From Hyphomonas jannaschiana VP2 (GTDB taxonomy: Bacteria; Pseudomonadota; Alphaproteobacteria; Caulobacterales; Hyphomonadaceae): a stretch of 64,000 bases of DNA. Shown here piece by piece: positions 1 through 64,000 of this stretch (its first letter is position 1; every line of letters begins with the position of its first letter). The translations under genes were made by a program, and so were the position numbers. The stretch is from positions 186,001 to 250,000 of the forward strand of contig NZ_ARYJ01000004.1 in NCBI RefSeq assembly GCF_000685215.1. The letters are read 5' to 3'. The notes under the pieces are model-generated. The model ran no database searches, had not been told where the DNA came from, and worked only from the letters and a program-made list of their open reading frames with translations.

Positions 1-53
1 GCGCCCAGACGATTGTCGCCGGGCAAGGGCACCTCAGAGGCAATGGCCGCCAT
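1..53 (-). CDS. Possible 5' end of a gene running off the window
   Basis: Reading leftward on the minus strand, an ATG at position 53 opens 17 codons without a stop before the window edge. The peptide begins MAAIASEVPLPGDNRLG. It lies 26 bases beyond the carA stop on the same strand, so it could be the next gene of a carA transcript. I do not recognise a family from so few residues, and chance openness over 17 codons is possible. Confidence 0.3.
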   Translation of the reverse strand, partial: MAAIASEVPLPGDNRLG

Positions 54-79
54 GGCCTTAAACTTTCAAATGGGGCGGA

Positions 80-1267
80 TTATTTCCCGGCCCGGTGTTG
101 ATCCATCAGATCCGCAAACCGCTGGAACAGGTAGAAGCTGTCCTGCGGGCCGGGGCTGGCTTCAGGGTGATGCTGAACCGAGATGATCGGCCGGTCCTTC
201 ACAGCAAGGCCCGAATTGGTTCCGTCGAACAGCGAACGGTGGCTCTCTTCCACGCCGGCAGGCAGGGTGGACGGGTCGACTGTGAAACCGTGGTTCATGG
301 ACACGATCTCGACCTTGCCAGTGGAGAGATCCTTCACCGGGTGGTTCGCGCCGTGATGACCCTGCGCCATTTTCATCGTCTTTGCGCCAAGGGCCAGGGC
401 CAGAAGCTGGTGGCCGAGGCAAATGCCAAGGATTGGCAGGCCGCTGTCGATCACGGCGCGGATCATGTCGCCGGACCGCTGGATCGTTGCCGCCGGATCG
501 CCGGGGCCATTGGAGAAGACAACGCCATCCGGCTTGTGCGAGGCGATTTCCTCGAACGAGGCGTCGCCGTTCACGACTGTCGCGCGCACGCCGACATTGG
601 CGAGGTTCCGCAGGATGTTCTTTTTGACACCGAAATCGACCACGACGACGTGGAAGGCAGGGGCATCAAGGTGCCCATAGCCGGTTTCCGGCTGCCAGAG
701 GCTCTCGGCATTATCGAACTCGGCGTTGGTATCGACGTCGGCGGCCAGATCTGCCGTCTCCAGGCCTTCCCAGGCGCGGGCGGTTTCGATCAGCGCATCG
801 AGGTCGATATTTCCGCCCGGCTGGTGGCAGATCGCTGCTTTTTGCATGCCTTTTTCACGGATCAGGCGGGTGATCGCGCGCGTATCGACGCCGGAAAGGC
901 CGACAATTCTGCGTTTCTGTAGCCACGATTCGAAGGTTTCGGTGGCTCGCCAGTTCGATGGTGCCGTGATCGGCTCGCGGAAAATGGCCCCCCGGGCCGC
1001 ATGGGTAGCGGGGTCTGAAGCCTCTTCATTGTCCTCGCCATTGGCGCCAACATTGCCGATATGGGGAAAAGTGAAGAGGACGATCTGTGAGGCGTAGGAG
1101 GGGTCCGTCAGGATCTCCTGATAGCCCGTAATCGCTGTATTAAAACACAATTCTCCGGTGCGGATGCCTTCTGCGCCAGAGCCGTGGCCCAGGAAAACCG
1201 TGCCGTCTGCGAGGGCGATCGCTCCGGTGGCTGATGTCACCGCTTGAGTTTTGGCCATGTAGGACAT
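80..1267 (-). CDS. carA: Carbamoyl-phosphate synthase small subunit (CarA)
   Basis: This is the glutamine amidotransferase subunit that hydrolyses glutamine and passes ammonia to CarB, making carbamoyl phosphate for arginine and pyrimidines. The N-terminal CPSase small-chain domain fills about residues 10-155. The class I amidotransferase domain follows, with nucleophile Cys283 in GICLGHQ and the His367/Glu369 pair in [10 protein letters not shown] chose the ATG at 1267, giving 395 aa, because a GGGAGG ribosome site sits about 10 bases upstream. A GTG at 1276 is too close to that site. The gene diverges from yqeY, and carB is not in the window. A TTAA in the upstream region is unremarkable alone. 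Confidence 0.97.
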
Positions 1268-1427
1268 ATTTGTCACACCTCCCGGACGCCGCGTAGGGTC
1301 TCGTTAACCCATCCGCATGAAGTTCGTCCGGTGTATTGGGGCGGAGTCTCTGCGGCGTCAAGCGAGTGATGCGGCAGGGCTATGAGAGGCAAAACGCGGC
1401 ATGGGCCGAGAAGATACGAGTGGATTG

Positions 1428-1898
1428 ATGTCGCTGAAAGCGCGCATTGCAAATGCCCTCAAATCAGAGATTGAGCAGGGCCAGCCGGGCGTTCGTCTTG
1501 CGACGTTGCGCCTGATCGATTGCGCCGTGCGCGACCGGGACGTGTGTGCCCGCGGGCGAGGGGCAGGTGAAGGCTGCCCGGATGCGGATGTACGGCGGGT
1601 GCTCGAAACCATGGTTGCCCAGCGCGAAGTCGCGGCCCGCGAGCACGAAGATGCCGGCCGTCTCGAAGAAGCCATCCGCGAGCGCGAGGAAATCGAGATT
1701 ATCCAGCAATTCCTGCCGGTTCCTCTGCAGGGCAAGGCCCTGGACTCGGCCGTGGACGAAATTGTGACGGATCTTGGTGCATCGAAGCTCAAGGATCTCG
1801 GCCGTTGCATGAGCGCGCTCAAGGAGCGGTATCCCGGCATGATCGAGACCGGCGCCGCTGGTAAAGCCGTCCGCAAGGCTCTCTCGCGCGCCAGCTGA
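1428..1898 (+). CDS. yqeY: GatB/YqeY domain protein
   Basis: This is a small, all-helical YqeY-family protein related to the tail domain of the GatB amidotransferase subunit. Its exact role is unsettled, although a tRNA-linked function is often proposed. Typical family features are the N-terminal LKARI start, the EREEIEIIQQFLP stretch near the middle and the LKDLGRCMSALKERYPG segment near the C terminus. I prefer the ATG at 1428 (156 aa), which places MSLKARI at the usual family start. An in-frame ATG at 1401 would add nine residues. As in many alphaproteobacteria, it lies upstream of dnaG and rpoD, here with a lipoprotein gene inserted between. Confidence 0.9.
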   Translation: MSLKARIANALKSEIEQGQPGVRLATLRLIDCAVRDRDVCARGRGAGEGCPDADVRRVLETMVAQREVAAREHEDAGRLEEAIREREEIEIIQQFLPVPLQGKALDSAVDEIVTDLGASKLKDLGRCMSALKERYPGMIETGAAGKAVRKALSRAS

Positions 1899-1926
1899 TC
1901 CGTTCAGTGAAACCTTCTTAACCTTC

Positions 1927-1952
1927 GGAACATTCCGAAGCGCATGTCCGTT
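1927..1952 (+). promoter_or_regulatory. EcfG (sigma-T type) general stress promoter
   Basis: GGAAC at 1927-1931 and CGTT at 1949-1952 are separated by exactly 17 bases. This matches the alphaproteobacterial EcfG consensus GGAAC-N16/17-CGTT. The site lies 32 bases before the PRC-barrel lipoprotein start, which suits a short leader. The left box is also embedded in a perfect inverted repeat, CTTCGGAA-CA-TTCCGAAG, at 1923-1940. Confidence 0.75.
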
Positions 1953-1984
1953 CTTTCCCGCACAAGCCAAGGAAAGGACGCACC

Positions 1985-2749
1985 ATGAAACCCCTTCTCT
2001 TTACCGCCTCAGCGATCGCCCTGATGATGGGCACTGCTGCATGCACCGAAGCGACCAGCCATGCGGAGACAACGCCGCCGGTTGCAACGGAAACGGCAGC
2101 AGCCACGCCGGACCAGATCAAGGACGAACGCGCCGCTGATCTGGAAGAAATGACCCGGGCTGACATAGAGCCCGCGGCCCGCGATACCTACACAATGGCG
2201 CCGGATGAACTGTTCGCATCCAGCCTCATCGGGTCTGCTGTCCTGAACCCGGTCGGCGAGGAAATCGCCACTGTGGCAGATGTCTGGATTGGCGAAGCCG
2301 GTGACACGCCGAAGCTGATCGTCCGTGAAGGCGGTGTGGCCGGTGTTGGCGGCACGCTTCACGCCGTCGGCTTCGACAACGCGCTGATCGAGAATGTTAC
2401 CGACGGGGAAGAGCCCGATGTGCGAGTGACCTATTCGGAAGCGTCTCTGGAAGGCCTGCCGGAATTCGAACAGAATGGCATCGACGACTATCGCCTGGCA
2501 TCGGAAGCCATGGGCACGACGGCTTCGCTGGCCTTCGGTGACACGCTCGCCCGGGTGAACGACTTCATCATGAAAGCGGACGGCACGCCGGAATACGTCG
2601 TCATCTCTGACGGCCTGGCTGCAACGACGAAATTCGTCGTCGATGCCGACACGCTGACCATCGAACAGGGCGATGGGGATGGCAGCCTGCTGATTGACGT
2701 CGATGCAGACGCTTTTGCCCACGCCAAAGTGCTGCCGGCCGATCAATAA
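1985..2749 (+). CDS. PRC-barrel domain lipoprotein
   Basis: This 254-aa exported protein has a lysine-started hydrophobic signal (residues 1-19) ending in GTAAC, a plausible though not ideal lipobox with Cys20. A low-complexity Ala/Thr/Glu linker follows to about residue 70. Two PRC-barrel-like halves come next, roughly residues 78-150 (SLIGSAVLNPVGEEIATVADVWIG...) and 175-245. PRC-barrel proteins bind partners or surfaces in many contexts, so no specific function can be assigned. A ribosome site (AAGGAAAGG) lies just upstream. The EcfG promoter at 1927-1952 suggests it is made under general stress, as is common for envelope PRC proteins in this group. A terminator follows. Confidence 0.85.
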   Translation: MKPLLFTASAIALMMGTAACTEATSHAETTPPVATETAAATPDQIKDERAADLEEMTRADIEPAARDTYTMAPDELFASSLIGSAVLNPVGEEIATVADVWIGEAGDTPKLIVREGGVAGVGGTLHAVGFDNALIENVTDGEEPDVRVTYSEASLEGLPEFEQNGIDDYRLASEAMGTTASLAFGDTLARVNDFIMKADGTPEYVVISDGLAATTKFVVDADTLTIEQGDGDGSLLIDVDADAFAHAKVLPADQ

Positions 2750-2772
2750 GCTGCAGGTTCAGTGGAGTAGAG

Positions 2773-2801
2773 GAGGGTCCGGCGCTGCCGGGCCCTCTTT
2801 T
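2773..2801 (+). terminator. Rho-independent terminator after the PRC-barrel gene
   Basis: An 11-bp stem (2773-2783 with 2787-2797, one T.G pair), a 3-base loop and TTTT form a standard intrinsic terminator. It separates the stress gene from dnaG. Confidence 0.8.
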
Positions 2802-2860
2802 CGTGGGAAGACGTGAAAAGGCGCGTTTCCCCGGAGGCGGGAACGCGGTATCCTGACCGG

Positions 2861-4741
2861 ATGGCGCCACCTTCCATCCGCATCCCTGATGGCTTCGTTG
2901 AGGAGCTGAAGGCCCGTATCCGGCCTTCGGACGTGATCGGCCGCAAGGTGAAGCTGACCAAGAAGGGCAAGGAATGGGTCGGCCTGTCGCCCTTCACCAA
3001 TGAGAAATCGCCGAGTTTCTACGTCAACGACCAGAAGCGCATCTTCAAGGACTTCTCCTCCGGCATTGGCGGCGATGTCATCAGCTTTGTCATGGAGACC
3101 GAGCGGCTGTCCTTCATGGAAGCCGTGGAGAAGCTGGCCGAAGAAGCCGGCATGCAGCTGCCGAAGGCGAGCCCCCAGGCCGCCGAGGAATATGATCACC
3201 GCAAGCGGCTGCAGGCCGTGTGTGAGGCAGCGGCGGCCTATTTCGAAGACCGGCTGAACTCGTCCGAAGGCGCACCCGCGCGAACCTATCTGGAAGGGCG
3301 CGGCCTCCGGCCAGCTGCCTGGAAACGCCACCGGCTCGGTTATGCACCCGATGACTGGCGCAAGACGATCGATCATCTGAAGTCGCAAGGTTTCTCCACG
3401 AAAGAGATCCTCGAGGCGGGCCTCGCCAAGGAGAGTGACCGGGGCGGTGAGCCGTACGATGCGTTCCGCGGCCGTCTCATGTTCCCCATCGCCGATGTGC
3501 GCGGCGGAATTATTGCGTTCGGGGGCAGGGCGCTGCAGCCGGATGCCAAGCCGAAATACCTGAACTCGGGCGACACGCCGCTCTTCCACAAATCCCGCGT
3601 GCTCTACCGCTTCAAGACGGCACGCGAGGCGCTGGGCAGCGGTGAAGGCGGCGGCCTGATCGTCTGCGAAGGCTATATGGATGCCATCGCGCTGGCCGAG
3701 GCGGGGTTCGGCATGTCCGTCGCCCCACTGGGTACCGCGCTGACCGAAGACCAGCTGAGCCTGATCTGGAAGGCCGGGCCGGAGCCTGTTCTCTGCTTTG
3801 ACGGGGATCGTGCCGGACTTGGCGCGGCCTATCGCGCGATCGACCGGGCACTCCCGCATGTCGAGCCGGGACGGTCGCTGTTCTTCGTGCTGCTGCCGGA
3901 CGGCATGGACCCGGACGACCTGATCCGCGCACGCGGCCCCGGCGCCATGGCGGATGCGCTTGAAGGGCGGATTGCCATGTCCGAACTGCTCTGGATGCGT
4001 GAGCGGGATGCCGAGCCGCTGGATACGCCGGAACGCCAGGCCGGGCTGGAAGCGCGCCTGATGGCGGCGGCCGCGCAGATCCAGCATCCGGGCGTCCGCG
4101 CAGCTTACGAACGAGACCTCAAATCCCGAATGCGGGACCATTTCTGGCAAATCCGCCAGGCGACCCGGGGCAAGCCAAAAGGCAGTGGCGACTACAGGAA
4201 ACGCACCGGATCGGCACAGTTTCCCGCCTCAGGCGAACAGGGACAGGTGGAACTGAAAGGCGGCGCGCCGGCCAAGCTGCGCGGGCTCGGCCAGGTGGTG
4301 CGCGCGGTCGATACGCCCGAACTGCTCGACCTTGGCGCCGAAACGCTCGCGGCGGCGGCGTTTGCTGATCCCGATGTCAGCCTGCTGCGCGATGCTGTCC
4401 TTGATTTCGCACATGCAGGAAAACCTATTGACCGCGGGGCATTGAGCGCCCATTTAGCGGAAGCAGGGAACATGCGCGCTGCCAGTCTGCTCAACGAATA
4501 TCCCCAGACGCCTCCGATAGCGGTCGACGGACCCGAGGCACGGGAATGGCTCATTGCCCTCGAGCAATACATGGTTGCAGGTCGTTCCGCTGAGCAGGAC
4601 GCTGACGCTGGCATGGATGATGCTGGCGCAGATGCTACGTCGTCGCCATCAGCCTGGCGGCGGAAGCACCAGCTCGTCGCGGAACGCAGGGCTTTGAGGG
4701 CCCGCATGAACGAGGCAGCAGGAAAAGTCGGCGAAAGCTGA
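2861..4741 (+). CDS. dnaG: DNA primase (DnaG)
   Basis: DnaG synthesises RNA primers at the replication fork. The ATG at 2861 gives 626 aa and the family-typical start RIPDGFVEELKARI. A GTG at 2813 is in frame but adds an untypical leader. The N-terminal zinc-binding region is recognisable by its fold, but every metal ligand is replaced: Ser43, Thr46, Asp64 and Ser67 occupy the usual Cys/His/Cys/Cys positions. I recall this as a trait of many alphaproteobacterial primases. The TOPRIM catalytic core follows (CEGYMDAIAL, then CFDGDRAGL with its Asp pair). The C-terminal third, the DnaB-interaction part, is poorly conserved. rpoD lies 64 bases downstream. Confidence 0.96.
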   Translation: MAPPSIRIPDGFVEELKARIRPSDVIGRKVKLTKKGKEWVGLSPFTNEKSPSFYVNDQKRIFKDFSSGIGGDVISFVMETERLSFMEAVEKLAEEAGMQLPKASPQAAEEYDHRKRLQAVCEAAAAYFEDRLNSSEGAPARTYLEGRGLRPAAWKRHRLGYAPDDWRKTIDHLKSQGFSTKEILEAGLAKESDRGGEPYDAFRGRLMFPIADVRGGIIAFGGRALQPDAKPKYLNSGDTPLFHKSRVLYRFKTAREALGSGEGGGLIVCEGYMDAIALAEAGFGMSVAPLGTALTEDQLSLIWKAGPEPVLCFDGDRAGLGAAYRAIDRALPHVEPGRSLFFVLLPDGMDPDDLIRARGPGAMADALEGRIAMSELLWMRERDAEPLDTPERQAGLEARLMAAAAQIQHPGVRAAYERDLKSRMRDHFWQIRQATRGKPKGSGDYRKRTGSAQFPASGEQGQVELKGGAPAKLRGLGQVVRAVDTPELLDLGAETLAAAAFADPDVSLLRDAVLDFAHAGKPIDRGALSAHLAEAGNMRAASLLNEYPQTPPIAVDGPEAREWLIALEQYMVAGRSAEQDADAGMDDAGADATSSPSAWRRKHQLVAERRALRARMNEAAGKVGES

Positions 4742-4805
4742 AAAGCACGGAACTTTGAGATGTATGGCGGGGTGAGCGCGCCGTATGTCACGGGAGAGAG
4801 AGTGA

Positions 4806-6794
<1,989 letters not shown>

Positions 6795-6830
6795 TTTTCG
6801 GCCCGGGACCGGGCCGGCATTACCAGGATA

Positions 6831-6857
6831 AAACGGGCGCTTCGGCGCCCGTTTTTT
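6831..6857 (+). terminator. Rho-independent terminator of rpoD
   Basis: A perfect 10-bp stem, AAACGGGCGC paired with GCGCCCGTTT around a TTCG tetraloop, runs directly into a T-tract. It lies 36 bases after the rpoD stop. Confidence 0.93.
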
Positions 6858-6954
6858 GTTTTCATCGTCTCCCCCGGCCGCAGTAATGCGATTGCATTAA
6901 ATTGCGTCCGGCCTATACCTCGGCCCTTGGAGAGCAAATCCGAGGGGACTAACA

Positions 6955-8421
6955 TTGAAGCGTATCCTGACCGGCGTTGTAATGGGGGTGATCCTGATCG
7001 CCGCATGCGCGCTGACTGCCGTTATCGTTGCAAAAAACCGGACTTTGTCAGTCGGCATTCGCGCGGCAACCTCCGGAATGGGCGATGCATCCGTCTCCGA
7101 TCTGGGCGATGTGGAACCGTATCCTGTGATCGAGTTTGCCGAAAAACACGCCTATGACCTCGGCGGCCAGGCCTATCTCTGGTTCTACGGTCGCTGGCGT
7201 ATGATCCTTGAGGAGCGCGACTTCGTCCTGAAGAACGGCGCAGAAATCAATTCGCTCCTCAAATACCGTGATCCGCCCACGTCCGACGACGAGATCTATG
7301 TCACGCCGAACCTTGATGTCCTGAACATCGTGTCCTTTTTCGATCTCTCGGAGCAGCCGCAGATCCTGACGATCCCGCCTGTCGAGGATGGCCGCTATTA
7401 TACGTTCATGTTCGTGGACGCTTGGCACAACATCATCGCCAACGTCTCGCGCCAGCATTATCCGCAAGGGGGCCAGCAGGTCGCGCTGGTCGGTCCGGAC
7501 TGGCAGGGGGAGCTGCCTGAAGGCGCGATCCGCCTCGACTCGCCGACAAACACGGTCGCGCTGCTCGGGCGTATCCGCGTCAGCCCGGAAATTCCAGAAG
7601 ACGTGGCGAAGGCGCAGAGCATTCTAGACGCGGTACAGCTGGCGCCGCTGAGTGCGACCATGGACGTGCAGGTGGCTGAGAATGCCGTGCCGGGGCAGAG
7701 CTATGAACTGATCGACCCGAATGCGCGGCAAACGCTCGGCATCTTCGACAACTACCGTGAAATTCTCCGGCGCAATCCGCCCTATGGCAAGGATGCGTAC
7801 GCGGCCGATATCTTCGAGGAAATCATTCCGGGCGCCGGGCTGGCGCCAAATCCCGTCTTCATGGCGGGCCTGAAAGAAGCCGCCCAGGACAGCCAGCGCA
7901 TGATCAGGACAAGTCCCATGGCATCGCGCCTGCGCGGCTGGAGCATGACCCCGCCGGAAGTCTCTACGCCGGACTGGTCATGGTTGTTGCGGGCAGCGCT
8001 GACGGAGTATGGCATCCTCGTGAATGTGAAAGAGGAATCCGTCTACATCACCACGACGCTGGATTCGGATCGGAAGAGCATGACGGGCGGGGAGTCCTAT
8101 GAGCTGCGGCTTGCGTCACCGCCTCCCGTCAAGGAGTTCTGGTCCGTCACCTTGTACGATATGGCAACGGCGCAGCTGATTGCGAATGATTGGGACAAGT
8201 TCCGGATTGGGGACAACACGCCGGGCCTGAAATACGAGGCAGACGGATCGCTCCGCCTCTTCATTTCGCCTGAGCCGCCGGAAGACGCTGACTATGTTCC
8301 CAACTGGATCCCGAGCACAAAGGACAAGGATATCCAGCTGAACATCGTCATGCGGATTTACGGGCCGACCGATGAAATCCTCAGCAAGGAATGGTTCCCG
8401 GAAAACTGGAAGAGGCAGTAG
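6955..8421 (+). CDS. DUF1254/DUF1214 domain exported protein
   Basis: This 488-aa protein starts at TTG 6955 with a GAGGGG ribosome site upstream. Residues 1-25 form a signal or membrane anchor ([20 protein letters not shown]). The DUF1254 half contains [12 protein letters not shown], the [13 protein letters not shown] segment and [14 protein letters not shown]. The C-terminal DUF1214 half contains [14 protein letters not shown] and ends in [10 protein letters not shown], typical of the family. No enzymatic function is established for these periplasmic proteins. The gene stands alone between two terminators. Its upstream 160 bases hold the rpoD terminator and presumably its own promoter. Confidence 0.9.
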
Positions 8422-8443
8422 TGCTATCCAGAGACCCAAAAGA

Positions 8444-8471
8444 AAAAGGGCGGCCAATTGGCCGCCCTTTT
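8444..8471. terminator. Bidirectional terminator between convergent genes
   Basis: A perfect 28-bp palindrome (AAAAGGGCGGCCAA and its complement) sits between the convergent DUF1254 and metY stops. It has A-runs on one side and T-runs on the other, so it can terminate transcription both ways. Confidence 0.9.
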
Positions 8472-8481
8472 GGTTTTGATT

Positions 8482-9768
8482 TTACCCGGCGGCTTTAAGT
8501 GCCTGATCCAGGTCCGCGATCAAATCGTCGGCGTCTTCGATGCCGATGGAGAGGCGGACCGTGTCCGGTGAGGCGCCAGCAGCGATCTGCTGTTCTTCCG
8601 TCAGCTGACGGTGCGTGGTCGAGGCCGGGTGGATGACCAGCGAGCGCGCATCGCCAAGGTTCGCGACATGGCTAAACAGGTTGAGGCCCGCGACGAACTT
8701 GGTGCAGGCCGTGTAGCCGCCTTTCAGCTGCACGGTGAAGAGGGCGCCGGCGCCCTTCGGGCAGATCTTCGGGATGCGGTTCTTGTAGGGGGACGAGTCG
8801 AGCCCCGCATAGGTGACACCTGCGACGGCGTCATGGCCTTCCAGCCAGGCGGCGATCTTCTGCGCATTGGCGATGTGTTTCTCCATGCGCAGCGACAGGG
8901 TCTCGATGCCCATCAGCGTGTAGTGCGCGCCCTGCGGGTTCATCGTCATGCCGAGGTCACGCAGGCCGATGGCGATGCCATGGAAGGTGAAGGCGGCGGG
9001 GCCGAAGGTCTCGTGGAAGGTGAGCCCGTGATAGGCCGGTTCCGGCTGAGAGAGGGAGGGGAACTTGTCGCTGGCCGACCAGTCGAACTTGCCGGAGTCC
9101 ACCACCACGCCGCCGGTGACCGTGCCGTTGCCGGTCATGTATTTGGTCAGCGAGTGAACCACCAGCGTCGCGCCATGGTCGATCGGGCGGCAGAGATAGG
9201 GCGTGGCCGTCGTGTTGTCGACGATCAGCGGGATGCCGGCTTCGTCGGCAATGGCCGCGATGGCGTCGAGATCGGTGATGTAGCCGCCGGGGTTGGCGAT
9301 GGTCTCGCAGAAGATGGCGCGCGTATCGTCATTGATAGCCGCTTTCACCGCGTCGAGGTCGTCGAAGTCGACAAAGGTGCAGGACCAGCCGAAGCGTTTG
9401 AAGGTCTGGCTGAACTGGGTGATCGTGCCGCCATAGAGGCGTGTCGAGGCAACGATGTTGCGGCCCGGCGCCATCAGCGGGAAGAGGGCCATGATCTGCG
9501 CGGCATGGCCGGAGGAGCAGCAGACCGCACCCGCGCCACCTTCCAGCGCCGCGATCCGGTTCTGCAGCGCGCCGATCGTGGGGTTGGTCAGGCGGGAATA
9601 GATGTAGCCGACTTCCTGAAGGCCGAAGAGGGCGGCGGCATGGTCGGCATCGCGGAAGACATAAGCCGTTGTCTGATAGATCGGCACCTGGCGTGCGCCG
9701 GTGGCCGGATCGGCCTCGGTGCCTGCGTGAATGGCCAGCGTGTCAAAGCCCTGCGGTGTGTCGGTCAT
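8482..9768 (-). CDS. metY: O-acetylhomoserine sulfhydrylase (Cys/Met metabolism PLP enzyme)
   Basis: This 428-aa enzyme belongs to the Cys/Met metabolism PLP family. The O-acetylhomoserine aminocarboxypropyltransferase type makes homocysteine from O-acetylhomoserine and sulfide. The N terminus DTLAIHAG, the phosphate-binding SSGHAAQ segment (85-91), the cofactor Asp184 in IVDNT and the Schiff-base Lys209 in HSLTKYMTGNG are all present. Its length and the long 230-270 insertion fit MetY better than the shorter MetB/MetC enzymes. The ATG has a GAGGAAA ribosome site. No SAM-responsive riboswitch was recognised in the 112 bases upstream. Confidence 0.94.
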   Translation of the reverse strand: MTDTPQGFDTLAIHAGTEADPATGARQVPIYQTTAYVFRDADHAAALFGLQEVGYIYSRLTNPTIGALQNRIAALEGGAGAVCCSSGHAAQIMALFPLMAPGRNIVASTRLYGGTITQFSQTFKRFGWSCTFVDFDDLDAVKAAINDDTRAIFCETIANPGGYITDLDAIAAIADEAGIPLIVDNTTATPYLCRPIDHGATLVVHSLTKYMTGNGTVTGGVVVDSGKFDWSASDKFPSLSQPEPAYHGLTFHETFGPAAFTFHGIAIGLRDLGMTMNPQGAHYTLMGIETLSLRMEKHIANAQKIAAWLEGHDAVAGVTYAGLDSSPYKNRIPKICPKGAGALFTVQLKGGYTACTKFVAGLNLFSHVANLGDARSLVIHPASTTHRQLTEEQQIAAGASPDTVRLSIGIEDADDLIADLDQALKAAG

Positions 9769-9880
9769 GTCGTTTCCTCACTCGTGTACCTGCATTCTCT
9801 CCGCTGTCTTTAGGGGAGGGGCCGGAGTGCAGCAATGAGGAAAACTGACGTGTTCGCCGCAGGCTGGCTGAAGCGTGCTC

Positions 9881-10732
9881 TTACTGGCTGAACGTGTCGC
9901 AGGCGTTCGGATCACCGGTGGAGAGACCGCGGCGCAGCCATTCGACGCGCTGTTCGGCCGTGCCATGGGTGAAGGCCTCCGGCGTCACCTTGCCGGTCAT
10001 GCGCTTCTGGATCATGTCGTCGCCGATAGCCTGAGCCGTGCGCAGCCCTTCCTCGACATCGCCGGGCTCCAGCGCCACCGCGCCGCCGGAAACCTCTGCC
10101 GCATGGGCGGCCCAGACACCGGCATAGCAATCGGCCTGCAGTTCCAGCGCGATGGACCAGGCATTGGCTTCTTCCTGGCTGCGCGCAGCTTGCTGTGCCT
10201 GGCGCACCTTGTCGCTGGCGCCGGTCAGTTTCTGCACATGGTGGCCGAACTCATGCGCGATGACGTAAGCCTTCGCGAAGTCCGCCCCGGACGCGCCGAG
10301 CTGGGTCTGCATGTCCTGCCAGAAGCCGAGATCCAGATAGACGGTCTGGTCGGCCGGGCAATAGAACGGCCCCATCGCCGCCTGGCCATAGCCGCAGCCG
10401 GTTCCGGTGCCCTGTTCGTAGAGGACGACCGTCGGTTCGCGATAGCCGCGGAGCGCCTGGCTCCACACATCATTGATATTGGCGCCGATAATGTCGACGA
10501 ACTGGCCAGCTTCATCTTCCGGTGTGCCGCGCACGCCTTCCTGCGTGCTGGCCGCGTTGCCCGCTGACTGGTCGCCGACGATCTGGGCGACTTCTTCCGG
10601 CTCGAGACCGAGAACGAAATAGCCGATCAGGGCGATGATGATGACGCCGAGGCCGCCGCCCGCCACCTTGCCGGGCCCCATGCCGCGCCGGTCTTCAATG
10701 TTGCCGCCCTTGCGTCCACCTTGCCAGCGCAT
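9881..10732 (-). CDS. YpfJ-type neutral zinc metallopeptidase
   Basis: This 283-aa membrane-anchored protein belongs to the putative neutral zinc metallopeptidase family (YpfJ). A charged N terminus MRWQGGRKGGN is characteristic. A transmembrane segment covers about 24-42, and the zinc motif HEFGHH lies at 160-165 with the catalytic Glu161. Cys113, Cys125, Cys230 and a near-terminal Cys could form disulfides in the periplasm. Substrates are unknown for the family. It is transcribed toward metY, 112 bases away, and diverges from yjbQ. Confidence 0.92.
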   Translation of the reverse strand: MRWQGGRKGGNIEDRRGMGPGKVAGGGLGVIIIALIGYFVLGLEPEEVAQIVGDQSAGNAASTQEGVRGTPEDEAGQFVDIIGANINDVWSQALRGYREPTVVLYEQGTGTGCGYGQAAMGPFYCPADQTVYLDLGFWQDMQTQLGASGADFAKAYVIAHEFGHHVQKLTGASDKVRQAQQAARSQEEANAWSIALELQADCYAGVWAAHAAEVSGGAVALEPGDVEEGLRTAQAIGDDMIQKRMTGKVTPEAFTHGTAEQRVEWLRRGLSTGDPNACDTFSQ

Positions 10733-10841
10733 CCGTTATCTCCTGAATTTCTGCCGCGCCCCACGCCCGGCCATTGCGGCCATCCTAGCATCCATGCGAG
10801 GACGAGCCAGCCTGTTTGACCATCAACCTCAGAGCGGCCGC

Positions 10842-11264
10842 ATGCACGAGACGATCACCCTCAGAACAACGGGGCAGGGGCTCTATGAATTCACCCCCGC
10901 CGTCCAGCGCTTCCTGTCGGGCGCAGCAGGCGGCGATGGGTTGCTGACCTTGTTCTGCCAGCACACGTCCTGTTCCCTGCTGGTTCAGGAGAATGCCGAC
11001 CCGGACGTTCAGGCGGACCTGAAAGCTTTCTTCCGCCGGCTTGTCCCGCCCGCGAACGATCCTTCCATGAGCTATCTGGAGCATCGCACCGAAGGGCCGG
11101 ACGACATGCCCGCCCACATCAAGGCCGCACTGACGCAGACATCCCTGTCCATTCCGGTGATCGGCGGCCGTATGGCGCTTGGCACCTGGCAAGGCCTCTA
11201 CCTGTTCGAGCACCGCGACGCCCCGCATACCCGCCGCGTGGTGGCGCACCTGCTGGAAGGCTAG
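10842..11264 (+). CDS. yjbQ: YjbQ family protein (UPF0047)
   Basis: This is a small trimeric beta-sheet protein of the YjbQ/UPF0047 family. Homologues show weak thiamine-phosphate-synthase activity, but the physiological role is unsettled. The family signature is clear: HTSCSLLVQENADP at about 43-56, HRTEG near 87 and GTWQGLYLFEHR near the C terminus. The ATG at 10842 gives the usual family length of 140 aa. Upstream in-frame starts would only add an unrelated leader. Its TAG stop overlaps the stop of the convergent midA in a shared CTAG at 11261-11264. Confidence 0.92.
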   Translation: MHETITLRTTGQGLYEFTPAVQRFLSGAAGGDGLLTLFCQHTSCSLLVQENADPDVQADLKAFFRRLVPPANDPSMSYLEHRTEGPDDMPAHIKAALTQTSLSIPVIGGRMALGTWQGLYLFEHRDAPHTRRVVAHLLEG

Positions 11265-12307
11265 AAACCCGCAGGCGTCGGCAGGCCCGTGGAAGAGAGG
11301 CAGATCGCCTTGAAGCGTTCGCCCATGTCTTTCGGGTCGATCAGGCGCTGGGCGGCATTGAACATGGCTTCGGCGTCGTCCGGGTTCGCTTTTACCAATT
11401 GATTGAGCCGGGCCTGTGCGCCAAGGCCCAGCAGGAACATGCCTTGCGGGGAGGGCCCGGCTACGTCCAGTCCGATTTTCTTTGCGAGGCGCGCCAGCCG
11501 CCCGAAATCGACATCCACCGTCAGGTCGGACTCGCCGGGCAGGTCCAGCGGGCTCACCTGTTGGCCATCCTTGTACGAACGAAGGCTGTCGCCCGGCGCG
11601 ACATCTGCTGGGCCATAGTCCACGAACAGGGCGCGGAATGGATCGGTGCGGGTCACAAGGTCTGCCAGCAGGATGTCGAGCCCGGTCTGGACTTCGACCA
11701 CCGCGCTCGTCTCTGCGGCACCTTCCGGGGCGGCCTGTTCGTCGGCGGCAAGGCCGAAGACGAGCTGGCCATCCGCATCCAGCCCGATCACGCATTCGCG
11801 CCAGCCATTGCCGTCTTTGCGGAACTGCCGGGCGGGCAGGCAGTCGAGATATTCATTTGCGACCAACAGCATCGGCCCGGCGGGCACTTCGGCGAGCGTC
11901 GCAGCAAACTCCGGCTGGGCGGCGGCAAGGGCCTCACGCTGGATCTCGCGCATGGCGGGGGCTGGTTCCACGAGGGTCACGCGCATGGCGCGGGCGAAGT
12001 CTTCACCGCCGGCCACCATGGCGAGGCGCAGCGCATCCTGCATCAGCACACCGCGGCCGGGGCCGATCTCGACGATGCGGATTTCTTCCGGCGATCCCAT
12101 CGCCTTCCACTCATGCACCAGCCACAGGCCGATCAGCTCCCCGAAGACCTGGCTGATCTCGGGCGCGGTGATGAAATCCTTCCCGATGCCGGGACGCGTG
12201 GCGTAATAGCCCTGGCCCGTGTCGTGCAGGCAAAGCTGCATATAGGTCGACACAGGGATCGGGCCGCCTGTCTCGATCAGGCGGATGAGGCGCTCTTTCA
12301 GGGTCAC
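11261..12307 (-). CDS. MidA/NDUFAF7-like SAM-dependent methyltransferase
   Basis: This 348-aa protein belongs to the DUF185 class I methyltransferases. The mitochondrial member NDUFAF7 methylates an arginine of a complex I subunit, and a similar role here is inference from the family. The N-terminal signature TAPEISQVFGELIGLW is followed by the SAM-binding motif VEIGPGRG. DYGPADVAPGDSLRSYKDGQ lies around 255-275 of the longer frame. I choose GTG 12307 because it overlaps the lgt stop by four bases (GTGA), indicating translational coupling. Upstream codons in the same frame only read across lgt. Its stop shares CTAG with yjbQ. Confidence 0.9.
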   Translation of the reverse strand: MTLKERLIRLIETGGPIPVSTYMQLCLHDTGQGYYATRPGIGKDFITAPEISQVFGELIGLWLVHEWKAMGSPEEIRIVEIGPGRGVLMQDALRLAMVAGGEDFARAMRVTLVEPAPAMREIQREALAAAQPEFAATLAEVPAGPMLLVANEYLDCLPARQFRKDGNGWRECVIGLDADGQLVFGLAADEQAAPEGAAETSAVVEVQTGLDILLADLVTRTDPFRALFVDYGPADVAPGDSLRSYKDGQQVSPLDLPGESDLTVDVDFGRLARLAKKIGLDVAGPSPQGMFLLGLGAQARLNQLVKANPDDAEAMFNAAQRLIDPKDMGERFKAICLSSTGLPTPAGF

Positions 12308-13260
12308 GCTTGCTTCGCAGGTTTCTGCTTCAGCGCATTCCAGACGAGCCATGCGCCGCCCAGCCACATCGGGATGGACAGGATCTGGCCCATGGTCAGC
12401 CATTCCGGCAGGCCGTGCACGAAACTGTCCGGCATGCGGAAATTCTCCACCATGGTGCGGCCGAAGGCGTACATCAGCAGGAAGAGACCCGCGACGAGGC
12501 CCGGCCGCTTCAGCGCGCCGAAGCGCCAGATCAGGATGGAGAGGACGATCAGTGGCAGCCAGCCTTCCAGTGCGGATTCATAAAGCTGGCTTGGAAAACG
12601 CGCCGTCTCGAAGCCGGTATAGACCCATTGCCCGGTGTCCCAGTTATAGGCCGGCGGCGTGGAGCCCGGCACAATGCCTTCCGGGAAGATCATGCCCCAG
12701 GACGAGTCCGTGTGGCGGCCATAGAGTTCGGCATTGATGAAGTTCGCGATACGGACGAGGCCAATGCCGATCGGGGCCACAACGCCGGCGATGTCGCCGA
12801 TGGAATAGAGGCTCACCTTCCGCGACCAGGCGAAATAGACGAGCGCTATCGCGACGCCGGAAATCCCGCCGTGGAAGGACATGCCGCCATCCCAGATGCG
12901 CAGGATCGTGCCGGGGTCCGCGATCAGCGCGTCAAACTGGTAGGGCACCATATAGAAAAGAATGTAGCCGATCCGTCCGCCGAGGATGATGCCCAGGATG
13001 ATCCAGAACATGATGTCGTCCAGCTGGTCCTTGGTCAGCGGGCTTGTCCCCCCGAACAGGGCCGGGCGTTTGATCATCGCCGTGGCGTACCACCAGGCAA
13101 GGCCGATCCCGGCCATATAGCCCAGCGCGTACCAGCGCAGGTGGAACTTGCCGAGGCCCAGGAAACCGAAATCAATCGAGAAGATGGCAGGGCTCATCTC
13201 AGGGAAAGAGAGGGCACCAGCGGCCAGGTGCGCCCCCAGCAGCGTCATCGTGTCAAACAT
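12304..13260 (-). CDS. lgt: Prolipoprotein diacylglyceryl transferase (Lgt)
   Basis: Lgt adds diacylglycerol from phosphatidylglycerol to the lipobox cysteine of prolipoproteins, the first step of lipoprotein maturation. The 318-aa sequence shows seven or so membrane segments. The family residues include HLRWYALGYMAG near residue 40, the loop RIGYILFYM with its Arg, FHGGISG near 142, and the Lgt signature around GDIAGVVAPIGIGLVRIANFINAE in outline. The gene is the first of a two-gene unit with the methyltransferase and diverges from ubiK. Many predicted lipoproteins in this window (PRC, PQQ, M28, RidA) would be its substrates. Confidence 0.97.
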   Translation of the reverse strand: MFDTMTLLGAHLAAGALSFPEMSPAIFSIDFGFLGLGKFHLRWYALGYMAGIGLAWWYATAMIKRPALFGGTSPLTKDQLDDIMFWIILGIILGGRIGYILFYMVPYQFDALIADPGTILRIWDGGMSFHGGISGVAIALVYFAWSRKVSLYSIGDIAGVVAPIGIGLVRIANFINAELYGRHTDSSWGMIFPEGIVPGSTPPAYNWDTGQWVYTGFETARFPSQLYESALEGWLPLIVLSILIWRFGALKRPGLVAGLFLLMYAFGRTMVENFRMPDSFVHGLPEWLTMGQILSIPMWLGGAWLVWNALKQKPAKQA

Positions 13261-13349
13261 GCGGCCTCTTTTCCCTGTCTTGCCCCGGACCTATCTGTTA
13301 CGGAAAGCGGCAGACAAGGCCAACCACCCGCGCGCGAAGGAGTAGCCTC

Positions 13350-13607
13350 ATGGCGACGACAAATCCACTGCTCGATGACATTGCAGGTCTGATGACCGGC
13401 GCGCTGGGCGCGGCCCGGACAGCGGGCGAGGAAGCGAAGACGGCGGCGCAGGCCCGCGTGCGGGCGATGATTGCCGATATGGACCTTGCCGGGCGCGACG
13501 AAGTCGAGGCGCTGAAGGCGCTGGCTGTCTCGGCGCTGGAAAAAGTCGAAGCGCTTGAAAAGCGTGTGGCGGAGCTGGAAGCTGCCGCAGATCAGGGCGA
13601 CAGCTGA
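13350..13607 (+). CDS. ubiK: UbiK-type accessory factor (BMFP family)
   Basis: This is an 85-aa coiled-coil protein. The N-terminal LLDDIAGLMTGALGA is amphipathic and likely membrane-touching. It is followed by Ala-rich helices and a C-terminal coiled coil (ALEKVEALEKRVAELE). That layout matches the UbiK/YqiC family, which in enterobacteria assists the ubiquinone biosynthesis complex. It stands alone, divergent from lgt, with a GAAGGAG ribosome site close to the ATG. Confidence 0.85.
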   Translation: MATTNPLLDDIAGLMTGALGAARTAGEEAKTAAQARVRAMIADMDLAGRDEVEALKALAVSALEKVEALEKRVAELEAAADQGDS

Positions 13608-13737
13608 GTTCTGCCCCTCCCTTAACTGTTGAAGCGGATGGACCTCGTCGCTGAGGGGCGTATGCATGGCCTATGCGTGGGGATAGCGCAGAGGGACGAA
13701 TCCTGTCCCGATAACAAAGTCTGCGAGGGGAGCGTAA

Positions 13738-14241
13738 ATGAGTGTCGGTCTGACCCGCAACGAATACAACATGGTCGACCCGCTGGAACGGGTCGAACAG
13801 GCGCTGGAAGAGGGCGGCTGGCAGGCGGAGCGCGACGAAGAAGGAACGCTGCAGGCCGTTGCCGAAACCCGCTGGGGCGATCTAGGTTCCCTGTTTGCCT
13901 ACCGGCCGGATCCGGCCGCGATCCATTTCTCGATGACGTTGGACGTGAAGCCGCAAACGGCGCGCCGCTCCCAGATTGCCGAGCTGATCATGATGGCGAA
14001 CGAACGCCTGTGGCTCGGCCATTTCGATTACTGGGCCGATGAGGGCGTGATCATTTTCCGCTACACTTTCCCGATGATGGACCGGGACGAGCCGACGCTG
14101 GGCGAAGTGCGCAGCACAATGGCCGCCGCGGTCAGCGCGGTGGAGCGGTTCATCCCTGCCTTCAACTTCCTGATCTGGGCCGGAAAATCCCCGCGCGATG
14201 CCATCGATGCGGTGATGTTCGAAACCCACGGCGAAGCCTGA
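13738..14241 (+). CDS. YbjN domain protein
   Basis: This 167-aa protein is of the YbjN family, which resembles the type III secretion chaperone fold. It has the typical DPLERVEQALEEGGW N terminus, an SMTLDVKP strand and the AVERFIPAFNFLIWAG C-terminal helix. Family members are linked to stress tolerance and motility in enterobacteria, but no biochemical role is known. A GAGGGGAGCG ribosome site precedes the ATG. The stop lies four bases before proC, so the two are almost certainly co-transcribed, a pairing seen in other alphaproteobacteria as far as I recall. Confidence 0.88.
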   Translation: MSVGLTRNEYNMVDPLERVEQALEEGGWQAERDEEGTLQAVAETRWGDLGSLFAYRPDPAAIHFSMTLDVKPQTARRSQIAELIMMANERLWLGHFDYWADEGVIIFRYTFPMMDRDEPTLGEVRSTMAAAVSAVERFIPAFNFLIWAGKSPRDAIDAVMFETHGEA

Positions 14242-14245
14242 GGCG

Positions 14246-15052
14246 ATGGCCGGGCCTTCGATCGCCCTGATCGGGGCAGGCCGGATGGGCGCCGCGCTCG
14301 CCAGCGGCTGGCTGGCCGGACGGGGCAAGCCCGACATCCGCATTCAGGATCCGAAGCCGTCCGAAACCGTCACCGAATGGGCCGGGGCCGGCAAGGTCTC
14401 GCTGAACCCTGAGCCTGAGCCGGTGGATGTGCTGGTCATCGCGGTGAAGCCGCAGGTCTTCCCGAAAATGGCCGAGAGCCTGAAGCCCTGGATCGGGCCG
14501 CAGACCCTGGTTCTCTCCATCATGGCCGGGACGCGTCTCAAGCAGCTGACCGAGCGCCTCGGCACAGGTCATGTCATCCGGGTCATGCCAAACACGCCCG
14601 GAGCCATCGGCAAGGGCGTCTCGGTCATGGCGAAGTCCGATATAGTCATGGCGAAGCAGCTCGAAATCGCCGGAAAACTGCTGAAACCGCTCGGCGAAGT
14701 CATCGGTCCGGTGGACGAGAAACACATGTCGGTCGTCACCGGTCTGTCCGGCAGCGGCCCGGCCTATGTCTTCCTCATGGCCGAAGCCATGGCCGATGCC
14801 GCGATGGCCGAAGGCCTGCCGGCTGAGCTGGCAGAACAGCTGGCCGCGCTCACCATCGAAGGGGCGGCCGCCCTGATGGTGCAGTCAGACGAGGCGCCGA
14901 GCGCCCTCAGAAAAGCGGTCACCTCACCCGGCGGCACCACCCAGGCGGCTCTTGACATCCTCATGGATGAGGGTGGGATGCCTATCCTGATGCGAAAGGC
15001 TATCCGCGCCGCTGCGAACCGCGACCGGGAGCTCTCTCGCGACACGGATTAG
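14246..15052 (+). CDS. proC: Pyrroline-5-carboxylate reductase (ProC)
   Basis: ProC makes the last step of proline synthesis, reducing pyrroline-5-carboxylate with NAD(P)H. The Rossmann motif IGAGRMGAAL lies at residues 7-16. VIAVKPQV follows near 70. The family signature runs in the C-terminal helical domain (TGLSGSGPAYVF, then VTSPGGTT). At 268 aa it is full length. It sits directly after the YbjN gene and 15 bases before a TetR-like regulator. Confidence 0.96.
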   Translation: MAGPSIALIGAGRMGAALASGWLAGRGKPDIRIQDPKPSETVTEWAGAGKVSLNPEPEPVDVLVIAVKPQVFPKMAESLKPWIGPQTLVLSIMAGTRLKQLTERLGTGHVIRVMPNTPGAIGKGVSVMAKSDIVMAKQLEIAGKLLKPLGEVIGPVDEKHMSVVTGLSGSGPAYVFLMAEAMADAAMAEGLPAELAEQLAALTIEGAAALMVQSDEAPSALRKAVTSPGGTTQAALDILMDEGGMPILMRKAIRAAANRDRELSRDTD

Positions 15053-15067
15053 GAGTGAAACAGCACC

Positions 15068-15724
15068 ATGGAGGCGGAGACTGGCGACATCGTCGAACTG
15101 GGCCTCCTCGCCGCGCTGCGCCTCGCTGAGGACACGCCCTGGGGCGACATCACCCTCACTGCCATTGCGGAAGAAACCGGCCTGCCGCTGAGCGAGTTTT
15201 ACGGCGTCACGCGCGACGACCTCGCCAATGCCTTCGACGCCTATTTCGACCGCGCCATGTCAGCCGAGGGCCCGCCGGGCGGGGACTCCCCGCGTGAGCG
15301 CCTGTTTGACGTCATCATGCTGCGGTTTGAGGCGATGGAGGATCATCGCGCCGGCGCTGTCGCCCTGATGCGGGACCGGGAGCGGACGCCGCGGCTTCTG
15401 CTGCGCCTCCCGGCACACCGGGCTGCCAGTGCGCACTGGGCGCTGGCTTCGGCTGGTCTCGATGATGACAGCGGCGCGCCACTGGGGCTCAAAGTGGCTG
15501 CCATCGCTTTTGTTATCGCGCAGACTGAACGGGCCTGGCGCAAGGACAAGAATGGCGATTTTGCCCTGACCATGGCGGCGCTGGACAAGGCCCTGCGCGC
15601 TGCGGAAGGGCGGATGCAGCGCCTGAACAGATACATACCCAAAAAATCAAAGAGCGGGCCGGACGAGCCTGACGATGCGGAGGAAACCCATGAGCCGACC
15701 CGGCCTCGACACCAATCCCCTTGA
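15068..15724 (+). CDS. TetR-like transcriptional regulator
   Basis: This 218-aa protein has an N-terminal helix-turn-helix of TetR type: ALRLAEDTPWGDITLTAIAEETGLPLSEFY in outline, about residues 12-45. A helical ligand domain then runs to about 180. The C-terminal 35 residues are charged and probably disordered. The ligand and targets are unknown. An AGGAG ribosome site precedes the ATG. The last 35 bases overlap the phosphotransferase gene in another frame, so the two are coupled. Confidence 0.75.
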   Translation: MEAETGDIVELGLLAALRLAEDTPWGDITLTAIAEETGLPLSEFYGVTRDDLANAFDAYFDRAMSAEGPPGGDSPRERLFDVIMLRFEAMEDHRAGAVALMRDRERTPRLLLRLPAHRAASAHWALASAGLDDDSGAPLGLKVAAIAFVIAQTERAWRKDKNGDFALTMAALDKALRAAEGRMQRLNRYIPKKSKSGPDEPDDAEETHEPTRPRHQSP

Positions 15725-16775
15725 ACTGACGCCGGACTGGTTCAACCAGCTTTTCGAAGAAATAGGCATTGATGCGGAGGTCTCTGGCCTGACCGCAAAG
15801 TCTATCGGCACCGGACAGATCGGCGAGAATGTCCGCTTTGTTTTCGACTATGCCCGCAAGGGGGATGGCGCCCCGGCGACGCTGGTCGGCAAGTTCCCGT
15901 CGGACAATGAAACCAGCCTGATGACCGCCAAGATGCTCGGCCATTACGAGCGGGAAGTGAACTTCTACCGCACCTTCCCGAAAGTGGCGGGGCGGATCAC
16001 GCCCTCGGCGCTCTACACCGACTATGACCCGGAGACGAACCGGTTCGCCCTGATCATGGAAGACATGGCGCCGGCAGAGCAGGGCAACCAGCTGACCGGT
16101 TGTAGTGTGGCGGAAGCCGAACGCGCGATGGATGCGGCCGCGATCCTGCACGCAGCGCACTGGAACGATGCCTCACTCGACACACATCCCTGGCTGCAGG
16201 GGAGTGCCGTGGCGCCGCCGCCGGCCCTGACGATGGAAGCGACGGTCGCGCTCTGGACGGGGTTCAAGGACCGCTATGGGCCCCAGCTCGCGCAGGAAGA
16301 CGTTGAGGTGGGCGATGCCTACACCGCCGCCCTGCCGAAGATGCAGGAGATCGAGCGGCCCGGCCCGTTCGCGCTGACGCACAATGACTACCGTCTGGAC
16401 AATATGCTGTTCGGCAAGCCGGGCTCACCGAAACCGCTGGCGGTCGTCGACTGGCAGACGGCAGGAAAAGGCGTGCCCGCCAGCGATGTGGCCTATTTCA
16501 TCGGTGCCGGCCTGACGCGTGATGACAGGCCGAAACATGAGCAGGCCCTGCTGCGCTATTATCATGCGCGCCTGCAGGATGAGGGCGTGACGGACTATGA
16601 CTTCGATGCGCTCTATGACGACTATCGGTATACCTGCTTCTACGGCATGTCGGTCGCCTATGGCGCGGCGATGCTCGTCAAGCAGACCGAGCGCGGCGAC
16701 CAGATGTTCCTCACCATGCTGCGGCGGCACGCGGCGCAGGCGCGGGACAATAATGCTCTTGAATTGCTGCCCTGA
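15690..16775 (+). CDS. Aminoglycoside phosphotransferase-fold (APH/choline kinase-like) enzyme
   Basis: This 361-aa enzyme has the kinase-like APH fold. The catalytic loop HNDYRLDNMLF supplies the Asp/Asn pair, and AVVDWQ carries the metal-binding Asp. The set of residues around DMAPAEQGNQLTG is typical of the large COG2334-like families, whose substrates are mostly unknown. Clinical aminoglycoside resistance should not be inferred. I choose ATG 15690 because GGAGGAAAC lies directly before it. An ATG at 15675 would add five residues without a ribosome site. The gene overlaps the TetR-like gene and ends the unit. Confidence 0.85.
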   Translation: MSRPGLDTNPLELTPDWFNQLFEEIGIDAEVSGLTAKSIGTGQIGENVRFVFDYARKGDGAPATLVGKFPSDNETSLMTAKMLGHYEREVNFYRTFPKVAGRITPSALYTDYDPETNRFALIMEDMAPAEQGNQLTGCSVAEAERAMDAAAILHAAHWNDASLDTHPWLQGSAVAPPPALTMEATVALWTGFKDRYGPQLAQEDVEVGDAYTAALPKMQEIERPGPFALTHNDYRLDNMLFGKPGSPKPLAVVDWQTAGKGVPASDVAYFIGAGLTRDDRPKHEQALLRYYHARLQDEGVTDYDFDALYDDYRYTCFYGMSVAYGAAMLVKQTERGDQMFLTMLRRHAAQARDNNALELLP

Positions 16776-16883
16776 CACCGAAGATTTTTCTCAATCGTGT
16801 AATGTTTCCTGCAGAGTCTCAGCCAGTGTGCCGGGGCGGAACAGGTTTCCAAACATCCTCCTAATGACCAGCCGCAAAGTCTC

Positions 16884-16895
16884 GTAACAGGTTAC
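16884..16895. promoter_or_regulatory. Palindrome GTAAC-AG-GTTAC upstream of sciP
   Basis: A perfect inverted repeat with 5-bp arms and a 2-bp centre lies 87 bases before the sciP ATG, in the 206-base gap after the phosphotransferase gene. A TTAA follows at 16904-16907. It may be an operator or part of the promoter. No known regulator was matched. Confidence 0.35.
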
Positions 16896-16981
16896 GCGTG
16901 GGCTTAAGGGGAAGCGCGTAGTGTCCATATTCCGGGCTCTCCAGAAGGAGTGCCTGCCCTCTATTGGAAGATGGTGTGGAT

Positions 16982-17254
16982 ATGGAACAGCAGAATGCAA
17001 AACCGATGAGCGTGAAAGGCCCGGATGGCCAGAAGCTCACAATGGCGGATCTCCCGTCGCCGAACATTTCCCGTTGGGTCACGCGCCGCAAGGCCGAAGT
17101 GGTCGCCGCTGTTGCCGGTGGCCTGCTGAGCCGCAAGGCGGCTTGCGACCGCTATAATCTCACGGACGAAGAGTTCGAAGGCTGGGAGCGTCTTTACCTG
17201 CGTCACGGCACGAAAGGCCTGCGCACAACCCGCCTGCAACAGTATCGCCGCTAG
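16982..17254 (+). CDS. sciP: CtrA inhibitor SciP (DUF1153 family)
   Basis: SciP is a small helix-turn-helix protein that binds CtrA at target promoters and blocks its recruitment of RNA polymerase. This restricts CtrA output to part of the cell cycle in Caulobacter. The family core is unmistakable: LPSPNISRWVTRRKAEVVAAV, then GGLLSRKAACDRYNLTDEEF (in outline about residues 25-65), and a C-terminal LRTTRLQQYRR. I choose ATG 16982 (90 aa), close to the known protein's length. TTG 16964 is a possible alternative adding six residues. It lies immediately upstream of the flagellar genes, as in Caulobacter. Unlike there, ctrA itself lies only 4.6 kb downstream. Confidence 0.92.
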   Translation: MEQQNAKPMSVKGPDGQKLTMADLPSPNISRWVTRRKAEVVAAVAGGLLSRKAACDRYNLTDEEFEGWERLYLRHGTKGLRTTRLQQYRR

Positions 17255-17261
17255 GCCGCTG

Positions 17262-17276
17262 TTAAACCCAAATTTA
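17262..17276. promoter_or_regulatory. Candidate CtrA box before the flagellar operon
   Basis: TTAA at 17262-17265 and TTTA at 17273-17276 are spaced by seven bases. This gives seven of eight matches to TTAA-N7-TTAA. Another TTAA half site follows at 17288-17291. The location, between sciP and the first flagellar gene, suits a CtrA-controlled class II promoter. Confidence 0.45.
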
Positions 17277-17336
17277 CGGGCGCCCCGTTAACTCTGGCGA
17301 AAGCATCCGGAATCCTCCGGGTGGCGGGAGTCCAGT

Positions 17337-18002
17337 ATGGCGCACGTAGCAACCGGTATTTCGCGCGGCGCGACGCCTTCCACACGGGCGCTCGCGTTCG
17401 CTGCGTGTGCGGTGGCCCTCGGTCTGCTCGCCTGGCGCGGCAGCGAGGTGATGACCCGCGCGCCTGCATCTCCCGGTCCGCTTTCCCAGTCTGAAGCCGC
17501 CCTCCTGTCTGTCGCCGAAGCGATGGCAGGGCAGGGGCATGTCCGCATTTCCCTTGTCCGCCAGCCGGGCGGTGTCCGGCAGGTCCTGCTGCTGGTCGAT
17601 ACGAAAGCGGGTGTGGATGATGCTTCGCTCTCCAACACGGTTTCCCTCGCTGCAGGGCTCGACGCGGCAAAGGGCGAGCGCGTTGATCTCCAGCGCGTCG
17701 CCTTTGCGCCGGGCGTGAGCAGCGCGCCTTTGCCGCGAGACTGGGCGGAGCTGTCTCTGCTGGCCTTGCTGGCAGGCCTCGCCGGATGGATCGGGTTCAG
17801 GACCGAACGCCGTGAAGTGGCGCCTGTGGAGCTGGTGCAGGAAACGCTGCCCGCGCGAATGTCCGCACAGGCCGCCGTTGAACCGGGTGTCCGTCCAGCG
17901 CCGATGCGCGATGACGATGCCGCAGATCTTGCCCGCCGGGACCCTGGCCGCGCCGCCGATGTTGTCCGCGCCTGGATGAGCGGCAATGGAGGCAATGCAT
18001 GA
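17337..18002 (+). CDS. Miniature FliF-like MS-ring protein
   Basis: This 221-aa protein sits where fliF is expected, directly before fliG, but FliF is usually 500-570 aa. Membrane segment 1 spans about 17-33. A short periplasmic part (34-136) follows, in which SLAAGLDAAKGERVDLQRVAF resembles the end of the third FliF ring-building motif. Membrane segment 2 lies at about 137-154. The cytoplasmic tail ends in DPGRAADVVRAWMSG, like the FliG-binding end of FliF. Ring-building motifs 1 and 2 and the beta-collar have no room. The gap to sciP is only 82 bases, so this is not a frameshifted longer gene. Its stop overlaps the fliG start by four bases. A separate full-length fliF elsewhere cannot be excluded. 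Confidence 0.7.
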   Translation: MAHVATGISRGATPSTRALAFAACAVALGLLAWRGSEVMTRAPASPGPLSQSEAALLSVAEAMAGQGHVRISLVRQPGGVRQVLLLVDTKAGVDDASLSNTVSLAAGLDAAKGERVDLQRVAFAPGVSSAPLPRDWAELSLLALLAGLAGWIGFRTERREVAPVELVQETLPARMSAQAAVEPGVRPAPMRDDDAADLARRDPGRAADVVRAWMSGNGGNA

Positions 18003-18931
18003 GCGCGTTGACGATTGCCCGGAACGATACGCCGGCCGATGGCCTGATGCGCTCCGCGCGCCTGATGCGTGCGCTCGGGCCGGACGCTGCGCCGATCTGG
18101 GCGGAACTCTCCAAATCCGAAGTCCAGGCCCTGACCGCCGCGATGGACTCGCTCGGTCCTTCGCCGGAGGGCGAAACCGAGGCGGTTTCTCAGTTTATGG
18201 AAGCGCACCGGCGTCTTCGCCTTCCGGCAGAACCTGGTGCCTCGGTCTGGCGACGCCTGGCAGATGCGGGAACCGAGACGTTGGCTGGCCTGTTTTCAGC
18301 TGAGCATGCCCAGACTGTGGCGCTCGTCCTGTCGCGTCTGCCGGGCGAGACGTCTGCGCGCCTCTTGCGGGCTTTGCCGCCCCGGCTGGCGATTGACGCC
18401 ATGCAGCGGCTTCTCAATCTTGGCCCGGTCCATCCGGCGGCCCTGTCAGCGTTTGAAACCCGGCTTGAGGCGATCCTGTTCGCGCATGTGGGTGGCGGTC
18501 AGGCAAACGGGCACGAACGGGTCGCCCGGATCTTCGACCGTCTCGACAGCCGCTCTGAAAAGACCTTCCTCGCCGCGCTTGATCACGCCGCACCAGGGGC
18601 GGGCGAGAAGGTTCGCGCACTGATGTTCACCTTCGACGATCTGGCCAGCCTTGATGCGGCGGGCTTGCAGACCCTGCTGTCTGCGGCCGACCGTGCGGTG
18701 CTTGTTGTGGGGCTCAAAGGCGCACGTCCTGAAACGGCTGCCGTCTTCTTTGCCAACATGACCCAGCGCGCCGGCGACCTGCTGCGCGAAGAGATTGCCT
18801 CGCTCGGCCCGATCCGCCGCAGCGAGATTGAAACCGCTCGCCAGGAACTGGTCGAGCTGGCCCGGACCCTGATGCAGCGTGGTGACATCCGCGCCGATGG
18901 CCAGGTCGAAGATGATGAGCTGGTCGACTGA
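17999..18931 (+). CDS. fliG: Flagellar motor switch protein FliG
   Basis: FliG forms the rotor ring that binds FliF, FliM and the stator. The middle domain carries EHAQTVALVLSRLPGE near 100-115, the family's EHPQT-type motif. The C-terminal torque domain (about 205-300) has MFTFDDL, LKGA, NMTQRAGDLLREE and ASLGPIRRSEIE. The charged residues that face the stator are kept, with Glu-Glu where E. coli has Asp-Asp. At 310 aa it is slightly short, and the N-terminal domain is divergent, perhaps matching the reduced FliF partner. It overlaps the genes on both sides by one to four bases. Confidence 0.92.
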   Translation: MSALTIARNDTPADGLMRSARLMRALGPDAAPIWAELSKSEVQALTAAMDSLGPSPEGETEAVSQFMEAHRRLRLPAEPGASVWRRLADAGTETLAGLFSAEHAQTVALVLSRLPGETSARLLRALPPRLAIDAMQRLLNLGPVHPAALSAFETRLEAILFAHVGGGQANGHERVARIFDRLDSRSEKTFLAALDHAAPGAGEKVRALMFTFDDLASLDAAGLQTLLSAADRAVLVVGLKGARPETAAVFFANMTQRAGDLLREEIASLGPIRRSEIETARQELVELARTLMQRGDIRADGQVEDDELVD

Positions 18932-19350
18932 TGCAGCGCGCTGTCAAATCCCTCCAGGCATTCGATTTCCGCAGCGACTTCACCCCGCCGCCCGAGCCGG
19001 AAGTGCCCGCGTTGCCGGTGGAAGAAAAGATCACGCTGTCTGCGCCGGACCTCGCCATGCTGCTGACCGAGGCACGTGCCGAGGCCCATGCGGCGGCCAT
19101 GTCGCTCAGGCATGATGAACAGGCTGCACGTCTGAAGCAGCTGACAGAGAACCTGACCGAAGCACTGGCAAATCTGGTATCTCTGGCCCAGCATCTGGAA
19201 TCGAGCGCATATTCTGACGGTTTCCGGCAATCGGCCCTGCGCCTTGTCACCGCAACGGCGCAGCGGATCGTGGATGGACAAGGAGACCTGTTTGCACAAA
19301 GCCGGGAATTCAGCCAGAACTCCACCCCGACCGAGAAGGATGGATCATGA
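18931..19350 (+). CDS. FliH-like flagellar assembly protein
   Basis: This 139-aa protein occupies the fliH position between fliG and fliN. It has a Pro/Glu-rich N terminus to about residue 35. A long Ala/Glu/Leu-rich helical region then extends to about 120, consistent with a short FliH (FlbE) that regulates the export ATPase FliI. FliH proteins are poorly conserved and often over 200 aa, so the call rests mainly on position and helical composition. Its start overlaps the fliG stop by one base (TGATG) and its stop overlaps the fliN start (ATGA). Confidence 0.6.
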   Translation: MQRAVKSLQAFDFRSDFTPPPEPEVPALPVEEKITLSAPDLAMLLTEARAEAHAAAMSLRHDEQAARLKQLTENLTEALANLVSLAQHLESSAYSDGFRQSALRLVTATAQRIVDGQGDLFAQSREFSQNSTPTEKDGS

Positions 19351-19613
19351 CCAAGCCTGCCAATCCTGCCCTCCAGAAATCCCTTATGGATGTGCCCGTG
19401 CGTGTGGATGTGGTGCTGGGCGAAGTGCGCATGCCAATGGAAGATCTGGTCGCCATGGCGCCTGAAGATGTCGTCGCGCTGGAGCGGCGGACGGATGAGC
19501 CGGTCGAGATCTATGTGTCCGACCGGCTTATGGCGCGCGGGCGTCTTGTCGTGGCCGATGGGCAGCTGGGTGTGACCCTGTCAGAGATCGTCGACTCCCG
19601 CGAAGCCGCGTAA
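19347..19613 (+). CDS. fliN: Flagellar motor switch protein FliN
   Basis: This 88-aa single-domain SpoA protein forms the C-ring base with FliM. The signature is VPVRVDVVLGEVRMPMEDL near 16-34, EPVEIYVSDRLMARGRLVV at about 51-70, then LGVTLSEIV at the end. It is essentially just the SpoA domain, without the long N-terminal extension of some FliN proteins. It ends the four-gene overlapping block. FliM is not in the window. Confidence 0.93.
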   Translation: MTKPANPALQKSLMDVPVRVDVVLGEVRMPMEDLVAMAPEDVVALERRTDEPVEIYVSDRLMARGRLVVADGQLGVTLSEIVDSREAA

Positions 19614-19631
19614 CTGCGGGAAAACCCATGG

Positions 19632-19742
19632 TTAACAATGCGTTGCAGCCTGCCATGGGCAGCGCTGCATGAGCCGGCTGTTTCCCTGTTCCGAATTCGG
19701 CAATTCCTAACGCCAGAGAGGAATTTGTTAACCTTTAGACGA
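19632..19742. promoter_or_regulatory. Intergenic region before flhF with TTAA half sites
   Basis: The 213-base gap holds TTAAC at 19632-19636 and TTAAC at 19728-19732. Each is a single CtrA-like half box whose second half, seven bases on, does not match well (TTGC and ACGA). It presumably contains the flhF promoter. I see no sigma-54 type element. Confidence 0.3.
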
Positions 19743-19826
19743 CACTAATGGTTACGGGAGAGTATGGCCCGTTCGCGTCTGGGGCGCGGGGAAAGCAGGC
19801 CTGTTCGAGAGTAAGGACGCCGCCGT

Positions 19827-20837
19827 ATGCGTATGAAAATGTTCGCCGCCGAGACCTTCGAGGCTGCCAAGGCGATGATTTTTGCCGAGATGGGAGCCGA
19901 CGCGGTGATCCTGTCCGAGCGCGAAATCGATGGTGGTGTGGAAGTGCGTGCTGCGGTCGACAAGATGGGCGGTGTCGGCATGGTGCCGAACGAGCCGCTG
20001 TTCATGCGCGATGCACGTGGCGGCGGGCATGGCCGTGGCACCGAAAATCCTCTGTTCAGCCGGGTCCGGGATGCGCTGCTCTGGCACGGCGCACCCCAGC
20101 GCTTTGCCGACCGCGTGGCGGCGGAAGGGGCTGGCCGCATTCAGCATGTGAGCGATCCCGAAGAGGCCATCGCAGAAGGCCTGGCCCGTATCGTGACCTG
20201 CGATCCGCTGCCGGCGCGTCTTGATCGTGATGTCGTGCTGGTCGGCCCGCCCGGGCATGGCCGCACCGCGACCGCCGCCAAGCTGACCCGCCGTGCCGCA
20301 ATGGCCCGCGCCGAGGTCGCCCCTGTGGCCGCAGACCTTGATGGCACAGCCGGTGGGGACCAGCTGGCCGCCTATCTGGAGCTGGAAAAGGGCCAGATCC
20401 GGACTTGCCATTCGCCGGATGACCTGTTCGCGACGCTGCGGGCGCTGAAATCCGAAAACCGCCGCTGTGTCATCGACCTGCCGGCGATCAATCCGTTCGA
20501 TGATGATGACATGGCCAGCCTGCAGGACCTGATCTCTGTCATCCGTGCTGAGCCCGTGCTGGTCATGTCGGCCGAAGGCCACCCGGACGACCAGTCTGAA
20601 GCCGCCCGCGGCTTTGCCCGGGCCGGCGTCAAGCGGGCCATCCTGACCAAACTCGATGTTGTCCGAAGGAGGGGCGGGGCCATATCCGCCCTGTCGTCGG
20701 CCGGCATTGCCTTCTCACATCTTGCCGTCACGCCGTTTATCGGCGGTGGACTGGTGCCGGCGGCGCCCATGCGCCTTGCCGCCCTGTTGATGGAAGACGC
20801 CCCGGGCGACGTGATCGCCCTGAAAGGAGCCGCGTAA
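19827..20837 (+). CDS. flhF: FlhF-like SRP-family protein with degenerate GTPase motifs
   Basis: FlhF is an SRP-type GTPase that sets flagellum position and number together with FlhG. The N-terminal B domain is conserved (MRMKMFAAETFEAAKAMIF, then GADAVILS at 23-30). In the G domain (about 135-330), the P-loop reads GPPGHGRT at 140-147, with Arg146 in place of the invariant Lys. The DTAG motif is replaced by DLPA at 217-220, while TKLD at 274-277 is intact. Binding or hydrolysis of GTP may therefore be lost or altered. At 336 aa it is shorter than usual. It lies four bases upstream of flhG. Confidence 0.8.
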   Translation: MRMKMFAAETFEAAKAMIFAEMGADAVILSEREIDGGVEVRAAVDKMGGVGMVPNEPLFMRDARGGGHGRGTENPLFSRVRDALLWHGAPQRFADRVAAEGAGRIQHVSDPEEAIAEGLARIVTCDPLPARLDRDVVLVGPPGHGRTATAAKLTRRAAMARAEVAPVAADLDGTAGGDQLAAYLELEKGQIRTCHSPDDLFATLRALKSENRRCVIDLPAINPFDDDDMASLQDLISVIRAEPVLVMSAEGHPDDQSEAARGFARAGVKRAILTKLDVVRRRGGAISALSSAGIAFSHLAVTPFIGGGLVPAAPMRLAALLMEDAPGDVIALKGAA

Positions 20838-20841
20838 TCCA

Positions 20842-21684
20842 ATGAGTTTCATGATGCGCAAATCGCAGGAACGTCCGGCACCGCGGCCCACACCGCGGCG
20901 GGTGGAACCTGCCTCGATCATCGCGGTTGCAAGCGGGAAGGGCGGCGTCGGCAAGACGTTCATGGCTATCACGCTGGCTTCAGCCTTCGCCCAGGCCGGG
21001 AAACGCACCCTGTTGGTGGATGGCGACCTTGGCCTCGCCAATGTCGACGTCCAGCTCGGGATCGCCCCCGAGACGGACCTCGCCGCCGTGATTGCCGGCT
21101 GGGTCGAGCTCGACGATGCGGTGACGCCGGTTGATGGCGGCGCAGCTGATGGCGGGTTCGATGTGCTGCCGGGCCGGTCAGGGTCAGGCGCGCTGGCTGA
21201 GCTGCCGCCGGAAGAAGTTGCCCGTCTCGCGGCCGGACTGTCCGCGCTGGCCCTGCAATATGACCAGGTTGTTGTCGATCTTGGTGCCGGGATCGAAGCG
21301 AACTGCATGCGTCTCGCCCGTGCCGCCGACAAGGCCCTGATGGTGATTACAGACGAGCCGACGTCGATGACTGACGCGTACGCCTTCATCAAGGTGCTAC
21401 GGGGCTATGCGCCGAATGTTGAGCCGGTGGTCTGCATCAACCAGGCCGACAGCCGCGCTGCCGGCCAGCGGACCTATGAGGCCATTGCCCGGGCCTGCCA
21501 GACATTCCTCGGCTTCCGCCCGCATCTTGCTGGTGTGGTGATCCGCGACCCGAAGGTCCGCGACGCGATCCGGTGCCAGAAAACACTGATTTCCACAGAT
21601 CCTCAGGCTCAGCCGATTCAGGATGCCATCGCCATCAGCCAGATGCTGATCGGGGATGCTCCGGCGGCTGAACTTGGAAATTAA
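20842..21684 (+). CDS. flhG: FlhG (FleN/MinD-like) ATPase
   Basis: This 280-aa ParA/MinD-family ATPase is of the FlhG type, which limits flagellar number and antagonises FlhF. The deviant Walker A SGKGGVGKT lies at 31-39. DGDLGLANVDVQLG (55-68) is characteristic of FlhG, and VVVDLGAGI is the Walker B region. The short basic N-terminal segment MRKSQERP could correspond to the FlhF-activating DQAxxLR region, which I do not see in canonical form. Its pairing with flhF is standard, and ctrA follows 134 bases downstream. Confidence 0.9.
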   Translation: MSFMMRKSQERPAPRPTPRRVEPASIIAVASGKGGVGKTFMAITLASAFAQAGKRTLLVDGDLGLANVDVQLGIAPETDLAAVIAGWVELDDAVTPVDGGAADGGFDVLPGRSGSGALAELPPEEVARLAAGLSALALQYDQVVVDLGAGIEANCMRLARAADKALMVITDEPTSMTDAYAFIKVLRGYAPNVEPVVCINQADSRAAGQRTYEAIARACQTFLGFRPHLAGVVIRDPKVRDAIRCQKTLISTDPQAQPIQDAIAISQMLIGDAPAAELGN

Positions 21685-21730
21685 TCTGTGTGAAGATTTG
21701 GGGGATTTCGCGGGGAATCGCAGGGCTCTG

Positions 21731-21806
21731 TTAACTAGTGTTAAAGAAACAGCCTATAGGATTCTCAGAGTTAATAAAAACGACTAGCTTGTCGTTAGGC
21801 TGATTC
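21731..21806 (+). promoter_or_regulatory. ctrA promoter region: paired TTAA and two GANTC sites
   Basis: TTAA-CTAGTG-TTAA at 21731-21744 is a CtrA-like box with a six-base rather than seven-base spacer, and TTAAC/GTTAA form perfect inverted arms. GATTC occurs at 21760-21764 and again at 21802-21806. GANTC is the CcrM methylation target that couples ctrA expression to replication in Caulobacter. Autoregulation plus methylation control is therefore likely. Confidence 0.6.
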
Positions 21807-21818
21807 GGGAGACGACAC

Positions 21819-22532
21819 ATGCGCGTCCTGCTAATTGAAGACGATAGCGCCGTCGCGCGTTCCATCGAGCTGATGCTGAAGTCCGCTGGCTTCAACATCT
21901 ACACCACCGACCTCGGTGAAGAAGGTGTCGATCTGGGCAAGGTCTACGAGTACGACATGATCATCCTCGATCTGTCTCTGCCCGACATCTCCGGCTATGA
22001 CGTCCTCAAGCAGCTGCGCATGGGCCGCGTGAATACGCCGGTCATGATCCTCTCCGGTAACCCGGACATCGAAGCGAAAGTCCGCACGCTGGGCTACGGC
22101 GCTGACGATTACCTCACCAAGCCGTTCAACAAGGACGAACTGATCGCTCGTATCACCGCCATTGTGCGCCGCTCCAAAGGCCATGCCGAGAGCGTGATCC
22201 GCACCGGTGAGATCCTGGTGAACCTCGACGCGAAGACGGTGGAAGTGGACGGCGATCGCGTGCACCTTACCGGCAAGGAATACCAGATGTTCGAGCTGCT
22301 CTCTCTTCGGAAGGGCACGACGCTGACCAAGGAAATGTTCCTGAACCACCTCTATGGCGGCATGGACGAGCCGGAACTGAAGATCATCGACGTCTTCATC
22401 TGTAAGCTCCGCAAGAAGCTTCAGCAGGCTACCGGCGGCAACCACTATATCGAAACGGTTTGGGGCCGTGGCTATGTGCTGCGCGATCCGCGTCCGAGCT
22501 CCAAGAACAACGAGGTGGAAGAGGCGGCATAA
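21819..22532 (+). CDS. ctrA: Cell-cycle response regulator CtrA
   Basis: CtrA is the OmpR-type master regulator of the alphaproteobacterial cell cycle, activating flagellar and division genes and blocking replication initiation in Caulobacter. The receiver domain has Asp8, Asp9 and phosphoacceptor Asp51 (LDLSLPD), with Lys in YLTKPF. The C-terminal winged helix includes [12 protein letters not shown] and [12 protein letters not shown]. The protein is 237 aa and ends in Glu-Glu-Ala-Ala. A terminal Ala-Ala is the ClpXP degradation signal in the Caulobacter protein. Its location just after flhG, with sciP 4.6 kb upstream, is a notable arrangement. Confidence 0.98.
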
Positions 22533-22555
22533 GCCTTTTCCGACCTGCGAAATTC

Positions 22556-22584
22556 ACGCCCCGGCCTGTGTGCCGGGGCGTTTT
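22556..22584 (+). terminator. Rho-independent terminator of ctrA
   Basis: A perfect 10-bp stem, ACGCCCCGGC with GCCGGGGCGT, encloses a 6-base loop and is followed by TTTTC. It lies 24 bases after the ctrA stop. Confidence 0.88.
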
Positions 22585-22632
22585 CGTATGGGGCGTGGTT
22601 TTCGTGCGGTCCGGGCTTGCATGAGACGGCAA

Positions 22633-23259
22633 ATGCCTGACATTGGGGCCATGTCACAGCGATCTGCCGGCCCCGAGATTCTCCGCCTCATCGAGCTGAT
22701 GTCCCGTCTGCCGGGCTTTGGTCCCAGATCGGCCCGGAGGGCCGCCCTGTTCTTGCTGAAACAGCGCGACACGCTGCTCCTGCCACTGGCCGAAGCGATG
22801 TCCGATGCGGGGCACCGGATCGAGAAGTGCAGTGTGTGCGGGAATTATGACACGTTGCAGCCCTGCGCCGTCTGCCAGTCGGGCGGGCGGGACGAAGGCC
22901 TGATCTGCGTTGTGGAAGATGTGCCGGACCTCTGGGCGCTGGAGCGGGGCGGGTCTTACAAGGGGCGTTACCATGTCCTTGGCGGGGTCATGTCCGCTGT
23001 GGATGGTGTCACGCCTGATGACCTGAATATTCCTTCGCTCATTTCCCGCGTGGATGCCGGGGGTATCCGCGAGGTGATCCTGGCACTGAATGCGACTTTC
23101 GAGGGCCAGAACACGGCGCACTATGTTGCCGACCAGCTGGCCGGCAAAGGTGTGCAGATAACTTATCTCGCTCACGGCGTGCCGGTGGGCGGAGAGCTGG
23201 ATCACCTGGACGATGGCACGCTCGCCGCCGCGCTACGCGCCCGGCGGTCGAGCGAATAG
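22633..23259 (+). CDS. recR: Recombination mediator RecR
   Basis: RecR works with RecF and RecO to load RecA at gaps. The helix-hairpin-helix start ([21 protein letters not shown]) is followed by the zinc finger [16 protein letters not shown]. The Toprim domain contains [12 protein letters not shown], and the C-terminal [14 protein letters not shown] motif is present. The ATG at 22633 gives 208 aa. An internal ATG at 22651 gives 202 aa, almost the E. coli length, and is equally plausible. The gene is convergent with the sugar dehydrogenase gene, with only six bases between. Confidence 0.95.
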
Positions 23260-23265
23260 CAGGGC

Positions 23266-24402
23266 CTATTCAGCGAGGTCGACGCGGAAGATTCCGTCGA
23301 GGTCCTTCGTTGCGACATAGAGATGGCCGTCGGGCGCCTGCACGACATCGCGGATCGCATACTCTCCCTTGAACAGGTTTTCGCGTTCGGTGACCTTGCC
23401 GTCTTCCAGGCGCAGGCGGACAAGTTCCAGCCCGGCCGGGCCGTTCATGCCGCCAACGAAGAAGTCACCTTTCCAGCCGGGATAAACATCGCTGCTCAGG
23501 CGCGTCAGGCCGGAGGGGGCGATGGACGGCACCCAATAGGTGAGCGGCTGTTCCATGCCTTCCTTCTCGGTCTGTTCGGTGATGATCGTGCCGTCATAGT
23601 TGACGCCATAGGTGATGACCGGCCAGCCATAATTGGCTCCGGGCTTGATGATATTGAACTCATCGCCGCCTTTGGGGCCGTGTTCGGTCTCGTAGAGCGT
23701 GCCTTCGGACTTGTCGTAATACAGGCCCTGAATGTTTCGGTGTCCGTAAGAGTAAACCTCAGGCTTTCCATCAACACCGTCGGCAAACGGATTATCTGCC
23801 GGTATGGTGCCATCTGAATTGATACGAACCAGAGAACCATGCGTGATGTGAGGGTCCTGGGCATCCTTCATATATTTGAAGCCTTCGCCCAGCGAGACGA
23901 ACAATGTCCCGTCATTGGCGAATTGCAGGCGGCCGCCGAAATGATAAGCCGTATCGCGGGAGTCGGCCCGGAAGATTTCGGCAACATCCTCCAGCGACGT
24001 ATGGTCGTCGCTCAGACGGGCCCGGATAACGGCGGTGCCATTGTCGGTATCCGTTCCCTCTGCATAGGCGACATAGATCAGGCGGTTGGAGTCGAAATCC
24101 GGATCCAGCGTGATGCCGAAATAGCCACCCTGGCCTTCGGTCAGGGCCGGAGGCAGACCCGTTACCTGTGTGGCTTCGCCTTCGCCACCGGCCACATAGT
24201 TCAGGCCGCCGTCCTTTTCGGTGAAGAGGAGGTCTCCGTTAGGCAGGAAGGCGAGCCCCCAGGGAAATTCGGCTTCGACAACGGGGGTCAGGGTGACATT
24301 TACGTCGCTGCTGACATCAGGCGCAACAGGGGCTGCAGCGGATCCGGAGCCACATGCCGCGAGGGCGGCGGCGGAAATAAAACCGGCAAGGATCGGGCGC
24401 AT
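23266..24402 (-). CDS. PQQ-dependent aldose sugar dehydrogenase-type lipoprotein
   Basis: This 378-aa protein is of the soluble glucose/sorbosone dehydrogenase beta-propeller family (YliI/Asd type). It would oxidise sugars in the periplasm with PQQ. The signal (residues 1-17) ends in LAAC, a good lipobox. WGLAFLPNGDLLFTEKDGG and the GYFGITLDPDF repeats are propeller blades. SYGHRNIQGLYYD and ETEHGPKGGDE contain the residues that line the PQQ site in this family. Its natural substrate cannot be read from sequence. No PQQ synthesis genes are in the window. Confidence 0.9.
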   Translation of the reverse strand: MRPILAGFISAAALAACGSGSAAAPVAPDVSSDVNVTLTPVVEAEFPWGLAFLPNGDLLFTEKDGGLNYVAGGEGEATQVTGLPPALTEGQGGYFGITLDPDFDSNRLIYVAYAEGTDTDNGTAVIRARLSDDHTSLEDVAEIFRADSRDTAYHFGGRLQFANDGTLFVSLGEGFKYMKDAQDPHITHGSLVRINSDGTIPADNPFADGVDGKPEVYSYGHRNIQGLYYDKSEGTLYETEHGPKGGDEFNIIKPGANYGWPVITYGVNYDGTIITEQTEKEGMEQPLTYWVPSIAPSGLTRLSSDVYPGWKGDFFVGGMNGPAGLELVRLRLEDGKVTERENLFKGEYAIRDVVQAPDGHLYVATKDLDGIFRVDLAE

Positions 24403-24473
24403 TGGGCGTCTCCAGAAATTGGTGGTTCACACGGGTGTCGGCGGCCAACATAAGTCAGGCCGGGGCAGGGGCC

Positions 24474-24505
24474 AAATAAAAAGGGCGGCCCAATCCGGGC
24501 CGCCC
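24474..24505 (-). terminator. Terminator of the first TonB receptor gene
   Basis: GGGCGGCCC (24483-24491) pairs perfectly with GGGCCGCCC (24497-24505) around a 5-base loop. Read on the minus strand, it is followed by a T-rich tract (positions 24482 down to 24474). It lies 23 bases beyond the receptor stop. Confidence 0.88.
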
Positions 24506-24528
24506 AGTTCCTTAAGAGTATGAACCTG

Positions 24529-27423
24529 TTACCAGGACTTCTTGACCGTGACGCCATAGAGCGCCGGTTCCGTCAGGAAGACGTTGGTGAACAGGCCGGA
24601 GGAGTCGTCGGTCAGGTAGTTACCCGTGATGACTTCCTCATCCGTCAGGTTCTTGGCGAACACTTCAACGCCCCAGCCGTTCTCTTCATTGTTGAAGAGG
24701 ATCGACAGGTTGACGTTCGACCAGGAGTCGAGTTGGTCACGCTGCGTGTTCCAGATCCGGCTGACGCTGTCTGCCTGATAGTAGTAGTCGCTGCGGATCG
24801 TCATATCCCAGTTCGAATTGCCGAGGGCCGGGAAGGTATATTCAGCAGCGAGGTTCAGCGTCGTGTCAGGCGCGCCTGGAAGGTTGTTGCCATCGAGGCT
24901 CTTCGCGTCTCCTTCGAACGGCTCAAGTGCATTCGCCGTTTGGAGGTTTCCGTTGCTGTCCGTGTAGGTCACGGTCACACCGTCAAGTCCGAACGCCGCT
25001 TCAGAACCGGAGAAGGCACCGGTACAAATACCGCGCGTGTCACCCGGATTGAGCAGACCACCCTGAATAGCGCCGAGAATGGTTGCATAACCTTGAGCCG
25101 AAACCACGCAGTTCGCGAAGCTCGCAGCATTTTTCAGCACGACGAGGTCGGACCGGCCGTTGGCACGATCAAGAACGTCGATACCATATGCATCCTGGAT
25201 TTCAGTATCCAGAATACCCAGGTTTGCTGTGAGCAACCAGTTTTCCGCCGGGGTCCAGAGGAACTCAACTTCGAGGCCTTTGATCTTGGCGTCGATGTTG
25301 GTGTTCACAGAAGACCGGTTGATGATCTGGGTGATCTGGTAGCCTTCATAATCATAATGGAACCCGGTCAGGTTGAGCTGGGCAACCCCGCCACCAAGCG
25401 TGTTCTTGGTACCGATCTCGATCGAGTTCACGAACTCAGGATCGAAGGTTTGCGAGAACAGGTTTGCACCGGCAGGCTGTGGTGGGTTGATCCCGCCGCC
25501 TTTGTAGCCTTTCGAGTAAACACCGTAGATCAGTGTTTCGTCGGTGAAGCCGAGATCCGGTGACCAGTCGACACCAAAGCGTCCGGTGGTTTCCTTGTCT
25601 TCGGTGTTCAGGCTGCCATCTCCACCATCATCCGGATCAGCTCCAACGATCGGCGACGGTTGCAGCGGGTCTGCACCCGGTGCTTGCGGCGTGAACAGGA
25701 AGGTCGGAATGACATCCTGCTCTTTTTTGTCGATCGTGTTTCTCAGACCAAGAGTGAACTTCAGGTTGTCCGTTGCCTGATAATAAACCTCACCGAAGAT
25801 GGCGGTCGAATCGAGACGGTAAGGAGACAAGGAGCGGAAGTATTCACCGCCATCGCCGTTCAGCGTGCCGTTGAACAGTCCGAGATTGTCCGTGCTGCCG
25901 GAGTCGAGTGGCACGTTGCCGCCGAAGAATGCGCCACCCGCGGCGTTGTTCAGCTGGGTCAGGGCTGTCAGCGAATTCGAGAGCACATAATAGCCAGCTG
26001 TGCTGTCATACGGGTCAATCGCTTCGAAATCGACCTTGATGGCGCCGAGATTGAAGTTGATCGGTCCGTCGAAGTCAGACTGAAGACGAATTTCGTGCGT
26101 GTCCTGGTCGCTGCCGCCGCCCGATTGGTCGAACGTACGGAACAGGTTGGAAACACCAAGTTCCGGGTCAGACACAACGCCGCCCGGGAACAGGATCGAA
26201 TAGAGGGCCGGGACAGCTGCGAATGGGCCAGCTGTCTCATTGAAGGCAATGGTTGGGGCGATCTTGTTATAGTCCTCGATCGACTGAACCGAGCTTTCAT
26301 TGTGGCTGCCGAGATAGGTGAACAGCAGGCTGTCGGTGACGTTCCATTCACCCTTCCAGGTGATCAGGTCCTGGTCTGCCTTGTAGATCGGATCGAAAGC
26401 AGATTCGATTGTGCGCAGGTCCGGGTTCACCGGATCTGTGAAGGCGTCGCCATTCAGCAGGCCGGCCGTGATGGCAAGACCGCCGCCAAGCGTTGCCTGC
26501 GAGTTCACCCGGTCGTTCGATTGACTGAGCGGAGCATCCTGACAGCCAAGCGAAGTTATGAGTTGGTCGAAAGCAGACACCGGGATACCGGCAAAGGTGT
26601 CGAAGCCCGGATCTTTTTTACAAAGCTGCTTGCCGGCGCGCAGGCGGCTGTCATCTTCTTCGAAGTGTTCGTAGGAAACCCAGCCGCGCAGATTGTCGGT
26701 CGGTTCCACTGCGAAGGTCGCCCGGAAGCTGGAGAGGTCGCGGTCATCGATATCGTTGCCCGTGACGGAGTTTTTCACATAACCGTCGCGCTGAAGAAGC
26801 GAACCAGCGAGGCGCAGGGCGGCCTTGTCGCCTAGCGGCAGGTTGACCATGCCCTTCGCTTTGAACGTATTCTCGTTGCCATAGGTCAGCTCGGCATCCG
26901 CCTGGAACTCACCAAGCACCGGCTTGGCGGTGATCAGGTTGAACACACCACCGGTGGCGTTCCGGCCGTACAGCGTACCCTGAGGACCACGCAGAACCTC
27001 GACCCGTTCGACATCGTAGAATTCCGCTTCGAACAGGCGGTTCGCTGTCAGCGGGACATCGTTCTGGTGGACACCAACCCCGGCGTCGCCAGACTGGGCG
27101 ACCGAGTCCACACCAATGCCGCGGATCTTGAAGTTGAAACCCGAGAAGTTGCCTTTGGTAAAGGTCACGTTCGGGATGGATTTGACGAGGTCCGGACCGC
27201 CGGTCAGCTGGAGACGCTCAAGCGCTTCTTCGTCAAATGCCGAGACCGCGATCGGAACATCCTGAATGGATTCCTCGACCTTCTGGGTCGTCACGGTAAC
27301 GGTGGAAAGTGTTCTTGTGCTTTCACCTTCCTCCTGGGCGACGGCAGCGGGTGCCAGCAGCCCCATGGCCAACACTGAAGCGCCAGCCAACCAGACACAT
27401 TTCGAGTCTCTGTATTTGGTCAT
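24529..27423 (-). CDS. TonB-dependent outer-membrane receptor
   Basis: This 964-aa protein has an N-terminal signal (VWLAGASVLAMGLLAPAAVAQ). A TonB-box-like segment (TVTVTTQKVEESIQDVPIAV) opens the plug domain, which includes VERVEVLRGPQGTLYGRNATGG. A 22-strand barrel follows and ends in the aromatic C-terminal GVTVKKSW. It would import a scarce substrate using the proton motive force. The sequence does not reveal whether that is a siderophore, vitamin or glycan. An unusually strong ribosome site (GAGGGGAGGAAAA) precedes the ATG. It shares its leader style with the receptor immediately upstream, suggesting duplication, although the barrels differ widely. Confidence 0.94.
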   Translation of the reverse strand: MTKYRDSKCVWLAGASVLAMGLLAPAAVAQEEGESTRTLSTVTVTTQKVEESIQDVPIAVSAFDEEALERLQLTGGPDLVKSIPNVTFTKGNFSGFNFKIRGIGVDSVAQSGDAGVGVHQNDVPLTANRLFEAEFYDVERVEVLRGPQGTLYGRNATGGVFNLITAKPVLGEFQADAELTYGNENTFKAKGMVNLPLGDKAALRLAGSLLQRDGYVKNSVTGNDIDDRDLSSFRATFAVEPTDNLRGWVSYEHFEEDDSRLRAGKQLCKKDPGFDTFAGIPVSAFDQLITSLGCQDAPLSQSNDRVNSQATLGGGLAITAGLLNGDAFTDPVNPDLRTIESAFDPIYKADQDLITWKGEWNVTDSLLFTYLGSHNESSVQSIEDYNKIAPTIAFNETAGPFAAVPALYSILFPGGVVSDPELGVSNLFRTFDQSGGGSDQDTHEIRLQSDFDGPINFNLGAIKVDFEAIDPYDSTAGYYVLSNSLTALTQLNNAAGGAFFGGNVPLDSGSTDNLGLFNGTLNGDGGEYFRSLSPYRLDSTAIFGEVYYQATDNLKFTLGLRNTIDKKEQDVIPTFLFTPQAPGADPLQPSPIVGADPDDGGDGSLNTEDKETTGRFGVDWSPDLGFTDETLIYGVYSKGYKGGGINPPQPAGANLFSQTFDPEFVNSIEIGTKNTLGGGVAQLNLTGFHYDYEGYQITQIINRSSVNTNIDAKIKGLEVEFLWTPAENWLLTANLGILDTEIQDAYGIDVLDRANGRSDLVVLKNAASFANCVVSAQGYATILGAIQGGLLNPGDTRGICTGAFSGSEAAFGLDGVTVTYTDSNGNLQTANALEPFEGDAKSLDGNNLPGAPDTTLNLAAEYTFPALGNSNWDMTIRSDYYYQADSVSRIWNTQRDQLDSWSNVNLSILFNNEENGWGVEVFAKNLTDEEVITGNYLTDDSSGLFTNVFLTEPALYGVTVKKSW

Positions 27424-27589
27424 TTAATTTTTCCTCCCCTCGGGCCGGCGGGATTGCTGGCTTCGAGCTGTTCTTTGAGCCGTCTCTTTTCGGACGTGCT
27501 TCAGAATCCATCGAATGGCAGCCGCGAGGGAAAGTCAATATTTTCAGTTGGAACGTTTGGCCTGGTGGACCCTACGTAAAGGCAAAAAA

Positions 27590-27619
27590 TGAGCGGTGTC
27601 CGGGCCCGGACACCGCTCA
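27590..27619 (-). terminator. Terminator of the second TonB receptor gene
   Basis: This is a perfect 30-bp palindrome with no unpaired centre (arms TGAGCGGTGTCCGGG and complement). On the minus strand a run of T follows, seen as AAAAAA at 27584-27589 on the plus strand. It lies 27 bases after the receptor stop. Confidence 0.88.
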
Positions 27620-27646
27620 GGATGCAAATTTGTACCTTACGAGAGC

Positions 27647-30220
27647 CTAGAAGCGTGTCCTCAAAGTCACACCATAAGTGGCCGGTTCCTGCAGGTAGAC
27701 CCCGCGGGCAGGGCCGCGCAGCGGAATGCTGAAGGTCACAGCCTTGGTCGACTCATCGAACACATTGTTCCCCCAGACTTCGAAGGTCCAACGGTCGTCC
27801 GCCGAGGAGATGCCGGCCCGGAGGTTCAGCTTCGCGTTCTCACCCTGCCAGTCACCTTCGAGTGGTACGCCATTGTCATCGACGGCCTGGGTGGAGGTCC
27901 GGCGTTCCGACTCGGTGCGGACGTTGCCGGTCAGGAAATAGCCCATGCCGTTCGCCATCTGGTCTTCCCAGGTCAGTCCCAGGAGGCCGACCCATTCCGG
28001 CGCATTGGTCAGCTTGAATCCGCACAGGCGGTTCACCGGATTTGACGGATCATACCCGCCCGGTGCGCAATCCTCAGGATAATAGGCATCGGTATAGGTA
28101 ATGGCGGCATTCGTGCTGAGCCGGTCCGTGAGCGCGTTCTGGACTTCGAATTCGAAGCCATTGCTGACCACTTTCGGGACGTTGAACGTCTGGAACTGCA
28201 CGCCGGTGAATTCGAGAACCTGGAAGTCCTCCATTTCCTGACGGAACACGGCGAGGTCAAACCGTCCGCGACCATCATTGAAGGCGCCTTTCAGGCCAGC
28301 TTCAAGCGCGTCGATCTTTTCGGAATCGAAGCGTGGATCCGCCCCACCGGCCGCCGCCGTGGAGTCGAGGTTGAAGCCGCCGGATTTGAAGCCATGGGTC
28401 AGGCCGGCATAGAAGTTCACGTCATCCGTGATCCGTGCGCCAATCTTGACCGTGTAGACCAGTTCTTCGTCCTCGAACGTGTCGTCGAACGTCCGCGGCA
28501 GCGGAAGGAAGGCAGACGCTGCCGTATCTGCCTCGGTTGCGAAGGGGAAGCAGGTTGCTCCGAGTGCGCTCTGGGCCAGGGCGGCAAGCGACCCCGGATA
28601 GGCGCCTGCCAGCAGGCCGTTTGCGATGTTCACACAGGTCGGGGAGCTGGCGGAGAGCTGGTCAAAGGCACCGTCCTTGGTTTCTTCGACATAGCGCAGG
28701 CCAACTGTCAGGTTCAGCCCGTCCGTGATCTCGAACACGTTGTGCGTGAAGATCGACAGGGACTCGGCGTCCTGGGTGTAGAGATTGTCGGCATAGCTGC
28801 CGGCCGGGTCCACACCGCCAAGCGCGGCCGGGATGTTCCCGCCGAAGCCTGTGGCAACCGTGGCGGCACCGAGCGACGGCACGAACAGGGCCGAAACATA
28901 CCGGCCATAGTCGCCGCCGAGGGTCATCAGCGCGCGTTCCTCGATCTCTTCTTCCGAATAGTAGGCGCCGAGGAGCCAGTCGAGACGGCCATCGAAGGCG
29001 AGACCCTGGAACCTGAGTTCATGGGTCATGGTCTTGATGTCGTCATAGGACGGCTGAACGTCCGGCGCGGCAAACGGGGTTGAGTTGTCGCCGACCTGGA
29101 AGACATCAAGTCCGACAAAGTCAGAGTGCTGAATGGATTCAGCCTTGAAGCTGCGGTAGGCGCCGATATAGGTCATGTCCGCCGGACCAAGATCCCATTC
29201 CAGCGTGGCAGAGATGCCGGACTGTTCGAACGGGTTCTGGAACTGCTCGCCGTTGGTGATGCCTTTTTTCTGGGCCCGGAAGCCGGACTCCACCACACCG
29301 CCATTTGCCGGCAGGCCGACAGCCGCATAAATGCCGGCATCGCCCAGCGGGTCAAAGGTAACCGGGGCATCGCAGCATTGCTCATCGGCTTCGGAATAGT
29401 CCGCGATGATCCGCAGCGAAGCGTCCGGATTGATCTGCCAAAGGGCTTGCCCGCGTACGATCCAGCGATCGCGCGTATAGCTCTCTGCGCCGGTGGTGCT
29501 TTCCGCCAGCGCGTCCCGCGTGCGGTAAGCACCGGACAGACGGACAGCCAGCTTGTCTTCCACGATCGGAGCGCTGAAGCCGCCCTGGACATTCACCAGG
29601 CCGAGATTGCCGGCCGTGACATTGGCGAAGCCATCCATTTCTCTGAGGTTCGGGGCCTTGGTCGTGATGTTCAGGGCACCGGCAGACGTGTTCCGGCCAA
29701 ACAGCGTGCCCTGCGGACCGCGCAGGACTTCGATCTGTTGCAGGTCGACCAGGTCGCCCAGGGCGACGCCCGGACGGGACAGATAGACGCCATCGAGGAA
29801 AACGCCGACGGCGCTTTCCAGGCCGATATTGTTGCCGGTGGTGCCGACACCGCGAATACGGAGCGAGGCGCCCTGCGATTCCGTCTGTGTCGAGCTCATG
29901 TTGAAGCTGGCCGAAAGATTGTCCAGCGAGCGAAGGTCGGCCACGCCCTGGCGTTCGATTTCCAGAGGGCTGATGGCGGTGACTGCCAGCGGCACGTCGA
30001 GGATGCTCTGCTCGCGGCGCGTCGCGGTCACCTGCACAACGCCGAGGCGTTTGTCACTTTCAGCGGCGGGTGTGGATGCGGCGGGAGGAGCAGCTTCTTC
30101 GGTGGTGGCGGTGTTCGGTGCGTCTGCTTCCTGTGCCAGGGCCGGGGCCTGAATCAGGCTCAACACGGCGGCAGAGGCACCTGCCAGCAAGACGCACTTC
30201 GGTTGTCGGGTTCTTTTCAA
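27647..30220 (-). CDS. TonB-dependent outer-membrane receptor
   Basis: This 857-aa receptor has a signal peptide (QPKCVLLAGASAAVLSLIQAPALAQ region), an Ala/Thr/Glu-rich spacer, and the TonB box/plug start VVQVTATRREQSILDVPLAV. IEVLRGPQGTLFGRNTSAG lies in the plug, and the C-terminal barrel ends in TYGVTLRTRF. I choose TTG 30220 because GGGGAGGAAA lies just upstream, the same ribosome site as the neighbouring receptor. It also removes 30 residues of unlikely leader read from the upstream promoter region. The substrate is unknown. The 233 bases upstream separate it from divergent queC. Confidence 0.92.
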   Translation of the reverse strand: MKRTRQPKCVLLAGASAAVLSLIQAPALAQEADAPNTATTEEAAPPAASTPAAESDKRLGVVQVTATRREQSILDVPLAVTAISPLEIERQGVADLRSLDNLSASFNMSSTQTESQGASLRIRGVGTTGNNIGLESAVGVFLDGVYLSRPGVALGDLVDLQQIEVLRGPQGTLFGRNTSAGALNITTKAPNLREMDGFANVTAGNLGLVNVQGGFSAPIVEDKLAVRLSGAYRTRDALAESTTGAESYTRDRWIVRGQALWQINPDASLRIIADYSEADEQCCDAPVTFDPLGDAGIYAAVGLPANGGVVESGFRAQKKGITNGEQFQNPFEQSGISATLEWDLGPADMTYIGAYRSFKAESIQHSDFVGLDVFQVGDNSTPFAAPDVQPSYDDIKTMTHELRFQGLAFDGRLDWLLGAYYSEEEIEERALMTLGGDYGRYVSALFVPSLGAATVATGFGGNIPAALGGVDPAGSYADNLYTQDAESLSIFTHNVFEITDGLNLTVGLRYVEETKDGAFDQLSASSPTCVNIANGLLAGAYPGSLAALAQSALGATCFPFATEADTAASAFLPLPRTFDDTFEDEELVYTVKIGARITDDVNFYAGLTHGFKSGGFNLDSTAAAGGADPRFDSEKIDALEAGLKGAFNDGRGRFDLAVFRQEMEDFQVLEFTGVQFQTFNVPKVVSNGFEFEVQNALTDRLSTNAAITYTDAYYPEDCAPGGYDPSNPVNRLCGFKLTNAPEWVGLLGLTWEDQMANGMGYFLTGNVRTESERRTSTQAVDDNGVPLEGDWQGENAKLNLRAGISSADDRWTFEVWGNNVFDESTKAVTFSIPLRGPARGVYLQEPATYGVTLRTRF

Positions 30221-30453
30221 GTCAATTTCCTCCCCTCGTCCAATCGTATGTGGACAAGATTTTTGTTTGTGTGGTTGGTTTTTATCCGGGTGCGCTTCTG
30301 GCAGGCGCACTGCAGATACTACACAAAAGCGGAGTGCCCCATCGTGTCAACCGGCTACCCTAGCGTCAATGGGCGACTATTTTTGGTTGCGGGTCCGGAA
30401 TGACACAGTTTTCCCGTCTTGGCCGGGTCTGCAGAGGCTGGTAGAGGCGCGCC

Positions 30454-31173
30454 ATGACCTCTCAGACCTCACCCACCGTCACCCGGGCCCTGGTTCTTTT
30501 TTCCGGCGGACAGGATTCCGCCACCTGCCTGGCCTGGGCGCTTGACCGTTTCGATCAGGTCGAGACGATCGGGTTCGACTATGGCCAGCGTCATGCTGTG
30601 GAACTGACCTGCCGGGAGAAAGTCCGGATCGGGATGGCGAGCCTCAAGGAGAGTTGGGCGTCGCGTCTTGGCGAAGATCACATGATCGATGCGACAGTCC
30701 TGAAAAGCCTTGGCGAAACGGCCATGACTCATGATGTCGTCATCGAGACGACTGAGGCTGGTCTGCCATCGACCTTTGTACCGGGCCGCAATCTTCTGTT
30801 CCTGACGCTCGCCGGTGCGCTGGCCGTGCGGCGCGGTATTTCCGTCCTGGTGGGCGGGATGTGCGAGACCGACTATTCCGGTTATCCGGACTGTCGGAAT
30901 GACACGATCCAGGCACAGGCCGAAACGCTGCGTCTCGGGCTGGGCAAGCCGATGTCGATCGAGACGCCGCTCATGTATATTGACAAGGCCGGGACCTGGG
31001 AGATGGCGCACGGCCTTGCCGGACAGGCCCTGATCGACCTGATCGTGGAAGACACACACACCTGCTATCTCGGCGACCGCTCGCAACGGCATGTCTGGGG
31101 CTATGGCTGCGGCAGCTGTCCGGCCTGCGAGTTGCGCGCGGCAGGCTGGGACCGCTGGCAGGCCGCAAAATGA
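30454..31173 (+). CDS. queC: 7-cyano-7-deazaguanine synthase (QueC)
   Basis: QueC converts 7-carboxy-7-deazaguanine to preQ0 with ATP and ammonia, on the path to queuosine in tRNA. The PP-loop motif SGGQDS is at residues 17-22. [11 protein letters not shown] follows near 50, and the zinc-binding cysteines lie near the C terminus in [12 protein letters not shown]. At 239 aa it is full length. Its stop overlaps the queE start (ATGA), so queC, queE and queD form one unit. Confidence 0.97.
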
Positions 31174-31817
31174 CCTATTCGGTCAAGGAAGCTTTCTACA
31201 CCCTGCAAGGGGAGGGCGCGCAGACCGGCCGGGCCGCGGTGTTCCTGCGCTTTGCCGGATGCAACCTCTGGAGCGGGCTTGAGCGTGACCGGGCCAAGGC
31301 CGTCTGCCAGTTCTGCGATACCGACTTTGTCGGCACAGACGGAGAGAATGGCGGGAAGTACAAGACGCCGGAAGAAGTTGCCGCGCTGGTCGCCTCCATC
31401 TGGGCGTCAAATGCCGACACAGCCGGGAAGCCCTATGTCGTCTGCACCGGCGGGGAGCCGCTTCTGCAGCTGAATCCGCCGCTGATCGAGGCGCTTCATG
31501 GCGAAGGCTTCGAGATCGCGGTGGAGACCAATGGCACGATCGAGGCGCCGGAGGGGCTCGACTGGATCTGCGTCAGCCCCAAGGCCAATGCGGCGCTCGT
31601 GCTGAAAAAGGGTAATGAACTCAAGCTGGTCTACCCGCAGGATGAGGCCGAAGCGCAGCCCGAACGGTTCACGGAACTGGACTTTCAGCACTTTTTCCTG
31701 CAACCGAAGGACAATTCCGAGGTGGCCCGCAATGTGCAGGCTGCCGCTGCTTACTGTCTGAAGAATCCGCAATGGCGACTGAGCTTGCAAACGCACAAAC
31801 TGACCGGGCTGCCCTGA
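31170..31817 (+). CDS. queE: 7-carboxy-7-deazaguanine synthase (QueE)
   Basis: This is the radical SAM enzyme that contracts 6-carboxytetrahydropterin to 7-carboxy-7-deazaguanine. The cluster cysteines are Cys31, Cys46 and Cys49, a CX14CX2C spacing instead of CX3CX2C. This long form is known from the Burkholderia-type QueE. The substrate-binding start [15 protein letters not shown] and the [12 protein letters not shown] motif are present. At 215 aa it is complete. The last 46 bases overlap queD. Confidence 0.96.
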
Positions 31818-32191
31818 GCCCTGAGGGCCGCGTGTTCGAGATCACCAAGGCGGTGCATTTCGAGGCGGCGCACTTCATGGGCGGCAAGCCGGAAGGGCAT
31901 CCTTACCGGAACATGCACGGCCATTCCTTCCGCCTGGAAGCGACTGTTGCCGGCGTCGTGAAAGAGGGCGAGCAGTGGGTGGAGGATTTCTCTCACCTGA
32001 CGGCCTGCCTGAACGCGACAGCCGAAAAGCTGGATCACAAACTGCTCAACGAGATCGACGGGCTTGAAATCCCGACGCTGGAGCGGATCTGCCTCTGGGT
32101 CGCTGAAGACCTGCGCGAGGCGCTGCCGGGGCTGAAGCGCGTCGCTCTGGCGCGCCCCAGCCTCAACGAGCGGTGTGAACTCGTCCTCTGA
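31772..32191 (+). CDS. queD: QueD-like 6-carboxytetrahydropterin synthase family protein
   Basis: This 139-aa protein is a PTPS/QueD family member in the queuosine operon, where QueD should convert dihydroneopterin triphosphate to 6-carboxytetrahydropterin. Zinc ligands are kept (His34 in FEAAH, His49 and His51 in MHGHSF), as is the Asp-His pair in KLDHKLLNE. The catalytic cysteine expected four residues before the HGH motif is Tyr45. The conserved C-terminal Glu context (KET in E. coli) is also altered. An ATG at 31772 lies 46 bases inside queE, and a later start would lose little. Its stop abuts the convergent gene in TGATCA. Confidence 0.85.
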   Translation: MATELANAQTDRAALSPEGRVFEITKAVHFEAAHFMGGKPEGHPYRNMHGHSFRLEATVAGVVKEGEQWVEDFSHLTACLNATAEKLDHKLLNEIDGLEIPTLERICLWVAEDLREALPGLKRVALARPSLNERCELVL

Positions 32192-32689
32192 TCAGGACGG
32201 GTTCTGGTCGGACAGCGTACCTTCCTTCACTTCTTCAGCGAAGTTCCGGGCAAACCGGTTGGATGCTTTGTTGGCATCATACCAGGTTGTGATGCCGGTC
32301 ATGCGGATGTCGGTTTCGTACCAGGAATACTCGTACTCGCCTTCCTTCGTGCCGTCCGCGTCATAAGCGGTGGCGGAGAGTTTCATCCCGCCGGTGCTGC
32401 GCGAGGCGCCATAGTCGAGGCCGGGCTCGTCACCCAGCTGTTTGAAGGTCGGCTTGGACGGGCGGGCATCGATGATGGTGACATCGATCCGGGCAACATC
32501 CACGCCGGCCTTTTCGAGTTCGCGGGTCAGGTCTTCCTTGATCTCGTTCGAGAGATAGTCACCCTCGCGGGTGCCGTAGTCATCCTGCAGCTTGGTCTGG
32601 AAATCGTCAGACACGCTGACATTGATTTCCGCGGCCATGGCAGCCGGGGCCAGGAGAAGGGCGATAGCGGTGATTGGAACCAGTTTCAT
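32192..32689 (-). CDS. Exported hypothetical protein
   Basis: This 165-aa protein has a clear signal peptide (MKLVPITAIALLLAPAAMAA) with cleavage after Ala20. The mature part is a mixed alpha/beta domain with many charged residues, DVARIDVTIIDARPSKPTF near the middle and EYSWYETDI later. It resembles small periplasmic DUF proteins, but I do not recognise the family. GGAGG with a seven-base spacer fixes the ATG at 32689. It is convergent with queD, stop codon against stop codon. Confidence 0.8.
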   Translation of the reverse strand: MKLVPITAIALLLAPAAMAAEINVSVSDDFQTKLQDDYGTREGDYLSNEIKEDLTRELEKAGVDVARIDVTIIDARPSKPTFKQLGDEPGLDYGASRSTGGMKLSATAYDADGTKEGEYEYSWYETDIRMTGITTWYDANKASNRFARNFAEEVKEGTLSDQNPS

Positions 32690-32767
32690 GTCAGAACCTC
32701 CATTAGGGTCTGTTATCAACTTACCATCACCCTTCCTGTTCCCGAAGTCACGCTGATGTGAAGCAGC

Positions 32768-33463
32768 TTAAATCGTGTCCACAAACACGATCTCGGCGTC
32801 TTGCAGGCCTTTCAGCTCCAGCGTCTCGGCGCCGGTGATGGCGGCGCCGTCGCGGGCCTTCAGCACATGGCCGTTCAGGCTGACCGAGCCCGCCGCCAGC
32901 ACGAGATAGCCATGCCGGCCGGGCGCCACTTCATAGTTGAGCGTGTCCCCGGCGCAGAGCGTTGCGCCCATGACCTTTGCATCCTGTTTCAGGGGCAGGG
33001 CATCGTCTTCGCCGCCGTCTGCGGCAAACACGGTCCACTTGCCGGAGCGGTCGCCCTTCGGGAACTGGCGCGTGCCCCAGCCCGGCTGGCCGCCCTGTTC
33101 GCGGGGCAGGACCCAGATCTGGAACAGCTGGCAGGTTTCGTCGTCGGCATTCCATTCCGAATGCTGCACGCCGGCCCCGGCGCTCATCACCTGGACATCG
33201 CCCGCTTCAGTGCGGCCGGTATTGCCCATCGAGTCCTTGTGGGTGATGGCACCCTTGCGGACATAGGTGATGATTTCCATCGATTGGTGGCCATGCGGCG
33301 GGAAGCCGGTGTGGGGCTGGATCGTGTCATCGTTCCACACGCGCAGGGCGCCTTCGCCCATGCGGCGCGGGTCGTGATAACCCGAGAACGAGAAGTGATA
33401 GTTCGCGTCGAGCCATTCATTGCGGAAACGGCCGAGGCGGTCGAACGGGCGGAGGTCAATCAT
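32768..33463 (-). CDS. Pirin family protein (cupin)
   Basis: This 231-aa bicupin is of the pirin/YhaK type. Metal-binding residues lie in the first cupin, GFPPHGHQSMEIITYV and later AGAGVQHSEWN. Bacterial pirins can act as quercetinases or redox-sensitive partners, but the function here is unknown. The ATG at 33463 follows an AAGGAG ribosome site. Upstream in-frame codons read into the promoter. It is transcribed away from the DUF3008-like gene's downstream side. Confidence 0.9.
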   Translation of the reverse strand: MIDLRPFDRLGRFRNEWLDANYHFSFSGYHDPRRMGEGALRVWNDDTIQPHTGFPPHGHQSMEIITYVRKGAITHKDSMGNTGRTEAGDVQVMSAGAGVQHSEWNADDETCQLFQIWVLPREQGGQPGWGTRQFPKGDRSGKWTVFAADGGEDDALPLKQDAKVMGATLCAGDTLNYEVAPGRHGYLVLAAGSVSLNGHVLKARDGAAITGAETLELKGLQDAEIVFVDTI

Positions 33464-33594
33464 GGCGGGCTCCTTCAGGTGCCGTATTGCTTTCGTGTTG
33501 CAGCGAATATGACGTGAAGCGCACGGCGCTGTAGGGCGGGGCGGCAAAGAAGACTTATGCCGCCCCGGAATAAGTGCCCGATTATCAAGGCTGT

Positions 33595-33792
33595 TTATGA
33601 GGGTTTCTGCGAGGGTTTCTGGGCCTCTTCGCTGTCCTCATCCGGCTCGGCGAGGGCTTCCAGCTCTTCCATGCTGAGATCGTCATACATCTGCTTGGCC
33701 TTGCCATGCAGGTGCCATTTCGATGTGCGGCCACGGCGTACGGCGAGCGCAAGTCCGGCGGCCTGGTGTTCGGGGATCTGTTGTGCAGACAT
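33595..33792 (-). CDS. Small DUF3008-like protein
   Basis: This is a 65-aa protein with a perfect AGGAGG ribosome site seven bases before the ATG. The middle (AAGLALAVRRGRTSKWHLHGKAKQMY, then MEELEALA) resembles the DUF3008 family of small alphaproteobacterial proteins. The C-terminal 15 residues are acidic and Ser/Gln-rich. No biochemical role is known. An EcfG-type promoter 30 bases upstream indicates general-stress expression. Confidence 0.8.
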   Translation of the reverse strand: MSAQQIPEHQAAGLALAVRRGRTSKWHLHGKAKQMYDDLSMEELEALAEPDEDSEEAQKPSQKPS

Positions 33793-33821
33793 TTCGGCCT
33801 CCTTTGATTGGGTAAAGTATC

Positions 33822-33847
33822 AACGCGAAAGGGCGGACGCGTGTTCC
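33822..33847 (-). promoter_or_regulatory. EcfG (sigma-T type) general stress promoter
   Basis: On the minus strand GGAAC (33847-33843) and CGTT (33825-33822) are separated by exactly 17 bases. This is the EcfG consensus, and it points at the DUF3008-like gene 30 bases away. It is the second such promoter in the window. Confidence 0.75.
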
Positions 33848-33902
33848 ATCCCGCACGAGCGGCCGGAGTGGCGGGTGCCATCCGGTTAGGGATCCGTTCT
33901 TT

Positions 33903-33995
33903 GCCAGCCATCCTTCGACTTCGCTCAGGATGAGTGCGGTTCTGTGGTGCGCCTTAGAGAGAACTCATCCTGAGCGAAGTCGAAGGATGACTGGC
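33903..33995. repeat. Long inverted repeat with 33-bp arms
   Basis: Positions 33903-33935 and 33963-33995 are inverted copies with a single mismatch, separated by 27 bases. The core (CATCCTTCGACTTCGCTCAG and its complement) is a motif I recall seeing in intergenic DNA of unrelated genomes. It may fold into a long hairpin. Confidence 0.9.
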
Positions 33996-34012
33996 GGCGC
34001 ACAAAGGCCCAC

Positions 34013-34414
34013 CTAAGGCGGACCCCGCACGTGCAGGCCATGATTATACCGGACTATGCCATGACTATGGGTGACTATACCGGACTTATCCGGATCATGA
34101 CGGACCACGTCATGACTTAACATGATCATGCCGGACTTGCCGCGCACGCAGCCACAAAGCGAGACAGGCACATCGCTGCCAAGGGCAGGATGTTTCCAGC
34201 GGGGAATGCGCGGCGCTTCATATGTATAGAGATCATCGGGCGGTGGGGCATCGGCCAGGCAGACGAGCCTTATATTGCCGAAACAGTCCACCGCCATCAG
34301 CGCTTCGCGCCCGGTGCGTGCGTGCCAGCGGGCAACACGCACCAGGTTCCACACCAGCCACGGCCAGAAGAGCGGCCAGACATGGGTAAAGTAGCGCTGA
34401 AGGTCAGGATGCAT
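34013..34414 (-). CDS. Hypothetical protein with repeated C-terminal tail
   Basis: This 133-aa protein has an N-terminal hydrophobic, Trp-rich segment (HVWPLFWPWLVWNLVRVARW, residues 11-30). A compact region ARTGREALMAVDCFGNIRL follows, then APRIPRWKHPALGSDVP. That first 90-residue part resembles short orphan proteins I recall in Caulobacterales, but I cannot name a family. From residue 93 the tail is two 17-residue repeats starting KSG and rich in His, encoded by a 51-bp DNA duplication. The ribosome site is weak. The repeat could be an invasion that extended an older, shorter gene. Confidence 0.55.
   Translation of the reverse strand: MHPDLQRYFTHVWPLFWPWLVWNLVRVARWHARTGREALMAVDCFGNIRLVCLADAPPPDDLYTYEAPRIPRWKHPALGSDVPVSLCGCVRGKSGMIMLSHDVVRHDPDKSGIVTHSHGIVRYNHGLHVRGPP
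34037..34138 (-). repeat. Degenerate 51-bp tandem repeat
   Basis: Two 51-bp units (34138-34088 and 34087-34037, minus strand) each begin AAGTCCGG. Each itself contains two similar halves based on GTCCGGYATRRTCA. They are in frame with the overlapping gene and encode residues 93-109 and 110-126. Confidence 0.7.
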
Positions 34415-34467
34415 GCCCGCAAGGATGGGGGCGAGCCCTATCAGACGAATTCACATCGCCCGCGACC

Positions 34468-34569
34468 TGTCATCCCGGAAAGCCCGCAGGGCTTATCCGG
34501 GACCCAGTCCTGCAGTGGCAACACCGCATCTGGGTCCCGGATATTTGCTGCGCAAATTCCGGGATGACA
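34468..34569. repeat. Nested palindromic (REP-like) element
   Basis: TGTCATCCCGGAA at 34468-34480 is matched by its inverted copy, TTCCGGGATGACA, ending at 34569. Inside, TCCGGGACCCAG and CTGGGTCCCGGA form a second inverted pair. AGCCCGCAGGGCT makes a small inner hairpin. Such ATCCCGG palindromes are common intergenic elements in alphaproteobacteria. Confidence 0.75.
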
Positions 34570-34608
34570 CGCGGCGGGTGAGGGACAGGGCCCAATCTCT
34601 CCTCACGC

Positions 34609-34762
34609 GTCATCCCCGACGGCGCAGCCGTCTGGGGACCCATCTCCGAACGCATCGACAAAGTCCGTCATGGGCGGCGGCAACAATCCCCGAACCGGAC
34701 ATGACGCCCTCGCTCGCCTCTTTCAGAGCTGGATCCCCGGACCGCTCCGCGGCCGGGGGTGA
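34609..34762. repeat. Two further imperfect hairpin elements
   Basis: CATCCCCGACGGCGCAGCCG followed by TCTGGGGAC (34610-34639) folds as an imperfect hairpin. CCCCGG at 34735-34740 pairs with CCGGGG at 34753-34758. They look like decayed relatives of the element at 34468-34569. Apart from these repeats, I see no gene between 34415 and 34890. Confidence 0.45.
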
Positions 34763-34796
34763 CGCGTGTGGGGAGTTTGGGGGCAGAGGGCGGATC

Positions 34797-34886
34797 CGTA
34801 GGGTGGGTTGAGCGAAGCGATACCCACCATGCAATGCCCGCCGCGAGTCCGAAAGGTGGGTATCGCTCCGCTCAACCCACCCTACG
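34797..34886. repeat. Long inverted repeat with 32-bp arms
   Basis: Positions 34797-34828 and 34855-34886 are inverted copies with one mismatch and a 26-base spacer. The arm (GTAGGGTGGGTTGAGCGAAG, continuing CGATACCCACC) is of a type seen dispersed in many bacterial genomes. It lies immediately beyond the stop of the adjacent minus-strand gene. Confidence 0.9.
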
Positions 34887-34890
34887 CCTG

Positions 34891-35640
34891 CTATCCCGAT
34901 TGCGATGATGTGGGTTTCGATAGAGATTTCAGTTCGTCCAAATCTATCATCAAATTCGAGTGAACATTTTTGTTCGGATGGGACTTAAACTCGTTGTAAC
35001 CCTCGCCGAAATCAATCATGCGCTCAACAAACGTGTAGCCCATTTGGATGAGCATTTTTGCGGTATAGGACACCTCTTGCCGACGAATATCGATCAGAGG
35101 AAAGTCCGGGTGGTCGCTGCTTATTGAAGATGTGACCCGCAAATTTTCTCGGGAGCTGGCGTGCTTGATGTGGAGTTCTTGGAGCTCTTGCACTTGAACA
35201 TTCAGAGCGGCTTGAAGCTGAATGGTTAGATCACGTAGGTTTCTAAGCTCAAATAGTTGGTGGACAAGTCCCGCGGCTTTGGGGCCGCGCAGGACGCCAA
35301 GAAGATTCGGATCTAGCGGAGTGTTTGCTGGCGCGCTTCCGATCATGCGTTGCATTTTCGTATCTAATTCCACCGGCCATTGTTGATTACCCAACGTTTC
35401 AAGCAGCCGAGTGTGAATAGAAGTCACATCGTACATCATTTGGTTGATGAACATGTACAGCGCGTGATCTCTGGACCGATTTGCTCGCCTTTCTTCGCGA
35501 AGTCTGAAGTAAAGTTCTACGAAGAAAGTAGCGAGTGCACCCGCGACCGCACCTAAGATCGCGGTGAGCACTACAACGAATAGCCCGGAATCGCCCTGAA
35601 CGGTTTGCAGGAAAATGATGTCCGGCCAATCGAAGTTCAA
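34891..35640 (-). CDS. Membrane-anchored hypothetical protein of atypical composition
   Basis: This 249-aa protein has one N-terminal transmembrane segment (about 20-41, FVVVLTAILGAVAGALATFF) and an amphipathic RLREERRANRSRDHA stretch. A long helical, probably coiled-coil domain (about 60-240) follows, with no recognised motif. The base composition is visibly more AT-rich, with codons such as ATA, AAA and AAT that neighbours avoid, suggesting transfer. The only sensible start is TTG 35640, which directly abuts the gyrB stop (TAATTG), so it may be translated by coupling to gyrB. Downstream lies the repeat cluster. I do not recognise a family. Confidence 0.7.
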   Translation of the reverse strand: MNFDWPDIIFLQTVQGDSGLFVVVLTAILGAVAGALATFFVELYFRLREERRANRSRDHALYMFINQMMYDVTSIHTRLLETLGNQQWPVELDTKMQRMIGSAPANTPLDPNLLGVLRGPKAAGLVHQLFELRNLRDLTIQLQAALNVQVQELQELHIKHASSRENLRVTSSISSDHPDFPLIDIRRQEVSYTAKMLIQMGYTFVERMIDFGEGYNEFKSHPNKNVHSNLMIDLDELKSLSKPTSSQSG

Positions 35641-38154
<2,514 letters not shown>

Positions 38155-38244
38155 TCAATTTCGGCAAATTATCATCAATAAAAACAATGCGCTGCGATGG
38201 GTGGGGGCAGAGTCAGAATGACGACAGGCTGTTGGAGCAAAATC

Positions 38245-38919
38245 TCAGCCGCAAAAGGGCGCCGGAACGGGGAAAGCGGGCGGCAACCGGGCGAGGAGAT
38301 CGAGGTTGCCGGAGGCGCTGACACCGGGTCTTTCCAGCCATTCGGCGGGATCTGCGCCATCATAAAAGAGGCTGAGCAGGTCGCCCGCAGAGGCCCGGAT
38401 GCAGAGGTCTGCCGGGGTGAGTTCCCCCCGTTCGGCGGTGACGGCCTGATCCTTCACGATGAGGTGGCAGGGTTCGCCGTCAATCTCCATCGAAACACGG
38501 GCGGAGAGGCCCTTCGCCTTGGATGGGTCGAACATGGTGGCAAAGGACATGAGCGTGGAATTCACACTCATCGGTCCGTCAGGCTTGAAGGGGGAGCGGA
38601 CCGCCCAGCGGCCGAGGGCCTGGAAGACGGGCTCCAGCTCCCGCCCCCAGGGCGTGAGGTCGTAGACCTGTACAGAAGCGGGCGGGGGCAACGTGCGCCG
38701 CACCACGATTTCGTGCCGCTCCAGCTCCTCCAGACGCTGAGTGAGAATGTTGGCGCTGAGGCCGTGCAGGTTGCGGCGGATGTCATTGAACCGCTTTGGG
38801 CCCAGCATGAGCTCCCGGATCACGAGCAGGGCCCAGCGTTCGCCAACAAGGTCCATCGCGTGTGCGGCGGCGCAACCGTCATTGTAGAGGCGTTTCTTGT
38901 CGAGGGCGCGAGTGGTCAT
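38245..38919 (-). CDS. HxlR family winged-helix transcriptional regulator
   Basis: This 224-aa regulator has the HxlR DNA-binding domain in the first 105 residues (CAAAHAMDLVGERWALLVIREL, then GLSANILTQRLEELE and YDLTPWGREL). Unlike minimal HxlR proteins, it has a C-terminal extension of about 110 residues of the SCP2/sterol-carrier-like kind seen in longer members, which may bind a ligand. I choose ATG 38919 (MTTRALDKK). It diverges from a DUF1428 gene, and paired operators lie in between, so it probably controls that gene and itself. Confidence 0.88.
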   Translation of the reverse strand: MTTRALDKKRLYNDGCAAAHAMDLVGERWALLVIRELMLGPKRFNDIRRNLHGLSANILTQRLEELERHEIVVRRTLPPPASVQVYDLTPWGRELEPVFQALGRWAVRSPFKPDGPMSVNSTLMSFATMFDPSKAKGLSARVSMEIDGEPCHLIVKDQAVTAERGELTPADLCIRASAGDLLSLFYDGADPAEWLERPGVSASGNLDLLARLPPAFPVPAPFCG

Positions 38920-38960
38920 GGTGGCGACTAGAGGCGAGTTTGGATGTGTCTGCAATATAT

Positions 38961-38998
38961 AGTTATAAAATAGAACTTGATAGTTATAAAAAATAACT
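38961..38998. promoter_or_regulatory. Paired operator sites for the HxlR regulator
   Basis: AGTTAT-N5-ATAACT at 38982-38998 is a perfect inverted repeat. AGTTAT-N5-AGAACT at 38961-38977 is the same site with one mismatch. The two are offset by 21 bp, two helical turns, in an AT-rich spacer between divergent genes. Confidence 0.65.
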
Positions 38999-39034
38999 TT
39001 AGTGGTGGCGGGCTAAAACGCACAGGAGACAGAC

Positions 39035-39379
39035 ATGGCATACACGCAGATCATGGCGGCCGCAGTGCCGACCGCAAACAAGGACGCTTACCTCGCACAC
39101 GCAAAGGCGGCCGCTGCGCTGTTCCGCAAGCATGGGGCGCTCTCTGTCGTCGAGAATTGGGGAAATGAGGTGCCGGATGGCGAAATGACGTCCTTCCCGC
39201 TGGCTGTGAAGTGCCAGCCGGACGAGACGGTCGTGATCGGATGGATCAGCTGGCCGGACAAGGCCACACACGACAAGGCCTGGGAAGTCATGATGCCGGA
39301 GATGCACAAAATGGGCGAGATGCCGTTTGATGGCAAACGGATGATCTTCGGCACCTTCGATGTGATCCTTGAGGCCTAG
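39035..39379 (+). CDS. DUF1428 family protein
   Basis: This 114-aa ferredoxin-like-fold (dimeric alpha/beta barrel type) protein is of the DUF1428 family. It has the characteristic start MAYTQIMAAAVPTANKDAYL, ENWGNEVPDG near 40 and MPFDGKRMIFGTFDVIL at the end. The family has no established function. The gene diverges from the HxlR regulator and is most likely its target. AGGAGACAG supplies the ribosome site. Confidence 0.92.
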   Translation: MAYTQIMAAAVPTANKDAYLAHAKAAAALFRKHGALSVVENWGNEVPDGEMTSFPLAVKCQPDETVVIGWISWPDKATHDKAWEVMMPEMHKMGEMPFDGKRMIFGTFDVILEA

Positions 39380-39394
39380 GCAGACCGGCGGAGC

Positions 39395-41455
39395 TTAGTT
39401 TCCGCCAGGTTTGCGTTTGCCGGCAGGCGGTTTTCCACCCTTCTTGAAGGCTGGTTTTCCGCCTTTCGGGCCGGCCTTTCCGGCGCCCTTGGGGCCACCT
39501 TTCCCGGGTTTGCCCTTGCTGCGCATCGGGGGCTTCCAGCCGTCCTTGGCGTGCACTTTGGAGAACTTCTTCGCAGGCCGTGCGGGTTTCTCCCGGTCGT
39601 CCTGGATGTAGTCCGTCTGCGGGGAAGGCGCGCGTTCAGCCGGGGTGGCGTCTTCCGGGGCGGATTTCTTCTTGTAGGGCTTCTTGCCGGAGAGGTGGCG
39701 TGGGGCATCCGGGTCATACGGCTTCTTGCGCAGGCGCGGGGCCGGGCGCTCGCTGCGCTCATCGCGGTCGAAGCGGTCATTGCGGTCGAAGCGGGCAGGC
39801 GGCGGGGTGCCATCGAGCGGCGAGGCGCGCAGGCCCTTTTCCACCGAGCCGCCCTCACCGATCGTCTCGAAGAAGCGCGCTGCGGCCTCACGGGTGAGCT
39901 CCACATGCGTGTCGGACGGATTGATGCGGATTGCGCCGATGTCGTCACGGGAGAGACCGCCTGCCTTGCAGAGGACCGGGAGGATCCAGCGGGCTTCCGC
40001 GTTCTTCTTGCGGCCGACATTCAGCTGCACCCAGACCGCATCGTCGAAGCCTTTGCGCTCTGTCTTGTTGCGTTTCTCGCGCGGCTCGCGCTCAGGCCGG
40101 TCGCCGCGCTCACCGCGTTCGCGGCGTTTCGGCGGGGTGAGGTCGACTTCGCGCAGGTCTTCCGGTGCAGAACGGCCTTCGCGCTGTTTGCGCAGGAAGG
40201 CGGCCGCGACCTGTTCGGGCCCGTGCTGTTCCAGCAGCGCGTCGATCATGGCGCGCTCGCTCTCATGAATGGGGCGGGTGAGGGACGGGTCTGCGAGCAG
40301 GCGCGCATCATCCAGCGCGTTGATCTCGTCAGCCGATGGCGGTGTGCCCCAGGTCGCTTCGATCCTGGCGTCGCCCAGCAGGCGCTCGACGCGGCGGCGG
40401 GCCTTCGGGGCCACGATCATCGCGCTGACGCCCTTGCGGCCAGCCCGGCCAGTCCGGCCGGAACGGTGCAACAGGGTCGCCGGATCGCGCGGCAGGTCTG
40501 CGTGGATGACAAGGCCCAGATTGTCGAGGTCGAGGCCGCGGGCGGCAACGTCGGTGGCGATACAGACGCGGGCGCGGCCATCGCGCAGGGCCTGCAGGGC
40601 GTTCGAGCGTTCCTTCTGGCTGAGTTCGCCGGAGAGGGCGACGACCGGGAAGCCGCGATTGCCCATACGGCTCATCAGCTTGTTGACGGCGGCGCGGGTC
40701 GTGCAGAAGACGAGCGCGCTCTCGCTGTCGGAGTGGCGCACGATGTTGACGATGGCGTTCTCTTCATCGCCCGGGGCCACCAACAGCGCGCGGTATTCGA
40801 TGTCGCCATGCTGGCGCTGTTCGGATTCCGTCTTCACGCGCAGGGCGTCTTTCTGGTAGCGCGCGGCGAGGTTGGCGATGCCTTTCGGCACAGTGGCGGA
40901 GAACATCAGCGTGCGGCGCGTTTCCGGCGTGCCTTCAAGGATGTGTTCCAGCTCTTCGCGGAAACCCATGTCCAGCATCTCGTCGGCTTCGTCCAGCACG
41001 ACGACACGGATGCCGGCGGTGTCCAGCGAGCCGCGCTTGATATGGTCCGACAGGCGGCCCGGCGTGCCGACGACGATATGCGCGCCGCGGGCGAGGGCCT
41101 TACGCTCGTCGCGCATGTCCATGCCGCCGACGCAGGTTGCGATACGTGCGCCGGCCGGGCCGTAGAGCCAGGTCAGCTCGCGGGCGACCTGCATGGCGAG
41201 TTCGCGCGTCGGCGCCACGATCAGGGCGAGCGGGGTTTCGGCGCGGGCAAGGCGGTCTTCCTCGCCCAGAAGGTCGCCGGACATGGCGATACCGAAGGCG
41301 ACGGTCTTGCCAGAACCGGTCTGTGCGGAGACGAGCAGGTCGCGCCCGGCGAGCTCTGCATCGAGCACGGCGGTCTGGACCTGGGTGAGGCTTTCATAAC
41401 CCTTATTGGCAAGGGCTTCGGCGAGGGCCGAGGGAACGGACGGATAAGCGGACAT
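39395..41455 (-). CDS. DEAD-box RNA helicase with DbpA-type RNA-binding domain
   Basis: This 686-aa ATP-dependent RNA helicase has all core motifs: AQTGSGKT, PTRELAMQ, VLDEADEMLDMG, SATVP, and HRSGRTGRAGRKG. A DbpA-like RNA-binding domain (WVQLNVGRKKNAE to VELTREAAARFFETIG) lies near residues 470-545. The final 120 residues are a basic Lys/Pro/Gly-rich disordered tail. This layout suits a DeaD/CsdA- or DbpA-like role in ribosome assembly or RNA decay. The ATG at 41455 starts close to the helicase fold, and an ATG at 41494 is also in frame. Confidence 0.93.
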   Translation of the reverse strand: MSAYPSVPSALAEALANKGYESLTQVQTAVLDAELAGRDLLVSAQTGSGKTVAFGIAMSGDLLGEEDRLARAETPLALIVAPTRELAMQVARELTWLYGPAGARIATCVGGMDMRDERKALARGAHIVVGTPGRLSDHIKRGSLDTAGIRVVVLDEADEMLDMGFREELEHILEGTPETRRTLMFSATVPKGIANLAARYQKDALRVKTESEQRQHGDIEYRALLVAPGDEENAIVNIVRHSDSESALVFCTTRAAVNKLMSRMGNRGFPVVALSGELSQKERSNALQALRDGRARVCIATDVAARGLDLDNLGLVIHADLPRDPATLLHRSGRTGRAGRKGVSAMIVAPKARRRVERLLGDARIEATWGTPPSADEINALDDARLLADPSLTRPIHESERAMIDALLEQHGPEQVAAAFLRKQREGRSAPEDLREVDLTPPKRRERGERGDRPEREPREKRNKTERKGFDDAVWVQLNVGRKKNAEARWILPVLCKAGGLSRDDIGAIRINPSDTHVELTREAAARFFETIGEGGSVEKGLRASPLDGTPPPARFDRNDRFDRDERSERPAPRLRKKPYDPDAPRHLSGKKPYKKKSAPEDATPAERAPSPQTDYIQDDREKPARPAKKFSKVHAKDGWKPPMRSKGKPGKGGPKGAGKAGPKGGKPAFKKGGKPPAGKRKPGGN

Positions 41456-41607
41456 GTAAAGGCTTTCGGGGGTTGGGCTGTCAGGGATCGTCATCGAGGC
41501 ACGATCGACCTGTCAGAGGGAGTTTGCGGCCCTATGACACGTTTTTGCGCGCTGCACCATGGGCACGCGCAGGGCGTTCGTTAATGCCCGGTACCGCTAA
41601 CAGGCCA

Positions 41608-42837
41608 TCAGACCTCCACGTCCAGTCTTTCGATGCCGCGGAAGAAGGGCAGGGCGCGCCAGGCGATGTCCTGTTCCGGCAGCTTCATGTCCGGATAGCG
41701 TTCGAACAGTTTCTGGTAGACGCGTCGGGCCTCCATCCGGGCCAGCGGGGCGCCGATACAGATGTGCGGCCCGCCGCCAAAGGCAACATGGCTGGCGCGT
41801 TTCTTCGTGATGTCGAACGCCTCCGGCGCCTCGAAGGTCTCCGCGTCGCGATTGGCCGAAGCAAGCGAGCAGAACACGACCTGATGTTCCTTCACCGGGC
41901 AACCAGCCACTTGCTTGTCGGCTTCGGCAATGCGGGAGGTGGCAGAGACCGGCGCCTCATAGCGCAGCACTTCCTCGACGGCCTGTGCGGCAAGGCCGGG
42001 ATCGGCCTTCAGCGCAGCGAGTTGCTCAGGATGCGTCAGGAATAGCCAGACACCATTGCCGATCAGGTCTGTCGTGGTGAGGTTCCCGCCGACGAGCAGC
42101 GCCTGAAGATTGATGCGGACTTCATCATCCGACAGCGGAGCTTCGCCAGAGGCCTGTAGCTGAACCATGTCGGTGATGAGATCGTCTTCCGGTCCTTTGC
42201 GGCGGCGCTCCATCAGTTCGGTGAAATAAGCGTCGAGCGCTGCGCCGCCCGCCATCATGCGCTCGGTTTCTTCCGGGGTGCGGACCGGGTTCAGGCCGAG
42301 GATGACTGCCTCTGACCATTCGCGGAAGTCTGCGAGGCGATGTTCATCGACACCAAGAATGCGGGCGATGACCGTCACCGGGATGGGCACGGCAATCTCG
42401 GCCATCAGGTCGAACACGCCCGAGGCCGGGGCGGCATCGATCGTGTCGTCAACGATGGCTTCGATCTGGTCCTTCATCTTGTTGATGCGGGTGTAGAAGG
42501 CCTTTGCCAGCGGCGGGCGCACGCGGGCATGGTCCGGATCATCCATGAACAGGATGGAGGTGCGCCGCGGGTTTTCCTCGTCGACCAGCTGCCGCGAGAT
42601 CGAGCCTTCTTCCGCATTGAGGGGATGGCGGACGAAACTGCGGTCGTTCACCGTGGTACGGACATCGCCATAGCGGGTGAGGAACCAGGTCTTCGCCATC
42701 TCGTCGCGCATGACGGGGCAGTTCTCGCGCAGGGCTTTAAGTGGCGGGTGAGGATCGCGCCGCGCCTCCGGCATGAAGGCCGTCACTTCGATGATGGATT
42801 GCGGCACCTTCGGGCTTGCGCCCAGATCGTCGGCCAT
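41608..42837 (-). CDS. Cytochrome P450
   Basis: This 409-aa soluble bacterial P450 carries the heme-ligand motif FGGGPHICIGAPLAR with its Cys near residue 355. The I-helix oxygen-activation motif is GGNLTT, and the K-helix motif is EEVLRYEAP. The substrate cannot be assigned; CYP families of this type often hydroxylate steroids, terpenes or alkanes. No ferredoxin or reductase gene is nearby. The ribosome site GGAGG lies five bases before the ATG and inside an unusual inverted repeat. Confidence 0.95.
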   Translation of the reverse strand: MADDLGASPKVPQSIIEVTAFMPEARRDPHPPLKALRENCPVMRDEMAKTWFLTRYGDVRTTVNDRSFVRHPLNAEEGSISRQLVDEENPRRTSILFMDDPDHARVRPPLAKAFYTRINKMKDQIEAIVDDTIDAAPASGVFDLMAEIAVPIPVTVIARILGVDEHRLADFREWSEAVILGLNPVRTPEETERMMAGGAALDAYFTELMERRRKGPEDDLITDMVQLQASGEAPLSDDEVRINLQALLVGGNLTTTDLIGNGVWLFLTHPEQLAALKADPGLAAQAVEEVLRYEAPVSATSRIAEADKQVAGCPVKEHQVVFCSLASANRDAETFEAPEAFDITKKRASHVAFGGGPHICIGAPLARMEARRVYQKLFERYPDMKLPEQDIAWRALPFFRGIERLDVEV

Positions 42838-42843
42838 TCTTTC

Positions 42844-42870
42844 CTCCCGGATTTATATATTTTCCGGGAG
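42844..42870 (-). promoter_or_regulatory. Hairpin masking the P450 ribosome binding site
   Basis: CTCCCGGA and TCCGGGAG form perfect 8-bp arms around an 11-base A/T-only centre. In the minus-strand transcript, the 3' arm contains the GGGAG core of the ribosome site, seven bases before the ATG. It could be a translational switch, or instead a DNA operator over the promoter. Confidence 0.5.
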
Positions 42871-42909
42871 AATAGCACAGGCGCACCAAACGCGCAGCGT
42901 GCCGCAGCG

Positions 42910-43341
42910 TCAGGCGAGTGAGCGCGGAATACAGCTGGCGGTGGCCTGAGCGAGCAGCGTGCCGTCTTCCGTGGAGAGGAAGCCCTGCGTGAAGATGGCC
43001 TGCCTGCCTTTGCGAACGACTTCGCCGCGCCCGATCAGGCGCACGCCGACTGGAACCGGACGGATGAAGCTGGTCGTCATCTGAAGGGTCGGTGCCATGG
43101 CCGGGCCATCCTGAACGATTGATCCGGCGACGCTCATGACTTCATCCAGTGCGGCCGTGACGAAGCCGCCTTGCGCGGTGCCGCCGGGATTGGTGGCCTC
43201 GGCCGGCAGGCAGAAGGCGGCCTCGGCCCAGCCTTCCTTCTCGTCGAAGGCAATCAGGTCGAAGCCGACAAAATCGGTTGCGGGCGGGCGCGTCCCGTCA
43301 CCCAACACGCCTTCCCAATAGGCGCGCTTGTCGAAGCTCAT
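42910..43341 (-). CDS. PaaI-type hotdog thioesterase (second copy)
   Basis: This 143-aa protein has a hotdog fold of the PaaI family, which hydrolyses acyl-CoA thioesters. The signature reads NPGGTAQGGFVTAALDEVM, with Gln where the family usually has His before GG, while the catalytic acidic residue in LDE is kept. PTLQMTTSFIRPVPVG is the typical following strand. It starts within the stop of the upstream paralogue (ATGA overlap). The two paralogues probably form a heteromer or act in series. Substrates are unknown. Confidence 0.9.
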   Translation of the reverse strand: MSFDKRAYWEGVLGDGTRPPATDFVGFDLIAFDEKEGWAEAAFCLPAEATNPGGTAQGGFVTAALDEVMSVAGSIVQDGPAMAPTLQMTTSFIRPVPVGVRLIGRGEVVRKGRQAIFTQGFLSTEDGTLLAQATASCIPRSLA

Positions 43342-43796
43342 TTGGCAAGCCGCTTGAACGGCATTGGCAGGGCGGTGGCGGAGGCCTTGGCGACCATTCT
43401 GCCGTCCGGGTCGAAACATTCCGCTTCCATGAAGGCCGCGGATTTTCCGAGGCGGACGATGCGGGCATCGACCCAGGCCTTGCCGGGCATCAGGCGCGTC
43501 AGGAAGCTGGTTTTCATCTCCAGTGTCGGGGCCGTCATTGTGACGTTGGATGCAATGATCACGCAGGTGCTCATCGCTTCGTCCAGCATGGCGGAGATGA
43601 AGCCGCCTTGCACCGCACCGGTCGGATTGGCGAAGGATGGGCTGACGTCGAACTCCATCCGTATGCGCATGGCATCCTGCTCGACCTCGATGAGCTTCAT
43701 GCCCAGCGTGTCGGAACAGGGGGGGCGCTTCTTGGAGCCCTGGAAGCGGGCCAGCATGTCAGCGTCGCTGAGGCGGGGTTTTTCAGTCTCTGACAA
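43338..43796 (-). CDS. PaaI-type hotdog thioesterase (first copy)
   Basis: This 152-aa hotdog protein is paralogous to the next gene. Its signature NPTGAVQGGFISAMLDEAM also has Gln in place of the usual His, and PTLEMKTSFLTRLMPGKAW follows. Acyl-CoA thioesterase activity is likely from the family, but the specific substrate is unknown. It lies nine bases after sspB on the same strand, so the three genes form an operon. Confidence 0.9.
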   Translation of the reverse strand: MSETEKPRLSDADMLARFQGSKKRPPCSDTLGMKLIEVEQDAMRIRMEFDVSPSFANPTGAVQGGFISAMLDEAMSTCVIIASNVTMTAPTLEMKTSFLTRLMPGKAWVDARIVRLGKSAAFMEAECFDPDGRMVAKASATALPMPFKRLAK

Positions 43797-43805
43797 TCGT
43801 CCGGC

Positions 43806-44282
43806 CTATTTGCGGCGGAAGGCGTCGAGATTGACGACCGTGCCGGCATCGCTGGTCGGGGCAGCGTCTGCCTCGTCATGCGTCTCTTCCAGTTCGGAGG
43901 CCGGAGAGATGACGGCGGCGTCCTTCTCCTGCGCTTCGAAGGTCAGGCCGAAATTCACGGACGGATCAACGAAGCGCGTTATGGCGGCATAAGGCACAAA
44001 CAGGTGCTGCGGCACGCCGGAGAATTTCAGGATGATCTCGAAGTGGCCGTCATGGACTTCGAGGTCCCAGAACTGGTGCTGGACCACAATCGTCATGTCG
44101 ACCGGAAAACGCTCGACCAGGTAATCGGCCATGCGCACGCCCGGGGCCTTCGAACGGAACGTGATGTAGAAGTGGTGGTCACCCGGCAGGCCGCCATTCG
44201 CCTTGGCGCGCTTCAGCGCTTCGCGGACGACGCCGCGCATGGCTGCCTGGGTGAGCGCTTCGTAACCGATATAGTCCGTCAT
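43806..44282 (-). CDS. sspB: ClpXP adaptor SspB (alpha type)
   Basis: SspB tethers ssrA-tagged proteins to ClpXP. The 158-aa sequence has the alpha-type core: GLPGDHHFYITF, APGVRMADYL, MTIVVQHQFWDLEV and DPSVNFGLTF. An acidic linker follows, and the C-terminal ClpX-binding peptide reads VVNLDAFRRK. ATG 44282 gives the family-typical MTDYIGYEAL start. Upstream codons in this frame cross the promoter. The tmRNA that makes its substrates lies 8 kb away in the same window. Confidence 0.95.
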   Translation of the reverse strand: MTDYIGYEALTQAAMRGVVREALKRAKANGGLPGDHHFYITFRSKAPGVRMADYLVERFPVDMTIVVQHQFWDLEVHDGHFEIILKFSGVPQHLFVPYAAITRFVDPSVNFGLTFEAQEKDAAVISPASELEETHDEADAAPTSDAGTVVNLDAFRRK

Positions 44283-44459
44283 GGCGCGGTGCTGATCCCC
44301 ATCAAGTTTCTTGCTTGTTCTATTCGTCACAATATTCCTCCGGCCGCGTGCGGGCAACGGGCTTCGCACAATGCGCGAGCAAAAAGCTGTACTTCGCGCA
44401 GCGGCGCATACCGGGGCGGGAATGCGCCGGAAATGCAACGGACTAGCCGGGAAACAGGG

Positions 44460-44630
44460 TCAGTAATTTGCGGGCGGATCGCTGGCCGGGAAGGATTCGT
44501 CGCTTTCTTCGTCGACCTTGTCCCAGTCTTTGGGCGGGTCTTCCATGTTTTCCGGACCGGACGGGCGAATCTTCTTGTCGGCCGTTTCGGTGTCGTGATT
44601 CTTCTCGGTTTGAGGGCTCTTGCCTGTCAT
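44460..44630 (-). CDS. Small acidic protein with DESFPASDPP motif
   Basis: This 56-aa hydrophilic, probably disordered protein ends in VDEESDESFPASDPPANY. This is a motif shared by many small alphaproteobacterial proteins of unknown role. An AGGAGG ribosome site seven bases before ATG 44630 supports translation. An in-frame start at 44702 would read through the ribosome site and is unlikely. It lies between sspB and the divergent PLP decarboxylase gene, without a recognisable stress promoter. Confidence 0.75.
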   Translation of the reverse strand: MTGKSPQTEKNHDTETADKKIRPSGPENMEDPPKDWDKVDEESDESFPASDPPANY

Positions 44631-44759
44631 TTCGGTTTCCTCCTTTCGCGGGGAGTAGGGAACCAACGCGTGAAGACGCCAAAAGTTTCGGCCTATGGCC
44701 AAGACAGAGCGGTCCGCCTAGGTTTCACGCCAGAGAGACAGTGGAGTGAAGGAACAGCC

Positions 44760-45998
44760 ATGCAGATGCCGGAAAAGGGACGCGACTGGGCGGATGTGCG
44801 TCAGGAAATGATCAGCCGCGGCGGCGGCGATGCGCAATGGCGCGACGGGCGCACGGCTGTTTACGTCTTCAATGCGGGCCATGATGTCGAACAGGTCCAG
44901 CAGGAAGCCTACACGCTCTATATGGCCGAGAACGGCCTGGGTCCGATGGCTTTCCCGAGCCTTGCGCAGATGGAGAAGGAAGTGATCGGCATGGGCCTCG
45001 GCCTGCTGCACGGGCCGGAGGGGGCGACCGGGGCGATGACGTCCGGCGGCACGGATTCGATCACCATGGCGATGAAGACAGCACGCGACTATGCGCGGTC
45101 AAAGGGCAAGCCGCGCGAGGGGCATAATGTTGTGCTGCCGCAGTCGGCGCACCTCGCCTTCGACAAGGCCGCGCACCTGATGGACATCGAGATCCGCCGC
45201 GTGCCGCTGAAGACCGATGGCAGCTACGAGGCAGACCCTGCCGCGATGGGCGAGGCAGTGGATGAGGCGACGGTGATGATGGTCGGCTCGGCGCCGAACT
45301 TCCCGCATGGCATCATCGACCCGATTGAAGCGCTGGGCGACGTGGCGGCCAGGAAGGGTGTCTGGCTGCATGTCGATGCCTGCGTCGGCGGGTATTTCGC
45401 GCCGTTTGCGCGGATGAACGGCGTGCCGGTACCGGCCTTCGACTTTGAAGTCCCGGCCGTCCATTCGATGAGCGCCGACCTGCACAAATATGGCTATTGC
45501 GCCAAGGGTGCCTCGACGGTGCTGTTCCGCTCGGAAGAACTCTACAATTTCATGCCGTTCGACATGGCTGGCTGGAGCGGGGCGCCGATGAAGACGCCGA
45601 CGCTGGCGGGCACCCGCCCGGGCGGGGCGATCTCTGCGGCCTGGGGCGTGATGAACACGCTGGGCGTGGAAGGCTACAAGCGCCTGCAGGGGCAGGTCTG
45701 CGCGACGCGCGAAAAGATCGAAGAGGGGGTGAAACGGCTCGGCTTTGAAATTGTCGGCAATCCGATGCTCGGCCTCATGGCCTTTTACCATCCGGATGCC
45801 CATGCCTTCGCGGTATATGGCGAAATCTTCCGGCGCGGCTGGTTTACCTCCGTCACCAAGGAACCGCCGAGCCTGCACCTGATGCTGAGCCCCAAGCATG
45901 CCGATGTGGCCGATGCCTATCTCGCCGATCTCGAAGCAAGCCTCGCGGCGGTCAAAGCAGGTGCCGACGACCCGAAAGTGGAAGCGCGCTACAGCTGA
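44760..45998 (+). CDS. Pyridoxal-dependent decarboxylase / sphingosine-1-phosphate lyase-like enzyme
   Basis: This 412-aa fold-type I PLP enzyme is of the group II decarboxylase superfamily, closest in character to sphingosine-1-phosphate lyases. GAMTSGGTDSITMAMKTAR binds the cofactor phosphate, HVDACVGGYFAPFA carries the cofactor Asp, and SADLHKYGY has the Schiff-base Lys. GTRPGGAISAAW is typical of the lyase-like group. The substrate is unproven: amino-acid decarboxylation and phosphosphingoid-base cleavage are both possible. GAAGG before ATG 44760 fixes the start. The open frame continues upstream only because it lies antisense to sspB. It is convergent with cls. Confidence 0.9.
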   Translation: MQMPEKGRDWADVRQEMISRGGGDAQWRDGRTAVYVFNAGHDVEQVQQEAYTLYMAENGLGPMAFPSLAQMEKEVIGMGLGLLHGPEGATGAMTSGGTDSITMAMKTARDYARSKGKPREGHNVVLPQSAHLAFDKAAHLMDIEIRRVPLKTDGSYEADPAAMGEAVDEATVMMVGSAPNFPHGIIDPIEALGDVAARKGVWLHVDACVGGYFAPFARMNGVPVPAFDFEVPAVHSMSADLHKYGYCAKGASTVLFRSEELYNFMPFDMAGWSGAPMKTPTLAGTRPGGAISAAWGVMNTLGVEGYKRLQGQVCATREKIEEGVKRLGFEIVGNPMLGLMAFYHPDAHAFAVYGEIFRRGWFTSVTKEPPSLHLMLSPKHADVADAYLADLEASLAAVKAGADDPKVEARYS

Positions 45999-46001
45999 GG
46001 C

Positions 46002-47477
46002 CTAAAGGATCGGGCTGGCGAGGCGGAGGATGTTTTCCAGGAATTTGTGCCATTCCGGGCGCTGTTCCCATCCGTCGAGATCCAGCGGCGTGCTGTTTGC
46101 CAGATAAGCATCTGAGTGTTGCCACAGCGTGGCGCTCGTCGCGGCATCATAGATGACCATGGTGAGTTCCAGATTCAGGTGGAAGCTGCGGACATCGATG
46201 TTCAGCGTGCCAAACAGGGCGATCTCGTCATCGACCAGAACCAGCTTTGTGTGCAGCAGGCCGCCGCGATACCGGATCAGGCGTACCCCGGCGCGCAGCA
46301 GCTCCCTGTAGGATGACTGGCTGGCGAACTGGGCGAGGCGGGAATCGAGGCGTTCGGGCACGATGATCTCGACCTCGATCCCGCGTTTGGCGGCCGAGAC
46401 CAGCGCCAGCTGAACCGCGGGATCCGGAATGAAATAGGGCGAGACAATGCGCAGCCGCCGCTGCGCGCTGAAGATGGCGGAGACGAACACTTCGTAGATC
46501 GTCGAATTGCGCATTTCCGGGCCGGAGGGCAGCACCTGCATGCTGACGGGCGTGCCGGCATCAAGGCTGGCCGCGGTTTCGTCGCGGCGCTTGATGGTCA
46601 GGGCATTGAGGTCCGCCCGGCCAATCTGGTGGCCGACACTGTCGAACAGATAGTCGGACAGGCAGACCGATTTCAGCGCATCGACGACCGGGCCTTCCAC
46701 GCGCATCATCATGTCGACCCATTCGCCGACCCCGCGATCCGCCTTGAACAGTTTCGGATCCGCCAGATTGTAGCTGCCGACATAGCCGACGTGCTGGTCG
46801 CAGACGAGGATCTTGCGGTGATTGCGAAGGTCTGACCGGCGGAAGAAGGAAGAGAACAGATTGACCCGCAGGGAACGGACGATCCGGACACCCGCCTTGC
46901 GCAGGCGCTTTGGCCAGTGGGTCCGGAACAGGGCCTTGGAACCGAAATCGTCTGCCAGGATCTTGCAGTCCACACCCCGCAGCGCTGCGCGTTCGACCGC
47001 TGCCAGCACATCGGCGACGCGGCCGGCCGGATCGAGGATGTAGAATTCCAGAAAGATGCTGTCTGACGCAGCATCAATATCGGCCTGCATGGCCGCATAA
47101 AGATCCCCGGCATCGGCATAAAAGGCCGGGGAGAGGCCCGTCAGGACCGGAAAGCCGGTATCGGCCTGGATTGAGCGGGACAGGGCTGCATAGCGGGGAA
47201 TGCGGGCAATGTCGGGCGGGATACTGGCCGCGTCGATGCTGAATACCTGCATGAAGAAACTGCGCAGGCGCTCGCTCATCTGCATCCGCTGCCTGCCCAG
47301 TCGGTGATCCCCGAACAGGATATAAAGCACCACACCCACCACAGGCAGGCCGAACAGGAGAAACAGCCAGACCAGGGTCGTGTTCACCGCCAGCTTGCGG
47401 TAAAGCAGGCGCACTGCCGCAAGCACCGAAAGCGAGAAGTGCACGAGAAAGGGTATGGAACTGAGAAGAGGAATCAT
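46002..47477 (-). CDS. cls: Cardiolipin synthase (phospholipase D family)
   Basis: This 491-aa membrane enzyme condenses two phosphatidylglycerols, or similar, into cardiolipin. Two N-terminal membrane segments (about 1-22 and 35-53) precede two HKD motifs. The first is in NHRKILVCDQHVGYVGSYNLAD. The second, LHTKLVLVDDEIALFGTLNID, is near residue 410. The order and length match ClsA-type synthases. Its stop lies three bases from that of the convergent PLP decarboxylase gene. Confidence 0.94.
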   Translation of the reverse strand: MIPLLSSIPFLVHFSLSVLAAVRLLYRKLAVNTTLVWLFLLFGLPVVGVVLYILFGDHRLGRQRMQMSERLRSFFMQVFSIDAASIPPDIARIPRYAALSRSIQADTGFPVLTGLSPAFYADAGDLYAAMQADIDAASDSIFLEFYILDPAGRVADVLAAVERAALRGVDCKILADDFGSKALFRTHWPKRLRKAGVRIVRSLRVNLFSSFFRRSDLRNHRKILVCDQHVGYVGSYNLADPKLFKADRGVGEWVDMMMRVEGPVVDALKSVCLSDYLFDSVGHQIGRADLNALTIKRRDETAASLDAGTPVSMQVLPSGPEMRNSTIYEVFVSAIFSAQRRLRIVSPYFIPDPAVQLALVSAAKRGIEVEIIVPERLDSRLAQFASQSSYRELLRAGVRLIRYRGGLLHTKLVLVDDEIALFGTLNIDVRSFHLNLELTMVIYDAATSATLWQHSDAYLANSTPLDLDGWEQRPEWHKFLENILRLASPIL

Positions 47478-47539
47478 CTGTCCAGCCTGACAATGCGTGA
47501 CGCCCTACCTTGTCCTGTCCGAACCGCCAAAGGAAGACC

Positions 47540-48271
47540 GTGCCTCTGAAACTGCTCACCTGGAACATTCAGGCCGCCATCGGAACGGCCCGCTTCTCGG
47601 ATTACCTGACACGGGCGCACCGGCAGGTGTTTCATACGCCGGCCAAGGCGGACACGCTCGAAACCATCGCCGAAACCCTCCGCGAGACAGACCTTGTCTG
47701 CCTTCAGGAAGTGGACCTTGGCGGCCGGCGGGCAGGGTATCGCTGTCAGGCCAATGCGATTGCGGCGCGCTCTGGGCATGACCATCTGGCGATCCAGGAA
47801 AACCGGGTTATCCGGGGCATCTCCCGGCATGGCAATGCGATCCTCAGCCGGTTTCCCTTGTCGGATGTGCGAGACCTGAAACTGCCGGGCCGTGTACCGG
47901 GGCGCGGCTGCCTGATCGCGACAGTGGAAGCGGAAACGCGCTTTGACGTTGCCTGCGTGCATCTCAGCCTTGGCCGCCGTGACCAGGCGCTGCAGCTGGA
48001 CTTTCTCTCCCGCCACCTTCCGCGCAATGGCCGCTGGGTGGTGATGGGGGACTTCAACTGCAGCCTGCATGCGAGCCCGGCCGAGGCATTTCTTGAGAAG
48101 ATGCACGCCCGTTTCGACCGGCAGCCGGAGCCGACCTATCCCTCGTGGCGGCCGTTGCGGGACTATGACCACATCCTGACCGGACCGGCACTGGCGCTCG
48201 GCCAGTACCAGCCCGGCCCGGAAATCTGTTCCGACCATCTCAATGTGACAGCGGAAATGGAGCTGGCCTGA
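47540..48271 (+). CDS. Endonuclease/exonuclease/phosphatase family protein
   Basis: This 243-aa protein has the metal-dependent EEP fold. LTWNIQ near the start, LQEVDLGGRR with the metal-binding Glu, VACVHLSLG, VMGDFNCSLHA and the terminal SDHLNVTAEMEL are all present. Members include nucleases and phospholipid or inositol phosphatases. Adjacency to cls hints at lipid metabolism but is not proof. I choose GTG 47540 because AGGAAG lies four bases before it. A TTG at 47510 is a weaker alternative. Confidence 0.88.
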   Translation: MPLKLLTWNIQAAIGTARFSDYLTRAHRQVFHTPAKADTLETIAETLRETDLVCLQEVDLGGRRAGYRCQANAIAARSGHDHLAIQENRVIRGISRHGNAILSRFPLSDVRDLKLPGRVPGRGCLIATVEAETRFDVACVHLSLGRRDQALQLDFLSRHLPRNGRWVVMGDFNCSLHASPAEAFLEKMHARFDRQPEPTYPSWRPLRDYDHILTGPALALGQYQPGPEICSDHLNVTAEMELA

Positions 48272-48352
48272 CCAGCGCCGCTCGTCGCCATATTCCTGCC
48301 GCCAGTCATGGTCTATGTTCGCGATCTGAACGCAAGTCGAAGGGGACGCGAT

Positions 48353-48781
48353 ATGAAAACAGGATTTCTGACAGCGGCAGGCCTCGCGGCCGCACTGGTG
48401 CTGAGCGGCTGCGGCGGCAAGGACGATGTGCAGGGCAAGACCGGGGAAGACATCACGGCGAAGTCTTCCGCAAAGGACATCGGCGAAGCCTATATCAATG
48501 AAATGACGCGCATCGCCGACGCGCTGGAAGGGGTGGACGACGAGGCGAGCGCCAAGTCAGCCGCGAAGAAGATCAAGGTCGCCGTCGATGGCCTGAACCA
48601 GATGTCTGAAGAACTGGACGGCGAGATTTCCGGCGTCAAAGGCATGCAGATTTTCGGCGGGCGATATGCCGAACTGGTTCAGGTGCAGGGACGCATTGCA
48701 ACATCCATGATCCGCATCCAGTCAGAGCATCCGGAGCTGATGGATACGATCAGTGCCGAGATGGACCGGATGGAGAACTAG
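48353..48781 (+). CDS. Small lipoprotein of unknown function
   Basis: This 142-aa protein has a signal peptide ([17 protein letters not shown]) and a textbook lipobox LSGC. The mature part is Lys/Asp/Glu-rich and predicted helical, with repeated ATG-free Ala/Lys segments and no recognised domain. AGGGGACG before ATG 48353 supports the start. It ends in CTAG at 48778-48781, shared with the stop of the convergent LLM flavoenzyme gene. Confidence 0.82.
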
Positions 48782-49788
48782 GTCGCTGCAGCGCCGGATT
48801 TTACGCCGATAGCCTGCATCGCTTCTGCGGCAATTTCGAACGAGCGTAGCCGCGCACTGTGATCGTGGATCTGGCCGGTGAGGATCACCTCGTCCGGGCG
48901 GTGGCGCTCGATCAGGGCGGAGAGTTCCGCCTCCACCTTGTCCGGGCTGCCCGAGGCCGAGATCCGGAGCGCCCGGTCGACCTGTGCGACCAGTTCGGGC
49001 GGAGCGATGTCGTGAATGTCGTCGACCGGCCGCGGCAACGGCCCCGGCCGTCCGGTGCGCAGATTGATGAAGGCCTGCTGCATGGACGTCTTTAGCCGCA
49101 TGCCTTCGGCGTCGCTGTCCGCGCCGAACACGTTGATCGCCAGCATGAAGCAGGGCTTGTCGGTGACGCCGGGGTTGAAACGTGCCCGGTATATTTCAGC
49201 TGCCTGTTCCAGCGCGTCCGGCGCAAAATGCGAGGCGAAGGCATAGGGCAGGCCGAGATGGGCGGCGAGCTGAGCGCCGAACAGGCTGGACCCGAGCATC
49301 CAGACGGGCACATGCGTGCCGGCACCAGGAACGGCCTGAACCTGCTGGCCTGGCTCGGCAGGCTGGAAATAGCCCAGCAGCTCGACAACGTCCTGCGGGA
49401 AATTGTCTGCGTTCTGCATGCCCCGGCGCAGGGCGCGCATGGTGGCCTGATCGGTGCCGGGGGCGCGGCCGAGGCCAAGATCGATGCGGTCCGGATAGAG
49501 CGTTGCCAGCGCGCCGAACTGTTCGGCCACCATCAGCGGCGCATGGTTCGGCAGCATGATGCCGCCCGCGCCGACCCGAATGGTCGAGGTTTTTCCCGCC
49601 ACATGTCCGATCAGGATGGAGGTCGCCGCCGAGGCGATGCCGGTCATGTTGTGGTGTTCAGCCATCCAGTACCGGCGATAGCCGAGGCGTTCTGCATGGC
49701 GGGCAAGGTCCACCGTATTGGCGAGGGCCTCGGCCACCGTATGGCCGGCGGGGACGGGGGAAAGATCGAGCACCGAATAGGGGATCAT
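48778..49788 (-). CDS. LLM class flavin-dependent oxidoreductase
   Basis: This 336-aa protein is luciferase-like (MsnO8/YhbW subgroup). It shows [14 protein letters not shown] at the start, [35 protein letters not shown], and [14 protein letters not shown] for FMN binding. Reduced flavin would come from a separate reductase, and the substrate is unknown. ATG 49788 gives the family start MIPYSVLDL. The in-frame codons upstream run through the promoter. Its stop overlaps that of the convergent lipoprotein gene. Confidence 0.92.
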
Positions 49789-49973
49789 CAGCCTGGCTCC
49801 TCTGCCTTGAAGCGGCAATATGGGGCCGCAACAGGCAAGCCGGTACCCCTGCTGACGCGGGGAGACTGCAAGCGAACCCGCTTTTTCCGGGACCTGACCT
49901 TGCGTGAACACATCTGGCGGCCCGGCCAAATCGTAATAAACTCGTTTGTGTTCCTGCCTCGAAAGGCTCTGCC

Positions 49974-50645
49974 ATGATCACGCTGCATCATCTGGAGAAA
50001 TCCCAGTCCATCCGCATCCTCTGGCTGCTGGAGGAGTTGGGCGTACCCTATGAGGTAAAGCTCTATGACCGGGACCCGCAAACACGACTCGCCCCGGCGG
50101 AATACAAGGCGATCTCGCCGCTTGGCACCGCGCCGGTAATTACCGTGGATGGCACCGCGATGGCGGAGACCAACGCCATTGTCGACTATATCTGCGACCT
50201 GCACGATGACGGGCGCCTCCGCCCCGCGCCGGGCACGCCGGACCGGGCGCGCTACCTGTTCTGGTTCCACACGTCCCAGGGCAGCCTTCAACCCTTGTTG
50301 ACGAACAAATTCGTCATGACGGCGATGACCATGCGAGCGCCCTTCCTGATGCGGCCGGTGGCGAAAGCGCTGGTCGGCGGTCTGGACAAAGCCTTCTTCA
50401 CGCCGCGCCTGACCGCCCTGATGAGCGAAATCGAGAAGCAGCTTGGCCAGACGAAATGGTTCGCGGGGGAAAACCTGACCGCGGCCGACATCGTGATGGG
50501 CTATTCCATGGAACTGGCCGCCCACCGCGCCGGTATGGACGAGGCGAACTTCCCGAACGCCCACCGATTCCTGAAACAGATGCGCGAAACACCGTCCTAT
50601 CAGCGCGCCATGGAGAAAGACGGGAAGGGAACCATCCTTCTCTAG
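49974..50645 (+). CDS. Glutathione S-transferase
   Basis: This 223-aa protein has a thioredoxin-like N-terminal domain ([27 protein letters not shown] in outline) with the glutathione-binding LGTAPVI and [10 protein letters not shown] motifs. A helical C-terminal domain follows, with [13 protein letters not shown]. The SQSIRI start resembles the beta/theta-like bacterial GSTs that use Ser. A detoxification or isomerisation role is likely but undefined. A GAAAGG ribosome site precedes the ATG. Confidence 0.93.
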
Positions 50646-50664
50646 GAGACCTGCTCCAAGCGGG

Positions 50665-51156
50665 TCAGTATTCCATCTTGGCAGACAGGTTCAATTCGTA
50701 GCAATGCTCGCCTGGTGTCTCGCGCGCTTCGCCGAGATCCGGAACGACATAGCGGGACGAATAGACCAGGTAGTTGCCGCTGTCATGAAATGCCGTCGCG
50801 AAGTCGCCGCAGATATGGGTCACTTCGCCTGCCTCCCGTTTGAGGCGGAAATACTCATCCGATATCGGATCTTTCTGAATATCGGCCATCGCGCATACAT
50901 TTGTTTGTTTCGCCGGAGACGCTGCCTTCGATAACTCTGCTTCGACAATTGTCAGGTCTTCGGGGATGTCCCCGAATTCCTGATAATAGCAGGCGAGTGC
51001 GACGGCGGTTCCGGCCATGGCCGTGGCCCGGGCCCGGTCTTCCTTTTCCTTGCGGGCTTCGCCCGGTCCGCCGGTGATCGCAATTCCCGCGACACAGGCG
51101 GCAACGATGATGCCGACCAGGGCGCCGCCATAGAGCGTGTGCTGGCTATAGGCCAT
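50665..51156 (-). CDS. Single-pass membrane hypothetical protein
   Basis: This 163-aa protein has one N-terminal transmembrane segment (about 7-27, TLYGGALVGIIVAACVAGIAI). A Cys-containing extracytoplasmic domain (Cys55, Cys87, Cys113 and a near-terminal Cys) could form two disulfides. The layout is faintly pilin-like, but there is no prepilin peptidase site. ATG 51156 lies 11 bases inside the upstream DUF5671 gene, so the two are coupled. I do not recognise a family. Confidence 0.7.
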   Translation of the reverse strand: MAYSQHTLYGGALVGIIVAACVAGIAITGGPGEARKEKEDRARATAMAGTAVALACYYQEFGDIPEDLTIVEAELSKAASPAKQTNVCAMADIQKDPISDEYFRLKREAGEVTHICGDFATAFHDSGNYLVYSSRYVVPDLGEARETPGEHCYELNLSAKMEY

Positions 51157-51790
51157 TGGCTTCGTCCTGTTCGGCATGGGTGATGAAGTATCCGAAGATG
51201 CCGCCGGCAATCGCTGCGACGACCAGCGACTTCAGGGTGAAGCGCCAGGTCAGTTCCCCGTTCAGGAAGTTGTAGACAAGGGAGATCGCGTCTCCGACCA
51301 GAACCATGCCGGCGATGACCAGGCTGATATAAATCAGCCATTTGCGAATACGGGATCTTTGCAGGGCCGGGTTTTCTTCCCGGGCCTTAAGGAGGATGCG
51401 GGCCAGCCACAGGAAGAGGGGGGTACCGACGATCAGGCCGGAAATCGCGCCCCGAATCTGGCTGTCCAGCATTCCGGCGCGATAGCTTTCTTTCTCCAGC
51501 TGGTCCGGTACGACCTTGTCGATCAGGGCGAACAGGAGGGAGCCGAGATTGAAGGCGACGACGCCAAGCAGGATGAAAAAGAGCAGGTAAAAGAACGCCT
51601 CCCGCGCCGAGAGGTAGGCCGAAGGTTTCGGTACAGCGACCGGAAAGGCGACATCGGAGTAGGCCTCGAGCGCTTCGTCGACTTCCTGTTCCCGCCAGCC
51701 AGCGGTCAGGAGCGCCGAACGGATGCCGCTCCGGTCCTGTCCTTTTTCAAGGGCTTCTTTCACGAATTGAGTCAGCGTGCTGTTCGCCAT
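51146..51790 (-). CDS. DUF5671 family membrane protein
   Basis: This 214-aa protein begins with a small helical domain (FVKEALEKGQDRSGIRSALL, then AGWREQEVDEALEAY) resembling the UBA-like segment common in DUF5671 proteins. Four membrane segments follow at about 64-90, 112-130, 148-168 and 185-203. The SAREAFFYLLFFILLGVVAF start of the membrane domain is typical. The function is unknown. It overlaps the next gene, with which it is co-transcribed. Confidence 0.82.
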   Translation of the reverse strand: MANSTLTQFVKEALEKGQDRSGIRSALLTAGWREQEVDEALEAYSDVAFPVAVPKPSAYLSAREAFFYLLFFILLGVVAFNLGSLLFALIDKVVPDQLEKESYRAGMLDSQIRGAISGLIVGTPLFLWLARILLKAREENPALQRSRIRKWLIYISLVIAGMVLVGDAISLVYNFLNGELTWRFTLKSLVVAAIAGGIFGYFITHAEQDEANGL

Positions 51791-51885
51791 TGGCGGTTTC
51801 CTCCCTGCCTGCTCAGAGGCATGTCCTGCACACGCTGAGATTGAGCCGGAGCGCCTCGCTTTGCAAGCAATTCGGGAGGGAAAGT

Positions 51886-52207
51886 GGAGGCTTCTGTTGC
51901 CAGGCGCCTCCGGGCCCCGCCTAGGGGTCTGAAGCCCTAGGAGTTAAGTTCGGTAATCATCCGACTGCTTACGCAGCCATCAGTTCACCTTCAGCAAAGT
52001 TGTCGTTTGCAACTATGTTGATTTGGGCTTCTGAGGGGGCCCAATCCGGCGAAGGCCTCGTCTTTACACGTCCGTCGATCCTATTTCGGCCCCGTCAGAA
52101 ACAGGCCCGGTGAAAAGGCCTGAACCTGCTTTTGGTGGAGCCGCCGGGTACCGCCCCCGGGTCCGAGCCGCTTATTACACGCGCGTTTATCGCCATAGTC
52201 CGTAGAC
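51886..52207 (-). ncRNA. ssrA: Two-piece (circularly permuted) tmRNA
   Basis: tmRNA rescues stalled ribosomes and tags their products for ClpXP. On the minus strand, the acceptor piece comes first and ends in CGGCTCCACCA at 52133. After a 39-base spacer the coding piece starts GGGGCCGAAATAGGATCGAC at 52093. GGGGCCG pairs with CGGCTCC in the acceptor stem, with a G3.U wobble, the alanine identity mark. The tag frame lies at 52010-51969. A CCTAGGG hairpin (51920-51941) and a GGAGGC/GCCTCC stem lie toward the 3' end. The outer boundaries are estimated within roughly 20 bases, and a -10-like TATATT lies at about 52214-52219. Confidence 0.93.
51969..52010 (-). other. Proteolysis tag reading frame of tmRNA
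   Basis: The resume codon GCA at 52010 begins ANDNFAEGELMAA followed by TAA. With the alanine charged on tmRNA, the tag would be AANDNFAEGELMAA. The start AANDNFAE matches the Caulobacter tag and the Ala-Ala end is the ClpX signal. Confidence 0.93.
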
Positions 52208-52266
52208 CCTTCCAATATAGGGGCAGAGGACCGCCGATGAAAGGGGGGCGATGAAACTGGGAAAGC

Positions 52267-53967
52267 TTAGTCCCGTGCGGCGGCGCTCTCGTCACGCAGG
52301 CCCTTGAATTCCGATGTCGGCTTCAGGTCGGGCCAGGCGGTGGAATTGGCGAGGTCCTCGGTCAGGTCCAGGAACAGTTCCACATCCTGCGCCGCGCCGC
52401 GCAGGTCCCAGTCCGGGTCCCAGGCGTCGTTCTGATTGTGGTAGCGGTTGGCAATATAGTCCGCGACCCATTCGATCCCGGCTTCCCGGCCGCCGTCCAC
52501 GAGGTCCGGTCCGCCGGCAATTCCCATGATCAGCAGCACCGGCACGCCGCGGCGGGCGAGGGAGAAGTGGTCTGCGCGATAGAACAGGCCGTTCTCCGGC
52601 AAGCCTTCGGGAGACACCGTGCGACCCTGTTTTGCTGCTGCGGCGGCCATCATCTCCTCAAGCTCGCTCTGGCCTTCGCCGACCTGGATGACATCTTTTG
52701 CCGGGCCAGCCGTTTGCAGGATGTCCAGCGTCAGATTGGCGACAGTTGTTTCGAGCGGATAGATCGGGTCCTGCGCGTAGGCTTCCGAGCCGAGCAGGCC
52801 GCTCTCTTCGCCTGTCCAGGCAGCGAAAACGACCGTGCGCTCAGGCGCCGGTCGGGCCTTCATGTTGCGGGCAATTTCCATGATGCCGGCAAGACCGAGC
52901 GCATCATCGTTTGCGCCGGGCCTCACGACGCGGCCCTGCTTATCCGGAATGCCGATGCCGAAGGCATCCCAATGTCCGGACAGCATGACGGTTTCGCCGG
53001 GCCGCTTGGTCCCGGTAATTTTGCCGAGAACATTCTGGCTTTCGACCGTTTCCACAGACAGACCCAGATCCGCATTGAAGCGCAGGTCATCCAGGGTGAA
53101 CGCCTGAAAGTCGCGCTTGCGGGCGGCGGTTTTCAATTCGTCCAGATCGTATCCGGCCTGCGTCAGCCATTGGCGGGCCATGTCCTCATGCAGCCAGCCG
53201 CGCAGGTCGAGCGCTGGTTTTGCCGGGCCGTTGCTGGCAACGGTATAATTCTCGCCAGGTGAGGACGCGGCAACATTCCAGCCATATCCGGCAGGCTTGG
53301 TTTCGTGGATGACAAAGGCGGCAACCGCACCGCGGCGAGCGGCCTCCTCATATTTGTAGGCCCAGCGGCCATAATAGGTCATGCGGCGGCCCCCGAAGAC
53401 GCCGGCGACCGGGTCGTCTTCCGCGACACCGAAATCCGGGTCGTTTACGAGGAAGAGCGCCACCTTTCCGGTCAGGTCCATGTCGCCATAATCGTCCCAG
53501 TCACGCTCGGGCGCGCTGGCGCCGAAACCGACAAATACGATCGGCACATCCGCTATGGCGATGTCCTCGCGCGGATTGGGGGAGCTTATATTGATGTCCA
53601 GCCCCTGCCGGAGCGGGATCTCTGTGTCGCCCTGGCTGACATTCAATGTCCGAATATCGTTCACGACGGAGTGTTTGAGGGTGACGGGATCGGTCCATTT
53701 TCCGTTCCGTCCGCCGGGTTCAAGGCCGAGGTCCTTGAAGCGCTCGATCAGGTAGGCGACCGTCTTGGTCTCGCCTTCGGTTCCGGGCGCGCGGCCCATG
53801 AATTCATCAGAGGCGAGCACTTTCACCGTCTCGGACATGTTTTCAGTGCTGATGGGGCTCTCAGGGCTGATCGTGGAGGTGTCCGCCGCGACGTCCGTAT
53901 CGGGGGCTGGTGTGCAGGCCATCAAAATCATGCCTGCACTTGCGGATGCCAAAATCGCTCTGATCAT
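52267..53967 (-). CDS. M28 family metallopeptidase lipoprotein
   Basis: This 566-aa exported zinc aminopeptidase-type protein has a signal ending in LMAC, a lipobox with Cys18. A protease-associated (PA) domain insert is likely around 150-290. In the M28 catalytic domain, LSGHWDAFGIG supplies His/Asp, ANDDALG the bridging Asp, WTGEESGLLGS the Glu pair and RADHFS the late His. It would cleave peptides at the cell surface or in the periplasm. It lies between tmRNA and HPr, in the same direction as HPr but with a 60-base gap. Confidence 0.93.
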   Translation of the reverse strand: MIRAILASASAGMILMACTPAPDTDVAADTSTISPESPISTENMSETVKVLASDEFMGRAPGTEGETKTVAYLIERFKDLGLEPGGRNGKWTDPVTLKHSVVNDIRTLNVSQGDTEIPLRQGLDINISSPNPREDIAIADVPIVFVGFGASAPERDWDDYGDMDLTGKVALFLVNDPDFGVAEDDPVAGVFGGRRMTYYGRWAYKYEEAARRGAVAAFVIHETKPAGYGWNVAASSPGENYTVASNGPAKPALDLRGWLHEDMARQWLTQAGYDLDELKTAARKRDFQAFTLDDLRFNADLGLSVETVESQNVLGKITGTKRPGETVMLSGHWDAFGIGIPDKQGRVVRPGANDDALGLAGIMEIARNMKARPAPERTVVFAAWTGEESGLLGSEAYAQDPIYPLETTVANLTLDILQTAGPAKDVIQVGEGQSELEEMMAAAAAKQGRTVSPEGLPENGLFYRADHFSLARRGVPVLLIMGIAGGPDLVDGGREAGIEWVADYIANRYHNQNDAWDPDWDLRGAAQDVELFLDLTEDLANSTAWPDLKPTSEFKGLRDESAAARD

Positions 53968-54027
53968 TTGCGCTACTCTTCAGGATTTGCGTGGCCGGGC
54001 GTCCGGCCGGTGGGATAGGTGAGGGGG

Positions 54028-54348
54028 TTAGTAAAGCACATCGCTCTCGCCGCGTTCGCCGAAGCCGTCGGCGATGAGGCTGGCGATAGCGGTGACCGCT
54101 TCTGCGGCGTCCGGGCCATTGGCGGCAAGTTCGACTTCGCAGCCCTGCGCGGCGACCAGCATCAGAAGGTCCATGATGGAGCGGGCGTCGGCTTCCTGGC
54201 CGTCATGGCTGACGATGACGGTGGCCTGGAAGTCGCTGGCCAGTTTGGAGAGTTTGGCAGACGCGCGCGCGTGCAGGCCCTTGCGGTTCACAATGGTCAC
54301 GCTTTGGCGGGCTTCGGTCACGGCGTTCTGCACAGGGCTCCGGGTCAA
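54028..54348 (-). CDS. ptsH: HPr phosphocarrier protein
   Basis: This 106-aa HPr has its phosphorylated His26 in GLHARAS and the regulatory Ser57 in RSIMDLLML, the site used by HPr kinase in other species. The N-terminal extension of about 17 residues is longer than usual. Its start overlaps the EIIA stop by four bases. No sugar permease (EIIB/C) is nearby. It probably belongs to a regulatory phosphotransfer chain rather than sugar import. Confidence 0.94.
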   Translation of the reverse strand: MTRSPVQNAVTEARQSVTIVNRKGLHARASAKLSKLASDFQATVIVSHDGQEADARSIMDLLMLVAAQGCEVELAANGPDAAEAVTAIASLIADGFGERGESDVLY

Positions 54349-54749
54349 TTCGATTTGGCGAGGAGTTCGGAGGCGATATTGATATAGCGCCGGCCCGCAT
54401 CTGCGGCGGTCTGGGCCGCTTCGCCAAGTGGCAGTTCGTCGCGCACTTCGGCCAGTTTGATCAGCATGGGCAGGTTCACGCCCGAGATGACTTCGATATT
54501 GCCAGCACTCATGATCGACATGGCCAGGTTGGACGGCGTGCCGCCGAACATGTCGGTGAGGATGATGACCCCCAGGCCGACATCGCAGGCCTTGGCCGTA
54601 TCGCGGATCTGTTCGCGCCGGGCCTCAATATCGTCTTCTGCCTCGATGGAAATCGACTTGAATCGCATCTGTTCGCCCACGACGTGTTCCGTCGCAGCGA
54701 CCAGTTCCTTCGAGAGTTTGCCGTGGCTGACGACGACAATGCCGATCAT
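54345..54749 (-). CDS. PTS EIIA component of mannose type
   Basis: This 134-aa EIIA(Man)-fold protein has phosphoacceptor His9 in VVSHGKLS and the typical TDMFGGTPSNLA loop. In alphaproteobacteria, such stand-alone EIIA proteins form a regulatory PTS with HPr and EI and often lie near hprK and a ChvG/ChvI-like system. Neither is visible here. It is co-translated with HPr (ATGA overlap) and lies 92 bases after dapB. Confidence 0.93.
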   Translation of the reverse strand: MIGIVVVSHGKLSKELVAATEHVVGEQMRFKSISIEAEDDIEARREQIRDTAKACDVGLGVIILTDMFGGTPSNLAMSIMSAGNIEVISGVNLPMLIKLAEVRDELPLGEAAQTAADAGRRYINIASELLAKSN

Positions 54750-54841
54750 GCCCGTCCTTTCGGGTTACGTGACGAATTTGTCATGCTGCCATGGCGAGTA
54801 TGGCCGTCAACCCGGATTCAGCTGTGCGGTGTGTCGCTTTC

Positions 54842-55678
54842 TCAGCTGCCGTTGCCCGAAAGCCCCAGCACATCGTCCATGCTGTAGAGGCCGGGCTTTT
54901 GGTTAAGAGCCCAGAACGCTGCTTTCATTGCACCTTCCGCGAACATCGCGCGGTCCAGCGATGTGTGGCTCAGCGTGACGATTTCGGTGTCGGAGCCGAA
55001 GCTGACCGAATGCTCGCCGATTACCCCGCCCATGCGGCGGACGGAAAAGCCGATCTTGCCACGCTCACGGGCCGCGTCGGGACCATCATAGGGGCCGGTG
55101 CGCAGGTCATCCAGCGAGGCGCCGCGCCCTTCGGCGGCCGCTTCGCCCAGCATCAGCGCCGTGCCGGACGGGGCATCCACTTTCTTGTTGTGGTGAGTTT
55201 CCAGCACTTCGATGTCCCAGTCCGGACCGAGGCTGGCGGCCGCGCGGCGGATCAGGGTTTCCAGCAGCTTGATGCCGAGCGCGAAGCTGCCGGACTTGAC
55301 GATGGCGAGGTCTCCGGCCGCGGCTTCCAGCGCCTTTTCCTCGGCGGGCGAAAAGCCGGTTGTGCCAATGATTGCAACACGTACAGGCGTATGTTTCAGC
55401 GCTTCCAGCGCCGCGATCGTGGCGGCGGGGCGGGTGAAGTCGAACCAGACATCGGCCTTGGCTGCCGCGATGACCGGGTCGGATGACGGCTTCACGCCGA
55501 GGTTCGGCAGGCCTGCCAGCTCCCCGATGTCGGTATCCAGATGCGGCGATCCGGCGACTTCTGTGCCGCCTGCAACCGTCAGCCCGTGGCGGTGGGACAC
55601 AGCCGCCAGCTGGCGGCCCATGCGGCCGGCTACACCTGCAATGGCAACGGCGAAGGAATCGGAAGTCTGGTCAGTCAT
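54842..55678 (-). CDS. dapB: 4-hydroxy-tetrahydrodipicolinate reductase (DapB)
   Basis: DapB reduces hydroxytetrahydrodipicolinate with NAD(P)H in the lysine and diaminopimelate pathway. The 278-aa protein has the nucleotide motif VAIAGVAGRMGRQL at 11-24. GTTGF is in the middle, and the catalytic HHNKKVDAPSGTA has the His pair and Lys. ATG 55678 is the sensible start. Codons further upstream read into the promoter shared with divergent frmA. The EIIA and HPr genes follow on the same strand. Confidence 0.96.
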   Translation of the reverse strand: MTDQTSDSFAVAIAGVAGRMGRQLAAVSHRHGLTVAGGTEVAGSPHLDTDIGELAGLPNLGVKPSSDPVIAAAKADVWFDFTRPAATIAALEALKHTPVRVAIIGTTGFSPAEEKALEAAAGDLAIVKSGSFALGIKLLETLIRRAAASLGPDWDIEVLETHHNKKVDAPSGTALMLGEAAAEGRGASLDDLRTGPYDGPDAARERGKIGFSVRRMGGVIGEHSVSFGSDTEIVTLSHTSLDRAMFAEGAMKAAFWALNQKPGLYSMDDVLGLSGNGS

Positions 55679-55858
55679 GGCGCCCTTATAACCGGGTTTC
55701 GGCACAGGGGAACGGGTATGCGTAATTGACGGGAGTCCGCCCTTGCGCCGGGTAAGCGAAGCTGAAATGTTCCGCGCGTCTCTGTCCGCGGTTCCACCAT
55801 GAAGAACACCATGTATGGACCGTGAATACACCATTTATACATCGAGGAGTTTCCCGAC

Positions 55859-56965
55859 ATGAAAACCCGCGCCGCCGTCGCCTTTGAAGCGAAGAAACCA
55901 CTCGAAATCGTCGAGCTTGACCTGGAAGGCCCGAAGGCCGGCGAAGTTCTGGTCGAGATCATGGCCACGGGCATCTGCCACACAGACGCCTACACGCTGG
56001 ACGGGCTGGACTCAGAAGGCATCTTCCCGAGCATCCTCGGCCATGAAGGCGCGGGCATCGTGCGCGAAGTTGGCGCAGGCGTCACCAGCGTGAAGCCGGG
56101 CGACCACGTCATCCCGCTCTACACGCCGGAATGCCGCCAGTGCAAAAGCTGCCTCTCGGGCAAGACCAACCTCTGCACCGCGATCCGCGCGACGCAGGGC
56201 AAGGGCCTGATGCCGGACGGCACCAGCCGGTTCTCCTACAAGGGCCAGACGATCTACCATTACATGGGCTGCTCGACCTTCTCGAACTTCACCGTTCTGC
56301 CGGAAATCGCGGTCGCGAAAATCCGCACCGACGCGCCCTTCGACAAGGCCTGCTATGTCGGCTGCGGCGTCACCACGGGCGTCGGCGCCGTGACCAATAC
56401 GGCCAAGGTTCAGGTGGGCGACAATGTCGTCGTGTTCGGCCTTGGCGGCATCGGCCTCAACGTGCTGCAGGGCGCGAAGATGGCAGGCGCCGACAAGATC
56501 ATCGGCGTCGACATCAATGACAGCAAGGAAGAGTGGGGCCGCAAATTCGGCATGACGCACTTCGTCAATCCGAAGAAGACCAAGGACGTCGTCGCCCACC
56601 TTGTCGAGCTGACCGATGGCGGCGCCGACTATTCCTTTGACTGTACCGGCAACACGGATGTGATGCGTCAGGCGCTGGAATGCTGCCATCGCGGCTGGGG
56701 CACCTCGATCATTATCGGCGTGGCCGAGGCCGGCAAGGAAATCAGCACACGGCCATTCCAGCTGGTGACGGGCCGCAACTGGCGCGGCACGGCCTTCGGC
56801 GGCGCCAAGGGCCGCACCGACGTGCCGAAGATTGTCGACTGGTACATGAACGGCAAGATCCAGATCGACCCGATGATCACGCACGTCATGAAGCTCGACA
56901 AGATCAACGACGCCTTCGACCTGATGCATTCCGGCGAGAGCATCCGCAGCGTGGTGGTTTACTGA
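55859..56965 (+). CDS. frmA: S-(hydroxymethyl)glutathione dehydrogenase / class III alcohol dehydrogenase
   Basis: This 368-aa zinc-dependent dehydrogenase oxidises S-hydroxymethylglutathione, formed from formaldehyde and glutathione, to S-formylglutathione. The catalytic zinc ligand is in GICHTDAY. The four structural zinc cysteines lie in [15 protein letters not shown]. The [20 protein letters not shown] motif and the C-terminal SIRSVVVY are typical of the class III enzyme. S-formylglutathione hydrolase, the next pathway enzyme, lies 4.7 kb downstream. A GAGGAG ribosome site precedes the ATG. Confidence 0.97.
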
Positions 56966-57462
56966 TGCGGGGCCTCGGCGTGCGTCGTTACCTTGGCGCG
57001 GCGGCGCTGGGGCTGGCTCTGTTCTCGGCAGGGGCTTCTGCACAGGCGGAAACGGCGCCGGAAGCAAAGCTCTACCTGTCGGAGACGTATAACGAGACCG
57101 CCGATCCGGCAGCCGATGTCCAGCAGGCAATCGCGGTGGCGGATGGCCGCCGCATCCTGCTGGAGGTCGGCGGGGACTGGTGCGTCTGGTGCAAGATCCT
57201 CGACAAGTATCTGGAAGACAATGCCGATGTCCGTGAGGCGTTCGGCGAGAGCTTCATGATCGTGAAGGTCAATTTCAGCCGCGAGCATCCGAACACGGAA
57301 TTCCTGGGCGCCTTTCCGGACGCCGAAGGCTATCCGCATTTCTATGTGCTGGACGCCGATGGCAGCTTCCTCGCCTCGCAGGGGACGGCCGAGCTGGAAG
57401 AGGGCAAGGGATATAATCGCGCCCGCATGCTGGAATTTGCAGAGCGCTGGCGCAAAGACTGA
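56965..57462 (+). CDS. Exported thioredoxin-like protein
   Basis: This 165-aa protein has a signal peptide (about 1-26, ending GASA) and a thioredoxin fold with the redox motif Cys73-Val-Trp-Cys76, preceded by DW as in DsbD-gamma-like proteins. FDAEGYPHFYVLD-like residues carry the cis-Pro (GYPHFYVL). It probably acts as a periplasmic thiol reductase. Its ATG overlaps the frmA stop (TGATG), so it is co-translated with frmA, an unusual partnership. Confidence 0.88.
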   Translation: MRGLGVRRYLGAAALGLALFSAGASAQAETAPEAKLYLSETYNETADPAADVQQAIAVADGRRILLEVGGDWCVWCKILDKYLEDNADVREAFGESFMIVKVNFSREHPNTEFLGAFPDAEGYPHFYVLDADGSFLASQGTAELEEGKGYNRARMLEFAERWRKD

Positions 57463-57475
57463 GGAGGCGGGGCCC

Positions 57476-57856
57476 ATGCCATTGTTTACGCATATCGTGG
57501 TCGGAACCAATGATCCGGAGCGGGCGGCCAAGTTTTACGACGCGGCGCTTGGCGGGCTTGGCTTGGAAGGGGAGGCGCGCGGGCCGCTGCGCTTTTATCG
57601 CCGGGACGGAAATGCCTTTGTCGTCGGTCCGCCCCGCAATGGGGACGCTGCCACCTCGGCAAATGGTGGAACGATCAGCTTCTTTGCGGAGACCAAGGCC
57701 GCCGTCGATGCTTTCCATTCGGGGGGCTGTGCCAATGGCGGGGTCTGCGACGGCCCGCCCGGCCGGCGCGCCAATGCGCCGAACAATGCCTATGGCGCGT
57801 ATCTGCGCGATCCGGACGGCAACAAGATCTGCGCCTTCACTTTTGAGGCGGACTGA
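57476..57856 (+). CDS. VOC family (glyoxalase-fold) protein
   Basis: This 126-aa protein starts MPLFTHIVVGTNDPERAAKFYDA and ends AYLRDPDGNKICAFTF, both typical of VOC metalloenzymes. It is related to glyoxalase I and dioxygenases, but its reaction is unknown. GGAGGCGGGGCCC supplies a ribosome site 14 bases after the thioredoxin-like gene. A paralogue lies 650 bases downstream with about the same ends (VGTNDLAKAKTFYDA and YLRDPDGNKLCA). Confidence 0.9.
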   Translation: MPLFTHIVVGTNDPERAAKFYDAALGGLGLEGEARGPLRFYRRDGNAFVVGPPRNGDAATSANGGTISFFAETKAAVDAFHSGGCANGGVCDGPPGRRANAPNNAYGAYLRDPDGNKICAFTFEAD

Positions 57857-57879
57857 CATCTGAGAGGGAGGAATTCCGG

Positions 57880-58407
57880 ATGGGCATCGTTAAACGCAAT
57901 CTCGATATTTACCGTACACGTCTGGTCACGCTGGGAAACATTCTCGGCCGGGCCGAGGCGGAGCTGCTGCCGGAGGATCCGGAGAAGAAGGCGCTGCTGA
58001 CGGCGCGGCTGGCCGACGACATGCTGCCGCTGCCAAACCAGGTCTGGTTCACATGCCGTCAGGCGGAGCTGCTGCTGGCCAAGCTGAACGGTGTGCCGGT
58101 GAAGGAATTCGAGAGCGACAAGGCGAGCTTTGCCGACCTGCAGGCGCTCGTCGCCGAAACGATCTCCCGGATCGAGGCGCAGACCGACACGAAGGAAAGC
58201 TTCGCCGAAGGCAAGACCACGCTCGAGCTGCCGGGCATGCCGACGCTGTCCATGTCCGGACAGGACTATATCGACGAGTGGCTGACGCCGAACTTCTATT
58301 TCCACTTCGTCACGGCTTACGACATCCTGCGGGCTAAGGGGCTGGGCATCGGCAAGGTGGATTATATGAGCCATCTGCGTCCGCTGCTGGCCGCAGCCGC
58401 CGGCTGA
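57880..58407 (+). CDS. DUF1993 family protein
   Basis: This 175-aa helical protein is of the DUF1993 family, related to DinB-like four-helix bundles. LPNQVWFTCRQAELLLAKLNG and the C-terminal TPNFYFHFVTAYDILRAKG are diagnostic. The function is unknown. GAGAGGGAGGAATT gives a strong ribosome site. It lies 23 bases after the first VOC gene and is part of the frmA-led run. Confidence 0.9.
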   Translation: MGIVKRNLDIYRTRLVTLGNILGRAEAELLPEDPEKKALLTARLADDMLPLPNQVWFTCRQAELLLAKLNGVPVKEFESDKASFADLQALVAETISRIEAQTDTKESFAEGKTTLELPGMPTLSMSGQDYIDEWLTPNFYFHFVTAYDILRAKGLGIGKVDYMSHLRPLLAAAAG

Positions 58408-58507
58408 TTACAAAACAGCCAGCTGACGCGGCGGGAGGCCGGAATTCTTCTGGCGCCGCCGGTCCAGCTGGGGCAGACATACCCAACTCATCTGGAGGAA
58501 AACAAAT

Positions 58508-58885
58508 ATGTTCAGTCACGTCATGGTCGGCACCAACGACCTTGCAAAAGCCAAGACGTTCTACGACGCCGTGTTCCAGGCCATCGGCGGCAAGGAAGCG
58601 ATCACCGACCCGAAGGGCCGCCTGATCTACCTGCACAATGGCGGCACCTTCCTGGTGACCCCGCCGATCGACGGCCAGCCGGCAACGCATGCCAATGGCG
58701 GCACGATCGGCTTTGCGGCGAAAGACCCGGCTGAGGCCGATGCCTGGCATGCGGCCGGCGCAGCGGCTGGCGGCACGCCGATCGAAGACCCGCCGGGCTG
58801 GCGCGAAGGCGGCGGCATGAAGCTTTACCTCGCCTATCTGCGCGATCCGGACGGCAACAAGCTCTGCGCAATGTGCCGCGGATAA
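58508..58885 (+). CDS. VOC family (glyoxalase-fold) protein, second copy
   Basis: This 125-aa VOC protein begins MFSHVMVGTNDLAKAKTFYDAV and ends YLRDPDGNKLCAMCRG. Ala/Gly-rich loop residues (HANGGTIGFAAKDPAEAD) match the subfamily of the first copy. Glutathione-dependent aldehyde or unknown chemistry is possible. CTGGAGGAAAAC before the ATG is a strong ribosome site. A terminator follows directly. Confidence 0.92.
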   Translation: MFSHVMVGTNDLAKAKTFYDAVFQAIGGKEAITDPKGRLIYLHNGGTFLVTPPIDGQPATHANGGTIGFAAKDPAEADAWHAAGAAAGGTPIEDPPGWREGGGMKLYLAYLRDPDGNKLCAMCRG

Positions 58886-58900
58886 AGGCAAACCGCTGAG

Positions 58901-58931
58901 CCGCCCCTTCCAAATCGGAAGGGGCGGTTTC
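58901..58931 (+). terminator. Rho-independent terminator after the second VOC gene
   Basis: A perfect 11-bp stem, CCGCCCCTTCC with GGAAGGGGCGG, encloses a 5-base loop and is followed by TTTC. It closes the frmA-led transcription unit. Confidence 0.85.
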
Positions 58932-59015
58932 GCATTGGGCCGACCTTATGTAACCTGTCCGCAGGCAAAAGCTGCAAACGGCCCGCACCCGGGCCGCAGG
59001 AAGGGTAGGCCGCCC

Positions 59016-59333
59016 ATGACCGAGTTCACGCATTTTACCCTGCTCGCCGATGGCGAAGTGTTCGCCCCGAATGCGGAGTTCGAGACCGAATGTGGGCGCT
59101 ATATCATGGCCATGAAAGTCTGGGCGACGGACGCCGAAGAGGCCGCCGACATGATCGTCGCCATCGGCGAGCGGCTGGGCTTCCGGCCGGACGGCGAATT
59201 GCAGGTCTTCATGACAGAGCCCGACGAGCCAGCCGATAATGAACCCTTCGGCTATGACATTCAGTTCACGTCCTATTCCGAGGACGAGGAAAACGAAGCG
59301 GGCGAGGAAGAACGCCCCAGATGGATCCACTGA
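59016..59333 (+). CDS. Small acidic hypothetical protein
   Basis: This 105-aa cytoplasmic protein is rich in Glu/Asp, ending EDEENEAGEEERPRWIH. The first 75 residues look like a compact alpha/beta domain (FTLLADGEVFAPNAEFETECG, then AEEAADMIVAIGERLGF). I do not recognise the family. ATG 59016 follows AGGAAGGGTAGG. It lies 17 bases upstream of the lipoprotein RidA gene and is probably co-transcribed. Confidence 0.75.
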   Translation: MTEFTHFTLLADGEVFAPNAEFETECGRYIMAMKVWATDAEEAADMIVAIGERLGFRPDGELQVFMTEPDEPADNEPFGYDIQFTSYSEDEENEAGEEERPRWIH

Positions 59334-59350
59334 CAACAGGAAAGACTTGC

Positions 59351-59842
59351 ATGAAACCCATGTTCAGGACAGGCGGCCTTGCCGCGCTGGCAGCTGCCAT
59401 GATGACCCTTGGCGGCTGCGTGATCGCCGATGTCGAAGGTATCGAGGCGACCTCGACGCCGGAAATCGAACATTTCACCGGCGTGGCGAAGGTCGGCATG
59501 GACCTGCCTTTCTCCAAGGCCGTGCGGGTGGATGACACGATCTACCTGTCGGGCGAACTGGGCATCGACCCGGCAACGAATGAGCTGGTGCCGGGCGGCG
59601 CCGGGCCGGAAACGCGCCAGATCTTCGAGAATATCGAACGTACGCTGGCCGAGTTCGACGCCGACCTGTCGGATGTCGTGAAGTGCCAGGTGTTCCTCGG
59701 CGACATGGCGGACTTTGGCGAAATGAACGCGGCCTATTCCGCTGCGCTGCCAAGCCCGAAACCGGCGCGCTCGACCTTTGGCGCAAACGGTCTCGCCATC
59801 GGCGCGGCGCTTGAGATCGAGTGTATGGCAATCAGGCAGTAA
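59351..59842 (+). CDS. RidA family protein exported as a lipoprotein
   Basis: This 163-aa protein is of the RidA/YjgF family, whose cytosolic members hydrolyse reactive enamines and imines. It is preceded by a signal peptide (MKPMFRTGGLAALAAAMMTL) and lipobox LGGC (Cys24). SGELGIDPATNEL, NIERTLAEFDADLSDVVK and the conserved Arg in PARSTFG are present. Cys219-type numbering does not apply. Export is unusual for this family and suggests a periplasmic substrate. A strong terminator follows. Confidence 0.9.
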   Translation: MKPMFRTGGLAALAAAMMTLGGCVIADVEGIEATSTPEIEHFTGVAKVGMDLPFSKAVRVDDTIYLSGELGIDPATNELVPGGAGPETRQIFENIERTLAEFDADLSDVVKCQVFLGDMADFGEMNAAYSAALPSPKPARSTFGANGLAIGAALEIECMAIRQ

Positions 59843-59853
59843 AAGCCTCTCTC

Positions 59854-59888
59854 CGGCCCGGCGGGAAACCTCCTGCCGGGCCGTTTTC
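59854..59888 (+). terminator. Rho-independent terminator of the RidA gene
   Basis: CGGCCCGGC (59854-59862) pairs with GCCGGGCCG (59875-59883), extended by partly paired flanking bases, and is followed by TTTTC. It lies 12 bases after the stop, between convergent genes. Confidence 0.85.
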
Positions 59889-59895
59889 TGCCATC

Positions 59896-60270
59896 CTATT
59901 TCCGGTAGGGCTTCACCGGCAGGTTTGCCGCCGTCCAGGCCATCATGCCGCCGCGCACATTGCTGACATTCGTAAAGCCGGCCCCGGCGAGCAGCTTTGC
60001 CGCCCGGCCGGAACGCATGCCCGACCGGCAGATCACGGCCACCGGCGCGGAGGCATCTTCCTTCAGGAAGCCATAGATCGTGTCGACCATGCGCGGATCG
60101 CCAAGGGTGACTGTGTGCGCGCCTTTCGGGACGCCGTCCTGCCACTCACTTTCGGTGCGCACATCCACCAGGACCAGCTGCTTCTTGCGCAGGCGGGCAT
60201 TGGCCTCTGCCGGGTCGATCTGGGGAATGGCAGGCTTGCCGCCGCCGAACAGCTTGTCGAACAATCCCAT
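59896..60270 (-). CDS. Rhodanese-like domain protein
   Basis: This 124-aa single rhodanese domain protein has the catalytic Cys81 in CRSGMRSG, typical of sulfurtransferases, and LVDVRTESEW near 34-44. A short basic/hydrophobic N terminus (MGLFDKLFGGGKP) precedes it. It may transfer sulfane sulfur or bind anions. The partner is unknown. It is convergent with the RidA gene. Confidence 0.92.
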   Translation of the reverse strand: MGLFDKLFGGGKPAIPQIDPAEANARLRKKQLVLVDVRTESEWQDGVPKGAHTVTLGDPRMVDTIYGFLKEDASAPVAVICRSGMRSGRAAKLLAGAGFTNVSNVRGGMMAWTAANLPVKPYRK

Positions 60271-60377
60271 GGGGCGCGCCTTTCTGCCAGTACGGCAGGA
60301 GATTTAGCACCGGGCATGACCCGGCCAAAGGTGCGTCGCCTGCGACAGAAGCGGCTGCGCGGTCAGGCCAGCCCGTT

Positions 60378-61469
60378 TTAGGCGAGGACGAGGCGGCAGT
60401 CCTTGCGTGCGAGGCGGGCCGGAAGCTGGAAACCGGCAAGTGCCGTACCGCCGATGGCCCCGAGCAGCTCATCGGCGCGGGCCTTGGCATCGGCGTCCAT
60501 CTCCCCATAGGCATCCAGCACGGCCTGCAGCCGCCAGAGCGGGAAGCTGCGCGCCGCCGCCGGACCGGCATGGCCTTCGATGCTGACGCTGATCTGGCCG
60601 AGGGCGCGGGGCACCGGCGTGCCGGAAGAGGCGTCCGCGGCCCAGCCTGCGAACAATTCGTTCGTCGCCGTCAGCGCCGGAAGCTGTTCGCGCATCTGGC
60701 GTTGCAGGATGGGCAGCAGCGTCTCGGGGATTGTGTCATCGGCGGCGAGGTCGCCCGTGCCGGCTTCCCCGGCATGGGTCCGCTCGACCCATTCGGCGAC
60801 GGCCGGGGCGAGCAGCTTCATCAGCTCGCCGGATTTCGGGTCGCGGTAAAGATGCGCATAGAGCGGGCCGATCAGGGAGAAGTCAGCGAGGCAGGGCCGC
60901 TCGCCGAGAAGGAAGGGGTGCACTTCCAGATGGCGGGAGAATTCGCCGAGAAAGGCTTCATAACTTTTCTCGATCCCGGGAATGGTCTCGGCATGAACGC
61001 CGAGGATCGGGAGCGCGCCTTTGAAGCGCTGGCCGTTCTTCTTGCCGATCTCATACTGTTCCGGTCGGCTGAGCTGCGGCGCCGAGAGGGCGCCGAATTC
61101 GGAATAGGCCCAGTCCTCATTATAGGTCCAGCGATAGTGCATCGCGGGCAGGGTGAGCCATTCGTCGCCATAGAGCTGCAGCAGGAGGGCGACGAAACGC
61201 TGGAGCGGCGTGGCAGGCAGGACGGGCGGCTGGCGGTGCTCTGCGGCCTCAACTTGTTCGATGATGTCGGCGGTGTCCTGCACGATGGTGCCATCCGGCA
61301 TCTTCATGACCGGGATCACGGGCCAGCCGACATTCGGCAGGATGATGTCGCGGTAGACCTCCTGCGTGGCGACCTGTTCCTCAAAGTCCGCCCCGCGCCA
61401 GCGCAGATAGGCACGGGCCTTGCCGGTGAAATAGCTGACCTCGGCGCCGTAGAGCGTGTAATCCGGCAT
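60378..61469 (-). CDS. Glutathione S-transferase family protein, long form
   Basis: This 363-aa protein begins with a thioredoxin-like GST domain (YTLYGAEVSYFTGKARAYLRWRG in outline, then GWPVIPVMKMPDGTIVQDTADII). A helical GST C domain lies around 150-250, and an additional helical 100-residue tail follows. Such long GSTs of unknown substrate are common in alphaproteobacteria. ATG 61469 gives the natural domain start. Its position next to S-formylglutathione hydrolase fits glutathione metabolism. Confidence 0.88.
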   Translation of the reverse strand: MPDYTLYGAEVSYFTGKARAYLRWRGADFEEQVATQEVYRDIILPNVGWPVIPVMKMPDGTIVQDTADIIEQVEAAEHRQPPVLPATPLQRFVALLLQLYGDEWLTLPAMHYRWTYNEDWAYSEFGALSAPQLSRPEQYEIGKKNGQRFKGALPILGVHAETIPGIEKSYEAFLGEFSRHLEVHPFLLGERPCLADFSLIGPLYAHLYRDPKSGELMKLLAPAVAEWVERTHAGEAGTGDLAADDTIPETLLPILQRQMREQLPALTATNELFAGWAADASSGTPVPRALGQISVSIEGHAGPAAARSFPLWRLQAVLDAYGEMDADAKARADELLGAIGGTALAGFQLPARLARKDCRLVLA

Positions 61470-61630
61470 GATGTGCTTCCTTGTCCCTTTGTGGCAGGCT
61501 TTGTGCCGCAGGATCGGCGGTGGGGGCAAGGCTGACGCCCGGGGAACAGCAGTCCTTGACGCGGGCTTCCCAATCGTGTTGCCCGTGGAACAGTTCATTC
61601 ACTTCCAGCTTCAGGACCCTGTACGCGCCC

Positions 61631-62476
61631 ATGACCCAGATCACGACTGTCTCATCCTGGAAATCCTTTGGCGGAAACCTCTCCGTGTACGATCATGAGT
61701 CCAGCCTGCTGGGCTGCGCGATGCGGTTTGCAGTCTACACGCCCCCGCAGGCCGCGGACGGCCCGGTGCCGGTGCTCTGGTACCTCTCCGGCCTTACCTG
61801 CAGCTGGGCCAATGTGATGGAAAAGTCCGGCCTTCAGCGCGCCGCGGCAGAGCATGGCATCATGGTCATCGCGCCGGACACCAGCCCGCGCGGCGAGGGC
61901 GTGCCGGACGACGAGGCCTATGACCTTGGTCAGGGTGCAGGCTTTTACCTGACCGCCACGCAAGAGCCATGGGCGAAGCACTTCAAGATGGACCAGTACA
62001 TTACCGACGAGCTACCAAAGCTCGTCGCGGCAGAGATCAAGAATGCCGACATGGGAAAGCAGGGGATATTCGGCCACTCCATGGGCGGGCATGGCGCGAT
62101 CACCCTGCACCTGAAGCATCCGGAAACCTACAAGACCTGCTCGGCCTTCAGCCCGATCACCAGCCCGGCACGTGTGCCGTGGGGTCAGAAGGCGTTCAAG
62201 GCCTATCTCGGCCCGGTCTCGGTGGCTTGGGAACAGTACGACTCAACCGAACTGGTCAAGGAACGCCAGAGCCGCGCGCGCATCATGGTCGACACCGGCA
62301 CAGCAGACACCTTCCTGAAAAAGGAGCTGAAGCCGGAAATCTTCATCGACGCCTGCATGGCCAATGGGCAGGCGCTGGATTACCGGATGCGCGAAGGCTA
62401 CGGCCACGATTACTATTTCATCGCCACCTTCATGGACGAGCACATCGCCCACCACGCGGCCGGCCTGAAGGGCTGA
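61631..62476 (+). CDS. fghA: S-formylglutathione hydrolase
   Basis: This 281-aa esterase-D-family enzyme hydrolyses S-formylglutathione to formate and glutathione, completing the formaldehyde pathway begun by class III alcohol dehydrogenase. Nucleophile Ser150 lies in GHSMGGHGA. The oxyanion region YLSGLTCSWANVMEKSG is characteristic, and the C-terminal HDYYFIATFMDEHIAHHA carries the catalytic His. ATG 61631 gives MTQITTVSSWKSFGG, the usual family start. It diverges from the long GST gene. Confidence 0.96.
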   Translation: MTQITTVSSWKSFGGNLSVYDHESSLLGCAMRFAVYTPPQAADGPVPVLWYLSGLTCSWANVMEKSGLQRAAAEHGIMVIAPDTSPRGEGVPDDEAYDLGQGAGFYLTATQEPWAKHFKMDQYITDELPKLVAAEIKNADMGKQGIFGHSMGGHGAITLHLKHPETYKTCSAFSPITSPARVPWGQKAFKAYLGPVSVAWEQYDSTELVKERQSRARIMVDTGTADTFLKKELKPEIFIDACMANGQALDYRMREGYGHDYYFIATFMDEHIAHHAAGLKG

Positions 62477-62508
62477 TCTTTCGGCTATCCGGTGAAAGCG
62501 TTCGCAGG

Positions 62509-62527
62509 CCCCGCTGGGTAAGCGGGG
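62509..62527 (+). terminator. Possible weak terminator after fghA
   Basis: CCCCGCT (62509-62515) pairs with AGCGGGG (62521-62527) around 5 bases, followed only by TTC. Without a T-run it may be weak or factor-dependent. Confidence 0.4.
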
Positions 62528-62580
62528 TTCATGCGCAGCCGATTCCCTGATGCCCTGCATGCACCCGGCCTTGCATGACT

Positions 62581-62600
62581 GCCTCGTGGGGACACGAGGC
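62581..62600 (-). terminator. Hairpin beyond the hemN stop
   Basis: GCCTCGTG-GGGA-CACGAGGC is a perfect 8-bp hairpin 22 bases beyond the hemN stop. It lacks a T-tract on the minus strand, so an intrinsic terminator role is uncertain. Confidence 0.4.
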
Positions 62601-62621
62601 ACCTGCGAAACCTGTTGCGCG

Positions 62622-63971
62622 CTAGACCGCCTTGGCGTGGCGCGCTTCGACCGGTTTGAACCGGCCATCGAAACTCTGGGCGACCGTGCGCAGCAGGAGC
62701 CGGGCTTCCTTCGGTACACTGACGACATTGCCATCAATCCGGCAAAGGCCGGCAGACTGCAGGAAGCGGGCCGTCTCCATGGCGTCGTCCAGCGCCCCCG
62801 GTGCCGCGCCCATCTCGCGGCATGTTGCGTCCACATCCACCCAGAGCTGACACATAAGCTTTTCGATTGCGCGGGCGCGCAGCCGGTCGTCGTCGGTCAG
62901 CTCGATGCCGCGCTCTGACGGCAGGCGGCCGGCTTCGATGGCGGCGGCCCAGGCCGTGCGCGCCTTGAAGTTCTGGACATATCCCTGCCGGAACTGCGAA
63001 ATCGCTGTCGAGCCGATACCGATCAGGGTTTCGCACGGATCGTCCGTATAGCCCTGGAAATTCCGGTGCAGCGTGCCGGCCCGGGCCGCGCGGGTCAGCG
63101 GATCGTCCGGCGCGGCGAAGTGATCGAGGCCGATGGCATGGAACCCGGCGCCGGTGAGCGCGGCGGCGCCAGCTTCTGCCTGACGGAAACGTTCCTCAAG
63201 GCCTGGCAGGGCCGCTTCATCGATGGCGGCCTGATGCTTGGCGAACCAGGGCACATGGGCATAGCCGAAGAAGGAGACGCGCGCCGCACCCATCTCGGCG
63301 GCGAAGCGCGCGGCCTCGACCACGTCTTCCACCGTCTGGAAGGGCAGGCCGTACATCAGGTCCATATTGATGGCGTGGATGCCCACGGCGCGCAGGCGCT
63401 CGATGCCATCCACCAGCAGGTCTTTCGGCTGGATGCGGCCAACCGCTTCCTGCACTTTCGGGGCCAGGGTCTGCACGCCGAAACTGACCCGGCTGACACC
63501 CGCATCCGCCATAGCCTGAATGAAGTCGGGCGTCAGTGTGCGCGGGTCAACTTCCACGGCGATTTCAATATCCGGCCGTGCGCCAAAAACGTCGATCGCG
63601 TGGGCGACGAGACCCTTGAAGTCTTCGGCCGAGAGCGCGTTCGGCGAGCCGCCGCCGAAATGCAGGTGCGCCATGCCGGCATGCGGACCCAGTGCTGCTG
63701 CCCAGAGGTCGATCTCCTGATGCAGGGTTTCCAGGTAGGTGGCGATGCGGCGGTAGCCGTTCGGCACGCTGGTCGCGCAGCCGCAATAGAAGCAGAGCTT
63801 CTCGCAGAAGGGCACGTGCATATAGACGGAGACCGGCTCATCCGGATTGACGGAGGCTGCCCACACAGCTGCCTGTTCTGCCGCCACGCGCGGAGAGAAA
63901 TCCGCCGCTGTCGGGTAGCTGGTGTAGCGCGGAACCGGCCGCGTCGCGAAGGTCTTCCATGCCTGTTTCAT
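62622..63971 (-). CDS. hemN: Oxygen-independent coproporphyrinogen III oxidase (HemN)
   Basis: HemN is a radical SAM enzyme converting coproporphyrinogen III to protoporphyrinogen IX without oxygen. The 449-aa protein has cluster cysteines Cys56, Cys60 and Cys63, plus the extra Cys65 in CEKLCFYCGC. GGGSPNAL, VDPRTLTPDF and the RVSFGVQT segment follow, and the HemN C-terminal domain is present. The full-length N terminus (RYTSYPTA) marks true HemN rather than HemW. Its expression is often anaerobically controlled, but only 29 upstream bases are in the window. Confidence 0.96.
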   Translation of the reverse strand: MKQAWKTFATRPVPRYTSYPTAADFSPRVAAEQAAVWAASVNPDEPVSVYMHVPFCEKLCFYCGCATSVPNGYRRIATYLETLHQEIDLWAAALGPHAGMAHLHFGGGSPNALSAEDFKGLVAHAIDVFGARPDIEIAVEVDPRTLTPDFIQAMADAGVSRVSFGVQTLAPKVQEAVGRIQPKDLLVDGIERLRAVGIHAINMDLMYGLPFQTVEDVVEAARFAAEMGAARVSFFGYAHVPWFAKHQAAIDEAALPGLEERFRQAEAGAAALTGAGFHAIGLDHFAAPDDPLTRAARAGTLHRNFQGYTDDPCETLIGIGSTAISQFRQGYVQNFKARTAWAAAIEAGRLPSERGIELTDDDRLRARAIEKLMCQLWVDVDATCREMGAAPGALDDAMETARFLQSAGLCRIDGNVVSVPKEARLLLRTVAQSFDGRFKPVEARHAKAV

Positions 63972-64000
63972 GCTTCGGGTCTTAGCAGCGTTGAAACGCT

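Follow-up and report, generated by a model that had tools for sequence, protein, structure and literature searches.

Whether a partial flagellar motor can be of use is an old question, raised again in the available text of PMC12199754, a survey in which 11% of non-motile species were reported to have rotor proteins but no filament proteins, and in which the question of another function for these proteins was posed; neither FliF nor Hyphomonas occurs in its main text. For FliF, the isolated third ring-building motif (RBM3) of the Salmonella protein (construct 231-438, collar included) was found to form rings and was proposed as the driver of ring assembly, according to the available part of PMC8786727. 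A hat-shaped inner-membrane structure, which its authors tie to the flagellar export system, was seen in 20 diverse species and also in Hyphomonas neptunium (PMC9380563, as far as available). H. neptunium also serves as a model with deletion strains, as described in the available text of PMC7200025, and neither "fliF" nor "fliG" occurs in the main text of that paper. No account of the protein described below was found in searches of an open-access full-text library.

The window analysed here is a stretch of 64,000 nucleotides from H. jannaschiana VP2. The original prediction had pointed to a 221-aa protein directly 5' of fliG and overlapping it as a miniature FliF (mini-FliF), less than half as long as a normal one, and the ORF was indeed found intact, with an overlap of 4 bases with fliG (Table 1). 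The gene order in the window is sciP, mini-FliF, fliG, a 139-aa gene, fliN, flhF, flhG and ctrA. Our best reading is that mini-FliF belongs to a second rotor and stator set, separate from the swimming flagellum. Numbers with G, L, C and g denote our handles for genomes, loci, contigs and genera.

Table 1. Features of the mini-FliF locus of H. jannaschiana VP2, in window coordinates
Feature	Position	Strand	Basis
sciP (CtrA inhibitor), opens the conserved neighbourhood	16964..17254	+	NCBIfam NF051866, 130.1 bits against a cut-off of 100
CtrA-box-like site, TTAA-N7-TTTA	17262..17276	+	begins 75 bases 5' of the mini-FliF start
mini-FliF, 221 aa	17337..18002	+	intact ORF, ATG start
TM helix 1 (TM1), residues 14-40	17376..17456	+	AlphaFold2 helix; assigned to the membrane by its sequence
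RBM3 core, alpha-beta-beta-alpha-beta, residues 51-121, without collar	17487..17699	+	AlphaFold2 and PDB profile alignment
TM helix 2 (TM2), residues 133-154	17733..17798	+	AlphaFold2; aligned to FliF TM2 (hhalign)
Predicted FliG-binding-like C-terminal helices, residues 192-214	17910..17978	+	alignments and AlphaFold2
fliG of mini type, 310 aa	17999..18931	+	FliG_N, FliG_M, FliG_C (Pfam)
FliH N-terminal half, 139 aa	18931..19350	+	profile comparison, E 1.5e-7
fliN, 88 aa	19347..19613	+	FliMN_C, 7e-22
flhF-like GTPase	19827..20837	+	FlhF TIGR03499, 5.3e-23, 82.4 bits, below the curated cut-off of 174.15
flhG-like MinD-family ATPase	20842..21684	+	name rests on adjacency to flhF
ctrA	21819..22532	+	NF045991, 411 bits against a cut-off of 350

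Homology and predicted fold of mini-FliF

At E<=1, neither Pfam nor NCBIfam gave a family match for the single mini-FliF sequence, which is thus missed by single-sequence libraries; PF01514 (FliF) likewise gave no match to it in its own genome. The relationship to FliF that the original prediction had proposed was found by profile searches. Compared by hhalign with full-length FliF from elsewhere in the family (19 sequences, other genera), 29 mini members gave an E value of 8.1e-8 over 60 columns spanning the end of RBM3 and TM2, and the comparison with five FliF of the flagellar-cluster type gave 1.1e-7 over 123 columns and reached the C-terminal tail. When a 41-member mini profile was searched against all PDB sequences, six matches were obtained, the best four of which were FliF (best E 1.4e-6), the remaining two being weak and unrelated (E 0.0037 and 1.2). 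The strongest PDB alignment pairs mini-FliF 93-222 with Salmonella FliF 407-559, and a second one, weak alone (7.2 bits), pairs 46-76 with 239-269. The alignments listed for FliF proteins from the family and from elsewhere in the Alphaproteobacteria showed the same two-part split.

The AlphaFold2 model (mean pLDDT 76.6, pTM 0.50) showed a domain of RBM-type fold, composed of helix 51-64, strands 69-75 and 81-88, helix 95-106 and strand 115-121, with a pLDDT of 93-97 for the block. Both of the membrane segments expected for the protein correspond to helices of the model, and only 10 residues separate TM1 from the single RBM, so RBM1 and RBM2 are absent and there is no space for them, as had been supposed. 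What had been taken for just the end of the third ring-building motif is RBM3 by identity, and its whole core is present; it is the collar insertion that is absent. The C-terminal tail, with helices at 192-201 and 203-214, is predicted from the model and the profile alignments to resemble the FliG-binding tail of FliF, in agreement with the earlier suggestion. A Foldseek search with the model gave no match at E<=0.001 (best matches 0.015 or worse), with Salmonella FliF at ranks 2, 12 and 20 (probability 0.99) and an unrelated dehydrogenase at rank 1.

The missing Pfam and NCBIfam matches, together with the weak Foldseek result headed by an unrelated protein, could be read as signs that mini-FliF is no relative of FliF at all, a reading that we regard as extremely improbable, as it is contradicted by the profile searches and by synteny with full fliF. 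An unrelated small membrane protein was ruled out by the hhalign and PDB profile matches. The profile alignments and AlphaFold2 resolve the protein into TM1, a collar-less RBM3, TM2 and the tail, and mini-FliF is a true FliF descendant. From its RBM3, mini-FliF may form a ring in the membrane; such a ring would be unlikely to house an export gate without RBM2.

Distribution, conservation and selection

The family sample consisted of 105 genomes, with 78 in five genera bearing mini-FliF and 27 in five other genera. The mini profile matched 80 of the 105 genomes, including seven weak matches (0.0005 to 0.005) in genera g3 and g35 which were taken as the ends of full FliF (frames of 560-624 aa in six, 109 aa in the seventh). 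Mini-FliF was present in 73 of the 78 genomes of the five genera: 41 of 42 in Hyphomonas, 26 of 29 in Henriciella, 3 of 3 in g37, 1 of 1 in g34, where the match is apparently cut by a contig edge, and 2 of 3 in g32. The 73 include G166, with a partial and weak match (8.3e-7). One sequence searched against 150 genomes of the order gave 29 full matches, confined to two genera of the family and including that of the window, and one further weak match, containing three stops, in another family. The mini profile searched against the ORFs of 37 loci (L190-L226) gave 31 matches, of which 30 were FliF-sized (524-584 aa) and one was an ORF of 303 aa (L224) starting inside a FliF-like frame. No viral relatives of the mini-type FliG were found in a scan of viral contigs with a single protein.

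An intact mini ORF stood at the same place, with fliG directly 3', in all 29 loci fetched first, that of the window included. In a second collection of 43 loci (L147-L189), which has many genomes in common with the first, a mini ORF of 213-241 aa preceded fliG in every locus, and sciP, the FliH half and fliN were also found; Hyphomonas oceanitis (L180) has the one frameshifted mini among the 43. The two collections, with the presence in 73 of 78 genomes, rule out a frameshift or assembly error, as the original prediction had argued from the flanking sequence. In H. oceanitis SCH89 (L180, L145) the mini gene is split over two frames near its end; fliG, the FliH half and fliN remain.

For 18 of 21 pairs, the dN/dS of mini-FliF was 0.07-0.22, and that of FliG in the same pairs was 0.03-0.14; the other three pairs gave 0.30, 0.30 and 0.40 for mini-FliF at dS of 1.0-2.4. 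Mini-FliF is mostly under purifying selection. Selection within lines without a flagellum is weakly shown, the sole pair in which both genomes lack one (G164, G026) having a dN/dS of 0.40 at a dS of 1.7. A relic was among the options raised earlier; a slowly decaying relic of a lost ancestral flagellum is strongly disfavoured by these values in the 18 pairs, by the retention of mini-FliF in the great majority of genomes, and by the fact that genes at four loci have been retained together; the three higher values, the frameshift in H. oceanitis, the split fliG of G209 and the long branches would agree with a relic, as would the absence of mini-FliF from three of the 12 genomes without a detectable flagellum.

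Operon partners and ancestry of the locus

In genomes G200 (g35) and G168 (g4), a full fliF occupies the place of the mini gene, in the order sciP, fliF, fliG, fliN, flhA, flhF, flhG. The mini-type FliG has FliG_N, FliG_M and FliG_C above the Pfam cut-offs (50.4, 56.9 and 115.4 bits) and stays below the NCBIfam equivalog cut-off (139.4 vs 226.7 bits). In a tree made by a quick method with a very long outgroup row, the 29 mini-type FliGs formed one group (SH-aLRT 100) on a long stem, apart from eight family rows paired with full FliF (two of which are the same gene) and also apart from the FliG of the flagellar cluster. G209 (L137) has its mini-type fliG in two pieces, ORFs of 240 and 75 aa, through either a real loss or a sequence error.

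The 139-aa gene had no convincing family match by itself in Pfam or NCBIfam. By hhalign it matched 17 proteins of 202-218 aa at the FliH position in other genera, over columns 5-114 of 221 (E value in Table 1), and it thus aligns to the N-terminal half of FliH only. Missing is the C-terminal half, through which FliH binds the export ATPase FliI. This truncation parallels that of FliF. An extra FliMN_C frame of 85-101 aa, apart from the fliN linked to fliG, was observed in several genomes of genera without mini-FliF (G168, G197, G199, G213, G220 and others of g3, g4, g33 and g35).

A second rotor and stator set beside the swimming flagellum

A search of the H. jannaschiana VP2 genome found a full FliF of 503 aa at C8:95081-96592, in a separate flagellar cluster that has its own FliG, FliN, FliM-like protein, MotA and MotB, with FliH recognized by place. 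A full-length fliF elsewhere in the genome, foreseen in one of the earlier options, was thus confirmed, and the proposal that the miniature takes the place of the flagellar MS-ring gene is not supported; as the MS-ring of the swimming flagellum, mini-FliF is excluded by this full FliF. The second set of the same genome consists of FliG and FliN in the mini operon, a FliM-like protein on C1, MotB2 on C2 and MotA2 on C12.

Two MotA_N matches were found in 63 of the 64 genomes that have both mini-FliF and a flagellum (one match in G177), and two or three MotB_plug matches in all 64. In the other five genera (27 genomes), none had two MotA_N and one (G220) had two MotB_plug matches. Genomes with both mini-FliF and a flagellum have a single FlhA and mostly five Flg_bbr_C matches, as in the genera with one flagellum. 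Export genes were surveyed by FlhA alone, which was present in 92 family genomes and gave two or three matches in six, namely G199, G201, G218 and G219 (second systems or split contigs) and G178 and G158 (partial matches resembling split genes).

MotA2 of H. jannaschiana passes the NCBIfam MotA1 equivalog cut-off (308.5 vs 303.8 bits). MotB2 keeps the MotB_plug with its Asp (YADF) and the OmpA domain and does not reach its NCBIfam equivalog cut-off. In the H. jannaschiana copy of the FliM-like protein, FliMN_C was matched and the FliM middle domain remained below the cut-off (E 0.059); no PDB match was found for it at E<=0.01. As judged by eye, the torque helix of MotA2 keeps an R or K plus an E, and the aligned rows of the mini-type FliG keep the torque Arg and at least one acid, under the E. 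coli residue numbering that we assumed for both proteins. In E. coli, MotA R90 and E98 face FliG D288-D289 and R281 (available part of PMC12505986).

The FliG of the swimming flagellum (L002, C8:92274-93386) was observed to lack several conserved residues of the torque region, e.g., the Lys of LKGA, which the mini-type FliG keeps. MotB2 (L138 7607-8293 and relatives) is about 40-80 residues shorter than MotBs of the flagellar type, mostly in the periplasmic linker, and a shorter linker would bring the peptidoglycan anchor closer to the membrane.

The second set could also be an accessory of the swimming flagellum, with mini-FliF, FliG and FliN in or beside the basal body or with MotA2B2 as an alternative stator. 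This is consistent with a flagellum (FlhA and rod/hook matches) in 64 of the 73 genomes with mini-FliF, with flhF and flhG in the operon, which are probably shared with the flagellum, and with CtrA-like control. We consider it unlikely, because separate FliF, FliG, FliN, MotA and MotB are encoded in the flagellar cluster, the two FliGs lie very far apart in the tree, and the second set is kept in nine genomes (five of them bins) that have no detectable flagellum.

Genomes without a detectable flagellum

Genomes with neither FlhA nor any rod/hook match were regarded as without a flagellum, and 12 of the 78 were of this kind. Mini-FliF was kept in nine of them (G041, G195, G026, G159, G164, G166, G208, G151 and G152), and PF01514 found no FliF in these nine. 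All nine had a single FliG_C, two FliMN_C and a single MotA_N match, with FliMN_C counted as domain matches (the FliM-like sequence was examined in H. jannaschiana), and MotB_plug was single in seven and absent from G166 and G208. The MotA of G041, G195, G026, G159 and G164 has 54-64% identity to MotA2 of H. jannaschiana as against 39-41% to its flagellar MotA, and the MotB of G041, G195, G159, G164 and G151 has 40-56% identity to MotB2 as against 31-34% to the flagellar MotB. By these identities, the stators examined (MotA in five and MotB in five of the nine genomes) match the second set and not the flagellar ones. In the three genomes without either flagellum or mini-FliF (G150, G155, G167), FliG was absent from all three and MotA and MotB were each absent from two; FliMN_C was retained twice in G155 and once each in G150 and G167, and G167 also kept MotA and MotB. 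The loss of mini-FliF and that of FliG, MotA and MotB are linked in these three. On the quick tree of 29 mini-type FliGs, the state of the flagellum changed at least five times when absence is taken at face value.

The completeness of the nine genomes is 80-100% (99-100% for G041, G026 and G159), and G041, G195, G026, G159 and G164 are metagenome bins. Since the flagellar genes form one cluster, a single unbinned contig could imitate the absence of a flagellum, and the absences of FliF, FlhA and rod/hook matches are not independent facts. In G026 the expected flagellar site falls on an assembly break: the contig next to it begins inside a 23S rRNA gene, and in G065, which has a flagellum, about 8 kb separate this rRNA operon from FliF. 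None of the other contig ends of G026 (two for each of 24 contigs, which total about 3.57 Mb of some 3.6) carried the remainder of the 23S gene, the 5S gene or the intervening genes, so that an assembly gap at this site is possible and even suggested. In G041, the right flank of the G036 cluster continues within contig C10 into genes that were unmatched in the compared parts of G036 C2 (5-205 and 236-259 kb, the cluster itself at 205-236 kb being left out), and this flank differs between species (G000 vs G036); we regard this synteny as mildly supportive of true loss. Overall, the second set appears to persist in relatives without a detectable flagellum.

A static polar scaffold, in which a mini ring with FliG-FliM-FliN would mark the pole together with FlhF/FlhG and produce no torque, fits the presence of flhF downstream in 26 of the 43 loci (some of the rest being short contigs) and of flhF-flhG beside the mini operon in three Henriciella without a flagellum (G026, G159, G164); the two genes were not found there in G041 or G195. 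The retention of MotA in nine and MotB in seven of the nine genomes, and of the torque-helix residues and the MotB Asp in the rows examined, speaks against such a scaffold, which we rate as rather improbable.

CtrA-box-like sites

The window contains three CtrA-box matches at <=1 mismatch where 1.65 are expected, and 21 of 100 shuffles reach three, so the match in the window is not significant alone. Every one of the 43 loci had a site of this kind (<=1 mismatch) 41-100 bases before the mini gene, exact in 8 and with one mismatch in 35. For each of these related loci the best-scoring position within up to 140 bases was taken, and base shuffles reached the observed score in 0-4% of cases per locus. 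An assumed CtrA consensus was used at 17262..17276 and in the relatives. A box (<=1 mismatch) also preceded one of eight motA2 (L229), none of eight motB2 and the one FliM-like gene examined (L139), and CtrA control of the dispersed stator genes was not convincing on these counts.

Proposed explanation

We consider it fairly probable that a flagellar rotor and stator, without export and axial parts, have been reused in a role other than swimming. This explanation builds on computed homology, domain loss, synteny, conservation and the copy-number pattern; from these we infer ring formation, torque and polar placement, and the output is a guess. A fliF-fliG-fliH-fliN...flhA...flhF-flhG locus of the kind ordinary in the family was probably present beside sciP in the common ancestor of Hyphomonas, Henriciella and their allies. 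In the mini lineage flhA would have been lost from this locus, RBM1, RBM2 and the collar would have gone from FliF, and FliH would have been cut to its N-terminal half. What remains are the parts for ring and torque, namely mini-FliF, FliG and FliN, with the FliM-like protein and MotA2-MotB2 spread over three other loci; swimming is handled by the separate flagellar cluster.

The likeliest assembly would be an RBM3 ring with FliG-FliM-FliN and MotA2B2. RBM3 would make a ring in the inner membrane, the mini-FliF tails would hold FliG, and FliM-FliN would complete the C-ring on mini-FliF/FliG. Peptidoglycan-anchored MotA2B2 would couple ion flow to torque on this C-ring, FlhF/FlhG may place the motor, and CtrA may switch it on. 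Since an RBM2 ring, an export gate and a rod are all lacking, nothing could be secreted or spun outside, so the output of such a motor would have to be internal. Our leading guess is a sensor of polar load or of surfaces that would feed the swarmer/stalk programme. As a more tentative extension, we propose a complete turning motor of flagellar descent under CtrA control, without export apparatus, rod, hook and filament and with an internal output; as part of the same extension, and held no more firmly, this output may be a polar mechanosensor or a new type of drive.

The deletions in FliF and FliH follow one logic, in which the parts tied to export are lost and the torque parts and dedicated stators stay, and this pattern spans 73 genomes, including several lineages without a detectable flagellum. 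Judging from its genus, H. neptunium should carry the mini gene, and the motor question is directly testable since deletion strains have been made in this species (available text of PMC7200025).

Comparison with known systems

Of the hat-shaped structure described in the available part of PMC9380563, the mini set shares the inner-membrane location and the relation to flagellar parts; the 20 diverse species and the link to the export system indicate that it is not the lineage-restricted mini set. The resemblance to the ZorAB proteins of Zorya is limited to MotB2, which is weakly ZorB-like, mostly in the OmpA part, whereas MotA2 has no Zorya match and passes the MotA equivalog cut-off, and a FliG-FliN rotor set is present. 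Zorya defence was ruled out by these two properties of MotA2.

With FliF, mini-FliF has in common TM1, the RBM3 core, TM2, the FliG-binding-like tail and the place 5' of fliG; it differs in having 221 aa instead of about 500-600, in the lack of RBM1, RBM2 and the collar, and in the normal FliF being encoded elsewhere. It represents a natural RBM3-only FliF, which is useful for asking which domain sets the size of the ring. With regard to the flagellar rotor and stator, FliG, FliM, FliN, MotA and MotB all have second copies (the FliM-like one by its C-terminal domain only) in which the interface residues are kept where examined, whereas there is no second FlhA or rod/hook set and FliH is of half length. 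In comparison with the rotor proteins without filament proteins reported in the available text of PMC12199754, the present case is a definite set that combines a re-cut FliF with dedicated stators, and it hints at a rotary motor used for something other than swimming.
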